Shown here: one piece after another, positions 1 through 64,000 of the stretch
Numbering within the stretch: the first letter of the stretch is position 1
Layout of the letters: every line of letters begins with the position of its first letter
Source: Thermomonas haemolytica
GTDB taxonomy: Bacteria; Pseudomonadota; Gammaproteobacteria; Xanthomonadales; Xanthomonadaceae
DNA: 64,000 nucleotides
Direction: 5' to 3'
Assembly: GCF_004346265.1 (NCBI RefSeq)
Contig: NZ_SMAP01000007.1
Location: 1 to 64,000 of the forward strand
Program-made: the position numbers and the translations under genes
Notes under the pieces: model-generated
The model's input: only the letters and a program-made list of their open reading frames with translations
What the model was told of the DNA's origin: nothing
Databases searched by the model: none

Positions 1-14
1 AACATAGGCCTCAT

Positions 15-249
15 CACGAACGGGAACCGAGCCACACGGCGAATGGAACCCTAGGCCGCAGGACGTACGGGAAAATCCGCTACTCCGTTCGCCCTGAGCG
101 TGTCGAAGGGCGCCGCGGCAGAATCAGGCCGATCGCCGTTCCCGTTCATGGTTCGACAGGCTCACCACGAACGGGAGCATGAGCCTCTTCACGAACGGGA
201 ACCTAGGCTCGCCACGAACGGGAACGCGAGGCTGACCTCGAACGGGAGC
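15..249. repeat. Degenerate array of short CACGAACGGGAAC-type units
   Basis: Five close copies of the 13-base unit CACGAACGGGAAC lie at 15-27, 166-178, 190-202, 213-225 and 237-249, with an inverted partial copy (GTTCCCGTTC) at 138-147. A related element, CCGTTCGCCCTGAGCGT, is at 85-101. Between 150 and 175 the array contains GTTCGACAGGCTCACCACGA, a form of extragenic repeat that I recall from many proteobacterial genomes. No convincing gene is visible in 1-300: the open frames across it only translate the repeats. It lies just downstream of the last gene of the polysaccharide locus. Role unknown. Confidence 0.75.
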
Positions 250-300
250 GCAAGCCCCACGCCGAATGAGAATTTGGCTTCGCGCGCGCGGAGCTCAGCC

Positions 301-1416
301 TCACTCCACGTCCGGCAGGGCAGCGCGATTGCTTTCCGGGCAGGCTGGCGCGCGGCGCAGGCGACGGAAGAAGGCCACGGCGCGCTCGCGGCGCGTAGTC
401 AGCCAGTACCAGCCGACGCACAGCAGGACGAAGGCCAGCAGCAGCAGCGGCGGCGGCACCTGCATGCGCTTGAGCCAGGCCGCGCAGAAGCCGCACAGCA
501 GGCTGAACCAGGCCAGGTGCACGGCGGCGCGGGTCGGCCCGAAGCCGGCGTCCTGCATGATGTGGTGGATATGGTCGCGCCCGGCCGAGAACGGCGAGCG
601 CCCTTCCTGCAGGCGGCGCACGATCAGCACCAGGCAGTCCATCACCGGGATCGGCAGCATCCACAGCGCCAGCACCGGGATCACCGGATGCGCCGGGGTC
701 TGGGTCAGGCGGAAGCTGACCCAGGCGATCACCAGCCCCAGCATCGCGCTGCCGGCATTGCCCAGGAACACCTTGGCGCGCGGCCGCCACGGCAGGCGCA
801 TGTTCCACAGCAGGAAGCCGGCCAGCGCCCCCACCAGCACCGACAGCCGCTCCGCCAGCAATGCGTTCCCGGAGTAGATCGCCGCCGCGGTCAGCATCGC
901 CAGCGCCGCCAGCCCGAGCAGCCCGCACAGGCCGTCGGCACCGTCGATCATGTTCATCGCATTGATCACGCCGAGGGTGGCGAAGATGGTGAACGGCACC
1001 GACAGCCAGCCCAGCGCGGTCGGGCTCATCCCGAACACCGGGCCGATGTACTCCACCCGCACCCCGCCCCAATAGATGATGAGCAGCGCCGCCGCGGTCT
1101 GGCAGAGGATCCGCCAGTACCAGCGCAGGTCGTACAGGTCATCCAGCACGCCGAGCACGATCAGCAACCCCGAAGCCGCCAGGAAGGAATAGGCCGCCGG
1201 ACTGCGGGCACCGGTCCAGAAAAACAGGACGGTAATCACCAGGAAAATGGCGATGCCGCCGGTGATCGGGGTCGCCACCGCGTGATCCTTGCGCCCGGCC
1301 GGATGGTCCAGCAGGTTCAACCGGCGCGCCAGCGGCTGCAAGAGCCACAGCAACGCCGCGGTGAGGGCGAAGGCCGCCAGCGTGGCCCCAAAGTCAATCC
1401 CCATCGAATCCAGCAT
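301..1416 (-). CDS. WecA/WbpL-like undecaprenyl-phosphate sugar-1-phosphate transferase
   Basis: Integral membrane enzyme of the MraY/WecA family. It would start a repeat unit by moving a HexNAc-1-phosphate from its UDP form onto undecaprenyl phosphate at the inner membrane. Visible family motifs are the Asp pair in GVLDDLYDLRW, the catalytic loop NMIDGADGLCG, FLGNAGSAMLGL and the cytoplasmic HIHHIMQDAG near the C-terminus, with about ten hydrophobic helices between them. The start at 1416 is chosen because AAGGAGG (1429-1423) sits six bases upstream; an adjacent ATG at 1419 and a longer form from 1455 are also open. It is the last gene of the minus-strand polysaccharide locus. The nearby UDP-L-FucNAc genes suggest possible substrates, but the sugar cannot be told from sequence. 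Confidence 0.88.
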   Translation of the reverse strand: MLDSMGIDFGATLAAFALTAALLWLLQPLARRLNLLDHPAGRKDHAVATPITGGIAIFLVITVLFFWTGARSPAAYSFLAASGLLIVLGVLDDLYDLRWYWRILCQTAAALLIIYWGGVRVEYIGPVFGMSPTALGWLSVPFTIFATLGVINAMNMIDGADGLCGLLGLAALAMLTAAAIYSGNALLAERLSVLVGALAGFLLWNMRLPWRPRAKVFLGNAGSAMLGLVIAWVSFRLTQTPAHPVIPVLALWMLPIPVMDCLVLIVRRLQEGRSPFSAGRDHIHHIMQDAGFGPTRAAVHLAWFSLLCGFCAAWLKRMQVPPPLLLLAFVLLCVGWYWLTTRRERAVAFFRRLRRAPACPESNRAALPDVE

Positions 1417-1499
1417 CATCTGCCTCCTTGCTTCCCCATCAGGATTGGCGTTCATGCAAATGCCATCCAGCTATATGCCCCACTTCCTCGGGCACCCCC

Positions 1500-2513
1500 T
1501 CAGCCGGCCTGATAATACTCCTTATACCACTGCACGAACCGTGCTACCCCCTCCTCCACCGGCACCACCGGGCGGTAGCCCACGTCGGCGATGAGGTCGG
1601 AGACATCGGCCTCGGTGTCGGGCACGTCGCCAGGCTGCAGCGGCAACAGCTCCATCTGCGCCTTGCGGCCCAGGTGCTGCTCCAACACTTCGATATAGCG
1701 CAGCAGTTCTACCGGCTGTTCGTTACCGATGTTGTACAGCCGATAAGGTGCTACCCCGCTGGTGGCTGGATCGGGCCGTGCGCCCGACCAGGCCGGGTCC
1801 TTGCCCGGCAACCGATCCAGCGTGCGCACCACGCCCTCCACGATGTCATCCACATAGGTGAAGCTGCGCTTGTGGCGGCCGTGGTTGAACACCCGGATCG
1901 GCTTGCCTTCGAGGATGGCGCGGGTGAACAGGAACAACGCCATGTCCGGCCGTCCCCACGGGCCATACACGGTGAAGAAGCGTAGCCCGGTGCACGGGAT
2001 ACCGTACAGGTGGGCGTAGCTGTGCGCCATCATCTCGTTGGCTTTCTTGCTGGCCGCGTACAGCGTCAACGGATGCTCGGCCGAAGCATGCTCCGAGAAC
2101 GGCATCGCCGTATTGGCGCCGTATACCGAGCTGGTGGAGGCATACACCAGGTGCTCGACGCCATGATGGCGGCAGCCCTCCAACACGTGCAGGAAGCCGA
2201 CCACGTTGCTCTGCACGTACACATGCGGATTCTCCGCGGCATAGCGCACGCCCGCCTGCGCGGCCAGGTTGATCACGCGCTGCGGTTTATGGGTGGCAAA
2301 CACCTGCTCCATCGCCGCACGGTCCGCCAGATCCGCGGTGATGTGGGTATACCCCGGCACATCGATCAGTCGCGCCAGTCGCGCCTGCTTCAGGGTGACG
2401 TCGTAGTAATCGTTGAGATTGTCCAGGCCGATGACATCGTCGCCGCGCGCCAACAGGCGCTGGGCGACGTGGGAGCCGATGAAGCCGGCGGTGCCGGTGA
2501 CGAGGATTTTCAT
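1500..2513 (-). CDS. NAD-dependent epimerase, UDP-glucuronate 4-epimerase-like
   Basis: Extended short-chain dehydrogenase/reductase that would interconvert UDP-glucuronate and UDP-galacturonate, or a related UDP-uronate, in the cytoplasm. The N-terminus has the NAD-binding motif [11 protein letters not shown]. Catalytic residues are visible as ASTSSVYG and the YxxxK pair in YAASKKANE. The opening [20 protein letters not shown] is characteristic of the glucuronate epimerase subfamily, and about 337 residues is the usual size. The ATG at 2513 is preferred over an upstream open frame because AAAGGA lies at a suitable distance. It sits between rfbA and the WecA-like gene. Its substrate could be the UDP-HexNAc uronate made by the TviB-type enzyme in the same locus; that is inference. 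Confidence 0.88.
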
Positions 2514-2615
2514 GTTGGTCCTTTGCAGCGCCGTGACGAGCTGCATGACTTAAAGCATCAAAGTTGCCAGATCCACCCGCTTCCGTGAATGCATCCCGGC
2601 TTGCATTTTCTTACG

Positions 2616-3518
2616 CTATCGGTAGCGAAGCCCCGGCAACCCCAGCAAATACTCCCCATATCCACTCTTGCCCAGCGGCTGCGCCAGTGCGCGCAGGGCG
2701 GCATCGTCGATCCAGCCGTTGCGCCAGGCGATCTCCTCCGGGCAGCACACGCGCAGGCCCTGGCGCTTTTCGATGGTCTCCATGTACGCCGCCGCCTCCA
2801 CCAGCGATTCGTGGGTGCCGGTGTCCAGCCAGGCGAAGCCGCGGCCCAGGGTTTCCAGATGCAGGCTGCCGTCCTCGAGGTAGCGGCGGTTGAGGTCGGT
2901 GATCTCCAGCTCGCCGCGCGCAGAAGGCGTCAGTTGCGCCGCAAAATCGCTGGCGCGGCCGTCGTAGAAATACAGGCCGGTGACAGCGTAGTGGGATTTC
3001 GGCTGCGCCGGCTTTTCCTCCAGCCCCACCACCCGGCCGTGGGCGTCGAACTCGGCCACGCCGTAGCGCTGCGGGTCGCGCACCCAGTAGCCGAACACGG
3101 TGGCACCGTCACGACGGGCATCGGCGCGGCGCAGCAGCTCGGTCAGGCCCTGGCCGTGGAAGAGGTTGTCGCCCAGGACCAGACAGCTGGGCGCGCCGGC
3201 CAGAAAGTCGCGGGCGATCAGCAGCGCCTGCGCCAGCCCGTCCGGGCTGGGCTGCACTGCGTATTCGAGACGCATGCCCCACTGGCTGCCATCGCCCAGC
3301 AGACGCTGGAACAAGGCCTGCTCGTGCGGGGTGGTGATGATCAGCACCTCGCGCAGGCCCGCCAGCATCAGCACGCCCAGCGGGTAATAGATCATCGGCT
3401 TGTCGTACACCGGCAGCAGCTGCTTGCTGATCGCCTGGGTGATCGGGTACAGCCGGGTGCCGGAGCCGCCGGCCAGAATGATGCCCTTGCGTTGCGAAGA
3501 TGACGTGTGCGCGCTCAT
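2616..3518 (-). CDS. rfbA: Glucose-1-phosphate thymidylyltransferase
   Basis: RmlA/RfbA makes dTDP-glucose from dTTP and glucose-1-phosphate, the first step of dTDP-deoxysugar synthesis. The nucleotide-binding start [14 protein letters not shown] and the following [17 protein letters not shown] are diagnostic, and 300 residues is slightly longer than the usual 290-295. The C-terminal half keeps the conserved [12 protein letters not shown] region. Its start overlaps the end of rfbB by four bases (ATGA), so the two are translationally coupled. No rfbC or rfbD follows; the next gene is a UDP-uronate epimerase. Confidence 0.96.
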
Positions 3519-4570
3519 GCGGCGGTCCCGATGCGTTCCAGGCGGTAAGAACCATCCAGCACCCGCGCCACCCAGTCCTGATGCGCGAGGTACCAGTCCA
3601 CGGTCTCGGCCAGGCCCTGTTCGAAGCTGCGCGCCGGCGCCCAGCCCAGCTCGCGGCGCAGCTTGCCGGCGTCGATGGCGTAGCGGCGGTCGTGGCCGGG
3701 ACGGTCCTGCACGAAGGTGATCTGCGATTCGCGCGGGCGTCCGTCCGCGCGCGGGCGACGCGCATCCAGCAGCGCGCAGATCGCCTTCACCACCTCGATG
3801 TTCCGGCGCTCGGCATTGCCGCCGATGTTGTAGGTCTGCCCCACCCGGCCGCCGGCCAGCACCGCGCGGATCGCCGCACAGTGGTCGGCCACATGCAGCC
3901 AGTCGCGCACCTGCCCGCCATCGCCATACACCGGCAGCGGCTCGCCGGCCAGGGCCTTGGCGATCACCAGCGGGATGAGCTTCTCCGGGAACTGGTAGGG
4001 GCCGTAGTTGTTGCTGCAGTGGGTGGTCAGCGTGGGCAGCCCGTAGGTGTGGTGGAAGGCCCGCACCAGGTGGTCGGACGCGGCCTTGGACGCGGCATAG
4101 GGCGAGTTCGGCGCATACGGCGTGTCCTCGTTAAAGGCGCCGGTCTCGCCCAGGCTGCCGTACACCTCGTCGGTGGAGACGTGCAGGAAGCGGAACCCGT
4201 CGCGCCCTGCCGCATCCAACGTTTTCCAGTGGTCGCGCACCGCCTCCAGCAGGGCCAGGGTGCCGACCACGTTGGTCTGGATGAAGGCCGCCGGGCCGTC
4301 GATGGAACGGTCCACGTGGCTCTCGGCGGCGAAGTTCAGCACCGCGTCCGGGCGATGCTCGGCCAGCAGGCGCGCCACCAGCGCGCGATCGCCGATGTCG
4401 CCGTGCACGAATACATGCAGCGGATGCCCCTCGACCGACGCAAGAGTGTCGCGATTGCCGGCATAGGTCAGCGCGTCCAGATTCACCACCCGCACCCCGC
4501 GTGCGACCGCGTCCAGCACGAAGTTGCCGCCGATGAAACCGGCGCCGCCGGTGACGAGCCAGGTGGTCAT
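3515..4570 (-). CDS. rfbB: dTDP-glucose 4,6-dehydratase
   Basis: RmlB/RfbB converts dTDP-glucose to dTDP-4-keto-6-deoxyglucose. NAD binds at [12 protein letters not shown]; the active-site STDEVYGS and the YxxxK pair in YAASKAASD are present, and the length (351 residues) fits the family. The ATG at 4570 has a purine-rich GGAGGGAAGGGGA directly upstream; the longer frame begins at a TTG and is unlikely. A 160-base spacer separates it from wbuB upstream, so rfbBA may have its own promoter, although I could not identify a strong one. It is coupled to rfbA by an ATGA overlap. Confidence 0.96.
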
Positions 4571-4732
4571 TCCCCTTCCCTCCAAAGCAACTGCGCCCCG
4601 CCTCCATTAGCCATGCAAGAAGTTACTGGGAGAGCCCGGCATTGAAGGATAGCTGGGTTGGTTGGGGTTGGGCACGGTGGTTGACGGCGAACTGGGCGAA
4701 GGATACGGCCGCAGATGCTATGCGTTCTGATC

Positions 4733-5932
4733 TCAGGCATCCCGATGCTGCGCGGACTCCTGCAAAGAGGCCGCCACCTGGTGCGCCGCACTGGCTGGAG
4801 AAAACATCCGCTTGGCCAATGCCGCGCCGGCGCCTCCCATCTGCGCGCGCAGGCCAGGGGACTCTATTAACTTGATTGCCTGCGCATACAGCAATGCCGG
4901 ATTGTCACCGGCCACAACCAACCCGACCCCCTCGCGTTCGACTAACGCCACCAGATCGTTATTGGAATTGACGCGCGCCAGTACCGGCAGCCCGGCGTGC
5001 AAGTAAGTGAGGAGCTTGCCAGGGATGTTGTGGGTGGCGTGCGCTGGGTGAAGGGCAACGATGCCCACGTGACAGCGCGCCAGCAGCGCCGGCAATACTT
5101 CGGGCGCCACTTCATCCAATACGCACAGGTTATCCAACCCGCCTGCCAAAGCTTTGAGGCGTGCGGCCTCGCTACCGCGTCCGACAAACACGAAGCCAAC
5201 ATCTGGTCGATCCACCAGGCGCCGGGCCAGCTCTACGAAGGCATCCATGTCCTGTGCGACACCCATGTTGCCCGCGTAAACGAAATTGATGCGACCGTCC
5301 AATGCACCCAGCGACGGACATGCGTCTGGCGCCGATCTGGCAGGAGCAGACAACCAGTTGTGCAGCACTTCGATCCGCGTTCCAGCCGGGGCATCTTTTG
5401 CCACCAGCTCAACGTTGGAAGGTGTCTGCACGCCGATTACGTCCGCCTGCCGGTACTGGAAGCGCTCGATCCATTTGAAAAAGCGATAGGGCAGCGCCAC
5501 CCTGCGCATCACCCCCGCATCCACTGCCCAGTCCGGGAACAGGTCACGAACGATCAGATAGCCGGGACAGGCATGCCGCCGCTTCAACGCACGGACCAGC
5601 GGCCCCAGGAAAATCGTGGGTGAGTACCAGACCACGCCGTCCCAATGATCATTGCGCAACGCACTGCGCCGCAACCCTCGCACCAAGATCCAGGGCAGCA
5701 CCAGTTCGGCCAGCGTTCGGCGCCAGTACGGCACGTCTTTCGTCCGCGGCGCAGGTACCCGCAGCACCTGCACATCGCCTTCGCTTTCCAGCCGTTCCAC
5801 GCCATCCAATGCGGGCGTCAACACCAACGGACGATACCCCTGCGCAGCCAGCGCCTGCGCCAGATCGCGCATCTGCAATGCACCCGAGATCCGTGCAGGC
5901 GGATAGGTATCGATGACCAGCAACAGGCGCAT
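4733..5932 (-). CDS. wbuB: Group 1 (GT4) glycosyltransferase, WbuB-like, probable L-FucNAc transferase
   Basis: GT-B fold glycosyltransferase predicted to add N-acetyl-L-fucosamine to the lipid-linked repeat unit at the cytoplasmic face. The N-terminal LLVIDTYPPARISGALQM and the C-terminal NIPGKLLTYLHAGLPVLA match the WbuB subgroup, which is characteristically found beside fnlABC. The start codon overlaps the stop of fnlC by one base (TGATG), so it is coupled to the genes making its presumed donor. About 399 residues is normal. The family assignment is firm; the donor sugar rests on context. Confidence 0.85.
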   Translation of the reverse strand: MRLLLVIDTYPPARISGALQMRDLAQALAAQGYRPLVLTPALDGVERLESEGDVQVLRVPAPRTKDVPYWRRTLAELVLPWILVRGLRRSALRNDHWDGVVWYSPTIFLGPLVRALKRRHACPGYLIVRDLFPDWAVDAGVMRRVALPYRFFKWIERFQYRQADVIGVQTPSNVELVAKDAPAGTRIEVLHNWLSAPARSAPDACPSLGALDGRINFVYAGNMGVAQDMDAFVELARRLVDRPDVGFVFVGRGSEAARLKALAGGLDNLCVLDEVAPEVLPALLARCHVGIVALHPAHATHNIPGKLLTYLHAGLPVLARVNSNNDLVALVEREGVGLVVAGDNPALLYAQAIKLIESPGLRAQMGGAGAALAKRMFSPASAAHQVAASLQESAQHRDA

Positions 5933-7062
5933 CAGTACCGCTTCCAGACCACCCGGTTCACATAGTCCACGTAGCTGTGGATGATGCGCACCACCTTCGC
6001 GGACACGTTGGGCATGCTGTAATCTGCGACCTGTCGCAGCAAACGCTCGCTGCCGATGGGCTGGGATTCCAGCACTGCCAAGCCCTGCATCACCCGCCCC
6101 GGGTTCATGCCGACCATCATCACCGCCGCCTCCTCCATACCCTCCGGACGCTCGTGCGCATCACGCAGGTTGAGGGCGCGGAAATTGAGGATGGACGCTT
6201 CTTCATTGATGGTGCCGCTGTCGGACAGTACCGCCTTGGCATCCTGTTGCAACCGCACGTAGTCGCTGAAACCAAGCGGCTTGAGCAGCTGGACGCGCGC
6301 ATCCAGCGTGACTCCCAACGCGTCGATGCGCTTGCGGGTACGCGGATGGGTAGAAACCACCACCGGCATGTCGTAGTGCGCTGCCACGGTGTTCAGGATT
6401 TCCACCAGACCGGTAAAATTGCGGTCGGACTCGATGTTCTCCTCACGATGTGCGCTAACCGCAAAATAGCGGCCCGCCTCCAGTCCCAGGCGCGGTAGCA
6501 CATCCGACGCGACGATCCTCGGCGCATAGTGCGCCAGCACTTCGCACATCGGGCTGCCAGTCTTGATGATCCGATCTGGCGGCAGGCCTTCCGCCAACAG
6601 ATATTCACGGGCGATATCGCTGTAGGTCAGGTTGATGTCCGCGGTATGGTCCACGATACGGCGATTGATCTCCTCCGGCACCCGCATGTCGAAGCAGCGG
6701 TTGCCGGCCTCCATGTGGAAGGTAGGGATCTTGCGGCGTTTGGCCGGAATCACCGCCAGGCAGCTATTGGTATCGCCCAACACCAGGACTGCGTCTGGCT
6801 GGATCTGCGCCAGCGCCGCATCGGCTGCGATGATCACCTTGCCGATGGTTTCCGCACCGGTGGCACCTGCCGCTTCCAGGAAGACATCGGGTTTACGGAT
6901 GCCCAGGTCCTCGAAGAAGATGCCGTTGAGTTCGTAGTCATAATTCTGGCCGGTATGCACCAGCACGTGATCGCAATGGGCATCCAGCGCGGCCATGACC
7001 CGCGACAGGCGAATGATTTCAGGGCGGGTGCCGACGATGGTGGCGACTTTCAACTTGCGCAT
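5932..7062 (-). CDS. fnlC: UDP-N-acetylglucosamine 2-epimerase family, FnlC/WbjD/CapG (UDP-L-FucNAc synthesis)
   Basis: Non-hydrolysing 2-epimerase family (WecB fold). In this setting it carries out the final C2 epimerisation that yields UDP-N-acetyl-L-fucosamine. Motifs seen are the N-terminal GTRPEIIRLSRV, HTGQNYD, HREENIE and the nucleotide-binding SDSGTINEEASIL. The length of 376 residues is typical. It begins two bases after the fnlB stop and ends inside the wbuB start. The alternative reading as a ManNAc-producing WecB is less likely because fnlA and fnlB are directly upstream. Confidence 0.93.
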   Translation of the reverse strand: MRKLKVATIVGTRPEIIRLSRVMAALDAHCDHVLVHTGQNYDYELNGIFFEDLGIRKPDVFLEAAGATGAETIGKVIIAADAALAQIQPDAVLVLGDTNSCLAVIPAKRRKIPTFHMEAGNRCFDMRVPEEINRRIVDHTADINLTYSDIAREYLLAEGLPPDRIIKTGSPMCEVLAHYAPRIVASDVLPRLGLEAGRYFAVSAHREENIESDRNFTGLVEILNTVAAHYDMPVVVSTHPRTRKRIDALGVTLDARVQLLKPLGFSDYVRLQQDAKAVLSDSGTINEEASILNFRALNLRDAHERPEGMEEAAVMMVGMNPGRVMQGLAVLESQPIGSERLLRQVADYSMPNVSAKVVRIIHSYVDYVNRVVWKRY

Positions 7063-7064
7063 GC

Positions 7065-8171
7065 TTACACCCTGCTTGCCACGGTATCCGGCTTCTGCCG
7101 GTCGAAGATTTCATTGGCCCAAAGCATCACCACCAGATCGTCCTCGCCGATATTGGTGATGTCGTGCGCCCAGCCGGGGATTGTTTCCACCACCAGCGGC
7201 TCATCGCCGTGGCTGACCACCTCGAACGTCTCATTAGTCAGCAGGTGACGGAAGCGGTAGCGGGCACGGCCCTTGATGACCAGGAATTTCTCGGTCTTGG
7301 TGTGATGGTAGTGACCACCACGGGTGACACCGGGATGCGCGGTGAAGAAGGAAAACTGCCCGCAATCCGGCGTTTTCAGCATTTCCACGAACACGCCGCG
7401 CGCATCTGCGTACTTCGGGACGCTGTAGCTGAACGCCTGCGGTGGCAGGAAGCTGACGTAGGTGGCATACAACGCCCGCACCAGCCCGGTACCCACCCGC
7501 TCGGTGACCAGCGTGCTGCGCACGTTCTTGAAGGCTTCAATCTGGCGGGCCAGATCGCCAACCGTAATCGCATGCACGGGCCCGGCCTCGGCCTGCCGCA
7601 CCCCCCGCCCCGGCTCTGCCAGGAACTGCAGGAACTCAGCCACGACATCATCCACATATACCAACTGCACCAACGCATCAGGGTTGTCGATACGGACGGG
7701 CAACCCGCGTGCGATGTTGTGGCAGAAAGTAGCCACGGCGCTGTTGTAATTGGGGCGACTCCACTTGCCGAACACATTGGCCAGGCGATACAGGGCCACG
7801 GGTGCGCCCGTGCGTTCCCCGTAAGCGGCCAGATGCGCCTCGGCCTGGCGCTTGCTCATGCCATAGGGGTTATCGCGTTGGGCCTGGATCGACGAGGCGA
7901 ACGCCACGGGAATGGCACGACCGGCGCTCGCCAACGCATCGCACAACGTGGCGGTGAAATCAGCGTTGCCCGCAAAGAACTCTGCCGGATCCTGCGGACG
8001 GTTGACGCCCGCCAAGTGGATGACCGCATCCGCCTCTGCAGCCGAGACCCGCAGATCGTGCGCGCTGCTGGCGCGGGTAATGGGAAGAACCTCAAAGCCC
8101 TCCCGCTCACCCAGTGCCACGCGCAGGTTCTGGCCGATGAAACCGTCGGCACCGGTCACCAGGACCTTCAC
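7065..8171 (-). CDS. fnlB: Bifunctional SDR-cupin, FnlB/WbjC/CapF (UDP-L-FucNAc synthesis)
   Basis: Two-domain enzyme of the CapF type. An N-terminal NADPH-binding SDR domain (roughly residues 1-245, starting VLVTGADGFIGQNL, with the shifted catalytic Tyr/Lys near YGMSKRQAEA) is followed by a C-terminal cupin (about 250-368). The cupin shows the metal-binding cluster RGGHYHHTKTEKFLV and a later His in PGWAHDITN. In studied homologues the cupin epimerises C3 and the SDR reduces C4. The start is a GTG at 8171, one base after the fnlA stop; no in-frame ATG lies between. Length (368 residues) matches the family. Confidence 0.94.
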   Translation of the reverse strand: MKVLVTGADGFIGQNLRVALGEREGFEVLPITRASSAHDLRVSAAEADAVIHLAGVNRPQDPAEFFAGNADFTATLCDALASAGRAIPVAFASSIQAQRDNPYGMSKRQAEAHLAAYGERTGAPVALYRLANVFGKWSRPNYNSAVATFCHNIARGLPVRIDNPDALVQLVYVDDVVAEFLQFLAEPGRGVRQAEAGPVHAITVGDLARQIEAFKNVRSTLVTERVGTGLVRALYATYVSFLPPQAFSYSVPKYADARGVFVEMLKTPDCGQFSFFTAHPGVTRGGHYHHTKTEKFLVIKGRARYRFRHLLTNETFEVVSHGDEPLVVETIPGWAHDITNIGEDDLVVMLWANEIFDRQKPDTVASRV

Positions 8172-8172
8172 G

Positions 8173-9207
8173 TCAATCCACCGGCACGGCAGGACGGCCT
8201 GCCACCAGATCGCGGATGAAGTCCAGCTTCATCAATAGTGACTTCATTCCCTCCACATCCAACCGCTCGGTGTTGGCGGAGGTATAGTCCTGCGCTTCGC
8301 TGATCCTGCGCTCGCCCTGCTCCACATACTTTCCGTAATTCAGATCGCGCAGGTCCGGCGGCACGCGGAAATAGCCCGGAAGATCCTGCGCATGGGCCAT
8401 TTCCTCGCGGCTGAGCAGGGTCTCATGCTTCTTTTCGCCGTGGCGTGTGCCGATGATCTGGATGGGATGATCCGGTTTACCCAGCAGCTGGGTCAGGGCC
8501 TGCGCCAGCGTATGCATGGTCGCTGCGGGTGCCTTCTGCACGAAGATATCGCCGCTGTTGCCATGCTCGAAGGCGTACAGCACCAGATCCACCGCATCGT
8601 CCAGGGTCATCATGAACCGGGTCATTTCCGGGTCGGTGATGGTGATCGGCTGGCCGGCATTGATCTGATTGACGAACAAGGGAATCACCGAACCGCGCGA
8701 GGCCATCACGTTGCCATAGCGGGTTCCGCAGATCGTGGTCCTGGCCGGATCGACGTTGCGGGACTTGGCCACGAACACCTTCTCCATCATCGCCTTGGAA
8801 ATACCCATGGCATTGATGGGGTAGACCGCCTTGTCGGTGCTCAGGCAGATCATGCGTTTCACGCCGGACTGGATGGCCGCCTCGGTGGCATTTTCCGTAC
8901 CGATGACATTGGTCTTCACCGCTTCCATCGGATGGAACTCGCAGGACGGCACCTGCTTCAGCGCCGCGGCATGGAACACGTAGTCCACCCTGCGCATCGC
9001 ATTCATCACGCTGGCCGGGTCGCGCACGTCGCCGATGTAGAACTTCAGCTTGTCAGACACGTAGCGCTTGCGCATGTCGTCCTGCTTTTTCTCGTCGCGG
9101 CTGAGGATGCGGATTTCGGCAATATCCGTCTGCAGGAAGCGACGGAGGACGGCGTTGCCGAATGAACCTGTACCGCCACTGATCAAGAGTGTCTTGCCAC
9201 TAAACAT
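8173..9207 (-). CDS. fnlA: UDP-GlcNAc 4,6-dehydratase/5-epimerase, FnlA/WbjB/CapE
   Basis: First enzyme of UDP-L-FucNAc synthesis. It removes water across C4-C6 of UDP-GlcNAc and inverts C5. The NADP-binding start ISGGTGSFGNAVLRRF and the catalytic segment TDKAVYPINAMGISKAM (the Met-for-Tyr form of the SDR motif) are typical of the inverting dehydratase group. Length is 344 residues. An SD-like TGGAG lies seven bases before the ATG. The stop of the upstream glycosyltransferase abuts the start, so it is co-transcribed in the 15.5-4.7 kb run. Confidence 0.95.
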   Translation of the reverse strand: MFSGKTLLISGGTGSFGNAVLRRFLQTDIAEIRILSRDEKKQDDMRKRYVSDKLKFYIGDVRDPASVMNAMRRVDYVFHAAALKQVPSCEFHPMEAVKTNVIGTENATEAAIQSGVKRMICLSTDKAVYPINAMGISKAMMEKVFVAKSRNVDPARTTICGTRYGNVMASRGSVIPLFVNQINAGQPITITDPEMTRFMMTLDDAVDLVLYAFEHGNSGDIFVQKAPAATMHTLAQALTQLLGKPDHPIQIIGTRHGEKKHETLLSREEMAHAQDLPGYFRVPPDLRDLNYGKYVEQGERRISEAQDYTSANTERLDVEGMKSLLMKLDFIRDLVAGRPAVPVD

Positions 9208-10326
9208 TTATCGCTCCATTGAGTCCATTGCATCGACGCCGGATACCGAGCGCCAAATCCCTTCATAGGCACGGAATACCACATTGATCGTGTACAGCCT
9301 GTGCGCTTTTTCAAGCGCGCGGCCCGCCATTCGATCCCGCAGCCCCTCATCCCCGACAACCCTGGTCAAGCCTTCGGCCAGCGCATCGGCATCGCGGCTC
9401 TTCACCAACACCCCGGCGCCGTCCGCCAGCATTTCCGGGATGGCGCCGACATCGGTGGCAATGATAGGACGCCCAAGCGCCATTGCCTCGACCACCGCAT
9501 TGGGAAAGCCTTCCGTGTAACTCGGCAGGACGAACAGGTCGCAGGCGGCCATGTGCTTCATCGCTTCCTCATGCGGCAACTGCCCTAGGAAACGGAGGTT
9601 CGCGGCGGTGCGTCCCGCAAGCAGCGCATCCCGATAGACTTCGTCGAATGGACCCACGATATCCAGCCGCCATCCTAGCGGATTCAACCGAGTCCAGGCT
9701 TCCACCAATTCACCCACGCCTTTTGTCGGCACCACCCAGCCCAGGAACAGGGCGACTTTCACGCCCTGTTCGCCAGGTACGCCTCGCGGGAGCGCGTCCG
9801 TGTCCACGCAATTCGGAACCAGCACCGCATTGGCGCGCGGCTCGGCCCGGCGCACCGCCTCGAATGTCGCCGCATCGATCAGGATCACTGCGGCAGCACG
9901 GCGCATGACCCTACGGATCAACCGCCACTCCAGCGAACGCCCGCCGGCAAGCGATGGAATCCGGCCAAACCGGACGTGATAGACCAGTCCGACCCCGAAC
10001 CAGCCCGCCAGGTACGACACCGCCAGGTCACGCAACGCGGCCAGGTGCCCGGACGTGGTCAGGTGAATGGCATCGAACCTGCGCCCGGACAGGGTCTTCG
10101 CGATGCGGACGCAATCGCGCAGCAATTGCAGTGCGCCGCCAAACGCACGAACCATGAGGCCGTTGGCGTGGATGGAGCGCCATGTCGGCGCCGTGTTGAT
10201 CACGGCCAACTGCACGCCGTCCACCGTCGATGCATGGCGCAACATCATCTGCGTCCAATGCGCGATGCCGCCGTAAGGCGGTGGCAAGGGTGCCACCAGG
10301 CAGATATTGAGCGGTTCTTGCGTCAT
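9208..10326 (-). CDS. Glycosyltransferase family 4 (group 1)
   Basis: Predicted GT-B, retaining glycosyltransferase that extends the lipid-linked oligosaccharide. The N-terminal part begins NICLVAPLPPPYGGIAHWTQ. The C-terminal glycosyl_transf_1 domain holds the EX7E motif in EGFPNAVVEAMALGRPII. The frame stays open upstream to 10482, but homology-like sequence begins at the ATG at 10326, seven bases after the stop of the preceding gene, giving 372 residues. Donor and acceptor sugars cannot be read from the sequence. Confidence 0.9.
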   Translation of the reverse strand: MTQEPLNICLVAPLPPPYGGIAHWTQMMLRHASTVDGVQLAVINTAPTWRSIHANGLMVRAFGGALQLLRDCVRIAKTLSGRRFDAIHLTTSGHLAALRDLAVSYLAGWFGVGLVYHVRFGRIPSLAGGRSLEWRLIRRVMRRAAAVILIDAATFEAVRRAEPRANAVLVPNCVDTDALPRGVPGEQGVKVALFLGWVVPTKGVGELVEAWTRLNPLGWRLDIVGPFDEVYRDALLAGRTAANLRFLGQLPHEEAMKHMAACDLFVLPSYTEGFPNAVVEAMALGRPIIATDVGAIPEMLADGAGVLVKSRDADALAEGLTRVVGDEGLRDRMAGRALEKAHRLYTINVVFRAYEGIWRSVSGVDAMDSMER

Positions 10327-10333
10327 GGGATGC

Positions 10334-11533
10334 TCAAGATCCCACCTGCAGCCGCCCAAGAAACTCCGACAACGCCCCAGAATACCCACGGTAATCGAAA
10401 GAGCGTTCGGCTTGCCGACGGGCAGCGTTGCGCATGGCCGCCAGTTGCGTCGGTGCAAGCGCGAGCGCTTCCCTGAGCGCATCCGAAAAGGCGCTGGCCG
10501 ACCAATCGCTACAGACCAGTCCTTCTTCCCCGTGATGGAGGAACAGCGCCATGTCGCTGGTCAGGTTCGCTATGACCGGCGTGCTATGGGCCATGCTCTC
10601 CACGAATTTCGTCGGGAACCCCGCATTCGAAAAACGCGCTGGTTCACGCAGCAAGACGCTGAAGTCCGCGGATGCCAGATAAACGGCGACTTCGGCTTGC
10701 ACCACCCGGCCCATCGCCCGTACGCAGCGAGGTATCTCGCGCCCACCCAGCATCGACCTGACCTCGTCCGGGGATGGACCCAGCACCATCAATTCGACCT
10801 GCGTGCCGCCGGGATCAACCGCTTCGACGCCTTCGATCACGTTGCCGAGCAAGTCCTTCTTCCCGGGCGTCCCCGCGTAGACCAATCGCAACTTTGCGCC
10901 ATCAGCGCGCCCCGAACCGGCGCCCGGTTCAATCCCATGCACATCGAGGGTCGGCGGCACGCGGACGACGGGACGCCCCGTTTCGGAATAATGATCCGCC
11001 AGCAGCCGGCTAATCGCGATCACGCCATCGGTGCGCGGATATAGGCGGCGCAATGCCCATTGCGCGCTCAGGTTGAACGGCCCGAACCGCCCGCCCGTCA
11101 TTTGCCTGGGGTCGTACCATTCGACGACGTCTGCAACCAGCGGAACGCCGTGCCTGCGGCACCATGGCAACAACCGCAGCAAGTACTGTGCGCTGCCGCC
11201 ATAAACCACGACGCAGGCGGGCTTGACGGGTTGCGCGTCGAGCCAGGCAACCGTCCGCCTGCCCCACGACCAGAAGATGCGTCCCGCCTTCCGCAGGACC
11301 GAGGCGCCTATCGCCGGCGATTCGCCCAACCCGACGTAAGCGATGTTGCCCGCCGGATCGCCTTCGCCCAACGGCGTGGGCTGCGTGGGAGACGGATCGC
11401 CACTACCCACGACCACGCGACGACCAGCAGCCGCAAGGGAAAGCGCGACTCCGAGCATTCGGCGCGATCCTGCCGTTCCCGACGGAAATGGGAACGGACC
11501 GACGTAGGCGATCCAGCCATGCCTTTGCGTCAT
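10334..11533 (-). CDS. Glycosyltransferase family 4 (group 1)
   Basis: Predicted GT-B glycosyltransferase, 399 residues. The N-terminus WIAYVGPFPFPSGTAGSRRM is a family-like opening (a Gly-rich loop after the first strand). The C-terminal half includes RLVYAGTPGKKDLLGNVIEG and the donor-site region RFSNAGFPTKFVESMAHSTP, where the first Glu of the usual EX7E is not evident. The ATG overlaps the stop of the upstream gene by four bases. It probably forms one linkage of the repeat unit; sugar specificity is unknown. Confidence 0.85.
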   Translation of the reverse strand: MTQRHGWIAYVGPFPFPSGTAGSRRMLGVALSLAAAGRRVVVGSGDPSPTQPTPLGEGDPAGNIAYVGLGESPAIGASVLRKAGRIFWSWGRRTVAWLDAQPVKPACVVVYGGSAQYLLRLLPWCRRHGVPLVADVVEWYDPRQMTGGRFGPFNLSAQWALRRLYPRTDGVIAISRLLADHYSETGRPVVRVPPTLDVHGIEPGAGSGRADGAKLRLVYAGTPGKKDLLGNVIEGVEAVDPGGTQVELMVLGPSPDEVRSMLGGREIPRCVRAMGRVVQAEVAVYLASADFSVLLREPARFSNAGFPTKFVESMAHSTPVIANLTSDMALFLHHGEEGLVCSDWSASAFSDALREALALAPTQLAAMRNAARRQAERSFDYRGYSGALSEFLGRLQVGS

Positions 11534-12834
11534 GCCTCCCCCTTCGCCGCCGCGCTTGCCAGCAACGCCATCAGGCGTTTCCGCTCGCGCGCCGCGTCAT
11601 GACGTTCCGATGCAACGTTCCGCCCGGTTTCGCCCAGCTGCGTCCGCAAGCCCGGCAGTCCGATCAGCCTGCGCGCGCCGTCCAGCAGACCGGGGACGTC
11701 GCCCTCTTTCGTGACCGCCAGTCCTGCCCCGACACGGGCAACGTATGCGATCGAGCTCAGTGTGTCCGGGCCATAAGCCAGGATCGGGCGTCCGGCGGCC
11801 ATGTACTGCGGAATCTTGGTGGAGATGGACAGTCGCGTGTAACGCGAATCCGCCGGGAGGAACGATTCGACATGGACCAGCACGTCGTAATTCCGCAGCG
11901 TTTCGCGGACATCGGAATATCCCAACGAGCCCATGTTGCGCACGGCGGTGAATCCGTCGAATTCGCTCCTGTACGCACGGATATCGGCTTCGGGGGCAAA
12001 GATATCCAGCCATACATCGCTGCCTGCGTCCTTCGCGGCCTGCAGCGCCGCAGCCACGTCGCACAGGGACTTCCACCGGTTCAGGTGCAAACCGCCGACG
12101 TACCCGAACACGACTTCGCCACCGCCATGACGGGCCTCCCCAACCGATTGTGCTGGAACGTCCACGCAATTCATGAACGCCTCGAACCGCATGCCATGAC
12201 GACGTCCGTATTCCCCGGACATGTCGTCGCAGATGGTGAGCCCGAAAGGCGCGCGCGACAGAATCTTCTCGAGCTTGTTCCGCAATATGCGTCGCAACGG
12301 GAAGTACCGCGCATCATCCATATACACCGTGCTTGGCCAGTCATCCATGAAATGCGGCACGATCGGAATGTCGAACCGTTGCGACAATTGCAATGCGGCG
12401 CTCATCATCCTAATGCTGCCCAGGGGCGAATAGATCACTTGCGGATCGAATTTCGCGACCCATTCGATCAAATCCTGCGGAAGCCGGAACGGCACAGCGT
12501 CCGCGAACGACGCCAGCGCACTGCCTTTTACCGCACCGCCTGCGATTCCGTGCCTGCCATCGGCGGATCGTCCCGAATCCTCACGCATGCCGCTCATCCA
12601 AGCACGCAAGAATTTCATCGCACGGACGATGGCGATTTGATTGCTCGAAAACTGATAACTGTTTGCGCAGATCGAGGGATCCGGCGGCGGCGCATCTCCG
12701 AAGATTTGAGCCAGCCTGTCGTGCGGCCATCCAGTGAACAGATTTGAAAGAGTGATACCTGTAGCTCCCTCGCGTGACAGGGAAGCTGCAGATAAAACGA
12801 GCACTCGTGGAGCTTTCGCATATCCAGGAATCAT
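11530..12834 (-). CDS. Putative glycosyltransferase (GT-B type)
   Basis: Protein of about 434 residues that reads as a GT-B glycosyltransferase. An N-terminal Rossmann-like start RVLVLSAASLSREGATGITL is followed by a long acceptor domain. The C-terminal donor region contains VFGYVGGLHLNRWKSL and STKIPQYMAAGRPILAYGP. The ATG at 12834 forms an ATGA overlap with the wzy stop; the longer frame to 12885 runs into wzy and is rejected. Weaker family match than the two genes downstream, so specificity is open. Confidence 0.8.
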   Translation of the reverse strand: MIPGYAKAPRVLVLSAASLSREGATGITLSNLFTGWPHDRLAQIFGDAPPPDPSICANSYQFSSNQIAIVRAMKFLRAWMSGMREDSGRSADGRHGIAGGAVKGSALASFADAVPFRLPQDLIEWVAKFDPQVIYSPLGSIRMMSAALQLSQRFDIPIVPHFMDDWPSTVYMDDARYFPLRRILRNKLEKILSRAPFGLTICDDMSGEYGRRHGMRFEAFMNCVDVPAQSVGEARHGGGEVVFGYVGGLHLNRWKSLCDVAAALQAAKDAGSDVWLDIFAPEADIRAYRSEFDGFTAVRNMGSLGYSDVRETLRNYDVLVHVESFLPADSRYTRLSISTKIPQYMAAGRPILAYGPDTLSSIAYVARVGAGLAVTKEGDVPGLLDGARRLIGLPGLRTQLGETGRNVASERHDAARERKRLMALLASAAAKGEA

Positions 12835-14147
12835 CGCGCCGCACGCATCCGTTGCATTGACAAGATCAACCCACCAAGCATCCACAAGGCAAACAGCACT
12901 ACAAAGCCAATCATCATCTTTCTTGTCTGCATCAACTGATTATTTGCCGGCAGATAAAAAATCAATGTCGCCATGAAATAAAAAATGCTGGCTCCAAGCG
13001 CACTTCCCTTTGCAATTCCGTCCCACATTGACTTCGCAAACACTCGCCCAATCACGAACATCAAAATGATCGTGCCTGGAAATGTTATATCGGACGCCAC
13101 CCAAGGGAAGAATGTGTGCCAATACATCTTCGCGGGCCAGCCAAACGTCGCTTCCATGCGCGCCGGATAAGTTCCTTCGAAAATTCCGTACACACCGAGA
13201 TATTGCTCAGCATAAGAAGTAAGAGCGAACGAATTGCCGAGCCCGTAGGTCCATTGAAACGGCAATTGAAGACAAAGCGACAGCCCGTAATAGCCCTGAC
13301 TAAGATAGGTAACGAGCAATGCCAGGCCGAGACCCAGCGAATCTCCAAACAAAGTAAAGAAGATGCCATCTCTATCAAGCATCATCGTACCGTTGCCGGT
13401 GTAGTACACAACACCATACGCATCCATTCTCGACAATTGGAAGAAAATGAATATCGCGACGAGCGCGACCAATATCGCCATGCCTTTGCTTAACAAGGCC
13501 CTGTACTTGAGCCGGCTAAAAAACACGGCGATGAATGTAACCGTCACCACCATGATTCCGAGATCAAAAAAACCCTTTTGCGCCCCCTTCAGAAGCGTGT
13601 CATAAAGAAGTTGAAGCGCCAACGTCGACACCAAAAGAATTCGCCACTTCTTGTTGATTCTTGCGAAATTCAGAATAAAGAAAATAGTGCTGAAATAAAT
13701 TACTGGAGATATCAACGTACTGATCTTGCCGGTAATCGATACCGAAGATTCGTTTCCCACGCGCTCAAGCGCATCGTAATAAATCTGCCCAGGATTAAAT
13801 ATCGAACCTAGTGACAGCAGCCCATCCCTCCAGTCCAATACGAACGATAAAACTACCAAAATCAGTTGCACGACAATGCAGATTTTCGCGAAACTACGAT
13901 ACCGCCGATAGTTTGATTCGCATTTCCGCTCATCCTTTACAATCGCCCCCCGCCATTTCCTTGCAATGCTGTAATAACCAAGAGAAAACATGGCGATCGC
14001 AGCCAGCATGAACAAGAAAACAGGGAGCAATTTTTCATCCGCATAAGTCCACGGACCAAAGACATGCAGAAAAAGCGTGAACGCGAGATACGCGACCGAA
14101 ACCTTCAGCGGCCCGTAAACGTTCAACTCCGACCTTCTCTGATTCAC
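12831..14147 (-). CDS. wzy: Putative repeat-unit polymerase (Wzy)
   Basis: Very hydrophobic protein of 438 residues with about ten to twelve membrane helices, Tyr-, Phe- and Ile-rich. A large non-helical stretch in the middle-to-late part (around SYAEQYLGVYGIFEGTYPAR) could be the periplasmic loop. These features and its position between wzx and the glycosyltransferases are how Wzy polymerases are usually recognised, since their sequences are poorly conserved. Base composition is clearly more AT-rich than the neighbours, as is common for wzy. It overlaps wzx and the next glycosyltransferase by four bases each. O-antigen polymerase function is an inference from topology and context. Confidence 0.75.
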   Translation of the reverse strand: MNQRRSELNVYGPLKVSVAYLAFTLFLHVFGPWTYADEKLLPVFLFMLAAIAMFSLGYYSIARKWRGAIVKDERKCESNYRRYRSFAKICIVVQLILVVLSFVLDWRDGLLSLGSIFNPGQIYYDALERVGNESSVSITGKISTLISPVIYFSTIFFILNFARINKKWRILLVSTLALQLLYDTLLKGAQKGFFDLGIMVVTVTFIAVFFSRLKYRALLSKGMAILVALVAIFIFFQLSRMDAYGVVYYTGNGTMMLDRDGIFFTLFGDSLGLGLALLVTYLSQGYYGLSLCLQLPFQWTYGLGNSFALTSYAEQYLGVYGIFEGTYPARMEATFGWPAKMYWHTFFPWVASDITFPGTIILMFVIGRVFAKSMWDGIAKGSALGASIFYFMATLIFYLPANNQLMQTRKMMIGFVVLFALWMLGGLILSMQRMRAAR

Positions 14148-15523
14148 TCCTTAACCTCCGGAAAAATTCTATTGCAGCGTAGGAATGAACCGATTTGAAT
14201 CTGCATCATCAAGCAGCGCAGGAAATACCCGCAACCAATGATCCAGATGATCGACTCCTTCCCATACCCACTCGGGACGTAGGCCGCGACCACCACGGAC
14301 ACAAATGCTAGCAACAAGCCTACCGTCGCCTGGCTCCTGTACATCGACAACCCGTTCAGGAACACCGAGGTCAGCGCGTTCCAGAAACCGAGCACCATGA
14401 ATCCGGCGGTTGCCAGCAACAGTCCGTTGGACGGCACTACCTCGGCATTTCGGGTCCACATCGATATCGCCTGGCGACCGAACAGCAGGATGCCCACGGC
14501 GGATACCACGGCAACCGCCTGCGTGATCCGCTTGTACTTCTTGTAGGCATGCCCGATCCAGGCGAAATCCCGTTTCGCGTTGGCTTCGGCGATGGCCGGC
14601 CAAAGCGGCAGCAGTGCATAGGTCAGCACCATCAACGGGATGCCGACCAGCTTGAGCAGCACCGCGTAGTCGGCGGAACTCGCGGCGCCTTGCTTCGCGG
14701 ACATCAGCACGAGCGCTGAGTTGTTGACCAGGTAGATGGCGACCGACGCGCCCAACCCGAGCAGCCCGACCTTCAGCACCTCGTGCAGGCTTTGCCGGTC
14801 GAACATGTTGGCGAGCGACGTGCGCTCGGGCCTGAGCCATGGATAGCGGCGGAGCAATATGGGAGTACCGACTGCCACGATGGCTGCGCTGGACAGGCCG
14901 CCCACTACGAACACCAACGCGGGCAAGCCCATGCCGGCAGATACCACCACGAACAGCAGCGCCAGCGACAACACCCGTGAAACCGCCTGGATCAGGGCGA
15001 TGAAGAATCCGTCCTGCAACGCGGAGAAGGCACGCTGGACGATTCCCGCCACGAGCCCCAGCGCGAAGACGAGCACGACCATCAAGGTCGTTGGAACGAT
15101 GTCCCGGATGGCGGCTTCGGACTTGAGCGAAAAAAGCGTCGCAAGCCCGATGCGCGGGACGACGAACCAGCTGATCGCCAACAGCAACGCCGCCAGCACG
15201 ATCGCGAAGAGCATGGAGCTGGTGAACGTGCCGCGTGCCTCGCCGTGCAAACCGACCGCAGCAAGCTTCGACATGCGGTCCTGCGTGCCGATGCCGACGC
15301 CGAAATCGCTGAAGGTGATGAACGCAAGTGCGGTGGAAAGCGTCATCCAGATGCCGAAACGCTCGACGCCGACATAGTTGAGCGCCAAGGGCACGCTGAT
15401 CAGCCCCGTCGCCATCTGGATCGCCTGCGATGCGACGTTCATGAGCGACGTCAACGCGGCCTTCCTGTAACGCTCGTTTCCTGCGTCGTCGGTTGTCTTG
15501 ATCAAATTCAGGAACACTTTCAA
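14144..15523 (-). CDS. wzx: Wzx-type repeat-unit flippase (MOP superfamily)
   Basis: Polytopic membrane protein of about 459 residues and roughly twelve helices. The N-terminal NYVGVERFGIWMTLSTALAF and following FSDFGVGIGTQDRMS are typical of polysaccharide-biosynthesis flippases. It would move the undecaprenyl-linked repeat unit to the periplasmic side. The annotated start is a TTG at 15523 (GGATAA just upstream); a GTG two codons later (15517) is equally plausible, and there is no nearby ATG. Its 3' end overlaps wzy by four bases. Upstream lies the hairpin-rich spacer. Confidence 0.88.
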   Translation of the reverse strand: MKVFLNLIKTTDDAGNERYRKAALTSLMNVASQAIQMATGLISVPLALNYVGVERFGIWMTLSTALAFITFSDFGVGIGTQDRMSKLAAVGLHGEARGTFTSSMLFAIVLAALLLAISWFVVPRIGLATLFSLKSEAAIRDIVPTTLMVVLVFALGLVAGIVQRAFSALQDGFFIALIQAVSRVLSLALLFVVVSAGMGLPALVFVVGGLSSAAIVAVGTPILLRRYPWLRPERTSLANMFDRQSLHEVLKVGLLGLGASVAIYLVNNSALVLMSAKQGAASSADYAVLLKLVGIPLMVLTYALLPLWPAIAEANAKRDFAWIGHAYKKYKRITQAVAVVSAVGILLFGRQAISMWTRNAEVVPSNGLLLATAGFMVLGFWNALTSVFLNGLSMYRSQATVGLLLAFVSVVVAAYVPSGYGKESIIWIIGCGYFLRCLMMQIQIGSFLRCNRIFPEVKE

Positions 15524-15586
15524 TTATCCAAACCGCGACCTAAGGAAGATCTGAACAACGCCATTCAGGCGTAGCCAGCCCACGCC

Positions 15587-15609
15587 GAGTCCGATACGGG
15601 CCCGGACTC
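15587..15609 (-). repeat. Inverted repeat (7-bp stem) upstream of wzx
   Basis: GAGTCCG (15587-15593) and CGGACTC (15603-15609) are perfect inverted copies around a nine-base loop. It is the promoter-proximal member, relative to wzx, of three hairpins in a row. No T-run follows on either strand, so it is not a standard intrinsic terminator. Confidence 0.5.
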
Positions 15610-15625
15610 AGCTCACATACTTCAA

Positions 15626-15901
15626 TCACTTGCATGATGGATGCGTGGCCGGCCATCCATGGCCGGCGGGAACCTCTGCGTTGCTCAGAGGTTCCCTAGT
15701 ACTCATCCAAGAACCAAATAATGCATTCCGCAGCATCGACCGCGAAGTATACGTCTCGAAGTCAACATAACGCGTCACCTTTAAGTTCAAAAACATCATA
15801 AGAACTAATGTTGCCAATACGGCAATCTCTCGTGGATGGCTCGTCAGGACTTCGATATCGATACGTTTAACATCATCTGGGGGGGCGTCATGCGGGGCCA
15901 T
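15626..15901 (-). CDS. Small hypothetical protein with one membrane segment (doubtful)
   Basis: Open frame of 91 codons in the otherwise empty tviB-wzx spacer. The ATG at 15901 has GGAG four bases upstream. The N-terminal part, with VKRIDIEVLTSHPREIAVLA followed by a hydrophobic stretch (TLVLMMFLNLKV), looks protein-like. The last 25 codons run through the two strongest hairpins, which argues against coding there. I do not recognise a family. It may be a remnant of a decayed gene, a small membrane protein, or chance. Confidence 0.25.
   Translation of the reverse strand: MAPHDAPPDDVKRIDIEVLTSHPREIAVLATLVLMMFLNLKVTRYVDFETYTSRSMLRNALFGSWMSTREPLSNAEVPAGHGWPATHPSCK
15648..15667. repeat. Perfect palindrome-like hairpin GCCGGCCAT-N2-ATGGCCGGC
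   Basis: Nine-base arms at 15648-15656 and 15659-15667 are perfectly complementary around CC. It abuts the next hairpin with no spacing. Two bases is too short for a stable loop, so it either forms with a shorter stem or acts as a duplex protein-binding site. Confidence 0.55.
15668..15696 (-). terminator. Strong 11-bp hairpin in the tviB-wzx spacer
   Basis: GGGAACCTCTG (15668-15678) and CAGAGGTTCCC (15686-15696) form a perfect 11-base stem with a seven-base loop. It lies downstream of tviB and upstream of wzx on the minus strand, so it could attenuate read-through or protect mRNA 3' ends. A poly-T tract is missing on both strands, so intrinsic termination is uncertain. Confidence 0.45.
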
Positions 15902-15923
15902 TAAACTCCGCGCCTGCGACGTT

Positions 15924-15940
15924 ACGCTCAGGGCGAACGG
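15924..15940. repeat. Second copy of the 17-base element found at 85-101 (inverted)
   Basis: ACGCTCAGGGCGAACGG here is the exact reverse complement of CCGTTCGCCCTGAGCGT at 85-101. The two copies bracket the sugar-synthesis half of the polysaccharide locus in opposite orientation. The element resembles a widely distributed extragenic repeat. Confidence 0.6.
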
Positions 15941-15983
15941 GGCGGCCGGTACGCGATGCTCTGCGACAGCGGCGTAAAAAGCG

Positions 15984-17264
<1,281 letters not shown>

Positions 17265-17341
17265 TCCCGGAAATTCCTCTTGGTTTCGCGTTTCCGTGTT
17301 GGCGCTTCCATGCAGGCAGGCAAGGCCGCGCTGCAGCGCGG

Positions 17342-17710
17342 TCAGCCCTGTCTACCCGGTGGCGGATCTTCCTCCGCCGCGGCAACCTCGCGCTGCAGGC
17401 GTTCGATTTCGCTGCGCAGCTGGTCGTATTCGCGCATTTTGCGGGCAAGGAACTGGCGCGTCAGGCGCGCCTTGGCCTCGATCCCGCGCGGCGTGAGCAG
17501 GTAGGCGTAGCCCAGCTTGTCGGGGTTGCGGCTGAAATTTCCGACTTTCACCCAGCCCTTTTCGATCAGGGCACGCAGGGCGTAATTCAGCTTGCCGAGC
17601 GATACCCCCGTGGCGCGCGCCAGCTCACGCTGGCTGGCCTGGGGCTCGGCCTGCAGCCGGCGCAGGATCGCCACGTGCAGTTCTTCCGATGTCTCGCCCA
17701 TGGCACCCAT
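17342..17710 (-). CDS. MarR-family EPS-associated transcriptional regulator
   Basis: Small winged-helix DNA-binding protein (122 residues from 17710, or 119 from the ATG at 17701). The helix-turn-helix [20 protein letters not shown] and the wing segment [20 protein letters not shown] match the regulator family named for its regular presence in exopolysaccharide loci. The C-terminal third (residues 80-115) is a charged coiled coil rich in Arg and Glu. It sits inside the locus between the O-ligase-like gene and tviB. I infer that it regulates the locus; its operator is not evident. Confidence 0.88.
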
Positions 17711-17791
17711 GAATCGCGGCGTTCACGACTTGAACACCGCCGCACCATACCCCGCCCAGGCGAAGAATGGCAAGCGTTATGAGAAAAAATC

Positions 17792-19168
17792 TCAGCCGCC
17801 GGGCGACGCATTTTCCAATGCCGCCGGAAACTGCGGCTCACGCTTGCGCGCTTCCCCCGTCGCCGCCAGCATCACCCCCGCCAGCGCGCCGCAGGTGGCC
17901 ATCAGGGTGAGCGTGCGCAGCGGATAATCCACCCACGAATGCGCCAGTACGGCCATGAGCGCGACCCAGCAGGCCGCCGCCAGCACGGCCTGGCGGCCTT
18001 CGCTGCGCTGGAGGCGCCCGCCGACCGCCAGCAGCAGCCCGACCACCGCCGCCAGCGCCAGCATCCCCAACCAGCCGCTGGTCATCCACCATTGCGCGTA
18101 CTCGTTGTGGGCATGATTGACGTACTGCGGCAGCTTCAGCGACAGCGGCGCCGCCTGCTCGAACGCGGGCACGAAACTACCTACACCACTGCCCAGCGGC
18201 GCCTCGGTCTTGCCGATGGCCAGCGCGGCGGTGGCCATCGTGTGGCGCAGTTCCTCCAGCGCATCCACTTCCATCCAGCCAATGCCGGCGCGAATGCCAA
18301 TCACCGCCATCACCAGGGCACCCAGCGCGACCACCACCAATCGACGACGGCGCAGGATCTTTCTCAGTTGCAGCAAACCGGTCATCACCAGCGCGACGGC
18401 CAATGCTGGCAGGACGATCACCATCCCGGCGCGGGATGTCGAGAGTGGTACTACCAGCAGCAGGAATACCGCCAGGCCCAGGTAACGCCAGTGATGATGG
18501 GGCGGCAATTCGCCGCGCAACTCGCGCAGCCGCGCCTCCGCGGCCAGGCCGAGCGCCAGCACCATGCCGATGATGCAGGCCGTGGCCTGGTGGTTGGTGT
18601 TGACCAGCAGCCCGCCGAAGCCGTTGCTGAAATCCTGGTACAGCCGCAGCGCGCTGTCCGGCGGCAGCCCGGCCTGGAAGAACGCGAAGGCCACGTTGAA
18701 CAGCACCAGCGCCAGCACGACCTGCAGCAGGGTGCGCCGTTGCCGCGGCTCCAGCGCGCAGGCAGCCAGGAAACTGGCCAGCGCCGGCAGCAGCGCCCAC
18801 AGCCCGCGCTCGGTGGCCGCGGGCGTGAGGCTCCAGTGGGGGTTGACCTGCACGCCAGCGGCCATCAGGTCCGCCGCCAGCGCCTGACGGGCGGGCGGCA
18901 GCAGCCAGAGCCCCTGCGGGATTGGCAACAACTGCACGGCTGGCACCAGCAGGATCAGCAGCGCCACCGCGATCCCGGCCTGCACCCAGCGCGACGCGCC
19001 GTCCGCCAGCAGCAGCCATGCTGCCAGCAGCAGCACCGGCAGCGCCAGCAGCTGCAACCCCTCATCGATACCGGTGTCATCGACGGTGACGCCACCGCCC
19101 AACCAGCAGGCCAGCAGCAGGATCGACAGGGCGGGAAGCAGGGCACCGCGGGCGCGTTCGATCATCAT
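17792..19168 (-). CDS. O-antigen ligase/polymerase-domain membrane protein (WaaL/Wzy_C type)
   Basis: Integral membrane protein of 458 residues with ten or more helices. The conserved Wzy_C core is visible: LLVNTNHQATACIIGMVLAL, VVPLSTSRAGMVIVLPALA, then the periplasmic loop with GSGVGSFVPAF and YVNHAHNEYAQWW (the HNxY signature). Family members either ligate polymer to lipid A core or polymerise repeat units. It lies with the export genes, separate from the putative wzy at 12831-14147. Either a ligase, or the true polymerase of an EPS module; sequence alone does not decide. Confidence 0.88.
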   Translation of the reverse strand: MMIERARGALLPALSILLLACWLGGGVTVDDTGIDEGLQLLALPVLLLAAWLLLADGASRWVQAGIAVALLILLVPAVQLLPIPQGLWLLPPARQALAADLMAAGVQVNPHWSLTPAATERGLWALLPALASFLAACALEPRQRRTLLQVVLALVLFNVAFAFFQAGLPPDSALRLYQDFSNGFGGLLVNTNHQATACIIGMVLALGLAAEARLRELRGELPPHHHWRYLGLAVFLLLVVPLSTSRAGMVIVLPALAVALVMTGLLQLRKILRRRRLVVVALGALVMAVIGIRAGIGWMEVDALEELRHTMATAALAIGKTEAPLGSGVGSFVPAFEQAAPLSLKLPQYVNHAHNEYAQWWMTSGWLGMLALAAVVGLLLAVGGRLQRSEGRQAVLAAACWVALMAVLAHSWVDYPLRTLTLMATCGALAGVMLAATGEARKREPQFPAALENASPGG

Positions 19169-19252
19169 CGTTCAAGCATATCCGGCAAGCCGCAGGATTG
19201 GCGACAGTCAGCACCCCACGACGCAACAAGAAACGACATCCCACAACGCAAA

Positions 19253-19279
19253 CAGGGCAGGCTTTGAAAGCCTGCCCTG
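19253..19279 (-). terminator. Strong hairpin downstream of the small secreted-protein gene
   Basis: CAGGGCAGGCTTT (19253-19265) and AAAGCCTGCCCTG (19267-19279) are perfect 13-base inverted copies around one base. The functional hairpin has a stem of about 10-11 pairs with a TTTGAAA-type loop. On the minus strand it is followed by TTTGCG. It ends the export-gene block before the O-ligase gene, so expression of the downstream genes may be reduced or separately driven. Confidence 0.65.
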
Positions 19280-19305
19280 CGGGAAGATCCCAAGCGGCGG
19301 AAAAA

Positions 19306-19728
19306 TCAGAAGTGACGGATGCTCGCGCTCAGCGGGCCGACCGGCACGTCCTTCTCGTTGTTGAGGACGGCGGCACCGATGGCGGCGACGCCGGCGATGA
19401 TGGCGGCATTGGCACCCGACGCCATGCCGTCATTGGTCCAGCCCGCCACCTTGCAGTCGCCCGGCACGGTGTACACGCCTGGCTGCTTCAGCTCCATCTT
19501 GCAGCCGTTCTTGTACACCAGCGTGGCCGCGGAGCCGGCGTTGACCATCACCTTCTCGCCCACCACGACCGGCTGGCCGCTGCTGGCATTCATGTAGTCC
19601 CCGCCGGTGCTGGTCATGGCCGAACCGGCATTGATCTGGATGACGATGCCGTCGTTTTGCTGCTGCGCAAAGACCGGGGCGGCGAACGCGACAGAAGCGG
19701 CGACGAGGGCGGCGGCGAACTTGGTCAT
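19306..19728 (-). CDS. Small secreted protein of the polysaccharide locus, unknown function
   Basis: 140 residues from the ATG at 19728 (AAGGA eight bases upstream). A clear Sec signal peptide, MTKFAAALVAASVAFAAPVF, has a probable cut after AQA/QQ. The mature part contains GQPVVVGEKVMVNAGSAATL followed by YKNGCKMEL and PGVYTVPGDC, a pattern that loosely recalls FecR-like beta domains. Its two Cys residues are placed to form a disulfide. A Gly/Ala-rich hydrophobic segment (ANAAIIAGVAAIGAAVL) near the C-terminus could anchor it in a membrane. I do not recognise the family. Confidence 0.75.
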   Translation of the reverse strand: MTKFAAALVAASVAFAAPVFAQQQNDGIVIQINAGSAMTSTGGDYMNASSGQPVVVGEKVMVNAGSAATLVYKNGCKMELKQPGVYTVPGDCKVAGWTNDGMASGANAAIIAGVAAIGAAVLNNEKDVPVGPLSASIRHF

Positions 19729-19828
19729 GGCAATCATCCTTGGTTTGGGGGTGTACCTGCAGGCAGAGGCTAGCAGCACCGGCATTTCAACGCAAGCGGC
19801 AAGCCGATGTTTTTCCCCTGACTTATGT

Positions 19829-21109
19829 TCAGGTTTGTGGCAGAAGCGTGAATCCGGTCACCCACAGTTCGCCCGACACCCGCTGCGCGGCGCCAGCGGG
19901 AACCGGATTCACCAGGCGCAGCCATTGTCCCGGGCAATTCGTCGCCGGCACAGTGAAGTCCATCTGGAACCGGGTCCAGCCCATGTTGCCCTGGAGCGGG
20001 TCGCTGCGCCCCAGGACCATGCCCGACCCGGCGCACACCACCTGCCACTGCAGGCCCATTTCGCTGCGCAGGGCCGTGGCCCGTGCACGGAAGCCGAGTC
20101 GATAGGCCCCCGGCCCGAGCAGCAGCGGTTGGCTGAGGCCGGCCTCCGGCACCCGCCGGTCGAGGAAGTTCAGATAGGCCGCCTGCCCGCGGATGCCGGC
20201 ATCCGGGACGAAATCCAGCAGCACGCCCGGCACCCGCTTCACGCGCCAGTCGAAGCCGGCATTCGTAGGCGTCTGGCGGAAGTCGCCGTTGTAAAGCAAC
20301 GGCAACCGGCCATCCGGCTTCGGCGCGCTGCTGGCCCAGCGCGCATAGGCCTCGCCCCAGCGGCCCTGCGCCATCAGGCTGTCCAGCCAGCGGTCGTATT
20401 CGTCCTGGCTCAGCCCACCCTGCGCCTGCAGGGCCTGCATGATGCGGCCGGCGGCTTCAGGATTGCCGCGCGTGGGGTGGCGCAATGCGGCCAGGGTGCC
20501 CTCCCGCCACGGCGGGTTTCCGGCCAGCATGTGGGCCAGCGCGTCCGCGAACGCCGGCTCCTGCGCCATCTGCACGAGGACCGGGTTGATGGCGGTGGCA
20601 CGGCTCGGCGACATCCGCAGCAGGCTGTCGATCTGCGCCAGGGCTGCGGCGTATTGCCCCTGCTGCAGGTAGTGCTGGGCCAGCCAGGCACGGCTGGGCA
20701 AGTCGCGCGGGGCGCGCTTGGCGGCGATCTGGTAGAGGCGCAGCGCCTGCGCCGGGTCACCTCGGCGCTCGGCCACCTGGGCCAGGATCCGGAACGCCTG
20801 CCCGCGCAACGGGGAATTGGCGAGCACCCGGCGCGCGCTGTCCTGTGCGGCCTGCAGATCGCCTGCGGCCAGCTGGCGCTCGGCCTGCGCCAACAGGGCC
20901 GCGGAAAACCCCGGCCGCCATTGCAGGGCCAGCGCTGGATCAGCGTCCGCGACGGCCTGCTCGGCACGCAGCTGGCCGTAGATCCGCCAGCCGGCCCAGA
21001 GAGCCAGGACCACGAGCACCGGCAGCAAGGCCTTGCGCCACGCCGGGCCCGCTGCGGTGGCACGCATCGGAAGCATCACTGGATTCGTACTCTTCGCGGT
21101 TGAACTCAT
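19829..21109 (-). CDS. Membrane-anchored TPR protein with C-terminal beta-sandwich-like domain
   Basis: 426 residues from an ATG that overlaps the upstream stop (ATGA). One membrane helix at about 25-45 (KALLPVLVVLALWAGW) would place the rest in the periplasm. Residues of about 65-200 are Ala/Leu-rich TPR-like helical repeats (for example RGDPAQALRLYQIAAKRAP and QGQYAAALAQIDSLLRMSP). From about 270 a different region starts with LLYNGDFRQ and continues with alternating strands and conserved Trp and Cys. It reads like a galactose-binding or carbohydrate-binding beta sandwich. Function is unassigned; scaffold for polysaccharide assembly is an inference from context. Confidence 0.8.
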   Translation of the reverse strand: MSSTAKSTNPVMLPMRATAAGPAWRKALLPVLVVLALWAGWRIYGQLRAEQAVADADPALALQWRPGFSAALLAQAERQLAAGDLQAAQDSARRVLANSPLRGQAFRILAQVAERRGDPAQALRLYQIAAKRAPRDLPSRAWLAQHYLQQGQYAAALAQIDSLLRMSPSRATAINPVLVQMAQEPAFADALAHMLAGNPPWREGTLAALRHPTRGNPEAAGRIMQALQAQGGLSQDEYDRWLDSLMAQGRWGEAYARWASSAPKPDGRLPLLYNGDFRQTPTNAGFDWRVKRVPGVLLDFVPDAGIRGQAAYLNFLDRRVPEAGLSQPLLLGPGAYRLGFRARATALRSEMGLQWQVVCAGSGMVLGRSDPLQGNMGWTRFQMDFTVPATNCPGQWLRLVNPVPAGAAQRVSGELWVTGFTLLPQT

Positions 21110-22548
21110 GGCGCTCCTTCCAGACGGATGCCGGTCACCAGCCAATAGCCGTCCCGCCAGTGCAGGCGCGCCAACAGCTGGCCGGCGGCGGGCGAAGCCC
21201 CGGCGACCGCAAAGGCGGAGCCCAGCTCCGCGCTGTCGTTACCGATCTGCCATTGCGCCTGCAACAAGCGCACGCGCCCGCCCGCGTGCAGGCGACGACG
21301 CAGTTGCTCGGCCTCGTCCTCGACCCGCGGGCTGTTCCAGATCGGAGGCGAGGCCCGCCCCGGCGACTGCATGAAGCGCAGCAGCATCTCGCCGGCCTGG
21401 CGCGCCGCCTGGAGGCGGGCGAAATCAGGCGCGCCGCCATCACTGGCCGCCGGTGCCGGCATCGGGGACTGTGCGACGGCCGGGGCAGCGGCGGCAACCG
21501 GCACCGGTTGCAGCGGCTGTCCGGCATTCGCCACGACCGGCGGAGGCGATGATGGCGGGGCCGCGACAGAAGCCGACGCCGCAGGCCGGGCCGCCGCAGT
21601 GTCGCGCACGCCGGGGGATGCAGTCTCCGGCGCACGCGCGACGGCCATGTCAGCCCTGGATCGGCCTGGCCTGGACGTGGCGGGGCTGGAGCCGCCAGCC
21701 ACGACTGCCGGCGCGGGCCGCGCGGGACGTCGCTCGGCCGCCACCCTCGCCTCGCGGCGCGGTGCGGGGCGGGCCGCCGGCTGCAGCCGTTTGTCCGCTG
21801 TCCTGCCATCCGCCCCACGCGACTCACCGCGCGCCGGCCTGCGCGGCACGCTCAGCGCCAGTTCCGCATCGTCAGGACTGCCCGCGGCCTGCGCCAGCGT
21901 GCCCGGGGCTGGCTCCTCCCAAGGCTCCGGGCTGCGCGCCATGTCGCGCAGTGCCAGCAGCGCCAGCACCACGCACAGCGCCAGCAAAGCCAGGATCGGA
22001 AGCCGCCGGCGCCAGCGCACCTCGGCCGCGACCGGCTCGGGCAGCGGCCGCCACCCCGGCACCAACGCCGGACGGCTGCCGCTGTCGAATACCTCCGATG
22101 GGCGCGCATTGCGCAGCGCCTCGTCGTAATCGCGCCGGCGCTCCGGGCTGCGCAGGCGGTTCCAGGCGGCGTTCACCCGCGCGGCGAAGGCGGCATCCTC
22201 CTCGCTGTGCGGGCGGTCCGGGTGCAGCCAGGACTGCAGCAGGCGATGGTGGGCCTTGATCCGCTCGAACGGCGCATCCGCAGCCACCCCGAGCATGCGG
22301 TAGGCGTCGGCCTGCGGGAAGAACAGCACTTCGCGCACGTAGAACTGCGCCGCCTCGCGCAGGCGGGATTCGCTCTCCCCGAACGTCGCCATCGCCTGGG
22401 CCAAAGTTTCGGGCGCCGCGCCGGCGGCGATCGCCAGCAACGGCTCCATCCCGTCCGGTAGCGGCTTCTGCCGCAGCAGGTGCCGCTCCCCCGGCGCCTG
22501 CAGCAGCGCCAGTGCCCATTCCAGCGCGCTCCCCTTCGCGCTGTCCAC
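21106..22548 (-). CDS. J-domain-containing single-pass membrane protein
   Basis: 480 residues starting at a GTG three bases after the wzc stop. Residues of about 81-150 form a J domain: YRMLGVAADAPFERIKAHHR with the essential HPD at 109-111. One membrane helix at about 183-200 (LPILALLALCVVLALLAL) is followed by a long Ala/Pro/Arg low-complexity linker (to about 370) and a compact C-terminal domain with several Trp. Topology would put the J domain in the cytoplasm, where it could recruit DnaK, and the tail in the periplasm. Position between wzc and the TPR gene, with four-base coupling, points to a role in polysaccharide export. Confidence 0.82.
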   Translation of the reverse strand: MDSAKGSALEWALALLQAPGERHLLRQKPLPDGMEPLLAIAAGAAPETLAQAMATFGESESRLREAAQFYVREVLFFPQADAYRMLGVAADAPFERIKAHHRLLQSWLHPDRPHSEEDAAFAARVNAAWNRLRSPERRRDYDEALRNARPSEVFDSGSRPALVPGWRPLPEPVAAEVRWRRRLPILALLALCVVLALLALRDMARSPEPWEEPAPGTLAQAAGSPDDAELALSVPRRPARGESRGADGRTADKRLQPAARPAPRREARVAAERRPARPAPAVVAGGSSPATSRPGRSRADMAVARAPETASPGVRDTAAARPAASASVAAPPSSPPPVVANAGQPLQPVPVAAAAPAVAQSPMPAPAASDGGAPDFARLQAARQAGEMLLRFMQSPGRASPPIWNSPRVEDEAEQLRRRLHAGGRVRLLQAQWQIGNDSAELGSAFAVAGASPAAGQLLARLHWRDGYWLVTGIRLEGAP

Positions 22549-22551
22549 CGG

Positions 22552-24858
22552 TCAGCCCTTGGTCAACCGCGGCTTGCCGCCATACGCGTAGTACGAATCG
22601 TAGCGGTAGCCGTAGCCATAGCCGTAGCCGGCGGTGCGGGCGTCGTACTTGGTCAGCAGCCCGCCAACCACGCGCGCACGCGCCGCCAGCAGGCGCTTCA
22701 GGGCCGACTGCGCCGCACTGATCTTGGCCTTGGCGCTGGGGATTACCATCAGAGTGCCATCGACCGCATTGCTCAGGATCGGCGCATCCGCCAGCCCCAG
22801 CACCGGCGGGCCGTCGAGGATCACGTGGTCGTAGCGCTCGCCGCCGACGGTCAGCAGCGAGATCAGCTTGGAGCCGGACAGCAGCTCGGCCGGATTCGGC
22901 GGCAGCGGCCCGGCCAGGATCACCTGCAGGTCTTTGTCTCCGGTCTCCTGCACCGCGTCGCTGAACGCACAGGCGCCGGCCAGCAGGTTGCTGAGGCCGA
23001 ACTCCGGGCGCAGCCCCAGGGTCTTGTGCAGCGAGGGATTGCGCAGGTCGGCATCCACCAGCAGCACCCGCTTGCCGAGCTGTGTCAGGTTGCGCGCCAG
23101 CGCCAGCGCGGTGGTGGACTTGCCCTCGCCCGGCCCGCTGCTGGTGACCAGCAGGGTCTTGGGCACGCCGTGGTCGGTGGCGAACTGCAGCGCAGTGCGC
23201 ACCGAGCGATAGGCTTCCGAGAACGCCGACTGCGGGTTGGCCGCGACCTCCGCGATGTTGTCCTTCGGGCCCAGCTTGGGGATGACCCCCAGCACCGGCA
23301 GCTTCAGCTTCTGCTCGATGTCCTCCGGGGTCTTCAGGGTGTCGTCGAGGAACTCCAGCAGGAACGCCAGCAACACGCCGAGCACGCCGCCCAGCAGAAG
23401 GCCGATCGCCAGGTTCAGGGTCAGGCTGGGCTTGAAGCGGCTGGTGGGCACTTCCGCGCGATCGATGATGGAGATGTTGTTGGCGCGCACGTCGCCGGCC
23501 ACGCCCACCTCCTTGTAGCGCTGCAACAGACCGTCATAAAGCTGGCGGTTGGTATCCACCTCACGCTTGAGGATGTTGTACTGGATGCTGCGCCCATCCA
23601 CGTCCAGCGCCTGCGTGCGCAGCGCCGCGATCTGGCCGGTGAGCATCTGTTCCTGGCGCACGGCGGCGTCGTACTCGGCCTTGACCGAGGCGCGGATCCC
23701 GCCCAGCTCCGTGGCGATCTGGCGATCCAGCTCGTCGATCTGGCTCTTGAGCTGCAGCATCTCCGGATAGTCCGGCTTGAAGGTCTGCAGCTTCAGCTGG
23801 TACTGCGCCTGCAGCTGCCCTTTCTGCTGCTGCAGCGCCCGCACGTTGGAGTTGCTCAGCATGTCGGGCGGCATGGCGCCGCTGGATGCCTGCTGCCAGC
23901 GCGCCTGCGCGCGGATGCGCTGGTCCTGCGCGGTCGCCAGCGCAGCGTTGAGCTGGGTGAGGTTCTGCGCCGCCAGCGACTGCCCCTGCTCGCCGGTGTT
24001 GACCAGGCTCTCCTTCTGCGCGAACTCGACCAGCTTGCGCTCGGAGTCCTCCAGCTTGGCCTTGGTCAGCCGCAGCTGATCCTCGAGGTAGGTCTTGGCG
24101 TAGGAAGATGCGCCGAAGCGGCGCTCCAGCCCGGCCGCGATATAGCCCTCGGCGATGGCATTGGCCGCGCGCGCGGCGAACTCAGGGGAAGTGCTGTCGA
24201 AGTTGATGCGCACCAGCCGTGAGTTGCGAATCGGTTCCACGCTCAAGCTGTCAGCGATGAATTTGACTGCTTCCTGGAAGTCAGTCCGCGAAGAAGCCGA
24301 TGCATTGCCCGGCTCTCCCGTTGCGCCTTGTTTCTTGCGCTTGGGCTTGAGCAGATCCAACATCCGCCCCAGCCAGCCCTCGTCGGCAAGGCGCTCCAGT
24401 TCCTTGGGATCCAAGTTCAATTCATTCGCAACGCGCTCGGCCAGGGAGCGGCTCTTGATCAGTTCGTATTGCGTCTGCAGGAATGTCGGATCCAGGCCTC
24501 GCTCATCTCCTGGCTGCAAACCATCGACCTGGATGACCCGCACTCCTTCCTTGTCGAGCTGGAGGACCGTGGTAGCCCTGTAAACAGGAGTGGCGAGCAG
24601 GGTCACCAGCAGCGCCAGCGCCACCACCGCGGCGAGCACGCCGATGATCAGGCGCCGCCGCTTGACCAGGACGTGCCAGTACGCCAGCAGGTCGATTTCG
24701 TCGTCATCCCGCCGCTGTTCGTCCTGCAGCTCCAGGCTGAGCATCCCGCCAGGCGCGCGCGGATGCGCCAGCGCGCCTGCAGGCTGCCGCGGGTCATGCC
24801 GGGCCGGGAGGTGGCTGTCATCACCAGTAGGCCCGGCGGGCAATCGATCGTCAGTCAT
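22552..24858 (-). CDS. wzc: Polysaccharide co-polymerase with tyrosine autokinase domain (Wzc/ExoP type)
   Basis: 768 residues. An unusually long polar N-terminus precedes a Wzz domain whose first helix is at about 70-89. A long coiled-coil periplasmic region and a second helix (LNLAIGLLLGGVLGVLLAFL) follow. The C-terminal BY-kinase carries Walker A SSGPGEGKSTTALA, Walker A' VLLVDADLRNPSLH and Walker B HVILDGPPVLG. The tail GYGYGYGYRYDSYYAYGG is a Tyr cluster for autophosphorylation, which in studied homologues controls oligomer state and chain length. It is 19 bases after wza. No phosphatase gene sits beside it. Confidence 0.95.
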   Translation of the reverse strand: MTDDRLPAGPTGDDSHLPARHDPRQPAGALAHPRAPGGMLSLELQDEQRRDDDEIDLLAYWHVLVKRRRLIIGVLAAVVALALLVTLLATPVYRATTVLQLDKEGVRVIQVDGLQPGDERGLDPTFLQTQYELIKSRSLAERVANELNLDPKELERLADEGWLGRMLDLLKPKRKKQGATGEPGNASASSRTDFQEAVKFIADSLSVEPIRNSRLVRINFDSTSPEFAARAANAIAEGYIAAGLERRFGASSYAKTYLEDQLRLTKAKLEDSERKLVEFAQKESLVNTGEQGQSLAAQNLTQLNAALATAQDQRIRAQARWQQASSGAMPPDMLSNSNVRALQQQKGQLQAQYQLKLQTFKPDYPEMLQLKSQIDELDRQIATELGGIRASVKAEYDAAVRQEQMLTGQIAALRTQALDVDGRSIQYNILKREVDTNRQLYDGLLQRYKEVGVAGDVRANNISIIDRAEVPTSRFKPSLTLNLAIGLLLGGVLGVLLAFLLEFLDDTLKTPEDIEQKLKLPVLGVIPKLGPKDNIAEVAANPQSAFSEAYRSVRTALQFATDHGVPKTLLVTSSGPGEGKSTTALALARNLTQLGKRVLLVDADLRNPSLHKTLGLRPEFGLSNLLAGACAFSDAVQETGDKDLQVILAGPLPPNPAELLSGSKLISLLTVGGERYDHVILDGPPVLGLADAPILSNAVDGTLMVIPSAKAKISAAQSALKRLLAARARVVGGLLTKYDARTAGYGYGYGYRYDSYYAYGGKPRLTKG

Positions 24859-24877
24859 CGACTATCGTCCTTGATGA

Positions 24878-25600
24878 TCAGGGGAAGAACCAGCGGAACG
24901 CACCGATCGCCGGGGCGGTCTCGATGAAGTGGCGGAACGCGGACTTGCTGCCGGACTGTTCGACCACCACGATGTCGTCACCGTACACCTGCGGGTCTTC
25001 GACGATCCCGCGGCGCACCTGGCGCAGGTCGAACACCGCCGCCATCCGCTTGCCGTTGACCTGGCGCATCAGCACGATGCCGCCGAGGTCGGCCACCTTG
25101 TTATCCAGGCCGCCGGCCAGCGCGATCGCCTGCAGCAGCGTGGTCTTGCCCGTGATCGGATAGATCCCCGGCTTGCTGACCGCGCCCTCCAGGGTGATGC
25201 GCTGGCTGGTGTATTCCTTGATGAACACAGTGACCTGCGGGTTCTGCAGGTAGCCATCGGCGTAGCGCCTGGCAAGTTCGGCCTCCAGTTCGGGCACGGT
25301 CTTGCCGCCGGCCACCACCATGCCGATCAACGGCAGCGAGATCTGCCCGTTGGAGTTCACCCGCACTTCCTTGTCCAGGTCCTGCACCCCGAACACGCTG
25401 ATGTCCAGCAGGTCCTGGGCGCCGATGCGGTAGTCGGTCGCCCCTTCGTAGGCACCGGAAGCCGTGGTGGTATCGGGCGGCGGCAGCGCGTTGCCGGCGA
25501 CCGCATTGGCCTGCTCGCGTCGCGCGCCGCCATCGCTTGCGCATGCGGCCAGGCCCAGCGCCAGCATCAAGACCAACAAGAAACGCAACCCGTTGCGCAT
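24878..25600 (-). CDS. wza: Outer-membrane polysaccharide export lipoprotein (Wza/GumB family)
   Basis: About 240 residues from the ATG at 25600 (GAGAGGA upstream). A lipoprotein signal ends in the lipobox LAAC, so the Cys at about residue 20 would be acylated. A polysaccharide-export domain (YRIGAQDLLDISVFGVQDL) and an SLBB domain (ITLEGAVSKPGIYPI, LLQAIALAGGLDNKVADLGG) follow. It is much shorter than E. coli Wza (about 380) and close to GumB of Xanthomonas. First gene of the locus. The frame open to 25777 is upstream non-coding sequence. Confidence 0.93.
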   Translation of the reverse strand: MRNGLRFLLVLMLALGLAACASDGGARREQANAVAGNALPPPDTTTASGAYEGATDYRIGAQDLLDISVFGVQDLDKEVRVNSNGQISLPLIGMVVAGGKTVPELEAELARRYADGYLQNPQVTVFIKEYTSQRITLEGAVSKPGIYPITGKTTLLQAIALAGGLDNKVADLGGIVLMRQVNGKRMAAVFDLRQVRRGIVEDPQVYGDDIVVVEQSGSKSAFRHFIETAPAIGAFRWFFP

Positions 25601-25627
25601 GCGGAATCCTCTCCCGGGGGACTTGGC

Positions 25628-25655
25628 ATTATGCGGGCCGTGCCAGCATGCGCAA
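25628..25655 (-). promoter_or_regulatory. Candidate sigma-70 promoter of the polysaccharide locus
   Basis: On the minus strand TTGCGC (25655-25650) and CATAAT (25633-25628) are separated by 16 bases, placing a start near 25621, about 20 bases before the wza ATG. The elements match four of six and five of six consensus bases. No obvious operator was recognised near it. Confidence 0.5.
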
Positions 25656-25736
25656 GCCGGATGCCGCGTGCCCAGCCGTTTCCGTGACCGCCTGCCCGCT
25701 GCCCGGCCGCCTTGCCGGCGCCCGGAAAAATCCCTG

Positions 25737-25764
25737 TTGCCTAATCCGGGCGTTGCTGTAGAAT
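25737..25764 (+). promoter_or_regulatory. Promoter of tRNA-Val
   Basis: TTGCCT (25737-25742) and TAGAAT (25759-25764) with a 16-base spacer lie just before the tRNA gene; transcription would begin about eight bases before its 5' end. It points away from the polysaccharide promoter. Confidence 0.6.
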
Positions 25765-25778
25765 GCGCGCCTCGCAAC

Positions 25779-25853
25779 GGGCGGTTAGCTCAGCGGTAGA
25801 GCATTGCCTTCACACGGCAAGGGTCGCAGGTTCGAACCCTGCACCGCCCACCA
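25779..25853 (+). tRNA. tRNA-Val (anticodon CAC)
   Basis: Full cloverleaf. The acceptor arms GGGCGGT and ACCGCCC pair, and the anticodon stem TTGCC/GGCAA encloses loop TTCACAC with anticodon CAC at 25811-25813. The T-arm has GCAGG-TTCGAAC-CCTGC. CCA is encoded at 25851-25853. It reads GUG codons. Confidence 0.97.
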
Positions 25854-25861
25854 GATTGCGG

Positions 25862-25888
25862 AAAACCCCCGGCCCTCCGGGGGTTTTT
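25862..25888 (+). terminator. Intrinsic terminator after tRNA-Val
   Basis: CCCCCGG (25866-25872), loop CCCT, CCGGGGG (25877-25883), then TTTTT. The AAAA run on the other side makes it potentially bidirectional, so it may also stop transcripts coming from the sigma/anti-sigma pair. Confidence 0.9.
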
Positions 25889-26013
25889 CATTGCGTTCTG
25901 GCCCACCATCGCAGCACCAGGACACCTTCACTGCGCCGCCATAACGGCGCTTGTCGAATGATGCGCTACGGCTGCCCCACGCAGGGCCCCGCCCCGACCC
26001 GCGACGCCGGCGA

Positions 26014-26247
26014 TCAGCGTTCGCCGCGATGAGTGTCCTGATCCGCCTCGCTCGTCGCGTCCGCGCGCTCGCCTGCCCCTTGCGCAAAGGCGCGCGAAGC
26101 CTGGCGCAACACATCGAGATGCCTGCCGAAGTTGCGGCAGCCGCTGCACAGCAGCAGGTGCGCGCGCAGGGAGATGGTCGCCGCCAGCGGCAGCGAATGC
26201 TCCTGGGCTTCGGACATCAGACGCGTGGCCTCCTGGCAGTTCAACAT
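26014..26247 (-). CDS. Small zinc-finger anti-sigma factor (zf-HC2 type)
   Basis: Soluble 77-residue protein that would bind and hold the sigma factor encoded just upstream. An N-terminal Cys (MLNCQEATRLMSEAQE) and an H-x3-C-x2-C cluster in RAHLLLCSGC make a putative zinc site of the ZAS type. No membrane helix is visible, unlike many anti-sigma factors, so the signal is probably sensed in the cytoplasm. The ATG at 26247 overlaps the end of the sigma gene by seven bases, so the two are coupled. The tail is hydrophilic and probably disordered. Confidence 0.82.
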   Translation of the reverse strand: MLNCQEATRLMSEAQEHSLPLAATISLRAHLLLCSGCRNFGRHLDVLRQASRAFAQGAGERADATSEADQDTHRGER

Positions 26248-26855
26248 GACGCCCCCCGGACGAACCAGTGGTTTTCCAGGCACTCGCGCAGACGCAGGCG
26301 CGCGCGGTGCAGGATGACATTGACATTGCTGACGCTCAGGCCCAGCGCGCCGCAGATTTCAGACGTTTCCAGCTCCACGAATTCGCGCATCATGAACACT
26401 TGCCCCTGCCGCCCCGGAAGATGGGCCAGGCAGGCCTCGAACACGCGCCAGAATTGCGCGTTTTCAAGCGCATGCTGGGGTTCGTCCCAACCCCGCGGCA
26501 GCTGGTCGCGCCGCCAGTGCCCGTTGCGCGCGAACAGCATCTCCAGCACCTGCGTATCCTCCTCTTCACCGGCCAGCTGGCTGGCTTCAACCAGACGGCT
26601 GCGCTGGCGTAGCGCATCCGCGATCTTGTTCTTGAGGATCGTGAACACCCAGGTCTTGAACGCCGCACGCCCGGCGAACTTCGCGGCATTGGCCATCGCG
26701 CCGATCAATGCCTCCTGCACCGCGTCTTCGGCCAGCTGCGCATCGCCCAACTGCAGGCTGGCAAAACGGACCATCTGCTGCCGTAGCGCAGACAGGAAGG
26801 CCGCATCGTGGAATACCCCTGCGGCCACGGCCGGGCCTTCCCCTTCCGCAACCAT
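26241..26855 (-). CDS. ECF-type sigma-70 family RNA polymerase sigma factor
   Basis: 204 residues from the ATG at 26855, with GGAGGAG six bases upstream; the frame open to 27038 is upstream sequence. Region 2 is visible in AEDAVQEALIGAMANAAKF and FKTWVFTILKNKIADALRQR. Region 4 follows in MREFVELETSEICGALGLSV and NVNVILHRARLRLRECL. The linker between them is long (about 50 residues, with RNGHWRRDQLPRGWDEPQ), which resembles one ECF subfamily that is paired with short zinc-finger anti-sigma proteins. Regulon not identifiable here. Confidence 0.88.
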   Translation of the reverse strand: MVAEGEGPAVAAGVFHDAAFLSALRQQMVRFASLQLGDAQLAEDAVQEALIGAMANAAKFAGRAAFKTWVFTILKNKIADALRQRSRLVEASQLAGEEEDTQVLEMLFARNGHWRRDQLPRGWDEPQHALENAQFWRVFEACLAHLPGRQGQVFMMREFVELETSEICGALGLSVSNVNVILHRARLRLRECLENHWFVRGASC

Positions 26856-27133
26856 GGCATCTCCTCCCTCCATCCAGCCCTCCTGTCGACCGCCTCGCGC
26901 ACCGCCGGATGGCCGGCCCTCGGATACGTCTCGCCGTTCCCCTGCAGGGAGCGTCCGGCACCTCGCCTGACGCGGCCCAGTATGCGCGCATGCCGGATGC
27001 TGGCGCGCGCTGCAGGCAGGCGCAACGGTCGCAACCATGCCGCTTCTCCCGAGGGACCCAGTCGCTTGGTCGCGCTGGGCGACGGTTTCTTACAGGAGGC
27101 CCCCGGCCGGCCTGCACAAACCGGGCACAAAAC

Positions 27134-27424
27134 TCACGAAGCCCTCGGCAACTCGCGCAAGGCCAGCTGCAGAGCCGCCTGCAGCGCACCCACGTAGGAA
27201 GCAGGCGCACGGCGTTCCCGCGCGTCCTGCACCGCGCCCTGCAGCCCCTTGACATAGGCCACCAGCAATTCGCGCGCGTTGAACTGCTCGCCGATCTCCT
27301 GCAGCGTGCGCGAGGCCGCATCGCGCACGTGCCAGTCCACATTGGCGCCGGTTTCCGCCTGGCGCGCGAGATCGATCACTTTCAGGACATGCGGCGTGAC
27401 CAGGCCGACGACGGTCGCTTTCAT
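27134..27424 (-). CDS. Hypothetical protein, helical
   Basis: 96 residues from the ATG at 27424 (a GTG at 27433 would add three). The sequence is almost entirely amphipathic helix: DLARQAETGANVDWHVRDAA and FNARELLVAYVKGLQGAVQD. There is no signal peptide or membrane segment, and I recognise no family. The frame has strong GC-rich codon bias, so it is probably real. It stands alone: 60 bases downstream is pyrC on the same strand, and the 278-base stretch upstream (26856-27133 lies on its other side) carries nothing that I can identify. Confidence 0.6.
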   Translation of the reverse strand: MKATVVGLVTPHVLKVIDLARQAETGANVDWHVRDAASRTLQEIGEQFNARELLVAYVKGLQGAVQDARERRAPASYVGALQAALQLALRELPRAS

Positions 27425-27495
27425 GGGACTCACCTGCGGGGGAACAGGAACGACGAAGATAGCGTAAGCGCAACGGCCTGCGGGCGGAAAACGGT

Positions 27496-28578
27496 TCAGC
27501 CAAGCAGCCGCCAGCCCAGCGTCTCGCCCTGCGCCAGCGGCACCAGCGTGCGCTCACCGAACGGCAATTCAGACGGGATCACCCAGTCCTGCTTGCGCAG
27601 CGTCACGGTGCCGGTATTGCGCGGCAGGCGGTAGAAATCCGCGCCGAAGTGGCTGGCGAAGCCCTCCAGCCGCTCCAGCCGGCCGGCGGCCTCGAACGCC
27701 GTGGCGTACAGCTCCAACGCGTGCAGGCCGGTATAGCAGCCGGCGCAGCCGCAGTCGGCTTCCTTGTCGCCGCGGGCGTGCGGGGCCGAATCCGTGCCCA
27801 GGAAGAAGCGCGGGTTGCCGCTGGTGGCGGCCTCCAGCAGCGCGTGCCGGTGTCGCTCGCGCTTGAGCACCGGCAGGCAGTAGTAATGCGGGCGCAGGCC
27901 GCCGCTGAAGATCGCGTTGCGGTTGTACAGCAGGTGGTGCGCGGTGATGGTGGCGGCGATCTCGCCGTCGGCCTCGCGCACGTAGTCGGCCGCGTCCTGC
28001 GTGGTGATGTGCTCCAGCACCACGCGCAGCCCCGGGAACTCGCGGCGCAGCGGGATCAGCGTGTGCTCAATGAACACCTTCTCGCGGTCGAACACGTCGA
28101 TGTCGCGGTCGGTCACCTCGCCGTGGATCGCCAGCACCATGCCCGTCTCCTGCATGGCCTGGAGCGCCGCGCGGGCGTGGCGCAGGTCGGTGACGCCGGA
28201 ATCGGAATTGGTGGTCGCCCCCGCCGGATACAGCTTCACCGCATGCACGAAGCCGCTGGCCTTGGCGGCGCGGATCTCCTCCGCCGGCGTGTTGTCGGTG
28301 AGGTACAGCGTCATCAGCGGCTGGAAGTCCGAGCCCGCCGGCCGCGCCGCCAGGATCCGCTCCCGGTAGGCCGCCGCCAGCGCCGTGGTGGTCACCGGCG
28401 GCCGCAGGTTCGGCATCACGATCGCCCGCGCGAACTGCGCCGCCGTGTGCGGCAGCACCGCTGCCAGCGCCTCGCCATCGCGCAGGTGCAGATGCCAGTC
28501 GTCGGGGCGTGCGATGGTCAGCGTGGTGCCGGCCGGCACCACTGCGGGCGCGGGGACGTGGTGGGACAGCGAGGGCAT
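27496..28578 (-). CDS. pyrC: Dihydroorotase
   Basis: Zinc enzyme that cyclises carbamoyl-aspartate to dihydroorotate in pyrimidine synthesis. The metal-binding motif HLHLRDG is at about residue 30. The Lys that is carboxylated is in [17 protein letters not shown], further His ligands are in EHTLIPL and VLEHITT, and the catalytic Asp is in [10 protein letters not shown]. At 360 residues it is slightly longer than type II PyrC of E. coli (348). The ATG at 28578 is chosen because homology begins right after it; the frame stays open upstream to 28707 without family-like sequence. Confidence 0.95.
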
Positions 28579-28818
28579 GCGCACAGTTCCGGGGCCGTTA
28601 CAGGACGCGCCATTTTGCCGCGAAAAGTCCCGGGGGACATTCGAGCCTGAATGGCGCGGGCGATCGACTGACTCACGCCACGGCGATCGCGGATACTGGC
28701 GCGGCATGAATCCACCCCCCAGTCCGGAACCCCGATCGTCTCCGACGGCCGCATGCAGTTGGCAACCAGCGGCTGGACCCGCGAATACGGCCTGCGCCTG
28801 CGGCTGGCGCGGTAAGCG

Positions 28819-30705
28819 CTAGTCCTCCAGCCCCAGCGCCGCGACCACCTGGTCGGCCAGCGCCACCGGGTCGGCACCGTGGGTGTGCAGGTGCAGTTCC
28901 GGGTGTTCCGGCGGTTCGTAGGGCGAATCGATGCCGGTGAAGTTGCGCAGTTCGCCGCGCCGTGCCTTCGCGTACAGGCCCTTCACGTCGCGCCGCTCGG
29001 CTTCTTCCAGCGGCGTGTCCACGAAGACCTCCAGGAACTCGCCGGGCGCGAACAGCCGGCGCGCCATCTCGCGTTCGGCGCGGAACGGGCTGATGAAGCT
29101 GACCAGCACGATCAGCCCGGCGTCGGTCATCAGCCTGGCCACCTCGGCCACCCGGCGGATGTTCTCCACCCGGTCCTCCGGGGTGAAACCGAGGTCCTTG
29201 TTCAGGCCGTGGCGGACGTTGTCGCCATCCAGCACGTAAGCGTGCCGCCCCATTGCCAGCAGCTTGCGGTCCACCAGGTTGGCGATGGTGGACTTGCCGG
29301 CACCGGACAGGCCGGTGAACCACACGCAGCGCGGTGGCTGGTGCTTGATCCGCGCGCGCGCGGCCTTGTCCACGTCCAGGTGCTGCCAGTGGATGTTGGC
29401 GGCGCGGCGCAGGGCGAAATCGAGGGTGCCGGCGGCCACCGTGGCATTGCTGTGGCGGTCGATCAGGATGAAGCCGCCGAGGGTGCGGTCCTCGGCATAC
29501 GGCGCGAACACCACCGGCTGGTCGAGGTGCAGGTTGCACACCGCGACCTCGTTCAGTTCCAGGTGCTTGGCCGCCAGCGCGTCCTGGGTGTTCACGTCGA
29601 TCTTGTGCTTGATCTCGGTGACCGAGGCGCCGACCGTGCGCGTGCCCAGCTTCAGCAGGTAGGGCCGCCCCGGCAGCAGCGGCGCATCGCCCATCCACAG
29701 CAGGTGCGCCGCGAACTGGTCGGCCACCTCGGCCGGCGCGGCGGCGGTGGCGATCACGTCGCCGCGGCTGGCATCCACTTCATCCGCCAGCGTCAGCGTC
29801 ACCGACTGCCCGGCCACCGCCTGCGCGAGGTCGCCGCCGGCGGTGACGATCCGCGCCACCCGCGAGCGCCGCCCGGACGGCAGCACCGCCACTTCGTCGC
29901 CCGGCGCCACCCGCCCGCAGGCCACGGTGCCGGCGAAGCCGCGGAAGTCCTGGTCGGGCCGGCACACCCACTGCACCGGCATCCGGAACGGCGCATCGCC
30001 GCGCTCGCGCGCGATCGGCACCGTTTCCAGCAGTTCCAGCAGCGCCGGGCCGTCGTACCACGGCATCGCCGGCGAGCGCGCGGTCATGTTGTCGCCGCGC
30101 AGGGCCGACAGCGGCACGGCGTCCACCCGCGCGATGCCCAGCTGCGCGGCCAGCGCGCGGTAGGCTTCCTCGATCCGCGCGAACACCGCCGGGTCGTAGC
30201 CCACCAGATCCATCTTGTTGACCGCCAGCACCACGTGGCGGATGCCCAGCAGCGACACGATGTAGCTGTGCCGGCGGGTCTGGGTGAGCAGGCCCTTGCG
30301 CGCATCCACCAGCACCACCGCGAGGTCGGCGGTGGAGGCGCCGGTGGCCATGTTGCGGGTGTACTGCTCGTGCCCCGGGCAATCCGCGACGATGAACTTG
30401 CGGCGCTCGGTGTCGAAGAAGCGGTAGGCCACGTCGATGGTGATGCCCTGCTCGCGCTCGGCGGCCAGCCCGTCCACCAGCAGGGCGAAGTCGATCGCGC
30501 CGTTCTGGGTGCCGTGGCGGCGGCTGTCGGCCTCCAGCGCGTGCAGCTGGTCGTCCAGCAGGCGGCGGGTGTCGTGCAGCAGGCGGCCGATCAGGGTGCT
30601 CTTGCCGTCGTCCACGCTGCCGCAGGTGATGAAGCGCAGCAGCTGCTTGTGCTCGTGCTGGCGCAGGTAGTCGGCCACCTGCGCCTCGGCGTCCTGCATG
30701 TGCAT
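28819..30705 (-). CDS. cysN: Bifunctional sulfate adenylyltransferase subunit 1 / adenylylsulfate kinase
   Basis: Fused CysN-CysC, about 628 residues. The N-terminal EF-Tu-like GTPase ([36 protein letters not shown]) drives APS synthesis with CysD. The C-terminal APS kinase (from about residue 430; Walker [12 protein letters not shown]) makes PAPS. Fusion of the two is common in Xanthomonadaceae. The start ATG overlaps the cysD stop by one base (TGATG). A second in-frame ATG lies two codons on. Reduction genes (cysH, cysI, cysJ) are not in the window. Confidence 0.96.
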
Positions 30706-31610
30706 CAGAAGTAGCCCTCCTGCTTCTTCTTCTCCATCGAATCGGCCGGGTCGTGGTCGATTACCCGGCCCTGGCGCTCGGAGGTGCGCGCGGCCAGCAC
30801 CTCGGCCACCACCTGCGCGGTGGTCTCGGCCTCGGACTCCACCCCGCCGGTCAGCGGGTAGCAGCCCAGCGTGCGGAAGCGCACCTTCTTCTGCTGCGGC
30901 ACCTCGCCCTCGCGCAGCGGCATGCGCGCGTCGTCCACCATGATCAGCACGCCGTCGCGCTCCACCACCGGGCGCACCTTCGCGAAGTACAGCGGCGGCA
31001 GCTCGATGCCCTCGCGCAGGATGTAGAGCCACACGTCCAGCTCGGTCCAGTTCGAGATCGGGAACGCGCGCACCGACTCGCCCTTGTGGATGCGGGTGTT
31101 GTACAGGCTCCACAACTCCGGGCGCTGGTTCTTCGGCTCCCAGCGGTGCTGCGCGGTGCGGAAGCTGAAGATGCGCTCCTTGGCGCGCGATTTCTCCTCG
31201 TCGCGGCGGGCGCCGCCGATCGCGCAGTCGTAGCCGCCCTGCTCCAGCGCCTCGCGCAGCGCACGCGTGCGCATGACCTCGGTATAGACGCTGGCCCCGT
31301 GCGTGAACGGGTTGATGCCCTGGCGCACGCCCTCCTCGTTCACGTGCACGCGGAGCTCCACCCCGCAGCGCGCCGGTACCTGGTCGCGGAAGGCGTAGGT
31401 CTCGCGGAACTCGAAGGTGCTGTCGATGTGCAGCAGCGGGATCGGCGGGCGCGCCGGGAAGAACGCCTTGCGCATCAGGTGCAGCAGCACCGTGCTGTCC
31501 TTGCCGATCGAATACAGCAGCACCGGGTTGCGGAACTCGGCGGCGACCTCGCGCAGGATGTGGATGCTTTCGGCCTCGAGCCGGTCGAGGTGGGAAAGAG
31601 GGGTGTCCAA
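30705..31610 (-). CDS. cysD: Sulfate adenylyltransferase subunit 2
   Basis: PAPS-reductase-fold ATP pyrophosphatase that forms APS from sulfate and ATP together with CysN. The motifs [18 protein letters not shown] (PP loop), [19 protein letters not shown] and [20 protein letters not shown] are diagnostic, and the C-terminus ends QEGYF as in the family. No ATG is present where the protein should start (before [14 protein letters not shown]). The best candidate is a TTG at 31610, giving 301 residues, the usual length, but no clear SD precedes it. The frame runs open to 31886, overlapping the upstream gene. Confidence 0.93.
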
Positions 31611-31650
31611 GGCCAGTGAACCAGGATGGGTCGGCAGGCCGGCAAGCGTA

Positions 31651-33291
31651 TCAGGTCGACTTGCTGGCCCGCAGGCGCAGGACATGGCCTGGCGGCATGA
31701 AGGCATCGCTGCGCGCTTGCTGCCAGAAATCGCGGAACACGGCATGCCCCGGCACCCGCCCGCCCAGCAGCTCGCCCGGCTCCAGATAGCGGTACAGCGC
31801 CGCCAGCGAACGCACTTCGGTCGGCGAGACCCGGCGCAGGATGTGCTCGGGGCCGAGCTGGTCGGGATGCGACAGCCCGGCCGCACCCAGCAGATCGCGC
31901 AGGGCCGAGACGGTGTTGCGGTGGAACTCGTACACCCGGGCCGCCTTGTCCGGCACGTCCAGGCGCTTCCAGCGTCCCGGATCCTGGGTGGCCACGCCGG
32001 TCGGGCAGCGATTGGTGTGGCAGCGCAGCGACTGGATGCAGCCGAGCGCGAACATGAAGCCGCGCGCAGCGTTGCACCAGTCGGCGCCCAGCGCCAGGGT
32101 GCGCGCGATGTCGAAGGCGCTGACGATCTTGCCGGCAGCGCCGATGCGGATGCGCTGGCGCAGGTCCAGCCCGACCAGGGTGTTGTGCACCAGCATCAGG
32201 CCCTCGTGCATCGGCACCCCGACATGGTCGATGAACTCGGCCGGCGCCGCGCCGGTGCCACCCTCGGCGCCATCCACCACGATGAAATCCGGCAGCAGCT
32301 CGGGCTGGGACTCGGCCTGTTCGGCCATCGCCTTGGCGATCCCGAACCACTCCCACGGGTGCCCGATCGCGAGCTTGAAGCCGGCCGGCTTGCCGCCGGA
32401 GAGCTCGCGCAGGCGGGCGACGAACTGCAGCAGCTCCAGCGGGGTGGAGAACGCCGAATGCCCTGCTGGCGAGACGCAGTCGCGGCCCATCGGCACCCCG
32501 CGGGTGGCGGCGATCTCGGCGGTCAGCTTGGCCGCCGGCAGCACCCCGCCGTGGCCGGGCTTGGCGCCCTGCGACAGCTTCACCTCGACCATCTTCACCT
32601 GCGGATCGCGCGCCTGCGCGGCGAAGCGTTCCTCGCTGAAGCGGCCGTCCTCATCGCGGCAGCCGAAATAGCCGGAGCCGATTTCCCACACCAGGTCGCC
32701 GCCCCCCTCGCGGTGGTAGGGCGAGATCGAGCCCTCGCCGGTGTCGTGGTAGAAGCCGCCGCGCCTGGCGCCCGCGTTGAGCGCACGGATCGCGGCGGGC
32801 GAGAGCGCGCCGAAGCTCATCGCCGAGATGTTGAACACGCTGGCCGAATACGGCTGCGCGCAGCCGGCGCCGATCAGGATGCGGAAGTCGGGATCGGCCA
32901 CTTCCACCGGCGCCAGCGAGTGGTTGATCCACTCGTAGTCGATGCCGTACACGTCCTGCAGGCTGCCGAACGGACGCACGTCGCTGACGTGCTTGGCGCG
33001 CTGGTAGATCAGCGCCCGCTGCTCCCGCGAGAACGGCGCTTGCTCGGTATCGGACTGGATGAAGTACTGGCGCATCTCCGGGCCGATGGTCTCCAGCCCG
33101 TAGCGCAGGTGCGCCAGCACCGGGTAATTGCGCCGCAACGTGCTCTTGCGCTGCAACAGGTCGGCCGTGCCCAGCGCCGCCAGCGCGCCGAACACCGCCA
33201 CGCCCCACCACGCATGCGGATGCGATGCAGAGAGCAGCAGGAAAACCAGCGCCAGCAGCAGGCTGGCGATGTACACGGCATAGCGGGCCAC
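31651..33291 (-). CDS. FMN-binding glutamate synthase-domain protein
   Basis: 546 residues from a GTG at 33291 (AGGGAG upstream; the longer frame crosses the tRNA-Leu gene and is rejected). Two short hydrophobic helices at the N-terminus ([17 protein letters not shown] and a second at [14 protein letters not shown]) anchor it in the membrane. The rest is the FMN and Fe-S glutamate-synthase core: [50 protein letters not shown] and a Cys-rich [16 protein letters not shown]. It lacks the glutaminase domain and no NADPH subunit gene is nearby, so it is not classical GltB. Physiological reaction unknown. Confidence 0.88.
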
Positions 33292-33309
33292 GGCAGCTCC
33301 CTGCGAAGG

Positions 33310-33396
33310 TGGTGCCCGGAGTCGGGATCGAACCGACATGGCCTTGCGGCCGAGGGATTTTAAGTCCCTTGCGTTTACCAGTTTCGCCATCCGGGC
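33310..33396 (-). tRNA. tRNA-Leu (anticodon TAA)
   Basis: Type II tRNA with a long variable arm. The acceptor GCCCGGA pairs with TCCGGGC. The anticodon loop CTTAAAA lies between AGGGA and TCCCT, and CCA is encoded at 33312-33310. It is the last of three tRNAs after pgsA and ends 19 bases before the start codon of the glutamate-synthase-like gene, with no terminator between. Confidence 0.96.
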
Positions 33397-33556
33397 TGTG
33401 CGGGAAGCTTACCGCGAAGGTGGTGATGGCCGGGATGCACGGCGCGACCGCGGCAGGCCGCCGGCGATCGGTCCACATCGCCCCACGCCGGCGCAGGCGC
33501 GGCATGCCAACGGCACGGCGACCCGCCGCGGCCGCATGCGCCCGACTTCGTCGAAC

Positions 33557-33581
33557 AAAAAAAGCCCCGCTTCCGCGGGGC
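33557..33581 (-). terminator. Intrinsic terminator after tRNA-Cys
   Basis: On the minus strand GCCCCGC, loop GGAA, GCGGGGC, then seven T. It begins eight bases after the tRNA-Cys 3' end. The 160 bases between it and tRNA-Leu hold no gene. Confidence 0.88.
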
Positions 33582-33588
33582 GTTCGAT

Positions 33589-33662
33589 TGGAGGCCGAGG
33601 TCGGAATTGAACCGGCGTACGCGGATTTGCAGTCCGCTGCATAACCACTCTGCCACCCGGCC
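33589..33662 (-). tRNA. tRNA-Cys (anticodon GCA)
   Basis: 74-base cloverleaf. The acceptor GGCCGGG pairs with CTCGGCC (one G-T pair), the anticodon stem GCGGA/TCCGC encloses CTGCAAA, the discriminator is T and CCA is encoded. The U discriminator is typical of cysteine tRNAs. Confidence 0.96.
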
Positions 33663-33755
33663 GGATGACGTGTTCCGTGCCCCGCGATTCTTCCACATCG
33701 CGCGCGTTTGCGCGACTGCGGAGGCTTCGCCCCGGCACGCCGGAGCAGGCTCCGG

Positions 33756-33783
33756 AAAAAACGAAGCCCCGCGGACGGGGCTT
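33756..33783 (-). terminator. Intrinsic terminator after tRNA-Gly
   Basis: Minus strand AAGCCCCG, loop TCCG, CGGGGCTT, then CG and six T. It separates tRNA-Gly from tRNA-Cys, so each tRNA may be individually terminated or processed. Confidence 0.85.
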
Positions 33784-33811
33784 CTCGAACATTAGCTGTT
33801 CTTGCAGAATT

Positions 33812-33887
<76 letters not shown>

Positions 33888-33934
33888 GTTGAGCCCGCCA
33901 TTCTACGGGCTTTTTTCAGGGCGTCAACAGGGTC

Positions 33935-34522
33935 TCACGGATTTTTTTCATCTCCGGTCCGCGGCTCGTCCGCCAGCAGGGTCGGCCAGGCCGCGCGCAG
34001 GTATTCGAAGCCCGACCACAGGGTCAGCATCGCCGCCGCCGCCAGCAGCCACTCGCCGATCAGGAACACCGGGATCCCCAGCACCGGCGCGCGGTACAGC
34101 AGGAACCCCAGCGCCACCATCTGCACGATGGTCTTGACCTTGCCCACCAGTGCCACCGCGACCTTGGCGCGCTGGCCCAGCTCGGCCATCCACTCGCGCA
34201 GGGCCGACACTGCGATCTCGCGGCCGATGATCACGCTGGCCCATAGCGCCATCCACACGGTGTGGTGGTGCTGCACGGTGATCACCAGCGCGGTGGAGAC
34301 CATCAGTTTGTCCGCCACCGGATCAAGGAACGCGCCGAAGCGCGAGAACAGGCGGTAGCGGCGCGCGATCCAGCCGTCCAGCCAGTCGGTGACCGAGGCC
34401 GCGACGAACACCACGGTGGCGGCCAGGTTCGACCAGCGGTAGTCGAGGTAATACACCGCCACCAGCACCGGGATCAGGGCGATGCGGGCCAGGGTCAGCC
34501 AGGTCGGGACGGTCAGCGTCAT
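33935..34522 (-). CDS. pgsA: CDP-diacylglycerol-glycerol-3-phosphate 3-phosphatidyltransferase
   Basis: Inner-membrane enzyme that makes phosphatidylglycerophosphate, the first committed step to phosphatidylglycerol and cardiolipin. The CDP-alcohol phosphotransferase signature is complete: DWLDGWIAR, then eight residues to FGAFLDPVADK. About five hydrophobic helices and 195 residues fit the family. It starts nine bases after uvrC and is followed by three tRNA genes, the same order as in E. coli. Confidence 0.96.
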   Translation of the reverse strand: MTLTVPTWLTLARIALIPVLVAVYYLDYRWSNLAATVVFVAASVTDWLDGWIARRYRLFSRFGAFLDPVADKLMVSTALVITVQHHHTVWMALWASVIIGREIAVSALREWMAELGQRAKVAVALVGKVKTIVQMVALGFLLYRAPVLGIPVFLIGEWLLAAAAMLTLWSGFEYLRAAWPTLLADEPRTGDEKNP

Positions 34523-34531
34523 CCGCGTATT

Positions 34532-36397
34532 CTACTGGTCGCCCTCGCCCGGCGCGGCCTGCGCCAGCCCGTGCAGGGCATCCCACAGGCGCTGGGCCAG
34601 CGCGCGGTTGACGCCTTCGACCTTGGCGATCTCGTCCACCGGCGCGGCCTTGAGCCCCTGCAGCCCGCCGAAATGCTTGAGCAGCGCAGCCCGCCGGCGC
34701 GGCCCGATCCCGGGAATGTCCTCCAGCCGGCTGCTGCTGCGCGCCTTCTGGCGCTTGCCGCGGTGGCCTGTGATGGCGAAGCGGTGCGCCTCGTCGCGCA
34801 CCTGCTGCACCAGTTGCAGCGCCGGCGAGGCCGCCCCGGGTTGCACCTCGCGCCCATCCGGCAGCAGCAGGGTCTCGGCCCCCGGCTTGCGCTCCGGGCC
34901 CTTGGCCACGCCGACCAGCACGACCCCGGTGATGCCGGCATCGGTCAGCACCTCGCGCGCCTGCGCCACCTGCCCCGCGCCGCCGTCGATCAGCAGCACG
35001 TCCGGCAACACGGCGTCGGGCGTGCCCTCGACGGCGGGCCGGAAGCGCCGCTGCAGCGCCTGGTGCATGGCCGCGTAGTCATCGCCCGGCGCGATCCCGG
35101 CGATGTTGTAGCGCCGGTACTGCTTGCGCACCGGGCCCTGTGCGTCGAACACCACGCACGAGGCCACCGTGGCCTCGCCCAGGGTGTGGCTGATGTCGAA
35201 GCATTCGATCCGCGCCGGCGGCTCGGGCAGGCCCAGCAGCTCGCGCAGGGCCTCCACCCGCGCCTGCTGCGCGCCGCTGCTGGCCAGCTCGGTGGCCAGC
35301 GCCAGCTGGGCATTGCGGCGCACCAGCGCGAGGTGGGCGGCGCGCTCGCCGCGCACGCTGGTGCGCAGGGCGACTTTGCGCCCGGCGTGTTCCGACAGCG
35401 CCTGCTCGATCAGCGCGCGCTCCGGGATGTCGCCGTCCAGCACGATCTCCGCCGGCGGCGGCTGCTCGGCGTAGTACTGCGAGACGAACGCCGCCAGCAC
35501 CTCGCCCGCGCTGTCCTCGCCGTTGGTCTTCGGGAAAAACGCCCGCGTGCCGAGGTTGCGCCCGCCGCGGAACGCCAGCAGCAGCACGCAGGCCGCCCCG
35601 CCCTGCATCGCCACCCCCAGGACGTCGAGGTCGGCATCACGCCCATCCATGGTGTGCCGCGCTTGCAGCTTGCGGATGGTCGCGATCAGGTCACGCAGGC
35701 GCGCGGCCTGCTCGAACTCCAGCGCCGCGCTGGCCGCCTGCATCGCCGCCGCCAGCTCCTCGCCCAGCTGCTGGCCCTTGCCCTCCAGGAACAGGCCGGC
35801 GCGGTGCACCGCATCCGCGTACTCGGCCGCCTCCACCCGCCCCACGCAGGGCGCGCTGCAGCGGCCGATCTGGTACTGCAGGCAGGGCCGGCTGCGGTTG
35901 TGGAACACGCTGTCCTCGCAGCTGCGCAGGCGGAACAGCTTGTGCATCAAATCCAGCGTCTCGCGCACCGAGGCGGCGCTCGGGTATGGGCCGAAGTAGC
36001 GCCCCGGGACCGCGCGCGGGCCGCGATGGAAGGCCAGCCGCGGCCACTCCTCGCGGGTCAGCAGCACGAACGGGTAGCTCTTGTCGTCGCGCAGCATCAC
36101 GTTGTAACGCGGCTGCAGCGACTTGATCAGCTGGTTTTCCAGCAGCAGCGCATCGGCTTCGCTGTGGGTGACGGTGGTCTCGATGCGCGCCACCTGGGCC
36201 AGCATCGCCATGATCCGCGCCGGCTTGGGCGCGGCGTTGAAATAGCTGCCGACGCGATTGCGCAGCGCGCGCGCCTTGCCGACGTACAGCAGCCCTCCGG
36301 CGGCATCGAACATGCGGTACACGCCCGGCGCCAGCGGCAGCGCCGCGGCGAACGCGCGACCATCGAACTCCGGGACGGGCGGCGCGCGCCGGGCCAT
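34532..36397 (-). CDS. uvrC: Excinuclease ABC subunit C
   Basis: Makes the two incisions in nucleotide excision repair with UvrA and UvrB. Domains in order: GIY-YIG nuclease (GVYRMFDAAGGLLYVGKARA), Cys-rich segment, UVR motif (EFEQAARLRDLIATIRKLQ), RNase H-like nuclease (ECFDISHTLGEATVASCVVF) and C-terminal double HhH (DIPGIGPRRRAALLKHFGG). 621 residues, close to the E. coli protein. The ATG at 36397 lies four bases after the phosphatase stop; the frame open to 36778 is shadow sequence. Confidence 0.96.
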   Translation of the reverse strand: MARRAPPVPEFDGRAFAAALPLAPGVYRMFDAAGGLLYVGKARALRNRVGSYFNAAPKPARIMAMLAQVARIETTVTHSEADALLLENQLIKSLQPRYNVMLRDDKSYPFVLLTREEWPRLAFHRGPRAVPGRYFGPYPSAASVRETLDLMHKLFRLRSCEDSVFHNRSRPCLQYQIGRCSAPCVGRVEAAEYADAVHRAGLFLEGKGQQLGEELAAAMQAASAALEFEQAARLRDLIATIRKLQARHTMDGRDADLDVLGVAMQGGAACVLLLAFRGGRNLGTRAFFPKTNGEDSAGEVLAAFVSQYYAEQPPPAEIVLDGDIPERALIEQALSEHAGRKVALRTSVRGERAAHLALVRRNAQLALATELASSGAQQARVEALRELLGLPEPPARIECFDISHTLGEATVASCVVFDAQGPVRKQYRRYNIAGIAPGDDYAAMHQALQRRFRPAVEGTPDAVLPDVLLIDGGAGQVAQAREVLTDAGITGVVLVGVAKGPERKPGAETLLLPDGREVQPGAASPALQLVQQVRDEAHRFAITGHRGKRQKARSSSRLEDIPGIGPRRRAALLKHFGGLQGLKAAPVDEIAKVEGVNRALAQRLWDALHGLAQAAPGEGDQ

Positions 36398-36401
36398 CGG
36401 C

Positions 36402-36881
36402 TCAGAGCCGCCCCTGGCGCACCCGTTCGAGGATCCCCTGCGCGGCGGCATCCACCAGCCGGAAGGCATGCTCGAAGTCGCGCGCGGTGCCGTAGTACGG
36501 GTCGGGTACGTCCTTCTTGCCCAGCCCGGCCCACTCCAGCAGCAGCTCCACCTGCGCGTGCGAGGTGCGTGGCTTGCGGATGCGGGCCTCGTGCAGGATG
36601 GTGCGGTCGGCGCACAGCACGAGGTCGAAGGCATCGAAGTCCTCGGCCGCCAGGCGCCGCGCGCGCAAGCCGGAAATATCGATCCCGTGCCCGGCCGCAC
36701 AGGCGATCGCGCGCGGGTCCGGGGCCTGGCCCAGGTGCGAATCGCCGGTGCCGGCCGAATCCACCCGCACCCGCTCACTCAACCCGGCCGCGTCCAGGCG
36801 CGCGCGCAGCACGCCCTCGGCGGTCGGCGAGCGGCAGATATTGCCCAAGCACACCATCAGGATGCCGATCGGTCTAACCAT
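36402..36881 (-). CDS. Low-molecular-weight protein tyrosine phosphatase
   Basis: 159 residues. The P-loop [14 protein letters not shown] holds the CX5R(S) catalytic motif near the N-terminus, and the general acid is in VPDPYYG. Members either act on housekeeping substrates or, as Wzb, dephosphorylate Wzc-type kinases. The ATG at 36881 overlaps kdsB by eight bases. It lies 11.5 kb from wzc, so a link to the polysaccharide locus is only a possibility. Confidence 0.94.
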
Positions 36882-37659
36882 GCGTGTTCCCTGCGTATTG
36901 CTCCGTGTAGATGCGTTCGGCGCGCACGAGATCCTCCGGCGTATCCACGCCCGGCGGGAACGGCGACGGCGCCAGTGCCACCGCGATCCGCCAGCCGGCT
37001 TCCAGCGCGCGCAGCTGTTCCAGCGCCTCCACCTGCTCCAGCCGCCCCGGCGGCAACGCCGCGAACGCGCGCAGCGCCGCCACCCGGTAGCCGTAGATGC
37101 CGATGTGGCGCAGCCATTCCCCTTCCGGCATCGCGCTGCGGTCACGCGCGAACGCATCGCGCGGCCACGGCACCGGCGCGCGGCTGAAGTACAGCGCATC
37201 GCCGCTGGCGGCGCGCACCACCTTCACCGCGTTCGGATCGAGCAGGGTTTCGACCTCCGTGATCGGCGTCGCCAGGGTGGCGATGCCGGCGCCGCTGGTG
37301 GCCACCGTGCGCGCCACGCAGGCGATGCCATCGGCCGGCGCGAAGGGCTCGTCGCCCTGCAGGTTGACCACGATCGTATCGTCGGCCCAGCCGGCAATGC
37401 GCGCGCATTCGGCCAGGCGATCGGTGCCAGATGCATGCGCGGGCGAGGTCATCGCCACCTGCACGCCGCTGCCCTCCAGCGCCCCGACGATGCGGTCGTC
37501 GTCGGTAGCCACCCACACTGCACGTGCGCCGGCGGCCAGCGCGCGCCGGGCCACGTGCAGCACCATCGGGAGGCCGCCGATCGTGCGCAGGGGCTTGCCC
37601 GGCAGGCGCGAGGCGGCAAAGCGCGCGGGAATCGCGACGATGAACTCGGGCGTGTGCAT
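36874..37659 (-). CDS. kdsB: 3-deoxy-manno-octulosonate cytidylyltransferase
   Basis: Activates Kdo to CMP-Kdo for lipid A-core synthesis. The start [19 protein letters not shown] and NLQGDEPF are family signatures; 261 residues is slightly above the usual 250. The ATG at 37659 is chosen because the upstream extension has no family similarity. A 78-base gap separates it from lpxK; no ycaR/Trm112-like gene lies in it. Confidence 0.96.
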
Positions 37660-37737
37660 GCAGGACGTCTGCGGGGGATGGATGCGGAAATTATGGCCGT
37701 TCGCCATCCGGAAGGTGAACCGCGGCCGCGGCGGCGC

Positions 37738-38754
37738 TCAGCCTGCGCGCGCCGGCAGCCGCGCCAGCAATGCCTGCCAGAACCCTGGCGGCAGCTGCGC
37801 GCGCACCGGCACCGCGTACCAGTCCGGGCGCGCGAAGGCGGTGCACTTCACCGCGTCCTTCTCGGTCATCAGCACCGGCAACGGGCTGCCGAACGTGAAG
37901 TCCTCCGGCGCATAGGCGTGATGGTCGGGGAAGGCATGCGGCACCACCGCGACCCCGGCCGCGCGCAACATGGCGAAGAAGCGTTCCGGCTCGGCGATCC
38001 CGGCCACCGCGTGCACCCGCTGCCCCGCCAGGGCAGCCAGCGGCAGGCACCGCCCCCCGGCCAGCGGACGCAGCTCGCCCGGCAACAACCACATCGGCCA
38101 CTCGTTGCTCCCCGTCGCGTCTGCTTCCTCGCCCGCCGACACGCCGAGGTTGAGCACCCGCAGGTCGCAATCGGCGGCGCGCTCCAGCGGCTCGCGCAGC
38201 GGCCCGGCCGGCAGCAGGCGGCCGTTGCCATAGCGCCGGCGCGCGTCCTGTACCTCGATCTCGACGTCGCGCGCCAGCCGGTAATGCTGCAGGCCGTCGT
38301 CGCAGATGACGATGTCGCAGCCGGCCGCGGCCAGCGCGCGCGCAGCGGCCAGGCGGTCGCGGTCCACCCGTACCGGCACGCCGGTGGCCTGCGCGATCAG
38401 CAGCGGCTCGTCACCGCAGAGCGCAGCCGGCATGCCCGCCTCCACCCAGCGCGGGGTGCCCGGCGCATGCCGGCCGTGGCCGCGGCTGGCGACCCCGGGC
38501 GTCCAACCCGCCGCGCGCAGGTGCTCCACCAGCGCCAGCACAAGGGGGGTCTTGCCGCTGCCGCCGGCGACCAGGTTGCCGACCACTACCACCGGCACCC
38601 CCGGATGCCGGCGACGCAGCCAGCCGCGGCGGTAGCCGAGGCGGCGCAGTGCCACCATCGCGGCATACAGCGGGGCCAGCAGGCGCGCCCAGGCCGGTGG
38701 CGGGCTGCCGTCGAACCACCAGGCGGGCGTGCGCGGCATGCGCCGCGGGTTCAA
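37738..38754 (-). CDS. lpxK: Tetraacyldisaccharide 4'-kinase
   Basis: Phosphorylates the lipid A disaccharide at the inner membrane. A short hydrophobic N-terminus ([17 protein letters not shown]) precedes a Walker A loop in [14 protein letters not shown]. Later motifs ASRGHGRH and [20 protein letters not shown] are typical. 338 residues. The start overlaps the msbA stop by four bases (ATGA), coupling flippase and kinase. Confidence 0.95.
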
Positions 38755-40502
38755 GCGCCGGCCTCCCGGAACTGCATGGCGTGCAGATGCGCGTACACGC
38801 CGCCGCGCGCCAGCAGCTCGGCATGGGTGCCCTGCTCCACCAGCCGACCCTCGTCCAGCACCAGGATCTGGTCGGCGTGCTCCACGGTAGAGAGCCGGTG
38901 CGCGATCACCAGGGTGGTGCGGTCCGGAATCAGGTGCGCCAGCGCCTCCTGCACCAGGCGCTCGGAGGCGTTGTCGAGGGCCGCGGTGGCTTCATCCAGG
39001 ATCAGGATGGGCGCATCCTTGAGCATCGCGCGGGCGATCGCCAGGCGCTGGCGCTGCCCTCCCGAGAGCTTGCCGCCTTTGACCCCGATGTGGGTATCCG
39101 CGCCGTGGGGCATGTGCGCCACGAACTCCATCGCATTGGCCCCGGAAAGCGCCCGCTGCACGTCCTCCGACGTAGTCTGCTGCAACTCGCCGTAAGCCAC
39201 GTTCTCGACCACGCTACCGTCGAACAGCATGACCTGCTGGCCGACCATCGCCAGCTGCCGGCGCAGGTCGACCAGGCGATACTCGGAGATGGGATGCCCA
39301 TCCAGCAGGATCTGCCCGCCATCGGGGTCGTAGAAGCGCGGGATCAGCTTGACCAGACTGGACTTGCCGCTGCCGGAGCGACCGACGATCGCGGTCACCG
39401 TGCCCGGGCGCGCGATGAAGCTGATGCGCTCCAGCGCCGGCTGCGTCTGGCCTGGGTAACGCAGGCTGACATCACGGAACTCGATCAGGCCCTGCGCGCG
39501 CTGCAGCGGGCGGGTGCCGGTATCCACTTCGTCCTCGGCGTCCAGCACGTGGAACAGGCGCTCGGCCGAGGCCACCCCGCGCTGCAACATGCCCTGCACA
39601 TTGGTCAGCTGCTTGAGCGCGGGAATGATCGCCAGCATGGAGATCATCAGCTGCACGAACCCGCCTGCGGTCAGGCGCCCGGCCAGTGCCTCGCGTCCCG
39701 CGAAATACAGCAGCAACGCCAACCCCACGGCGCCCGTGAGCTGCACCAGGGCCGAGGAGATACTGCGGGTGGCCTCCACCTTCAGGCTCAGGCGGAGATT
39801 GTCGTTCGCCAGTTTCGTGTAGCGCGCCATCTCCATTTCGCGCGCGCCGTACACCTTCACTTCCTGCTGGTTGGACAGCGCCTGGTCGGCGGCCAGCATC
39901 ATCTGCGCCGAGGTCTCCTGCACCTTGTGCCCGTAGCGGCGGTAGCGGCGGCCCACCTTGTCCATCATCCATGCGATCAGCGGCCCCAGCAGCAGCACCG
40001 CCAGCGTCACCCGCCAGCTGGCATACAGCATCACCGCCAGCATCGCCACCACCTGCAACGACTGCTGCAGCATGACCTTGCCGGCATCCACCACTGCCTG
40101 CGCCACCTGGTCGCTGTCGGAGCCCAGCCGCACCAGCATCGACGGCACCGGCTCGCCGTCGAAGCGCAGCCCCGGCAGGCGCAGGTACTTGTCCATCGCG
40201 CGCACGCGCATGTCGCGCGCCACCCCGCGCGCGGCCTTGGCCATGTACAGGTCGGTCAGGTAGCCGGCCATGCCGCGCACCGCGAAGATGCCGACGATGG
40301 CCAGCGGCAGCAGGAGGCCGAACTCGCGGTTGCGGGCGACGAAGGTCTCGTCGACCATCGGCTTGGTGAGCACGCCGAATGCGCCCGCCGCCGCACCCTC
40401 CACCACCAGCCCCAGCAGCGCCAGCAGCAGCACCCCACGGTAGGGGCCGACCAGCCCCAGCAAGCGCCGGTAGATCGCCCAGGCGGAAGGCGGGAGGCTC
40501 AC
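38751..40502 (-). CDS. msbA: Lipid A export ABC transporter, permease/ATP-binding protein
   Basis: Homodimeric half-transporter that flips lipid A-core across the inner membrane. Six helices lie in the first 300 residues. The ATPase has Walker [11 protein letters not shown], the signature [14 protein letters not shown] and Walker [12 protein letters not shown]. The start is a GTG at 40502 overlapping the exbD stop (GTGA), giving 583 residues, the size of E. coli MsbA. The much longer open frame upstream is the shadow of exbBD. Confidence 0.95.
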
Positions 40503-40939
40503 GGAGTCCCCCCCCGCGCGCCATCGATTTCCGGGGCGGTGGCGTTGGCCACCGTGCGGAAGCCGAGCTGTCCCAGCGCCTCGTAGGCGGTCACCACCGC
40601 CTGCCAGGGCGTGCGCGCGTCGGCGCGGATCAGCACCACCCGATCGCGATCCTCGCCGGCGACCTCGCGCAGCGCCTGCTTGAGCGATTCCACGTCGGTG
40701 CGCAGCAGCTCGCGGTCGCCCACGAAATAGCGGCCCTGGGCATTGATCAGGATGCCCAGTGGCTGCACGCGCGCATCCGCCGGCTGGCCGTCGGCGCGCG
40801 GCAGCTGCAGCTTGAGCACCGAGCGCGCATCGAAGGTGGTGGTCACCACGAAGAAGATCAGTAGGCACAGCACCACGTCGATCAACGGCACCAGGTTGAT
40901 CTCGGGGATGTCGTCGCTGCGGTGGTCGGCGATCCGCAT
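40499..40939 (-). CDS. exbD: ExbD/TolR-family biopolymer transport protein
   Basis: 146-residue single-pass protein. Short cytoplasmic N-terminus, helix at about 15-37 with the key Asp in NLVPLIDVVLCLLIFF, then a periplasmic domain. With the ExbB-like protein upstream it forms a proton-driven motor for an outer-membrane task. No tonB or tolA is near, so the partner is unknown. Six bases separate it from exbB. Confidence 0.93.
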   Translation of the reverse strand: MRIADHRSDDIPEINLVPLIDVVLCLLIFFVVTTTFDARSVLKLQLPRADGQPADARVQPLGILINAQGRYFVGDRELLRTDVESLKQALREVAGEDRDRVVLIRADARTPWQAVVTAYEALGQLGFRTVANATAPEIDGARGGTP

Positions 40940-40945
40940 CCGCGC

Positions 40946-41581
40946 TCAGCCCTTCTTCCGGCCCGCGGCGGCGCCGGACGCGGCGTCCAGCACGTCCGAC
41001 AGCTGCATCGCCTCGTGCTCCATGTCCACGATATAGCTGGCGATGCGGCCGCGGAAATAGCGGTGGAAGGCCAGCGCCGGGATCGCCACCACCATGCCGG
41101 TGGCGGTGCATACCAGCGCCTTGCCGATGCCGCCGGCCAGCTGGTTGGCATCGCCGATGCCATGGTCGAGGATGCCGAGGAACATCTGGATCATGCCGAC
41201 GACGGTGCCGAACAGGCCCAGCAACGGTCCGGCGGCGGCGATCGTGCCGAGCGCGTTCAGGTAGCGCTCCATCCGGTGCACCAGATGGCGACCCACGTCC
41301 TCGACCCGTTCGCGCATGACCTCGCGCCCGCGCCCGCGCACGTCCAGCTCGGCCGCCAGCAGCGCGCCCAGCGGCGAGGTCGCGCGCAGCGACTCCACGT
41401 GCGCCGGCTCCAGCGGCTTGCCGCGGCCCACCCATTCCCGCACTTCCTCGCCCAGCCCGGGCGGCAACACGCGCTCGCGGCGCAGGCTCCAGAAGCGCTC
41501 GATGATGATGGCCAGCGCGGCCACGGCCAGCAGCAGCAGCGGGATCATCGGCCAGCCACCGGCCTTGATCAGTTCCAGCAC
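40946..41581 (-). CDS. exbB: MotA/TolQ/ExbB proton channel family protein
   Basis: 211 residues. One N-terminal helix (GGWPMIPLLLLAVAALAIII), a cytoplasmic loop, and two C-terminal helices with the signature AAAGPLLGLFGTVVGMIQMF and ALVCTATGMVVAIPALAF. It forms the pentameric channel around ExbD. Three bases separate it from comEC upstream, and it is followed by exbD, msbA and lpxK. Confidence 0.93.
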   Translation of the reverse strand: MLELIKAGGWPMIPLLLLAVAALAIIIERFWSLRRERVLPPGLGEEVREWVGRGKPLEPAHVESLRATSPLGALLAAELDVRGRGREVMRERVEDVGRHLVHRMERYLNALGTIAAAGPLLGLFGTVVGMIQMFLGILDHGIGDANQLAGGIGKALVCTATGMVVAIPALAFHRYFRGRIASYIVDMEHEAMQLSDVLDAASGAAAGRKKG

Positions 41582-41584
41582 GAA

Positions 41585-44038
41585 TCACACCTCCGGCCGC
41601 CATGGCCGCGAAAACTCCGGCGCGTAGCATAGCCCAGCCACCTGGCCGCGCCTGCGCACCGCATCCCACGGCCGCGCTTGCGCGCTGCGCTGCTCGCGCA
41701 GCTGCAGGCCGGACGCCGCCAGCCAGACCCGGAGCGCGCCGGAGCGCGCGCTGTCCAGCACCTCGGCGCCCGCCCCGCACCAGCGCTGCACCACCTGCGC
41801 GCGCGGATGGCCGAAGCGGTTGTCGGCCCCGGAGGACACCAGCGCCAGGCGCGCACCGGTGGCCGCCACGAACTCCGGCGCGGACGAGCCGGCACTGCCG
41901 TGGTGCGCCACCAGCACCACGTCGCTGCGCAGCGCGGCGGGCTGTTCGGCCAGCAGCTTGCGCTCCACGTACTGCCCCACATCGCCCAGCAGCAATGCGC
42001 TCCCATGCGAGGTTTCGACCCGCAGCACGCAGGCCGCCTCATTGCCCAGATAAGGAAAATCTGGCCCCGGATGCAGTACGCGGAAGCGCACGCCGTCCCA
42101 TTGCCATTGCTGGCCCGCCAGGCAGGGCGCATCGCCGCGCGCCGGGCTGCCCTCGGGCGCCAGCACCCGCGACAACGGAAACGCCGCCGCCACTGCCTCG
42201 CGCCCGCCGGCATGGTCGTTGTCGCCGTGGCTGATGATGGCCAGGTCGAGATGGCGCACACCCAGCGCATGCAGGGCCGGCACCACCGCGCGCTCGCCGG
42301 CATCGAATCCATCCGGCAGCGCCGGCCCCATGTCGTACAGCAGGGCATGCCCGGCCGTGCGCACCAGCACCGACAGGCCCTGACCGACGTCGATGACCAC
42401 CAGTTCCGCCTCGCCTGCGGCCGGCAGCTCGCGCGGCGGGAGCAGCAGCGGCAGCCACAGCAGCAGCCCCAGCCAGCGCCCGGGCAGCCCGCGCGGCAGC
42501 AGCAGCCACAGCGCCCCGAGCAGGGCCAGCGGCACCCCATACCAGCGTGACTGCGGCAGCCAGGCCAGCGCCAGCGGGCTGTCCGCGATCGCCGCCAGCA
42601 GCGGCCAAGGCAGGTCGAAGCAGGCCGCCGCAGTCTGCCAGCACCACGCCCCCCAGCCCGCGTGCAGGGTCTCGGCCAGGACGCCCAAAAGACTGAGCGG
42701 CACCACCACCAGGCTCCACCACGGCACCGCCACCAGATTGGCCAGCGGCCCGGCCAGCGATGCCTGGCCGAACAGCGCCACGCACAGCGGCAACAGCCCC
42801 AGGCTGGCCACCCCCTGCGCGGCGAGGAAGCCGCCCAGCAGGCCGCGCCAGCCGCGGCCATCGCCCTCCGGCAGGCACCACAGCAGCCAGGCCACCCCGG
42901 CGAAGCTGAGCCAGAAACCGGCCCCGAGCACTGCCAGCGGGTCCAGCACCAGCAGCACCCAGACGCCCAGCGCCAGCGTATCGGCCATCCCCAGCCGCCG
43001 CCGCAGCCAGCGCGCCAGCACCAGCACCGCGATCATCACCGCAGTGCGCACGGTGGGCACCGCCATCCCAGTCAGCAGCGCATAGCCGAAGGCCCCGAGC
43101 ACCGCCCCCGCCCCGGCCGCGAACGGCCGCGGCAGCCAGCGGCACAGCGGCGGCCACAGCCACCACAGCGCGCCCGCCAGCAGGGCGCAGAACCCCGCCA
43201 CCAGGCCGACATGGAAGCCGGAAATTGCGATCAGATGGGTCAGCCCGGCCGCACGCAGGCGCGTCCAGTCGCGGGTGTCGAGCGCGCGGGTATCGCCCAG
43301 CGCCAACGCCTGCACGTAGCGCGCGGAAGACCCGGGCACCGCCGCGGCAATGCGGTCGCTCATGTCCTCGCGCCAGGCGTCGATCCCGGCCGGGGCTGTC
43401 ACCTGCCGCGCCGTCGCTGGTTTCTGCAGGGTGCCGTTGGCGGCGATGCGCGCGCCCAGCGCGTACATCTCGGCATCGCTACCGCCGGGATTGCGCAGTC
43501 CGCGCGGGGCGCGCAGCCGCGCTTGCAGCACCCAACGGCTGCCGGCGCGCAGCTGCAGGCGCGGACGCGGATCGTCCTCGTACCAGGCCAGGCGCAGGCG
43601 CTGCCCACGCAGCGCCGGCGGCAGCGTGGCCGCATCGTCCAGCTGGAACAGGAACCGGGTCCGGCGCGGCTCGTGCACCGGCAGCTCCAGCACCTGCCCC
43701 TGCAGCCGCACCACCTGCCCCTGCAGCGACGGCGGCAGCTGCGCCGCCAGGACCACCGCAGCCTGCAGCCCCGCGTAAGCGAGGCCGAGCAGGAACCCGC
43801 CAATCAAGCGCGGGATGCCGCCCCGCAGGAACAGGCCCAGGCCCAGCACGCCGGCAACAGCCAGCAGTGGCCAGGGCGGTAGCGACGGCAGCGCCAGGGC
43901 GGCGCCAACCCCGGCCAGCAGCAGCGCCGCGCTGGCCGGCCCGAACGGCGCGACCGACATCGCCGCAATCGCCACCTTCAGGCGGCGCAGGGGCGTCGAT
44001 ACGGTAGAGGATGCCGGGGCCGCGATCGGGGTCACCAT
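41585..44038 (-). CDS. comEC: DNA internalisation competence protein ComEC/Rec2
   Basis: Inner-membrane channel for single-stranded DNA uptake in natural transformation. Domains in order: N-terminal helices with a DUF4131-like beta domain, the competence permease core (GLTHLIAISGFHVGLVAGF), then a C-terminal metallo-beta-lactamase domain with ISHGDNDHAGG and VLVAHHGSAGSSAPEF. 817 residues from 44038; an internal ATG at 43960 is also possible and neither has a clear SD. It is the only competence gene in the window. Confidence 0.93.
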   Translation of the reverse strand: MVTPIAAPASSTVSTPLRRLKVAIAAMSVAPFGPASAALLLAGVGAALALPSLPPWPLLAVAGVLGLGLFLRGGIPRLIGGFLLGLAYAGLQAAVVLAAQLPPSLQGQVVRLQGQVLELPVHEPRRTRFLFQLDDAATLPPALRGQRLRLAWYEDDPRPRLQLRAGSRWVLQARLRAPRGLRNPGGSDAEMYALGARIAANGTLQKPATARQVTAPAGIDAWREDMSDRIAAAVPGSSARYVQALALGDTRALDTRDWTRLRAAGLTHLIAISGFHVGLVAGFCALLAGALWWLWPPLCRWLPRPFAAGAGAVLGAFGYALLTGMAVPTVRTAVMIAVLVLARWLRRRLGMADTLALGVWVLLVLDPLAVLGAGFWLSFAGVAWLLWCLPEGDGRGWRGLLGGFLAAQGVASLGLLPLCVALFGQASLAGPLANLVAVPWWSLVVVPLSLLGVLAETLHAGWGAWCWQTAAACFDLPWPLLAAIADSPLALAWLPQSRWYGVPLALLGALWLLLPRGLPGRWLGLLLWLPLLLPPRELPAAGEAELVVIDVGQGLSVLVRTAGHALLYDMGPALPDGFDAGERAVVPALHALGVRHLDLAIISHGDNDHAGGREAVAAAFPLSRVLAPEGSPARGDAPCLAGQQWQWDGVRFRVLHPGPDFPYLGNEAACVLRVETSHGSALLLGDVGQYVERKLLAEQPAALRSDVVLVAHHGSAGSSAPEFVAATGARLALVSSGADNRFGHPRAQVVQRWCGAGAEVLDSARSGALRVWLAASGLQLREQRSAQARPWDAVRRRGQVAGLCYAPEFSRPWRPEV

Positions 44039-44133
44039 CGCGACAGTCTCGGCCGCGGCCCTCCGCGCGTCGCTCGGCGGATGGCGCGCGCTGGGGTCGG
44101 GGTTTTACCGGGGCGACCGGCGGGCGGCGGCGC

Positions 44134-44850
44134 TCACACCTCGGAATGCGTCAGCGGGCGCAGGCGACCCTCGTGCAGCTCCAGCACCCGGTCCAGCCGG
44201 CGCGCCAGCCCGCGGTCGTGGGTCACCAGCACCAGGCTGGTGCGCTGCACACGGTTGAGTTCCAGCATCTGTTCGAACACATGCGCCGCGGTGCGCTCGT
44301 CGAGGTTGCCAGTGGGTTCGTCGCCCAGCACGCAGGCCGGATGGTTGACCAGCGCGCGTGCCACCGCGGTGCGCTGGCGCTCGCCGCCCGACAGCTCGCC
44401 CGGCTTGTGCGCCAGCCGGTGGCCCAGCCCGACCGCCTCCAGCATCGCACCGGCACGCAGGCGGGCCTCCTCTACCGGCCGCCCAGCCAGCAGCACCGGC
44501 ATCATCACGTTCTCCAGCGCGGTGAATTCCGGCAGCAGGTGGTGGAACTGGTAGACGAAACCCAACGCACGGTTGCGCAGGCGGCCGCGCGCGGCATCCG
44601 ACAGCGCGCTCATCTTCTGTCCGGCCACGTACACCTCGCCGGCGGTGGGCACGTCCAGCCCGCCCAGCAGGTGCAGCAGGGTGCTCTTGCCGGCCCCGGA
44701 CGCGCCGAGGATGGCGACCGTCTCGCCGGCGTGCACGGCGAACTCCAGCCCGTCGAACACCGGCGTGAAGAGCTTGCCCTCGGCGTAGGTCTTGCCGAGC
44801 CGCTCGGCGCGGATCACCGCCTCGCCCGGGATGGCCTGCTGCTCACTCAT
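44134..44850 (-). CDS. lolD: Lipoprotein-releasing ABC transporter, ATP-binding protein
   Basis: ATPase of the LolCDE complex that releases outer-membrane lipoproteins to LolA. Walker [21 protein letters not shown], the LolD-typical [18 protein letters not shown], signature LSGGERQR and Walker [13 protein letters not shown] are all present. 238 residues. Overlaps the end of lolC by eight bases. Confidence 0.96.
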
Positions 44851-46087
44851 AGCGCAGCGCCTCCGCCGGGGCCGTGCGCGCCGCGCGCCAGGCCGGGTAC
44901 AGGGTGGCGATGAAGGCCATCGCCAGCGCCACCAGCACGATCACCACCACGTCGTGGGCCTGCATGTCGGTGGGCAACCCGGTGATGTAGTACACGTCCT
45001 CGGGCAGCAGCTGCACCCCGAACAGCGATTCGATCCCCTGCAGGATGCGGTTGAGGTTGAGGGTGAGCAGGATGCCGCCGATCACGCCGGCCACGGTGCC
45101 GATGATCCCGATCAGGCTGCCCTGCACCATGAACACCCGCATCACCTGCCCCGGGGTCAGGCCGAGGGTGCGCAGGATGGCGATGTCGGCCTGCTTGTCG
45201 GTCACCAGCATCACCTGCGAGGACACCAGGTTGAATGCGCCCATCGCCACGATCAGCGACAGCAGGATGGCCATCACCGTCTTCTCCATCTTCAGCGCGC
45301 GGAACAGGTTGGCGTTGTCCTGGGTCCAGTCGCTGACCCGGTACGGCCCCTTCAGTTTGAGCGCCAGCGTGCGCGCCACGTCGAAGGCCTGGTCCATGTC
45401 GTGCAGCTTCAGGCGCACCCCGGTGACGCCACCGCCCATCCGCAGCACGCGCTGCAGGTCGGCCAGGTTGACCACCGCCAGGCCCTTGTCGAATTCGTTG
45501 TAGCCGGCCTCGAAGATGCCGCTGACCCGGAACCGCTTCATGGTCTGCACCCCGCCCACCGGGGTGCTGCGGAAATCGGCCAGGGTGACGATCACGTCGT
45601 CGCCCACCGACACCCCCAGCCACAGCGCCAGCTCCTTGCCCAGCACGATGTTGAAGCTGCCGGGCGTGAGCTGCGCCAGCGTGCCCTGCACCATCTTCGC
45701 CGGCAGCACCGACACCTTGCCTTCCTGCGCCGGATCCACCCCGCGCAGCATCGCCGGCTGGTTGTCGGCGCCGGAGATCAGCGCCTCCTTCTCGATGTAG
45801 GGCGCGGCCCCGGCCACCCGCGGGTCGGCCATCGCCACCTGCACCGCATGCCGCCACTCCTGCAGCGGCTGCCCGTAGCCGCTGACGGTGGCATGCGCCG
45901 CCATGCCCAGCATGCGGTCGCGGATTTCCTTCTGGAAGCCGCTCATCACCGCCAGGGTGGTGATCAGCGCGGTGACGCCCAGCGCGATGCCGAGGATCGA
46001 GGCCAGCGAGATGAACGAGATGAAGCCATTGCGGCGCTTGGCGCGCAGGTAGCGCAGGCCGATGGCGACAGGAAGGGGTCTGAACAT
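44843..46087 (-). CDS. lolC: Lipoprotein-releasing ABC transporter, permease (LolC/LolE)
   Basis: 414-residue MacB-fold permease with four helices. The N-terminal [20 protein letters not shown] and [15 protein letters not shown] are typical of the LolC/E family, a large periplasmic domain follows, and C-terminal helices include the segment [20 protein letters not shown]. Only one permease gene is present, so the transporter is probably the LolDF-type with a single permease, or a second copy lies elsewhere. Confidence 0.94.
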
Positions 46088-46111
46088 CGCGGCTCTTCGT
46101 CGGGTATCCGG

Positions 46112-46573
46112 CTATCGTGCCATCGAAGGCGCGCCCGCGGCAGCCGCCGGGCGGCGCAGCGCCAGTTTCAGTTCACGTCGCTGCGCGGCATCCAGCTGGT
46201 CCGGCCAGAACAGCCGCCATGCGCGGCGACCATCCGCCTGCCGCCAGCCGATGAACGCCAGCGACCCGCGCAGGCGCAGCGACTGCAGCGGCCGGCCGTC
46301 GCAGCGCGCGATGCCGGCCGCGGGCGCGATCTCCACCACGCAGGCCGGCAACCGCCGGTAGCGGCGCAGCTGCACGCCTGCGCCCGCGGCCACCAGCAGC
46401 GCGCCGGGCCAGGCCAGCGCGGCGGGCAGGTCGCAGGCCAGCACGCAGAACACGCCTAAGCCCGCCAGACCGAGCAATGCGGCCTGGCCGAGACGCGATG
46501 GCCGCCATTCAAACCGGCAGCTGGCGGATGTGCTGGATGAGGGCGGCGAGGTCGGCATCCGGGGGCGTTTCAT
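46112..46573 (-). CDS. YgfX/CptA-like membrane protein
   Basis: 153 residues. Short basic segment [10 protein letters not shown], two close helices ([19 protein letters not shown] and [17 protein letters not shown]), then a beta-rich tail with [13 protein letters not shown] and [11 protein letters not shown], the layout of YgfX, which in E. coli is encoded next to SdhE and was reported as a toxin affecting FtsZ and MreB. The first 65 bases overlap sdhE; a start further in is possible but no ATG is available before the conserved part. The pairing with sdhE supports the call. Confidence 0.78.
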
Positions 46574-46805
46574 GGCCGAGGAACCAGCGCCAGAGTCTGT
46601 CGTCCTCGCTGTCCAGCAGCCGCAGGAACACCTCGCGCTCGTGGGTCGGACTTTGCCGCCACCGGCGCTCCAGCCAGCGCTCGAGCAGCTGGTCCAGCTC
46701 GCGCATGCCGCGCCGGCAGCGCCAGCGCAGCTTGCGCAGCTGGACTTCTTCGTCCGCGTTCGCGTTCGCCTGCATGGCGGGAACGGCGTGGCGCGCGTCC
46801 GGCAT
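46509..46805 (-). CDS. sdhE: FAD assembly factor SdhE (YgfY)
   Basis: 98 residues. The core [20 protein letters not shown] is the SdhE signature, including the RGxxE motif needed for covalent FAD insertion in succinate dehydrogenase, and [16 protein letters not shown] closes the fold. The ATG at 46805 lies five bases after the MFS gene stop; an internal ATG at 46775 would remove the non-conserved first ten residues. Its client genes sdhAB are 9 kb away in the same window. Confidence 0.92.
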
Positions 46806-46810
46806 CGGGC

Positions 46811-48130
46811 TCAGGCCTGCGCCTCGGCGCGCTTGATGCGCTGGTGGACCAGCAGCGCCAGGAAGGTGCTGATCGCCCCGGAGAGCAGGTAGGCGCCGAG
46901 GAAAGCCAGGCCGAAGTTGGCGCACAGCCACAGCACCAGCAGCGGTGCGAACGCTGCGCCGATCAGCCAGGCGAAATCGGTGCTGAGCGCGGCGCCGGTG
47001 TAGCGGTAGCGCGGGCCGAAGTTGCGGGTCACCGCGCCGGACGACTGGCCATAGGACAGCCCCAGCAGCAGGAACCCGAGCAGGATGAACGCATCCTGCG
47101 CCAGCTCGCCGCCCCCGAGCAGGGTCGGCGCGAAGCCGCTGAACATCGCAATTGCCAGCGCCAGCCCGCCCAGGGTCGGAATTCGCCCGAAACGGTCGGC
47201 GATCATGCCGGAGGCCAGCACCCCGCCGATCGCCAGGAACCCGCCCAGCACCTGCACCCACAGCAGGCTGACGATCGACTGCTGGGCGAACAGCAGCACC
47301 CACGACAGCGGGAAGATGGTGACGATGTGGAACAGCGCGTAGCTGGCCAGCGGGGCGAAGGCGCCGATCACCACGTGGCGGCCCTTGACCTCGACCAGCT
47401 CGCGCAGCGGCACCGGCTCCAGCTCGCGCTGCCCCATCTCCTGCGCGTACTCAGGCGCCACCACCAGCCGCAACCGCGCAAACAGGGCCACCACGTTGAT
47501 CGCAAAGGCAGCGTAGAACGGGTAGCGCCAGCCCCAGGCGTAAAAATCCGCAGGCGCCAGGCTGGCGATCAGATAAGCAAACAGCGCGGCCGCCACGATG
47601 AAGCCGACCGGCGCACCAAGCTGGCCGAGCATGGCGTACCAGCCGCGCTTGTGCTTCGGGGCGTTCATGGCCAGCAGCGACGGCAGGCCGTCCCAGGAGC
47701 CGCCCATCGCCATGCCCTGCAGCATCCGCAGCAGCGCCAGCAGCACGATGGCGGTGCCGCCGAGGTTGGCGTAGCCCGGCAGGAAGGCGATCCCGGCGGT
47801 GGCCACGCCCAGCATGAACAGCGCCACCGTGAGCTTGGTGCCGCGGCTCCAGCGGCGCTGCACCTGCATCGACAGCGCGGTGCCCAGCGGGCGCACCACG
47901 AACGCCAGCGCGAAGATGGCGAACGAGTACAGCGCGCCGGTCAGCGGGTCGGCGAACGGGAAGAACACCTTCGGGAACACCAGCGCCGAGGCGATGCCGT
48001 ACACGAAGAAGTCGAAGTTCTCGGAGGCACGGCCGATCACCACCCCGACCGCGATCTCGCCCGGGGCCACTTCGTGGCTGGCCTGGCGCCCGTGGTCGTG
48101 GTCGGTGGCAGCGGGGAATTGGGCGGACAT
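46811..48130 (-). CDS. MFS transporter, metabolite:H+ symporter-like
   Basis: 439 residues, twelve predicted helices. The N-terminal [20 protein letters not shown] and [20 protein letters not shown], and the mid-protein [14 protein letters not shown], are the sugar-transporter/MHS signature regions. [11 protein letters not shown]-like sequence ([13 protein letters not shown]) replaces the usual PxES motif. The ATG at 48130 is chosen over the longer frame, which crosses the cyo promoter region. Substrate unknown (family members move shikimate, proline, ketoglutarate and others). Divergent from cyoA. Confidence 0.85.
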
Positions 48131-48197
48131 GGGGGATATCCTGGCGAAAGGCGCGCCGCGGGCGCGGGATGGGGCTATCAAAGCATAGGCGCGGCCG

Positions 48198-48219
48198 TTT
48201 GTCCTTGCGATAGGACAAA
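48198..48219 (+). promoter_or_regulatory. Inverted repeat TTTGTCC-N8-GGACAAA in the cyo/MFS divergent promoter region
   Basis: Perfect seven-base arms at 48198-48204 and 48213-48219. GGAC at 48213 is also half of a second inverted repeat with GTCC at 48222-48225. The element lies about 75-95 bases before cyoA and is a good operator candidate for a dimeric regulator. The RegA-type regulator of this locus is one possible ligand; sequence does not prove it. Confidence 0.45.
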
Positions 48220-48291
48220 ACGTCCAATCGCGCCCACCCCGCCGAGGGGAGTAAATTGTGCGCCGACTCCCCCAAGTCGTACCTCCGAACC

Positions 48292-49344
48292 ATGCCCAAG
48301 CTCCCACGCGCCACGTGGCTGCTGCCCGCGTTGCTTGCCGTTTCCGGCTGCGCGCGGACAGTCGTGCTCGACCCCTCCGGCGACATCGCCCGCCAGCAAG
48401 GCAACCTGATCGTGGTCGCCACCGCACTCATGCTGATCGTGATCGTGCCGGTGATCGCGCTCACCCTTTTCTTCGCCTGGCGCTACCGCGCCTCCAACCG
48501 CAGCGCCAAGTACACCCCGGACTGGGACCATTCCACCCAGCTGGAGCTGGTGATCTGGGGCGGCCCGCTGCTGATCATCCTGGCGCTGGGGGCGATCACC
48601 TGGATCACCACCCACACCCTCGACCCCTACCGCCCGCTGGACCGCATCGCGCCCGGCAAGCCGGTGCCGGCCGACGTCAAGCCGCTCGAGGTGCAGGTGG
48701 TCTCGCTGGACTGGAAGTGGCTGTTCATCTATCCCGAACAGGGCGTGGCCGCGGTCAATGACCTGGCCCTGCCGGTGGATCGCCCGGTGCGCTTCAAGCT
48801 CACTTCGTCGAACGTGATGAACGCGTTCTACATCCCGGAGCTGGCCGGCATGATCTACACCATGCCCGGCATGCAGACCGAGCTGAACGCGGTCGCCAAC
48901 AAGCCCGGCGAGTTCGTCGGCTTCTCGTCCAATTACAGCGGCGCCGGGTTCTCGCACATGCGCTTCGCGGTGCACGCCACCGACGCCGCCGGCTTCGACG
49001 CCTGGGTGGCCAAGGCCCGCGCCAGCGGCAGCGGCCTCGACCGCGCCGGCTACCTGCAGCTGGAGAAGCCGAGCGAGCGCGAGCCCGCCCGCCTCTACGC
49101 CAGCGTCGATCCGGGCCTGTACGACGCCATCCTGAACCGCTGCGCCGACCCGCGCCGGATGTGCATGCACGAGATGATGGCGATCGACGCCGCCGGCGGC
49201 CGGCGCGCCGCCGACAGCGGCGTGGCCGTGCTGCGCGAGCGCAGCCGCGGCGACCTGCGCGGCCGCCCCTACGTGCCGGGCGCCACCTGCACCGCCGACG
49301 AGGTCAAGCCCGCCGCGTGGACGCTGGCCCTGCGCGCCCCCTGA
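48292..49344 (+). CDS. cyoA: Ubiquinol oxidase subunit II (cytochrome bo3)
   Basis: 350 residues from the ATG at 48292. A lipoprotein signal ends LLAVSGC, two helices follow (LMLIVIVPVIALTLFFAWRY and IWGGPLLIILALGAITWI), then the periplasmic cupredoxin domain. The CuA ligands of cytochrome c oxidases are absent (FVGFSSNYSGAGFSHMRF is the quinol-oxidase form), so the electron donor is ubiquinol. A C-terminal COX_ARM extension is present. A TTG at 48256 with GGGGAG upstream would add 12 residues and spoil the signal peptide. First gene of cyoABCD. Confidence 0.95.
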   Translation: MPKLPRATWLLPALLAVSGCARTVVLDPSGDIARQQGNLIVVATALMLIVIVPVIALTLFFAWRYRASNRSAKYTPDWDHSTQLELVIWGGPLLIILALGAITWITTHTLDPYRPLDRIAPGKPVPADVKPLEVQVVSLDWKWLFIYPEQGVAAVNDLALPVDRPVRFKLTSSNVMNAFYIPELAGMIYTMPGMQTELNAVANKPGEFVGFSSNYSGAGFSHMRFAVHATDAAGFDAWVAKARASGSGLDRAGYLQLEKPSEREPARLYASVDPGLYDAILNRCADPRRMCMHEMMAIDAAGGRRAADSGVAVLRERSRGDLRGRPYVPGATCTADEVKPAAWTLALRAP

Positions 49345-49368
49345 TCCACCGCATCCAGAAAGACGATC

Positions 49369-51390
49369 ATGACCCCCACCACCTCCCCCGACCCGTACGC
49401 CAGCGTCTCGCCCTGGCTGGGCAAGCTCAGCCTGGCGGCGATCCCGTACCACGAGCCGATCCTGATCGCGACCTTCATCGGTGCCGCGCTGGCCGGCCTG
49501 GCCGTGCTCGGCCTGGTCACCAAATACCGCCTGTGGGGCACCTTCTGGCGTGACTGGGCCACCAGCATCGACCACAAGAAGATCGGCATCATGTACATGG
49601 TGCTGGGCCTGGTGATGCTGCTGCGCGGCTTCGCCGACGCGCTGATGATGCGCGGCCAGCAGGCGATCGCCTTCGGCGACAACCTCGGCTACCTGCCACC
49701 GCACCACTACGACCAGATCTTCACCGCCCACGGCGTGATCATGATCTTCTTCGTGGCCATGCCGTTCATCACCGGCCTGATGAACTACGTGGTGCCGCTG
49801 CAGATCGGCGCGCGCGACGTGGCGTTCCCGTTCCTCAACAACTTCAGCTTCTGGATGACCACCGCCGGCGCGATGCTGGTGATGATCTCGCTGTTCGTGG
49901 GCGAATTCTCGAAGGCCGGCTGGCTAGCGATGGCACCGCTGTCGGGGATCGACTACAGCCCCGACGTGGGCATGGACTACTACATCTGGGCGCTGCAGAT
50001 CGCGGGCGTTGGCACCACGCTATCGGGCATCAACCTGATCGTGACCATCATCAAGATGCGCGCGCCGGGCATGAGCCTGATGAAGATGCCGGTGTTCACC
50101 TGGACCTCGCTGTGCTCGAACATCCTGATCGTGGCCAGCTTCCCGGTGCTGACCGCGGTGCTGGCGATGCTCACGATGGACCGCTACTTGGGCACCAACT
50201 TCTTCACCAACGACCTCGGCGGCAACCCGATGTTGTACGTGAACCTGATCTGGATCTGGGGCCACCCGGAGGTGTACATCCTGATCCTGCCGCTGTTCGG
50301 CGTGTTCTCGGAGGTGGTGTCCACCTTCACCGGCAAGCGCCTGTTCGGCTACAGCTCCATGGTGTACGCCACGGTGTGCATCACCATCCTGTCGTACCTG
50401 GTGTGGCTGCACCACTTCTTCACCATGGGCTCGGGTGCCAGCGTGAACTCGTTCTTCGGGATCACCACCATGATCATCTCGATCCCGACCGGGGCGAAGA
50501 TGTTCAACTGGCTGTTCACCATGTACCGCGGCCGCATCCGCTTCGAGGTGCCGATGCTGTGGACGATCGGCTTCATGGTGACCTTCACCGTGGGCGGCAT
50601 GACCGGCGTGCTGCTGGCGGTGCCGCCGGCCGACTTCGTGCTGCACAACTCGCTGTTTTTGATCGCGCACTTCCACAACGTGATCATCGGCGGCGTGGTG
50701 TTCGGCGTGTTCGCCGGCATGTACTACTGGTTCCCGAAGGCGTTCGGCTACAAGCTGGATTCCCGCCTCGGCAAGGTCTCGTTCTGGTTCTGGTTCCTGG
50801 GCTACTGGTTCGCGTTCACCCCGCTGTACGTGCTGGGCCTGATGGGCGTCACCCGCCGCATGAGCCACTTCGACGACCCCAGCCTGCAGCCGTGGTTCAT
50901 CGTGGCCGCGTTCGGCGCGCTGCTGATCGCGGTCGGGATCGGCGCCTTCCTGCTCAATCTGTTCGTCAGCTTCCGCAAGCGCGAGCAGCTGCGCGACGTC
51001 ACCGGCGACCCGTGGGACGGCCGCACGCTGGAGTGGTCCACCTCCTCGCCGCCACCGGCCTACAACTTCGCCTTCACCCCGGTGGTGCGCGACAACGACG
51101 CCTGGGCCGACATGAAGCAGCACGACTACAAGCGCCCGGAAAGCGGCTTTTTGCCGATCCACATGCCGAAGAACACCGCCGCCGGCGTGATGCTGGCCGC
51201 GATCAGCCTGGTGCTGGGCTTCGCCCTGGTCTGGCACATCTGGTGGCTGGTGATCGCCTCGTTCGCCGCGCTGGTGATCGCCGCGATCGTGCATACCTTC
51301 AACTACCAGCGCGACTATCACATCCCGGCCGCCGACGTGGCCGCGACCGAAGCCGCGCGCACCCAGCAACTGGCGACCGCCCATGTCTGA
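49369..51390 (+). CDS. cyoB: Ubiquinol oxidase subunit I (cytochrome bo3)
   Basis: Catalytic heme-copper subunit, 673 residues and about 15 helices. The CuB site with the cross-linked His-Tyr is in [17 protein letters not shown], further ligands are in [10 protein letters not shown], and the K-channel Lys is in [12 protein letters not shown]. The D-channel entrance region [17 protein letters not shown] is intact. Reduces O2 and pumps protons. Its end overlaps cyoC by eight bases. Confidence 0.97.
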
Positions 51391-52024
51391 CGCGACCCTC
51401 CTGCCCGCTAGCGGCCGTCCGGCCGACCCCACCGCGGCCTTCCTCGACCTGAAGGGCCACCACCATCCGGAGAACGGCTCGCTGCTGGGCTTCTGGATCT
51501 ACCTGATGAGCGACCTGCTCATCTTCGCCTGCCTGTTCGCCACCTTCGGCGTGCTCGGCCGCAGCTACGCGGCCGGCCCGTCCGGCGCAGAGCTGTTCGA
51601 CCTCAAGCTGGTGGCGGTCAACACCGCGCTGCTGCTGCTGTCGTCGATCACCTATGGCTTCGCGATGATCGCGATGCAGGCCGGCAGCAAGCGCGGCGTG
51701 CTCGGCTGGCTGGCGGTCACCGGCCTGCTCGGCGCGGCCTTCGTGAGCCTGGAGATCTACGAGTTCCTGCACCTGATCCACGAAGGCGCGGGCCCGCAGC
51801 GCAGCGCGTTTTTGACCTCGTTCTTCGCGCTGGTCGGCACCCACGGCCTGCACGTCAGCTTCGGCATCGTCTGGCTGCTGACCATGCTGGTGCAGGTGGG
51901 CCGCTTCGGCCTGACCACCGCCAACCGCCGGCGCCTGTTCTGCCTGTCGATGTTCTGGCACTTCCTGGACCTGGTCTGGATCGGCGTGTTCACCTTCGTT
52001 TACCTGATGGGCGTGCTGCAATGA
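51383..52024 (+). CDS. cyoC: Ubiquinol oxidase subunit III
   Basis: 213 residues, five helices. The N-terminal [20 protein letters not shown] and [20 protein letters not shown] are typical of bo3 subunit III (five rather than seven helices). Coupled to cyoB by overlap and to cyoD by ATGA. Confidence 0.96.
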
Positions 52025-52440
52025 GCCAACATCCGCATTCCTCCCACGCGCACGAGCACCACGACGGGCACGGACACGACGGCGGCCACGACGAGCACGG
52101 CGCCCCGCACGTGCACGTCAGCCTGCGCGGCTACGTGGTCGGGTTCGTGCTGTCGGTGATCCTGACCGCGATCCCGTTCTGGCTGGTGATGGCCAAGGTC
52201 ATCCCCAGCGCGACCATCACCGGCATCGTGCTGGTGGCGTTCGCGGTGGTGCAGATCCTGGTGCACATGGTGTACTTCCTGCACCTCGACGCCCGCTCCG
52301 AAGGCGGCTGGAACCTGCTGTCGGTGATCTTCACCGTGATCCTGCTGGTGATCCTGCTGGCCGGCACCTTGTGGGTCATGCACCACATGAACGCCAACAT
52401 GATGCCGATGAGCGCGCACGACGCGCAGATGGTGGACTGA
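52021..52440 (+). CDS. cyoD: Ubiquinol oxidase subunit IV
   Basis: 139 residues, three helices (YVVGFVLSVILTAIPFWLVM, TITGIVLVAFAVVQILVHMV and LLSVIFTVILLVILLAGTLW). The His-rich N-terminus SHAHEHHDGHGHDGGHDEHG is longer than in E. coli and could bind metal. No cyoE (heme O synthase) follows; the next gene is a SURF1 homologue. Confidence 0.95.
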   Translation: MSQHPHSSHAHEHHDGHGHDGGHDEHGAPHVHVSLRGYVVGFVLSVILTAIPFWLVMAKVIPSATITGIVLVAFAVVQILVHMVYFLHLDARSEGGWNLLSVIFTVILLVILLAGTLWVMHHMNANMMPMSAHDAQMVD

Positions 52441-52453
52441 GCCGGAGTCGCCG

Positions 52454-53200
52454 ATGCAGGCCAGCCGCCGCGGCCGCCTTGCCCTGCTGGTGCTGCTGGC
52501 CTGCTGCTGCGCCGGCTTCATCGCGCTGGGCAGCTGGCAGGTGCAGCGGCTGCACTGGAAGCGCGCCCTGATCGCGCGCGTGGATGCCCGCGTGCATGCC
52601 GCGCCGGTGCCGCCGCCGTCGCGCAGCGACTGGCCGCGGATCGGCGTCGAGCGTGACGAATACCGCCGCCTGGAACTGCGCGGCACCTACCTGCGCGGGC
52701 TGGAGACCCAGACCCAGGCGCTGACCGAGCTCGGCGCCGGCCACTGGGTGCTGAGCCCGCTGCAACTGGCGGACGGCAGCATCGTGCTGGTCAACCGCGG
52801 TTTCGTGCCGGACGGCGTGCGCCCCGCACCGCCCCCACCCGGCGAGGTGCGCGTGCGCGGCCTGCTGCGCATCAGCGAGCCGGGCGGCGGCTTCCTGCGC
52901 GACAACCGCCCCGGCCAGGACCGCTGGTACTCGCGCGACGTGGCGGCGATCGCGCAGGCGCGCGGCCTGCGCGACGTGGCGCCCTACTTCGTCGATGCCG
53001 AGGCCGACGCCGGTGCCGGCAGCGGCTGGCCACGCGCCGGCATGACCGTGATCCACTTCCGCAACCAGCACCTGCAATACGCGCTGACCTGGTTCGTGCT
53101 GGCGGCGATGGCGCTGTGGGGTATCTGGCGTCTGCTGTCGGATTCACGCCACATGCGGCACCATGGCGGCGATGCCGATGGCAACGACGCCCAACGCTGA
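52454..53200 (+). CDS. SURF1 family oxidase-assembly protein
   Basis: 248 residues with the family topology: an N-terminal helix (LALLVLLACCCAGFIALGSW), a periplasmic domain and a C-terminal helix (YALTWFVLAAMALWGIWRLL). The GSWQVQRLHWKRALIARVDA region after helix 1 and the VNRGFVP loop are signatures. SURF1 proteins help insert heme a into cytochrome oxidases; here the gene belongs to a quinol oxidase operon, where it could serve heme delivery to the bo3 enzyme. GGAG precedes the ATG. Its end overlaps regB. Confidence 0.92.
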   Translation: MQASRRGRLALLVLLACCCAGFIALGSWQVQRLHWKRALIARVDARVHAAPVPPPSRSDWPRIGVERDEYRRLELRGTYLRGLETQTQALTELGAGHWVLSPLQLADGSIVLVNRGFVPDGVRPAPPPPGEVRVRGLLRISEPGGGFLRDNRPGQDRWYSRDVAAIAQARGLRDVAPYFVDAEADAGAGSGWPRAGMTVIHFRNQHLQYALTWFVLAAMALWGIWRLLSDSRHMRHHGGDADGNDAQR

Positions 53201-54509
53201 GCCCCGTCCCGTCCGTGCCGGCGTCCGCCGGGTGGACTGGCGCAACACCGCGCGCGGCAAGAACATGCAGCAGCTGCAGCAGCTGCGCTGGATCGCGATC
53301 GGCGGCCAGCTGCTGGCGATCGTGGTGGTGCACTTCGGCATGGGCATCCACCTGCCGCTGGCGCCGATGCTGCTGGTGCTGGCCGGGCTGTGCCTGTTCA
53401 ACCTCGCCGGGCCGCTGTACTGGCAGCGCCTACACCACGTGCGCCAGCGCCACCTGCTGCTGGCGCTGCTGGTGGACGTGGCGGCGCTGACCGCGCTGCT
53501 GCACCTGGCCGGCGGCATCGCCAACCCGTTCGTGTTCCTGTACCTGCTGCAGGTGGTGCTGGCGGCCGTGCTGCTGCGCCCGCGCGCGCGCTGGCTGCTG
53601 GTGGCGGTGACCAGCGGCTGCCTGCTGTGGCTGGCGCTCATCCCAAGCCCGGTGCGGCTGCCCGCGAACCTGGATGCCGGGTTAGGCGACCGCTACGTGC
53701 AGGGCCTGCTGCTGTGCTTCGTGCTGGTGGCCGCGCTGCTGGTGGTGTTCATGGGTCGGATCGGGGAGATCCTGCGCGCCCGCGACGCGCGCCTGGCCGC
53801 CCTGCGCCAGCGCGCGATCGAAGAAGAACACATCGTGCGCATGGGCCTGCTGGCCACCGGCGCCGCGCACGAGCTGGGCACGCCGCTGGCGACGATGGCC
53901 GTCATCCTCGGCGACTGGCAGCATCTACCCCATTTCACCTCCGATCCCGAGCTGCTGAACGACGTGGTGGAAATGCAGGCGCAGGTACTGCGCTGCAAGG
54001 CGATCGTGCGCGGCATCCTGCAGTCGGCCGGCGAACCGCGCGGCGAGGCGCCGCACGCCGCTGACCTGCGCGATTTCATCGAGGAACTGGCGCAGCAGTG
54101 GCGGCAACGCGCGATGGACGCGCTGGCGCTGGACAATCGGCTGCAACCCGGGATCGCCATCATCGCCGACACCGGCCTACAGCAGATGCTGTTCAATGTG
54201 CTGGACAATGCGCAGGAGGCCTCGCCCGGCCAGGTAGCGCTGGAGGCGCGGCTGCAGGGCGGGACGCTGGTGCTGGTGGTGGACGACGCCGGCCCCGGGT
54301 TCGACACCGATATGCTCGAGCACCTGGGCACGCCGTACCATTCCAGCAAGGGCGCGCCCGGCCGCGGGCTGGGGCTGTTCCTGTCGGTGAACGTGGCGCG
54401 TACCCTGGGCGGCAGCATCCGCGCGCACAATCGCACCGGGGGCGGCGCGCGGGTGGTGGTGGAAATCCCGCTGCAGGCCCTGACGCCCTACGGGAGTGCA
54501 TCGCAATGA
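53163..54509 (+). CDS. regB: Redox sensor histidine kinase, RegB/PrrB/RoxS family
   Basis: About 448 residues (ATGs at 53163, 53172 and 53178 are all open; no SD decides). Six helices in the first 190 residues include GGIANPFVFLYL, whose GGxxNPF heptapeptide is the quinone site of RegB. The H-box GAAHELGTPLATM is the RegB form. A Cys 42 residues after the His (VLRCKAIVRGIL) matches the redox-active Cys of RegB. The ATPase shows NVLDNAQEAS and GRGLGLFLSVN. With regA, overlapping by ATGA, it would report quinone-pool redox state, and its place behind cyoABCD suggests that it controls oxidase expression. Confidence 0.93.
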   Translation: MAAMPMATTPNAEPRPVRAGVRRVDWRNTARGKNMQQLQQLRWIAIGGQLLAIVVVHFGMGIHLPLAPMLLVLAGLCLFNLAGPLYWQRLHHVRQRHLLLALLVDVAALTALLHLAGGIANPFVFLYLLQVVLAAVLLRPRARWLLVAVTSGCLLWLALIPSPVRLPANLDAGLGDRYVQGLLLCFVLVAALLVVFMGRIGEILRARDARLAALRQRAIEEEHIVRMGLLATGAAHELGTPLATMAVILGDWQHLPHFTSDPELLNDVVEMQAQVLRCKAIVRGILQSAGEPRGEAPHAADLRDFIEELAQQWRQRAMDALALDNRLQPGIAIIADTGLQQMLFNVLDNAQEASPGQVALEARLQGGTLVLVVDDAGPGFDTDMLEHLGTPYHSSKGAPGRGLGLFLSVNVARTLGGSIRAHNRTGGGARVVVEIPLQALTPYGSASQ

Positions 54510-55048
54510 CCGGACACGCTCGCCGCCTGCTGCTGATCGAGGACGACGCCGCCTTCGCGCGCACGCTGGCGCGCTCGTTCGAGCGCCGCGGCTATGCCGT
54601 GGACACGGTGCCCGGGCAGGAGGAACTGCAGGCCCTGCTGGCCACCGGCTGCACGCACACGCACGCGGTGGTGGACCTCAAGCTGGCCGGCGGCAGTTCC
54701 GGCCTGGCCTGCGTGAAGATGCTGCACGAGCATGCCCCGGACATGGTGATCGTGGTCCTGACCGGCTACGCCAGCATCGCGACCGCGGTGGAGGCGATCA
54801 AACTCGGCGCCCGCCACTACCTGGCCAAGCCCTCGAATACCGACGACATCGAGGCCGCCTTCGAGCGCGCCGGCGGCGATACCGACGTCGCCCTCGGCCA
54901 GCGCCAGAGCTCGATCAAAACGCTGGAGTGGGAGCACATCCACGAGGCATTGGCCGCAGCCGATTTCAACATCTCCGAGGCGGCGCGCCAGCTCGGCATG
55001 CATCGCCGCACGCTGGCGCGCAAGCTGGAGAAACGACGGGTCAAGTGA
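54506..55048 (+). CDS. regA: Response regulator, RegA/PrrA/RoxR family
   Basis: 180 residues. The receiver domain has the acidic pocket LLIEDDAAFA, the phospho-Asp in VVDLKLAGGSSG, LTGYASIATAVEAIKLGA and LAKPSNTDD. A Pro-poor linker and a Fis-type helix-turn-helix (NISEAARQLGMHRRTLARKL) end the protein, as in RegA. Coupled to regB by an ATGA overlap. The HTH is nearly invariant in this family, which implies a RegA-like binding site. Confidence 0.94.
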   Translation: MTGHARRLLLIEDDAAFARTLARSFERRGYAVDTVPGQEELQALLATGCTHTHAVVDLKLAGGSSGLACVKMLHEHAPDMVIVVLTGYASIATAVEAIKLGARHYLAKPSNTDDIEAAFERAGGDTDVALGQRQSSIKTLEWEHIHEALAAADFNISEAARQLGMHRRTLARKLEKRRVK

Positions 55049-55070
55049 GGCCGAGAGGTCCATGAACGCG

Positions 55071-55100
55071 AAAGCCGCCGCCCCGGAGGGCGACGGCCTT
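55071..55100. terminator. Bidirectional hairpin between convergent regA and sdhB
   Basis: GCCGCCGCCC (55074-55083), loop CGGA, GGGCGACGGC (55088-55097), one mismatch, with AAA on the left and TT on the right. It would end both the cyo-regBA and the sdh transcripts. Confidence 0.65.
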
Positions 55101-55125
55101 GCGCTGCTTCTGCGGTGCGGGCCGG

Positions 55126-55908
55126 TCAGGCCTTGCGCGCGAGCATCAGCTTCTTGATCTCGGCGATCGCCTTGGCCGGGTTCAGGCCCTTCGGGCAGGT
55201 GCGCGCGCAGTTCATGATGGTGTGGCAGCGATAGAGCTTGAACGGGTCTTCCAGCTCGTCCAGGCGGGTGCCGGTGTCCTCGTCGCGGCTGTCCACGATC
55301 CAGCGGTAGGCCTGCAGCAGGATCGCCGGGCCGAGGTAGCGCTCGCCGTTCCACCAGTAGCTGGGGCAGGACGTGCTGCAGCAGGCGCACAGGATGCACT
55401 CGTACAGGCCGTCCAGCTTGGCGCGGTCTTCCTTGCTCTGCAGGCGCTCGCGGTCCGGCGGCGGCGGGGTCTGCGTGCGCAGCCACGGGCGGATGCTGGC
55501 GTGCTGGGCGTAGAAATGGGTCAGGTCAGGCACCAGGTCCTTCACCACCTGCATGTGCGGCAGCGGGTAGATGCTGATTTCCTTGCCCTTCACGTCCTCG
55601 ACCGCGCAGATGCAGGCCAGGGTGTTGGTGCCGCCGATGTTCATCGCGCAGGACCCGCAGATGCCCTCGCGGCAGGAGCGGCGGAAGGTCAGGGTCGGGT
55701 CGATCTCGTTCTTGATCTTGATCAGCGCGTCCAGGACCATCGGGCCGCACGCCGCCATGTCCACCTCGTAGGTGTCGGTGCGCGGATTGAGGCCATCGTC
55801 CGGGTTCCAGCGATAGATCTTGAAGGTGCGCGGCTGCTTGGCGCCCTTCGCCGGGAAGTGCTTGCCCGGCTGGATCCTGGAGTTCTTCGGGAGGGTGAAT
55901 TCGGCCAT
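55126..55908 (-). CDS. sdhB: Succinate dehydrogenase iron-sulfur subunit
   Basis: 260 residues. Carries the three clusters between SdhA and the quinone site: 2Fe-2S at CREGICGSC with a later LACIC, 4Fe-4S at [16 protein letters not shown] and 3Fe-4S at [17 protein letters not shown]. An N-terminal extension of about 25 residues ([18 protein letters not shown]) precedes the ferredoxin domain. Last gene of the operon, 18 bases after sdhA. Confidence 0.97.
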
Positions 55909-55926
55909 GGGGTCAGGGTTCCCGGA

Positions 55927-57714
55927 TCAGTAAACGCGCTTCTTCGGCGGCACCACGTCGACGTCGCCGGTGAGCGTGTACATGTGCACCGGGCGGTAGT
56001 CGATGCGGGTATTGCCCGCCTCGTCGGCCCAGCAGACGGTGTGCTTCTGCCAGTTGGCATCGTCGCGCTCGGGGAAGTCCTCGCGGGCGTGGGCGCCGCG
56101 CGATTCCTTGCGGTTCTCGGCCGACACGATGGTGACCAGCGCCTGGCCCAGCAGGTTCTGCAGCTCCAGGGTCTCGATCAAATCGGAGTTCCACACCAGC
56201 GAACGGTCGGACACCTTCACGTCGGCGAAGCTGGCGTGGATGTCACGGATGGCCTTCACGCCCTGGGCGAGGGTCTCGCCGGTGCGGAACACCGCGGCGT
56301 CGCGCTGCATCGCGCGCTGCATGTTGAGGCGGATCTGCGCGGTGGGAGTATCTCCGTGGGCATTGCGCAGCTTGTCCAGGTTGGCCAGCGCCTTGTCGCA
56401 GGCATCCGCGGCCAGCGGCTTGTGCGGCGCGCCCGGCTTGATGGTCTCGGCGCAGCGGTTGGCCACGGCGCGGCCGAACACGACCAGGTCGAGCAGCGAG
56501 TTGGAGCCGAGGCGGTTGGCACCGTGCACGGAGACGCAGGCGGCCTCGCCGATCGCGTACAGGCCCGGCACCACCGCATCGGGGTCGCCGTTCTTCACCT
56601 GCACCACTTCGCCGTGGTAGTTGGTGGGGATGCCGCCCATGTTGTAGTGCACGGTCGGGATCACCGGGATCGGTTGCTTCTCGACATCCACGCCGGCAAA
56701 GATGCGCGCACTCTCGGCGATGCCGGGCAGCTTCTCGTGGATCGTCGCCGGGTCGAGGTGGGTGAGGTCGAGAAGGATGTGGTCCTTGTGCTCGCCGACG
56801 CCGCGCCCCTCGCGGATCTCGATGGTCATCGAGCGCGACACCACGTCGCGGCTGGCCAGGTCCTTCGCATTCGGCGCGTAGCGCTCCATGAAGCGCTCGC
56901 CGTTGGCGTTGCGCAGGATGCCGCCTTCGCCGCGCACGCCCTCGGTGATCAGGCAGCCCGCGCCGTAGATGCCGGTCGGGTGGAACTGCACGAACTCCAT
57001 ATCCTGCAGGCCCAGTCCCGCGCGCAGCGCCATGCCGCCGCCGTCGCCGGTGCAGGTATGCGCCGAGGTGGCGCTGAAATAGGCGCGGCCATAGCCGCCG
57101 GTCGCCAGCACCACGCCCTGGGCGCGGAACAGGTGCAGGGTGCCCTCGGCCATGTCCAGCGCGAGCACGCCGCGGCAGGCGCCCTCCTCGTCCATGATCA
57201 GGTCGAGCGCGAAGTATTCGATGAAGAACTGCGCCTGGTGTGCCAGCGCCTGCTGGTACAGCGTATGCAGGATCGCGTGGCCGGTGCGGTCGGCGGCGGC
57301 GCAGGTGCGCTGGGCGATGCCCTTGCCGTAGTGGGTGGTCATGCCGCCGAACGGGCGCTGGTAGATCTTGCCCTCCTCGGTGCGGCTGAACGGCACGCCC
57401 TGGTGCTCCAGCTCGATGATCGCCGGGATCGCCTCGCGGCACATGTACTCGATGGCGTCCTGGTCACCCAGCCAGTCCGAGCCCTTGATGGTGTCGTAGA
57501 AGTGGAAGCGCCAGTCGTCCTCGCCCATGTTGCCCAGCGCGGCCGAGATGCCGCCCTGCGCCGCCACGGTATGGCTACGGGTGGGGAAGACCTTGCTGAT
57601 GCAGGCGGTCTGCAGGCCCTTCTGGGCCAGGCCGAAGGTGGCGCGCAGGCCGGCGCCGCCGGCCCCCACCACCACCATGTCGAACTTGTGTTCCTGGATC
57701 TTGTAGGCAGGCAT
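55927..57714 (-). CDS. sdhA: Succinate dehydrogenase flavoprotein subunit
   Basis: 595 residues. FAD binds at [17 protein letters not shown]; the His that carries FAD covalently is in [16 protein letters not shown]. The catalytic-site segments [28 protein letters not shown] and [20 protein letters not shown] are intact. ATG at 57714, seven bases after the sdhD stop. SdhE (46509-46805) and the DUF1674 protein at 58579 are its likely flavinylation partners. Confidence 0.97.
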
Positions 57715-57721
57715 CTTAAGA

Positions 57722-58117
57722 TCAGCTCCCAAGCGCGATGCGCAGCACCGCGAGCACGCCGGCGATGGCCGCCAGCGCGCAGACGAAAAGGATGGCCAGC
57801 TGTGCCAGAGTGGCGGCCAGCGGGGTGTGCACGTAGTCCTCGACGATCACCTGCAGGCCGAGGCGGGCATGCCAGAACATCCCCAGCAGGAATGCCACCA
57901 GCACCGCGGCATTGACCGGATCGGCGACCAGCGCGTGTACCACCATGTAATCGGCGCTGCGCAGGGTCAGCAGCATGCCCAGCAGCCACAGCCCGGACAG
58001 GCCGGTGGCGATCGCGGTGACGCGCTGCCAGATGAAATGGCCGGTGCCATCCTTCGCCGAGCCCAGCCCGCGGGCGCGCTTGAGCGGCGTTTGCATGTTT
58101 TTCGCGCGGATGTTCAT
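57722..58117 (-). CDS. sdhD: Succinate dehydrogenase membrane anchor subunit
   Basis: 131 residues with three helices. [20 protein letters not shown] and the heme/quinone-site segment [20 protein letters not shown] identify it. ATG at 58117 overlaps the sdhC stop by four bases. Confidence 0.93.
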
Positions 58118-58530
58118 GCCTGCCCCCAATGCGACAGCACCACCACCCAGCCCAGCGCCGCCAGCACCACGCTACCGACGATGGAGATCCAGCTGTTGCG
58201 GACGAAATCGGGGATCGCAAACCCCAGGCCGCCGTCCTGCAGCAGGTGGCGGATGCCATTGATGAGGTGATAGGCCAGGGCCCAGCTGAAGCCAGCCATG
58301 AGCACCCGCCCCAGCGGCGAGCCCAGGCAGTCGGCGAACGCGGTCCAGCGCTGCGCGCCGCCGGCCAGCGCCATCAGGCCGTACACGAAGGCCAGCGCGC
58401 CGATCGCCAGGATCACGCCGGTGGCGCGATGGAGGATGGAGGACGCCATCTGCGCCTGCCAGCGGTAGACCTGCAGGTGCGGGGAGAGCGGGCGTTCGCG
58501 GAGGCGCGGTTCGGAATCGGAAGCAGCCAT
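58114..58530 (-). CDS. sdhC: Succinate dehydrogenase cytochrome b556 subunit
   Basis: 138 residues with three helices. The N-terminal RPLSPHLQVYRWQAQMASSI and SILHRATGVILAIGALAFVY carry the SxxHRxTG quinone-site motif. The heme ligand His is in LAYHLINGIRHLLQDGG. The ATG at 58530 is preferred; a frame open to 58560 adds only unconserved residues. Confidence 0.95.
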   Translation of the reverse strand: MAASDSEPRLRERPLSPHLQVYRWQAQMASSILHRATGVILAIGALAFVYGLMALAGGAQRWTAFADCLGSPLGRVLMAGFSWALAYHLINGIRHLLQDGGLGFAIPDFVRNSWISIVGSVVLAALGWVVVLSHWGQA

Positions 58531-58578
58531 GACGGTGCATTCTCCGGGCTGGGCGGCCAAGGCCGCGTGACGAAAGGA

Positions 58579-58743
58579 TCAGAAATCGATGCAGCGGCCG
58601 TTTTTTTCCCAGTCCCCGTAGCGCGTGGGGTCCGGGCCACCGCGACCGCCGATTTCCACGACCTGCATACGGACGGAAGGCGCGGCCGGATCATGCGGAA
58701 CGGCGGGTGCCGGGTCGGACGCGACGGGCGCAGGCGCCGGCAT
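58579..58743 (-). CDS. DUF1674 protein, SDHAF4-like succinate dehydrogenase assembly factor
   Basis: 54 residues from the ATG at 58743 (65 if translation starts at the GTG at 58776, which has a weak GGGA upstream). After a Pro/Ala-rich lead, the C-terminal signature DPTRYGDWEKNGRCIDF is that of DUF1674, the family of the mitochondrial factor SDHAF4 that binds flavinylated SdhA before it meets SdhB. It is 48 bases upstream of sdhC on the same strand and would be the first gene of the operon. Start codon uncertain. Confidence 0.82.
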   Translation of the reverse strand: MPAPAPVASDPAPAVPHDPAAPSVRMQVVEIGGRGGPDPTRYGDWEKNGRCIDF

Positions 58744-58804
58744 GACGGGGGATTGGCCTATGATCAACGGGTTCACGATCCCGCAAGTTTACGTCCGCAA
58801 GCCG

Positions 58805-59659
58805 ATGCACGACAAGCCGCAAGCCGCTCCAGTCCGCGAATTCCGCCTGCCTTCCGCGCGCGTGCTGGCGCTGTCCGGGCGCGACGCGGTGGCGTTCGCG
58901 CAGGCCCAGTTCATGAACGACGTGGCCGCGCTGGAGGATGGCCAGTGGCAGTGGAACGGCTGGCTGACCGCCAAGGGCCGGCTGGTCGCGCTGTTCGCCC
59001 TGCTGCGGCTGGACGCGCAGACCCTGTGGCTGCTGCTGCCGGACGCCGATCCCGCCGCGCTGGCGGAGGCGCTGCGGCGCTACGTGTTCCGCAGCAAAGT
59101 CGTGCTGTCGATCCCGGACATCGCCGCTGCCGGTTGCTTCGCTCCTCCGGCGCCGGCCGCGGGCAACCGCTTCGCACGGCTGGACGATGCGCGCATCGCG
59201 CTGGACATGGGCGGCGCCTCCGGGGCGCGCACGCTGCTCCTCGGCCCCTGCGACGCGACGGAGGACGCGGACGCCCTCGCCCGCTGGGATGCCGCCGACC
59301 TCGTCCACGGCCTGCCGCGCCTGCCACCCGGCCAGGCCGGGCAATGGACGCCGCAGCAGCTGTCGCTGGAGCGGCTGCAGGCCTTCAGCGTGCGCAAGGG
59401 CTGCTACCCCGGGCAGGAGATCGTGGCGCGCACCCACTTCCTCGGCCAGGCCAAGCGCGGACTGGCGCTGCTGGAGGCCGATGCGCCGCTGGAACCCGGC
59501 AGCGAGGTGTACCAGGACGGCCAGGCGATCGGCAGCTGCGTGGCCAGCGCCGGCCGGCTGGCGCTGGCGGTGCTGCCGCACGCGCACGCCGACATCCTGC
59601 AGGACGCCGACGGGCGCACGCTGCGGCAGCGGCCACTGGCGGACGGGCTGGCGCGATGA
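58805..59659 (+). CDS. ygfZ: Folate-binding protein YgfZ (tRNA/iron-sulfur related)
   Basis: 284 residues from the ATG at 58805; an ATG at 58760 would overlap a possible start of the divergent gene. The GcvT-like protein has the family signature KGCYPGQEIVARTH at about residue 200 and the N-terminal GRDAVAFAQAQFMNDV. YgfZ takes part in repair or assembly of certain Fe-S enzymes and in tRNA thiolation with folate. Divergent from the sdh operon, sharing a 60-base promoter interval; its link to the Fe-S-rich SDH is plausible by function but not proven. Confidence 0.93.
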   Translation: MHDKPQAAPVREFRLPSARVLALSGRDAVAFAQAQFMNDVAALEDGQWQWNGWLTAKGRLVALFALLRLDAQTLWLLLPDADPAALAEALRRYVFRSKVVLSIPDIAAAGCFAPPAPAAGNRFARLDDARIALDMGGASGARTLLLGPCDATEDADALARWDAADLVHGLPRLPPGQAGQWTPQQLSLERLQAFSVRKGCYPGQEIVARTHFLGQAKRGLALLEADAPLEPGSEVYQDGQAIGSCVASAGRLALAVLPHAHADILQDADGRTLRQRPLADGLAR

Positions 59660-59804
59660 CCATCGCGGATGCGCGCCGGGTCACAGTTCGCGGCGGGCCG
59701 CCACGGGCGTGACCGCGGTTTCCGTCGCGGCAGGGTATAACGCTGCGGATGGAACGACATCGGTGCCGTCGGGCGACGCCAAACAACATTCGCGGGGGCG
59801 CTGC

Positions 59805-62800
59805 ATGAGTGCAGGCGCGACCCGGCGCATCGCGGCCGTTCTCGGCCTGTGCCTGGTCCTGGCTGCATTCGTTCCCGCCGCCTCCGCGGCCCCAGCGGCG
59901 GAGGCGGCCGCCCCGCCCGCGCGGATCCGGGTCGCCGCCGACAACAGCTACCCGCCGTACTTCTTCGTCGAGGCGGACGGCTCGGTGCAAGGCTACGAGG
60001 CCGACCTCTGGCGCCTGTTCGAGCGCCATACCGGCATCCGCGTGGACCTGCTGCCGATGCCCTGGGAGGACACCCAGCGCGCCGTGCTGGACGGGCATGC
60101 CGACGTGCTGGACATGCTGTTCCGCACCCCGCAGCGGGAGCAGCGCTTTGCGTTCTCGGACCCCTATGCCACGGTACCGGTGGGCATCTACGTCAGCCGC
60201 CGCATCCCCGGCGTACACGATGTCACCTCGCTCAAAGGCCTACCGGTGGGGGTGGAACGCGGCGACGCCTGCGCCGAGCGCTTGCGCCAGCTGGGCGTGC
60301 AGCGCCTGCGCGAATACCCCGGCTACCGCGACATGATCCGCGCCGCCATCGCCGGCGACCTCGGCATCTTCTGCTCCGAGGAATACCCGGCCAATTATTT
60401 CCTGTACCAGTCCGGCCACGAGGAGGCATTCCGGCGCGCGTTCGTCCTCTACGAGGGCGCCTTCCACCGCGCCGTGCGCAAGGACAATGGCGCGCTGCTG
60501 CGCACGATCGAACAGGGCATGGCGCGCATCACCCCGACCGAGCGCGCCGCGCTGAAGAAGAAGTGGCTGGCGCCGCCCGACCCGCTGCAACGCTGGCTGC
60601 ACTGGGCCGCGCTGGGGGTGGCGATCGCGCTGGCGGTGGTGGCGCTGCTTGCGCTGTGGATCTGGGCACTGGGCCGCAGCGTGCGCCACCGCACCCGGGA
60701 ACTGGTGGCCGGGCAGGCCAAGCTGCGCGCGATCTTCGACGCCAGCCCGGATGCGGTGTGGATGAAGGATCGCGATGGCTTCTACCGCGACTGCAACGAG
60801 CGCACCCTGCAGCTGCTGGGCAAGCCCCGCGGCGAGGTCGTCGGCAAGCGCCATGCCGACCTCTACCCCGGCGCCGACCGGGCGCTGGTAGAGGATACCG
60901 ATGCCCAGGTGCTGCGCGACGACCAGCGCGTCACCTACACCCTGTCGGTGCCGGAGGTGGCCGGCGGACAGCGTCACTACGAGATCATCAAGGTGCCGCT
61001 GCACGACGCCGACGGCGGCGTGCAGGGCCTGCTGGGCGTGGCCCGCGACATCAGCGACCGGGTCGAGGGCGAGGCGCGCCTGCGGCTGTGGGCGCAGGCG
61101 TTCGAGCGCGCGGCGTTCGGGGTGGCGGTGTTCGATGCCCGCAACGCCACCATCCTGATGGCCAACCCCACGTTCGCGCGCGAACGCGGCTACAGCGCCG
61201 AGGAAATGGCCGGGATGCCGCTGGACGCGCTGTACCCGCCGGAACTGGTGGAGGAGCGCAGGAAAGCGCGCGAGGCCATCAACCGCGCCCCGCACTCGCT
61301 GACCGAGACCGAGCACGTCACCCGCGACGGCCGCCGCTTCCCGGTGCTGCTGGACTGCTCGGTGACCCACGACGCCAATGGCCAGGCCCAGCACGTGGTG
61401 GTGTATGCGCAGGACATCAGCCGGCGCAAGCAGGCCGACAGCGAGCTGCGGCTGGCCGCGGTGGCGTTCGAGACCCTGGAGGCGATGGTGGTGCTGGATG
61501 CCGAGGGCGTGATCCAGCGGGTGAATGCCGCCTTCACCATCCTCACCGGGTTCGAGGTGGCCGACGTGGTCGGGCGCAGCCCGGCGATGCTGCTGAACCA
61601 TCGCCCCGGGGCGGACGATTTCGAGCGGCTGTGGCCGCAGATCCAGCGCGAATCGTTCTGGCTGGGCGAGCAGTGGGTGGCGGTCAAGCAGGGCCAGCCG
61701 CGGATCGTGCGGCTGGAAGTGTCCGCGGTGCCGGACGAGGCCGGCCACGTGGCGCATTACGTGTGCGCGATGACCGACCTCACCAGCGAGCGCGAGGCGC
61801 TGGCGCGGGCCGAGCACCTGGCCCTGTTCGACCCCCTGACCGACCTGCCCAACCGCAGCTTCCTGGGCGACCGCCTGCAGCACATGCTGGCCGACCCGGC
61901 GCTCACCACCGGCGCCCTGCTGCTGCTCGACCTCGACCATTTCAAGCGCGTCAACGACCTGCGCGGGCATTCCACCGGCAACCAGCTGCTGACCTTCATC
62001 GCCCAGCGCCTGCGCGGCCTGCTGGGCGAGGCCGACGTGCTGGGCCGCTTCGGCGGCGGCACCTTCGCGATCCTGTTGCCGTGCACGTCACCCGAGCCGG
62101 AAGCCTGCGACACCTACGTCCCGCAGTTCGCCGAACGCGTGCGCCAGGCCCTGCGCGAACCGTTCTGGCTGGGCAGCCCGGTGCCGATCGCGATCACGGT
62201 CAGCATCGGCTGGACCGAACTGCATCCGGGCACCGGCCACGCCGACACCGCGATCAAGGAAGCCGAGCTGGCGATGTACGCGGCCAAGGCGGCCGGACGC
62301 GACCGCGTCACCCGCTTCGATCCGGCGATGGTGCAGAAGCTGGAGCGCCAGGAGGCGCTGGCCAACGACCTGTTGCGCGCGGTCGGCGGCGACATCGACG
62401 GGCTCGACCTGCACTACCAACTGCAGATCGACCGCGAGGGCCGCGCGGTCGGCGCCGAGGCGCTGCTGCGCTTCACCCAGCCGGACGGCACCCGGGTCGG
62501 CCCGGACACCTTCATCCCGCTGGCCGAGGAGAACGGGCTGATCCTGCCGCTGGGCGACTGGGTGCTGCAGCGCGCCTGCCAGCGGCTCGCGGCCTGGGCC
62601 ACCCAGCCGCATACGCGCGGGCTGGCGCTGGCGATCAACGTCAGCGCGCGCCAGTTCGTGCAGCCGGGGTTCGTGGAGGACGTGGAGCGCGCGCTCGCCC
62701 GCAGCGGCGCCGACCCGTCGCTGCTCAAGCTGGAGATCACCGAATCCACCCTGCTCGGCGACCTCGAGGGAGTGGCCGCCAAGCTGGCCCGGCTGCGCGC

Positions 62801-63131
62801 GCTGGGCATCCACATCTCGCTGGACGATTTCGGCACCGGCTATTCCTCGCTGGCCTACCTGTCGCGGCTGCCGCTGGACCAGCTCAAGATCGACCGCACC
62901 TTCGTCAGCCGCCTGCCCGAGGACGGCAACGACGCCACGGTGGCGCAGACCATCATCGGCATGGCCCGCGGGCTGTCGCTGGAGGTGATCGCCGAGGGCG
63001 TGGAGACCGCCGCCCAGCGCGATTTCCTGGTCGCGCACGGATGCGACGGTTTCCAGGGCTACCTGTTCGCGCGGCCGCTGCCGCTGGCCGACTTCGAACG
63101 CCTGCTGCAGGAGCACTACGCCCCGCACTGA
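59805..63131 (+). CDS. Periplasmic-sensor PAS-GGDEF-EAL protein (c-di-GMP turnover)
   Basis: 1108 residues. Signal peptide (1-28), SBP_bac_3 solute-binding domain (about 40-255, starting RIRVAADNSYPPYFF), membrane helix (267-290), three PAS domains (about 303-420, 428-545 and 550-665), GGDEF (about 672-838) and EAL (about 850-1104). The GGDEF active site reads GGGTF (750-754), lacking the metal-binding Asp/Glu, so cyclase activity is probably lost. The EAL domain keeps EALLRF (885), DDFGTG (1007) and EVIAEGVET (1060), so it should degrade c-di-GMP. Ligand of the periplasmic domain unknown, probably a small molecule such as an amino acid. The ATG at 59805 gives the signal peptide. Confidence 0.92.
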   Translation: MSAGATRRIAAVLGLCLVLAAFVPAASAAPAAEAAAPPARIRVAADNSYPPYFFVEADGSVQGYEADLWRLFERHTGIRVDLLPMPWEDTQRAVLDGHADVLDMLFRTPQREQRFAFSDPYATVPVGIYVSRRIPGVHDVTSLKGLPVGVERGDACAERLRQLGVQRLREYPGYRDMIRAAIAGDLGIFCSEEYPANYFLYQSGHEEAFRRAFVLYEGAFHRAVRKDNGALLRTIEQGMARITPTERAALKKKWLAPPDPLQRWLHWAALGVAIALAVVALLALWIWALGRSVRHRTRELVAGQAKLRAIFDASPDAVWMKDRDGFYRDCNERTLQLLGKPRGEVVGKRHADLYPGADRALVEDTDAQVLRDDQRVTYTLSVPEVAGGQRHYEIIKVPLHDADGGVQGLLGVARDISDRVEGEARLRLWAQAFERAAFGVAVFDARNATILMANPTFARERGYSAEEMAGMPLDALYPPELVEERRKAREAINRAPHSLTETEHVTRDGRRFPVLLDCSVTHDANGQAQHVVVYAQDISRRKQADSELRLAAVAFETLEAMVVLDAEGVIQRVNAAFTILTGFEVADVVGRSPAMLLNHRPGADDFERLWPQIQRESFWLGEQWVAVKQGQPRIVRLEVSAVPDEAGHVAHYVCAMTDLTSEREALARAEHLALFDPLTDLPNRSFLGDRLQHMLADPALTTGALLLLDLDHFKRVNDLRGHSTGNQLLTFIAQRLRGLLGEADVLGRFGGGTFAILLPCTSPEPEACDTYVPQFAERVRQALREPFWLGSPVPIAITVSIGWTELHPGTGHADTAIKEAELAMYAAKAAGRDRVTRFDPAMVQKLERQEALANDLLRAVGGDIDGLDLHYQLQIDREGRAVGAEALLRFTQPDGTRVGPDTFIPLAEENGLILPLGDWVLQRACQRLAAWATQPHTRGLALAINVSARQFVQPGFVEDVERALARSGADPSLLKLEITESTLLGDLEGVAAKLARLRALGIHISLDDFGTGYSSLAYLSRLPLDQLKIDRTFVSRLPEDGNDATVAQTIIGMARGLSLEVIAEGVETAAQRDFLVAHGCDGFQGYLFARPLPLADFERLLQEHYAPH

Positions 63132-63204
63132 GCGCGCCGGCGCCGCCGCAAGCGGCTATCGTTGGCGGGACAATCGTCGGCGGGCCGCTGCGCCCGGGGG
63201 AAGC

Positions 63205-64000
63205 ATGGCATCGCTGCAGGCGGACGTGGTGGTGGTGGGCGGCGGGCTGGCCGGGATCGTGACCGCGCTGGAAGCGCTGCGCGCCGGGCAGCGGGTGGTG
63301 TTGCTGGACCGCGACACGCCGGAGCGCTTCGGCGGGCTGGCACGCTGGGCCTTTGGCGGGATGGCGCTGGTAGACACGCCGCTGCAGCGCCGGCGCCGGA
63401 TCCAGGATTCGCCCGAGCGCGCGTTCGCCGACTGGATGCGGTTCGGCGAACTCGACCCTGCCGATATCCACGCCGTGGCCTGGGCGCGGCATTACGTCGA
63501 ACGCTCGCGGCCGGATGTCTACGACTGGCTGCGCGCGCACGGCATCGGGTTCATGCCGGCGGTGAACTGGGTGGAACGCGGACGCGCCGGCGAGGGCAAC
63601 TCGGTGCCGCGCTACCATATCGTCTGGGGTACCGCGCTGGCGCTCACCCAGCGCATGATCGCCGCGCTGCGCGAGGCCGACAGCGGTGGCCGGCTGGCCC
63701 TGCTGCACCGCCACCGCGTGCTGGCGCTGGAGCAGGCCGGCGGGCGCATGGCCGGGGTGCAGGCAGTGGACGAGGCCAGCGGCGCCCCGGTGCAGGTCAC
63801 GGCCGCGGCGGTGGTGATCGCCAGCGGCGGCATCAATGGCGATCCCACCGAGCTGCGCCGCAACTGGCCGCCGGAGCGCCCGCTGCCGTCACGTTTTCTC
63901 AATGGCGCGCATCCGTATGCGGATGGCCGCCTGCACCATGCCGCCGCCGCGCTGGGCGCGCGCATCGTACGCGCCGGTGAGATGTGGAATTACGCCGCCG
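63205..64000 (+). CDS. FAD-binding dehydrogenase, 3' end outside the window
   Basis: First 265 codons of a flavoprotein that continues past the window. FAD-binding start ADVVVVGGGLAGIVTALEAL (GxGxxG) and GGLARWAFGGMALVDTPLQR, with ASGGINGDP further on, place it with the FAD-dependent 3-ketosteroid/fumarate-reductase-type dehydrogenases. GGGGGA precedes the ATG. The open frame is continuous to the last base. Substrate not predictable; a ketosteroid dehydrogenase label would be premature. Confidence 0.85.
   Translation, partial: MASLQADVVVVGGGLAGIVTALEALRAGQRVVLLDRDTPERFGGLARWAFGGMALVDTPLQRRRRIQDSPERAFADWMRFGELDPADIHAVAWARHYVERSRPDVYDWLRAHGIGFMPAVNWVERGRAGEGNSVPRYHIVWGTALALTQRMIAALREADSGGRLALLHRHRVLALEQAGGRMAGVQAVDEASGAPVQVTAAAVVIASGGINGDPTELRRNWPPERPLPSRFLNGAHPYADGRLHHAAAALGARIVRAGEMWNYAA

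Follow-up and report, generated by a model that had tools for sequence, protein, structure and literature searches.

In a 64,000-nucleotide stretch of Thermomonas haemolytica DNA (the window), a membrane protein with a J domain, called J below, is encoded directly behind the polysaccharide export kinase gene wzc and ahead of a TPR protein and a small secreted protein. The observation is confirmed, and since the arrangement recurs over many families it is neither a chance nor a local one. We propose that the block is an accessory module of the Wza/Wzc polysaccharide exporter, in which J would dock on the N-terminal tail of Wzc and recruit DnaK to remodel the export machine; we put the probability of this reading at roughly 0.45, somewhat short of even odds. 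The features on which the argument draws are collected in the table.

Table. Features of the J block and its neighbours, with positions in the window
Feature	Position	Strand	Basis
wza, outer-membrane polysaccharide export lipoprotein	24878..25600	-	Poly_export 2.7e-24 and SLBB; start set at lipoprotein signal MRNGLRF...LAAC
wzc, chain-length protein and BY-kinase, Tyr-rich C-terminus	22552..24858	-	Wzz, GNVR, AAA_31; eps_fam tyrosine autokinase domain above cut-off
Wzc N-terminal cytoplasmic tail, about 66 residues, LP motifs, goes with J	24661..24858	-	Wzc N-terminus comparison
J protein, 480 aa: N-domain, J domain, TM, linker, NTF2-like domain	21106..22548	-	Pfam DnaJ above cut-off; orthologues
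Conserved N-domain of J, no known family	22315..22548	-	Alignments; dN/dS 0.2-0.4
J domain, HPD at 22216-22224	22123..22308	-	H, P, D invariant in clade; dN/dS mostly 0.13-0.3
TM helix of J	21946..22002	-	Hydropathy 2.67 over residues 183-201
Periplasmic NTF2-like domain of J (predicted)	21109..21432	-	AlphaFold2 pLDDT 91; Foldseek; SnoaL/DUF4440 in relatives
TM-anchored TPR protein	19829..21109	-	TPR models above cut-off; orthologues
CBM-like C-terminal domain of TPR protein	19832..20326	-	AlphaFold2 pLDDT 91.8; Foldseek CBM4, CBM22, CBM16; two invariant Cys
Small secreted protein, two conserved Cys, hydrophobic C-terminal stretch	19306..19728	-	Signal peptide; alignments
Hairpin closing the block	19252..19280	-	13-bp stem, z -4.95
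Wzy_C family membrane protein (O-ligase or polymerase)	17792..19168	-	Wzy_C 3.8e-16

A Poly_export protein adjoins a BY-kinase here, which identifies the locus as a Wza/Wzc export operon. The J gene starts with GTG 3 nt past the wzc stop, and its own stop shares four bases with the ATG of the TPR gene as ATGA, the overlap reported in the first-pass annotation. The strong hairpin that had been placed at the end of the block was recovered by direct folding, in which the 81-nt stretch containing it reached -37.3 kcal/mol (z -4.95; 0 of 200 shuffles equally good); it is absent from the output of a consensus terminator scan. A MarR-family EPS-associated regulator (TIGR04176, 2.5e-43) is encoded at 17342-17710, just downstream of the ligase gene. 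Upstream of wza, inspection by eye of positions 26014-27038 gave an ECF-type sigma factor and, behind it, a small protein containing Cys, a possible zinc-finger anti-sigma factor. The sole low-molecular-weight tyrosine phosphatase found in the genome, a candidate Wzb, lies at 36402-37199, about 12 kb from wzc and outside its operon.

The initial description of J as a membrane protein with a cytoplasmic J domain, an intact HPD motif and a periplasmic tail holds up well. Its J domain matches Pfam DnaJ (1.6e-9; 38.2 bits against a cut-off of 27.8) and aligns with solved J domains, that of E. coli DnaJ among them, with the HPD at residues 109-111. The single TM helix is preceded by RWRRR and followed by a Pro/Ala-rich stretch, so that by the positive-inside rule the N-domain and the J domain are predicted to lie in the cytoplasm. 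The N-domain, of about 78 residues, is conserved in the alignments and matches no known family, the Pro/Ala-rich linker evolves fast, and the J domain is the most constrained part of the protein (for dN/dS see the table). A reading of J as a pseudogene or spurious ORF is ruled out by this purifying selection and by the homologues. PF00226 was the sole match at E values up to 1, with no DnaJ zinc-finger or C-terminal substrate domain, and on the cut-off, the HPD and this absence J would belong to the class C J-domain proteins. The modelled C-terminal domain retrieved NTF2-like proteins in Foldseek at TM-scores of about 0.5, chiefly the CaMKII hub and also Rv3472 and ketosteroid-isomerase-like folds; in the window it has no convincing profile match, so that its NTF2-like status comes from the predicted fold, and in relatives it matches SnoaL/DUF4440, with DUF4440 above cut-off in one locus only (L044). 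Three short J proteins behind wzc (L118:9836-10291, L116:9721-10485, L117:9628-10251) keep the HPD and have no NTF2-like domain, which suggests that the cytoplasmic part of J can act alone.

Genomes were searched with alignments of the N-domain plus the J domain, and matches near 1e-13 that covered the J part only, being ordinary DnaJ proteins, were excluded from the counts. J is present in 70 of 397 Lysobacteraceae genomes, including all 25 listed Thermomonas, and a class-wide sample yielded a member that also matches the N-domain in 21 of 369 genomes. Each of the 38 HPD-bearing members examined shows the order Wza-Wzc-J, in most cases with the TPR protein, the small protein and the Wzy_C/ligase protein after it, and Wzc stands directly upstream of J at every Lysobacteraceae J locus examined. 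Other gammaproteobacterial families have the same order (L089, L091, L092, L094, L096, L106, and L107 up to its contig end), while two loci from Pseudomonadota outside Gammaproteobacteria (L116, L117) read wza-wzc-J-TPR, with the small protein and the ligase on the other strand. Some Lysobacteraceae, none of them among the J-bearing genomes, have wza-wzc-TPR-ligase without J. Conservation of the block beside wzc in related genomes, on which the first-pass annotation had staked its proposal, is thus strong over many families, and the fixed gene order rules out chance co-location of its genes.

The partner in this arrangement also differs with the presence of J. Wzc proteins encoded beside J carry a long cytoplasmic N-terminal tail with an LP-type motif (in the window, MTDDRLPAGPTGDDSHLPAR), whereas J-less Wzc runs almost directly into TM1. 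The median tail measures 65 residues in 29 J-linked Wzc against 36 in 27 J-less ones (p 7e-5 on family medians, without phylogenetic correction), and 27 of the 29 carry the motif as against 1 of the 27. This correlation has few independent events behind it; the starts were chosen by eye, and the motif was defined once the sequences had been inspected. One Wzc (L195), excluded from these counts as its contig ends where J would be, has an intermediate tail of 49 residues with LPAP present. In a Wzc tree built without the tails, the J-less Lysobacteraceae form a single clade (100/100) nested among J-bearing Wzc, so that most simply J and the tail would have been lost together, once, in this family. 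The co-occurrence lends indirect support to the earlier suggestion of a control over Wzc/Wza assembly.

Of 57 members, counting that of the window, 38 have the HPD motif intact. The other 19 have lost it; they form eight more divergent families (f23, f37, f53, f63, f65, f76, f90, f102) and carry QPD, RQD, YQE, WRE and the like in its place. As the sample is weighted towards Lysobacteraceae and the profile used for searching came from HPD-bearing members, these numbers should not be read as frequencies. The presence and absence of the motif can be accounted for by two changes on the tree. In the clade of 38 Wzc-operon members to which the window belongs, the entropy of H, P and D is zero. Among the HPD-less members the H and P columns come 60th and 65th out of 69, and Y82, R83, L85, G86, A127 and an aromatic residue at 128 are still conserved. 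The part that contacts DnaK thus appears to have been released in this group and the fold kept. The change of H to Q is seen in L090, L097 and L098, and this substitution abolishes the function of the membrane co-chaperone DjlA (PMC10754441; PMC11709261). The HPD-less members are mostly in contexts other than a Wzc-linked one, yet in f37 and f102 J stays within the wza-wzc operon, and in L094 (f102) it is fused to a response regulator. The loss of the HPD from most homologues, named beforehand as telling against a DnaK co-chaperone, is therefore not what is seen, although the motif has gone from the divergent families; such a role is plausible and under selection in the window's clade and is not universal in the family, which leaves the first-pass proposal partly supported.

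DjlA of E. coli and Caulobacter is a co-chaperone of the same membrane-anchored type as J, linked via its HPD and DnaK with capsule synthesis and with a trans-envelope complex: it boosts the trans-envelope pump AcrAB-NodT (PMC10754441) and loosens the contact between IgaA and RcsD (PMC11709261). J is not DjlA itself. DjlA runs from an N-terminal TM through a TerB-like domain to a J domain at its C-terminus (PMC11709261), whereas in J the J domain is N-terminal and the TM and NTF2-like domain follow; the window protein has no TerB match and scores 10.8 bits against the DjlA model's cut-off of 162. With this precedent, our preferred reading is that J is a one-pass membrane co-chaperone whose cytoplasmic N-domain and J domain may dock on the long Wzc tail, and whose J domain would recruit DnaK to loosen or reset Wzc contacts, either in oligomer or kinase cycling or in assembly with Wza. 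We favour it because Wzc is directly upstream of J in 38 of 38 HPD-bearing members, because the HPD is invariant in the clade and the J domain the most constrained part of J, because the LP-motif tail co-occurs with J, and because the genome has one full-length DnaK and the operon no Hsp70. Against it count f37 and f102 with their operon-borne J and lost HPD, the absence of J from some genomes that retain wza-wzc-TPR, and the few independent events, eye-picked starts and post-inspection motif behind the tail correlation.

The main rival, which we consider unlikely, is that the J fold serves as a docking scaffold that dispenses with DnaK: its N-domain and J-like domain would bind Wzc, or an AAA ATPase in fused forms, and the protein would link the kinase to the periplasmic NTF2, TPR and CBM domains, DnaK being minor or limited to some lineages. 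The J core kept in eight families that lost the HPD, two of them with a wza-wzc operon, speaks for it, as do the J-like fusions to an XrtA-type ATPase, a response regulator and FHA domains; a pure scaffold, however, would not need the H, P and D that are invariant in the 38 Wzc-linked members. Both activities may have a place in one history, in which a DnaK recruiter docks on the Wzc extension to cycle or assemble the exporter and elsewhere the J fold lost its HPD and became a pure scaffold. We offer this history tentatively; if true, the J family preserves the passage from recruiting a chaperone to serving as a scaffold.

The J-like proteins without HPD occur in several settings. In L097:8756-11416, L099:8272-11955 and L104:8859-11750, the N-domain and J-like domain are fused behind a full-length XrtA/PEP-CTERM-type ATPase (TIGR03015) and followed by an NTF2-like end, apparently in two copies in L099, with the HPD lost in all three. 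At L093:2847-8496, L095:12256-17946 and L099:12184-18031 a J-like protein adjoins large SLBB and YjbH-type export genes, which belong to another type of polysaccharide export; in L093 and L095 it is joined by a homologue of the small secreted protein, in L099 by a different small secreted protein. Another (L169:7071-8849) carries two fused FHA domains and lies close to a GspA/ExeA-like AAA gene, with no obvious polysaccharide locus around it. Four genomes (G184, G326, G432 and G350, with loci L103, L105-L107 and L162-L168) hold several J-like paralogues each, all without HPD. Two N-domain plus J-like units lie in tandem in L106, and in L108, L166 and L167 the end is of a different kind, possibly periplasmic-binding-protein-like.

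As for the other two proteins of the block, the TPR protein scores above cut-off with several TPR models, and the carbohydrate-binding-like C-terminus ascribed to it at first pass is borne out by a predicted fold whose best Foldseek matches are CBM4, CBM22 and CBM16 (TM-scores 0.6-0.7), with no Pfam CBM match. The two Cys invariant in the alignment of this domain fit a periplasmic site. The small protein has the expected signal peptide, two Cys that are almost invariant and a hydrophobic stretch at its C-terminus; the FecR-like pattern also attributed to it is loosely right at most, and FecR membership was rejected, since none of 21 members matches Pfam FecR at E values up to 0.5. Its nearest model is the NCBIfam LapA retention module NF033682, which 12 of the 21 match weakly (best 6.8e-7) and for which the window protein, at 17.9 bits against 50, stays below the cut-off.

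With the Wza/Wzc export systems of the group 1 type the window shares the Poly_export lipoprotein and the BY-kinase with its Tyr-rich tail, and it adds J, the TPR-CBM protein, the small secreted protein and the long Wzc N-terminal tail. XrtA/PEP-CTERM EPS loci likewise have a TPR protein, and their TIGR03015 ATPase is the one fused to distant J homologues; the window's TPR protein matches their PrsT model (1.8e-13) at 49.3 bits against a cut-off of 312, with a TM anchor and a CBM-like end where PrsT is a lipoprotein, and its small protein has, by inspection, no PEP-CTERM tail. YjbH-type export loci have divergent homologues of J and of the small protein next to YjbH and SLBB export genes; unlike in the window, their J is without HPD, and the 20-kb stretches examined there showed neither a full Wzc kinase nor a TPR homologue.

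Two further explanations fare less well. J might be a local quality-control or targeting chaperone, holding DnaK at the membrane so that nascent Wzc, Wza, TPR or small protein does not aggregate before insertion or export. Caulobacter DjlA reduces AcrA aggregation and binds outer-membrane proteins (PMC10754441), but such a role leaves unexplained both the conserved periplasmic NTF2-like domain and the J-linked Wzc tail, and we judge it improbable. Less probable still is a DjlA-like regulation of the locus by J: DjlA raises capsule synthesis via Rcs (PMC11709261; Genevaux 2001, as cited in PMC517821), and J would sense the envelope state and alter operon transcription through a partner such as the MarR-type EPS regulator. 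Against this, MarR genes lie near some J loci only, and the fixed position behind wzc speaks rather for the export machine.

Wza/Wzc systems, J proteins and the link of DjlA to capsule are known already; a protein built like J and kept in place behind wzc is apparently undescribed, as a full-text search on J domains with Wzc, EPS, exosortase or NTF2 and on Thermomonas EPS, with subscription papers mostly outside its coverage, found no description. In the co-chaperone reading that we prefer, the NTF2-like domain on its long periplasmic linker may sense or hold partners, namely the TPR-CBM protein and the small secreted protein, and the TPR-CBM protein probably touches the growing polymer. To our knowledge, the assembly, cycling and reset of Wzc with Wza are not settled in the field, and a conserved, operon-encoded candidate DnaK recruiter together with a co-occurring Wzc tail offers a concrete handle on them. 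Lineages that kept the HPD and lineages that lost it amount to a natural experiment on the J fold with and without DnaK, and the intact J domain behind Wzc suggests that a general chaperone may be recruited to the export machine.
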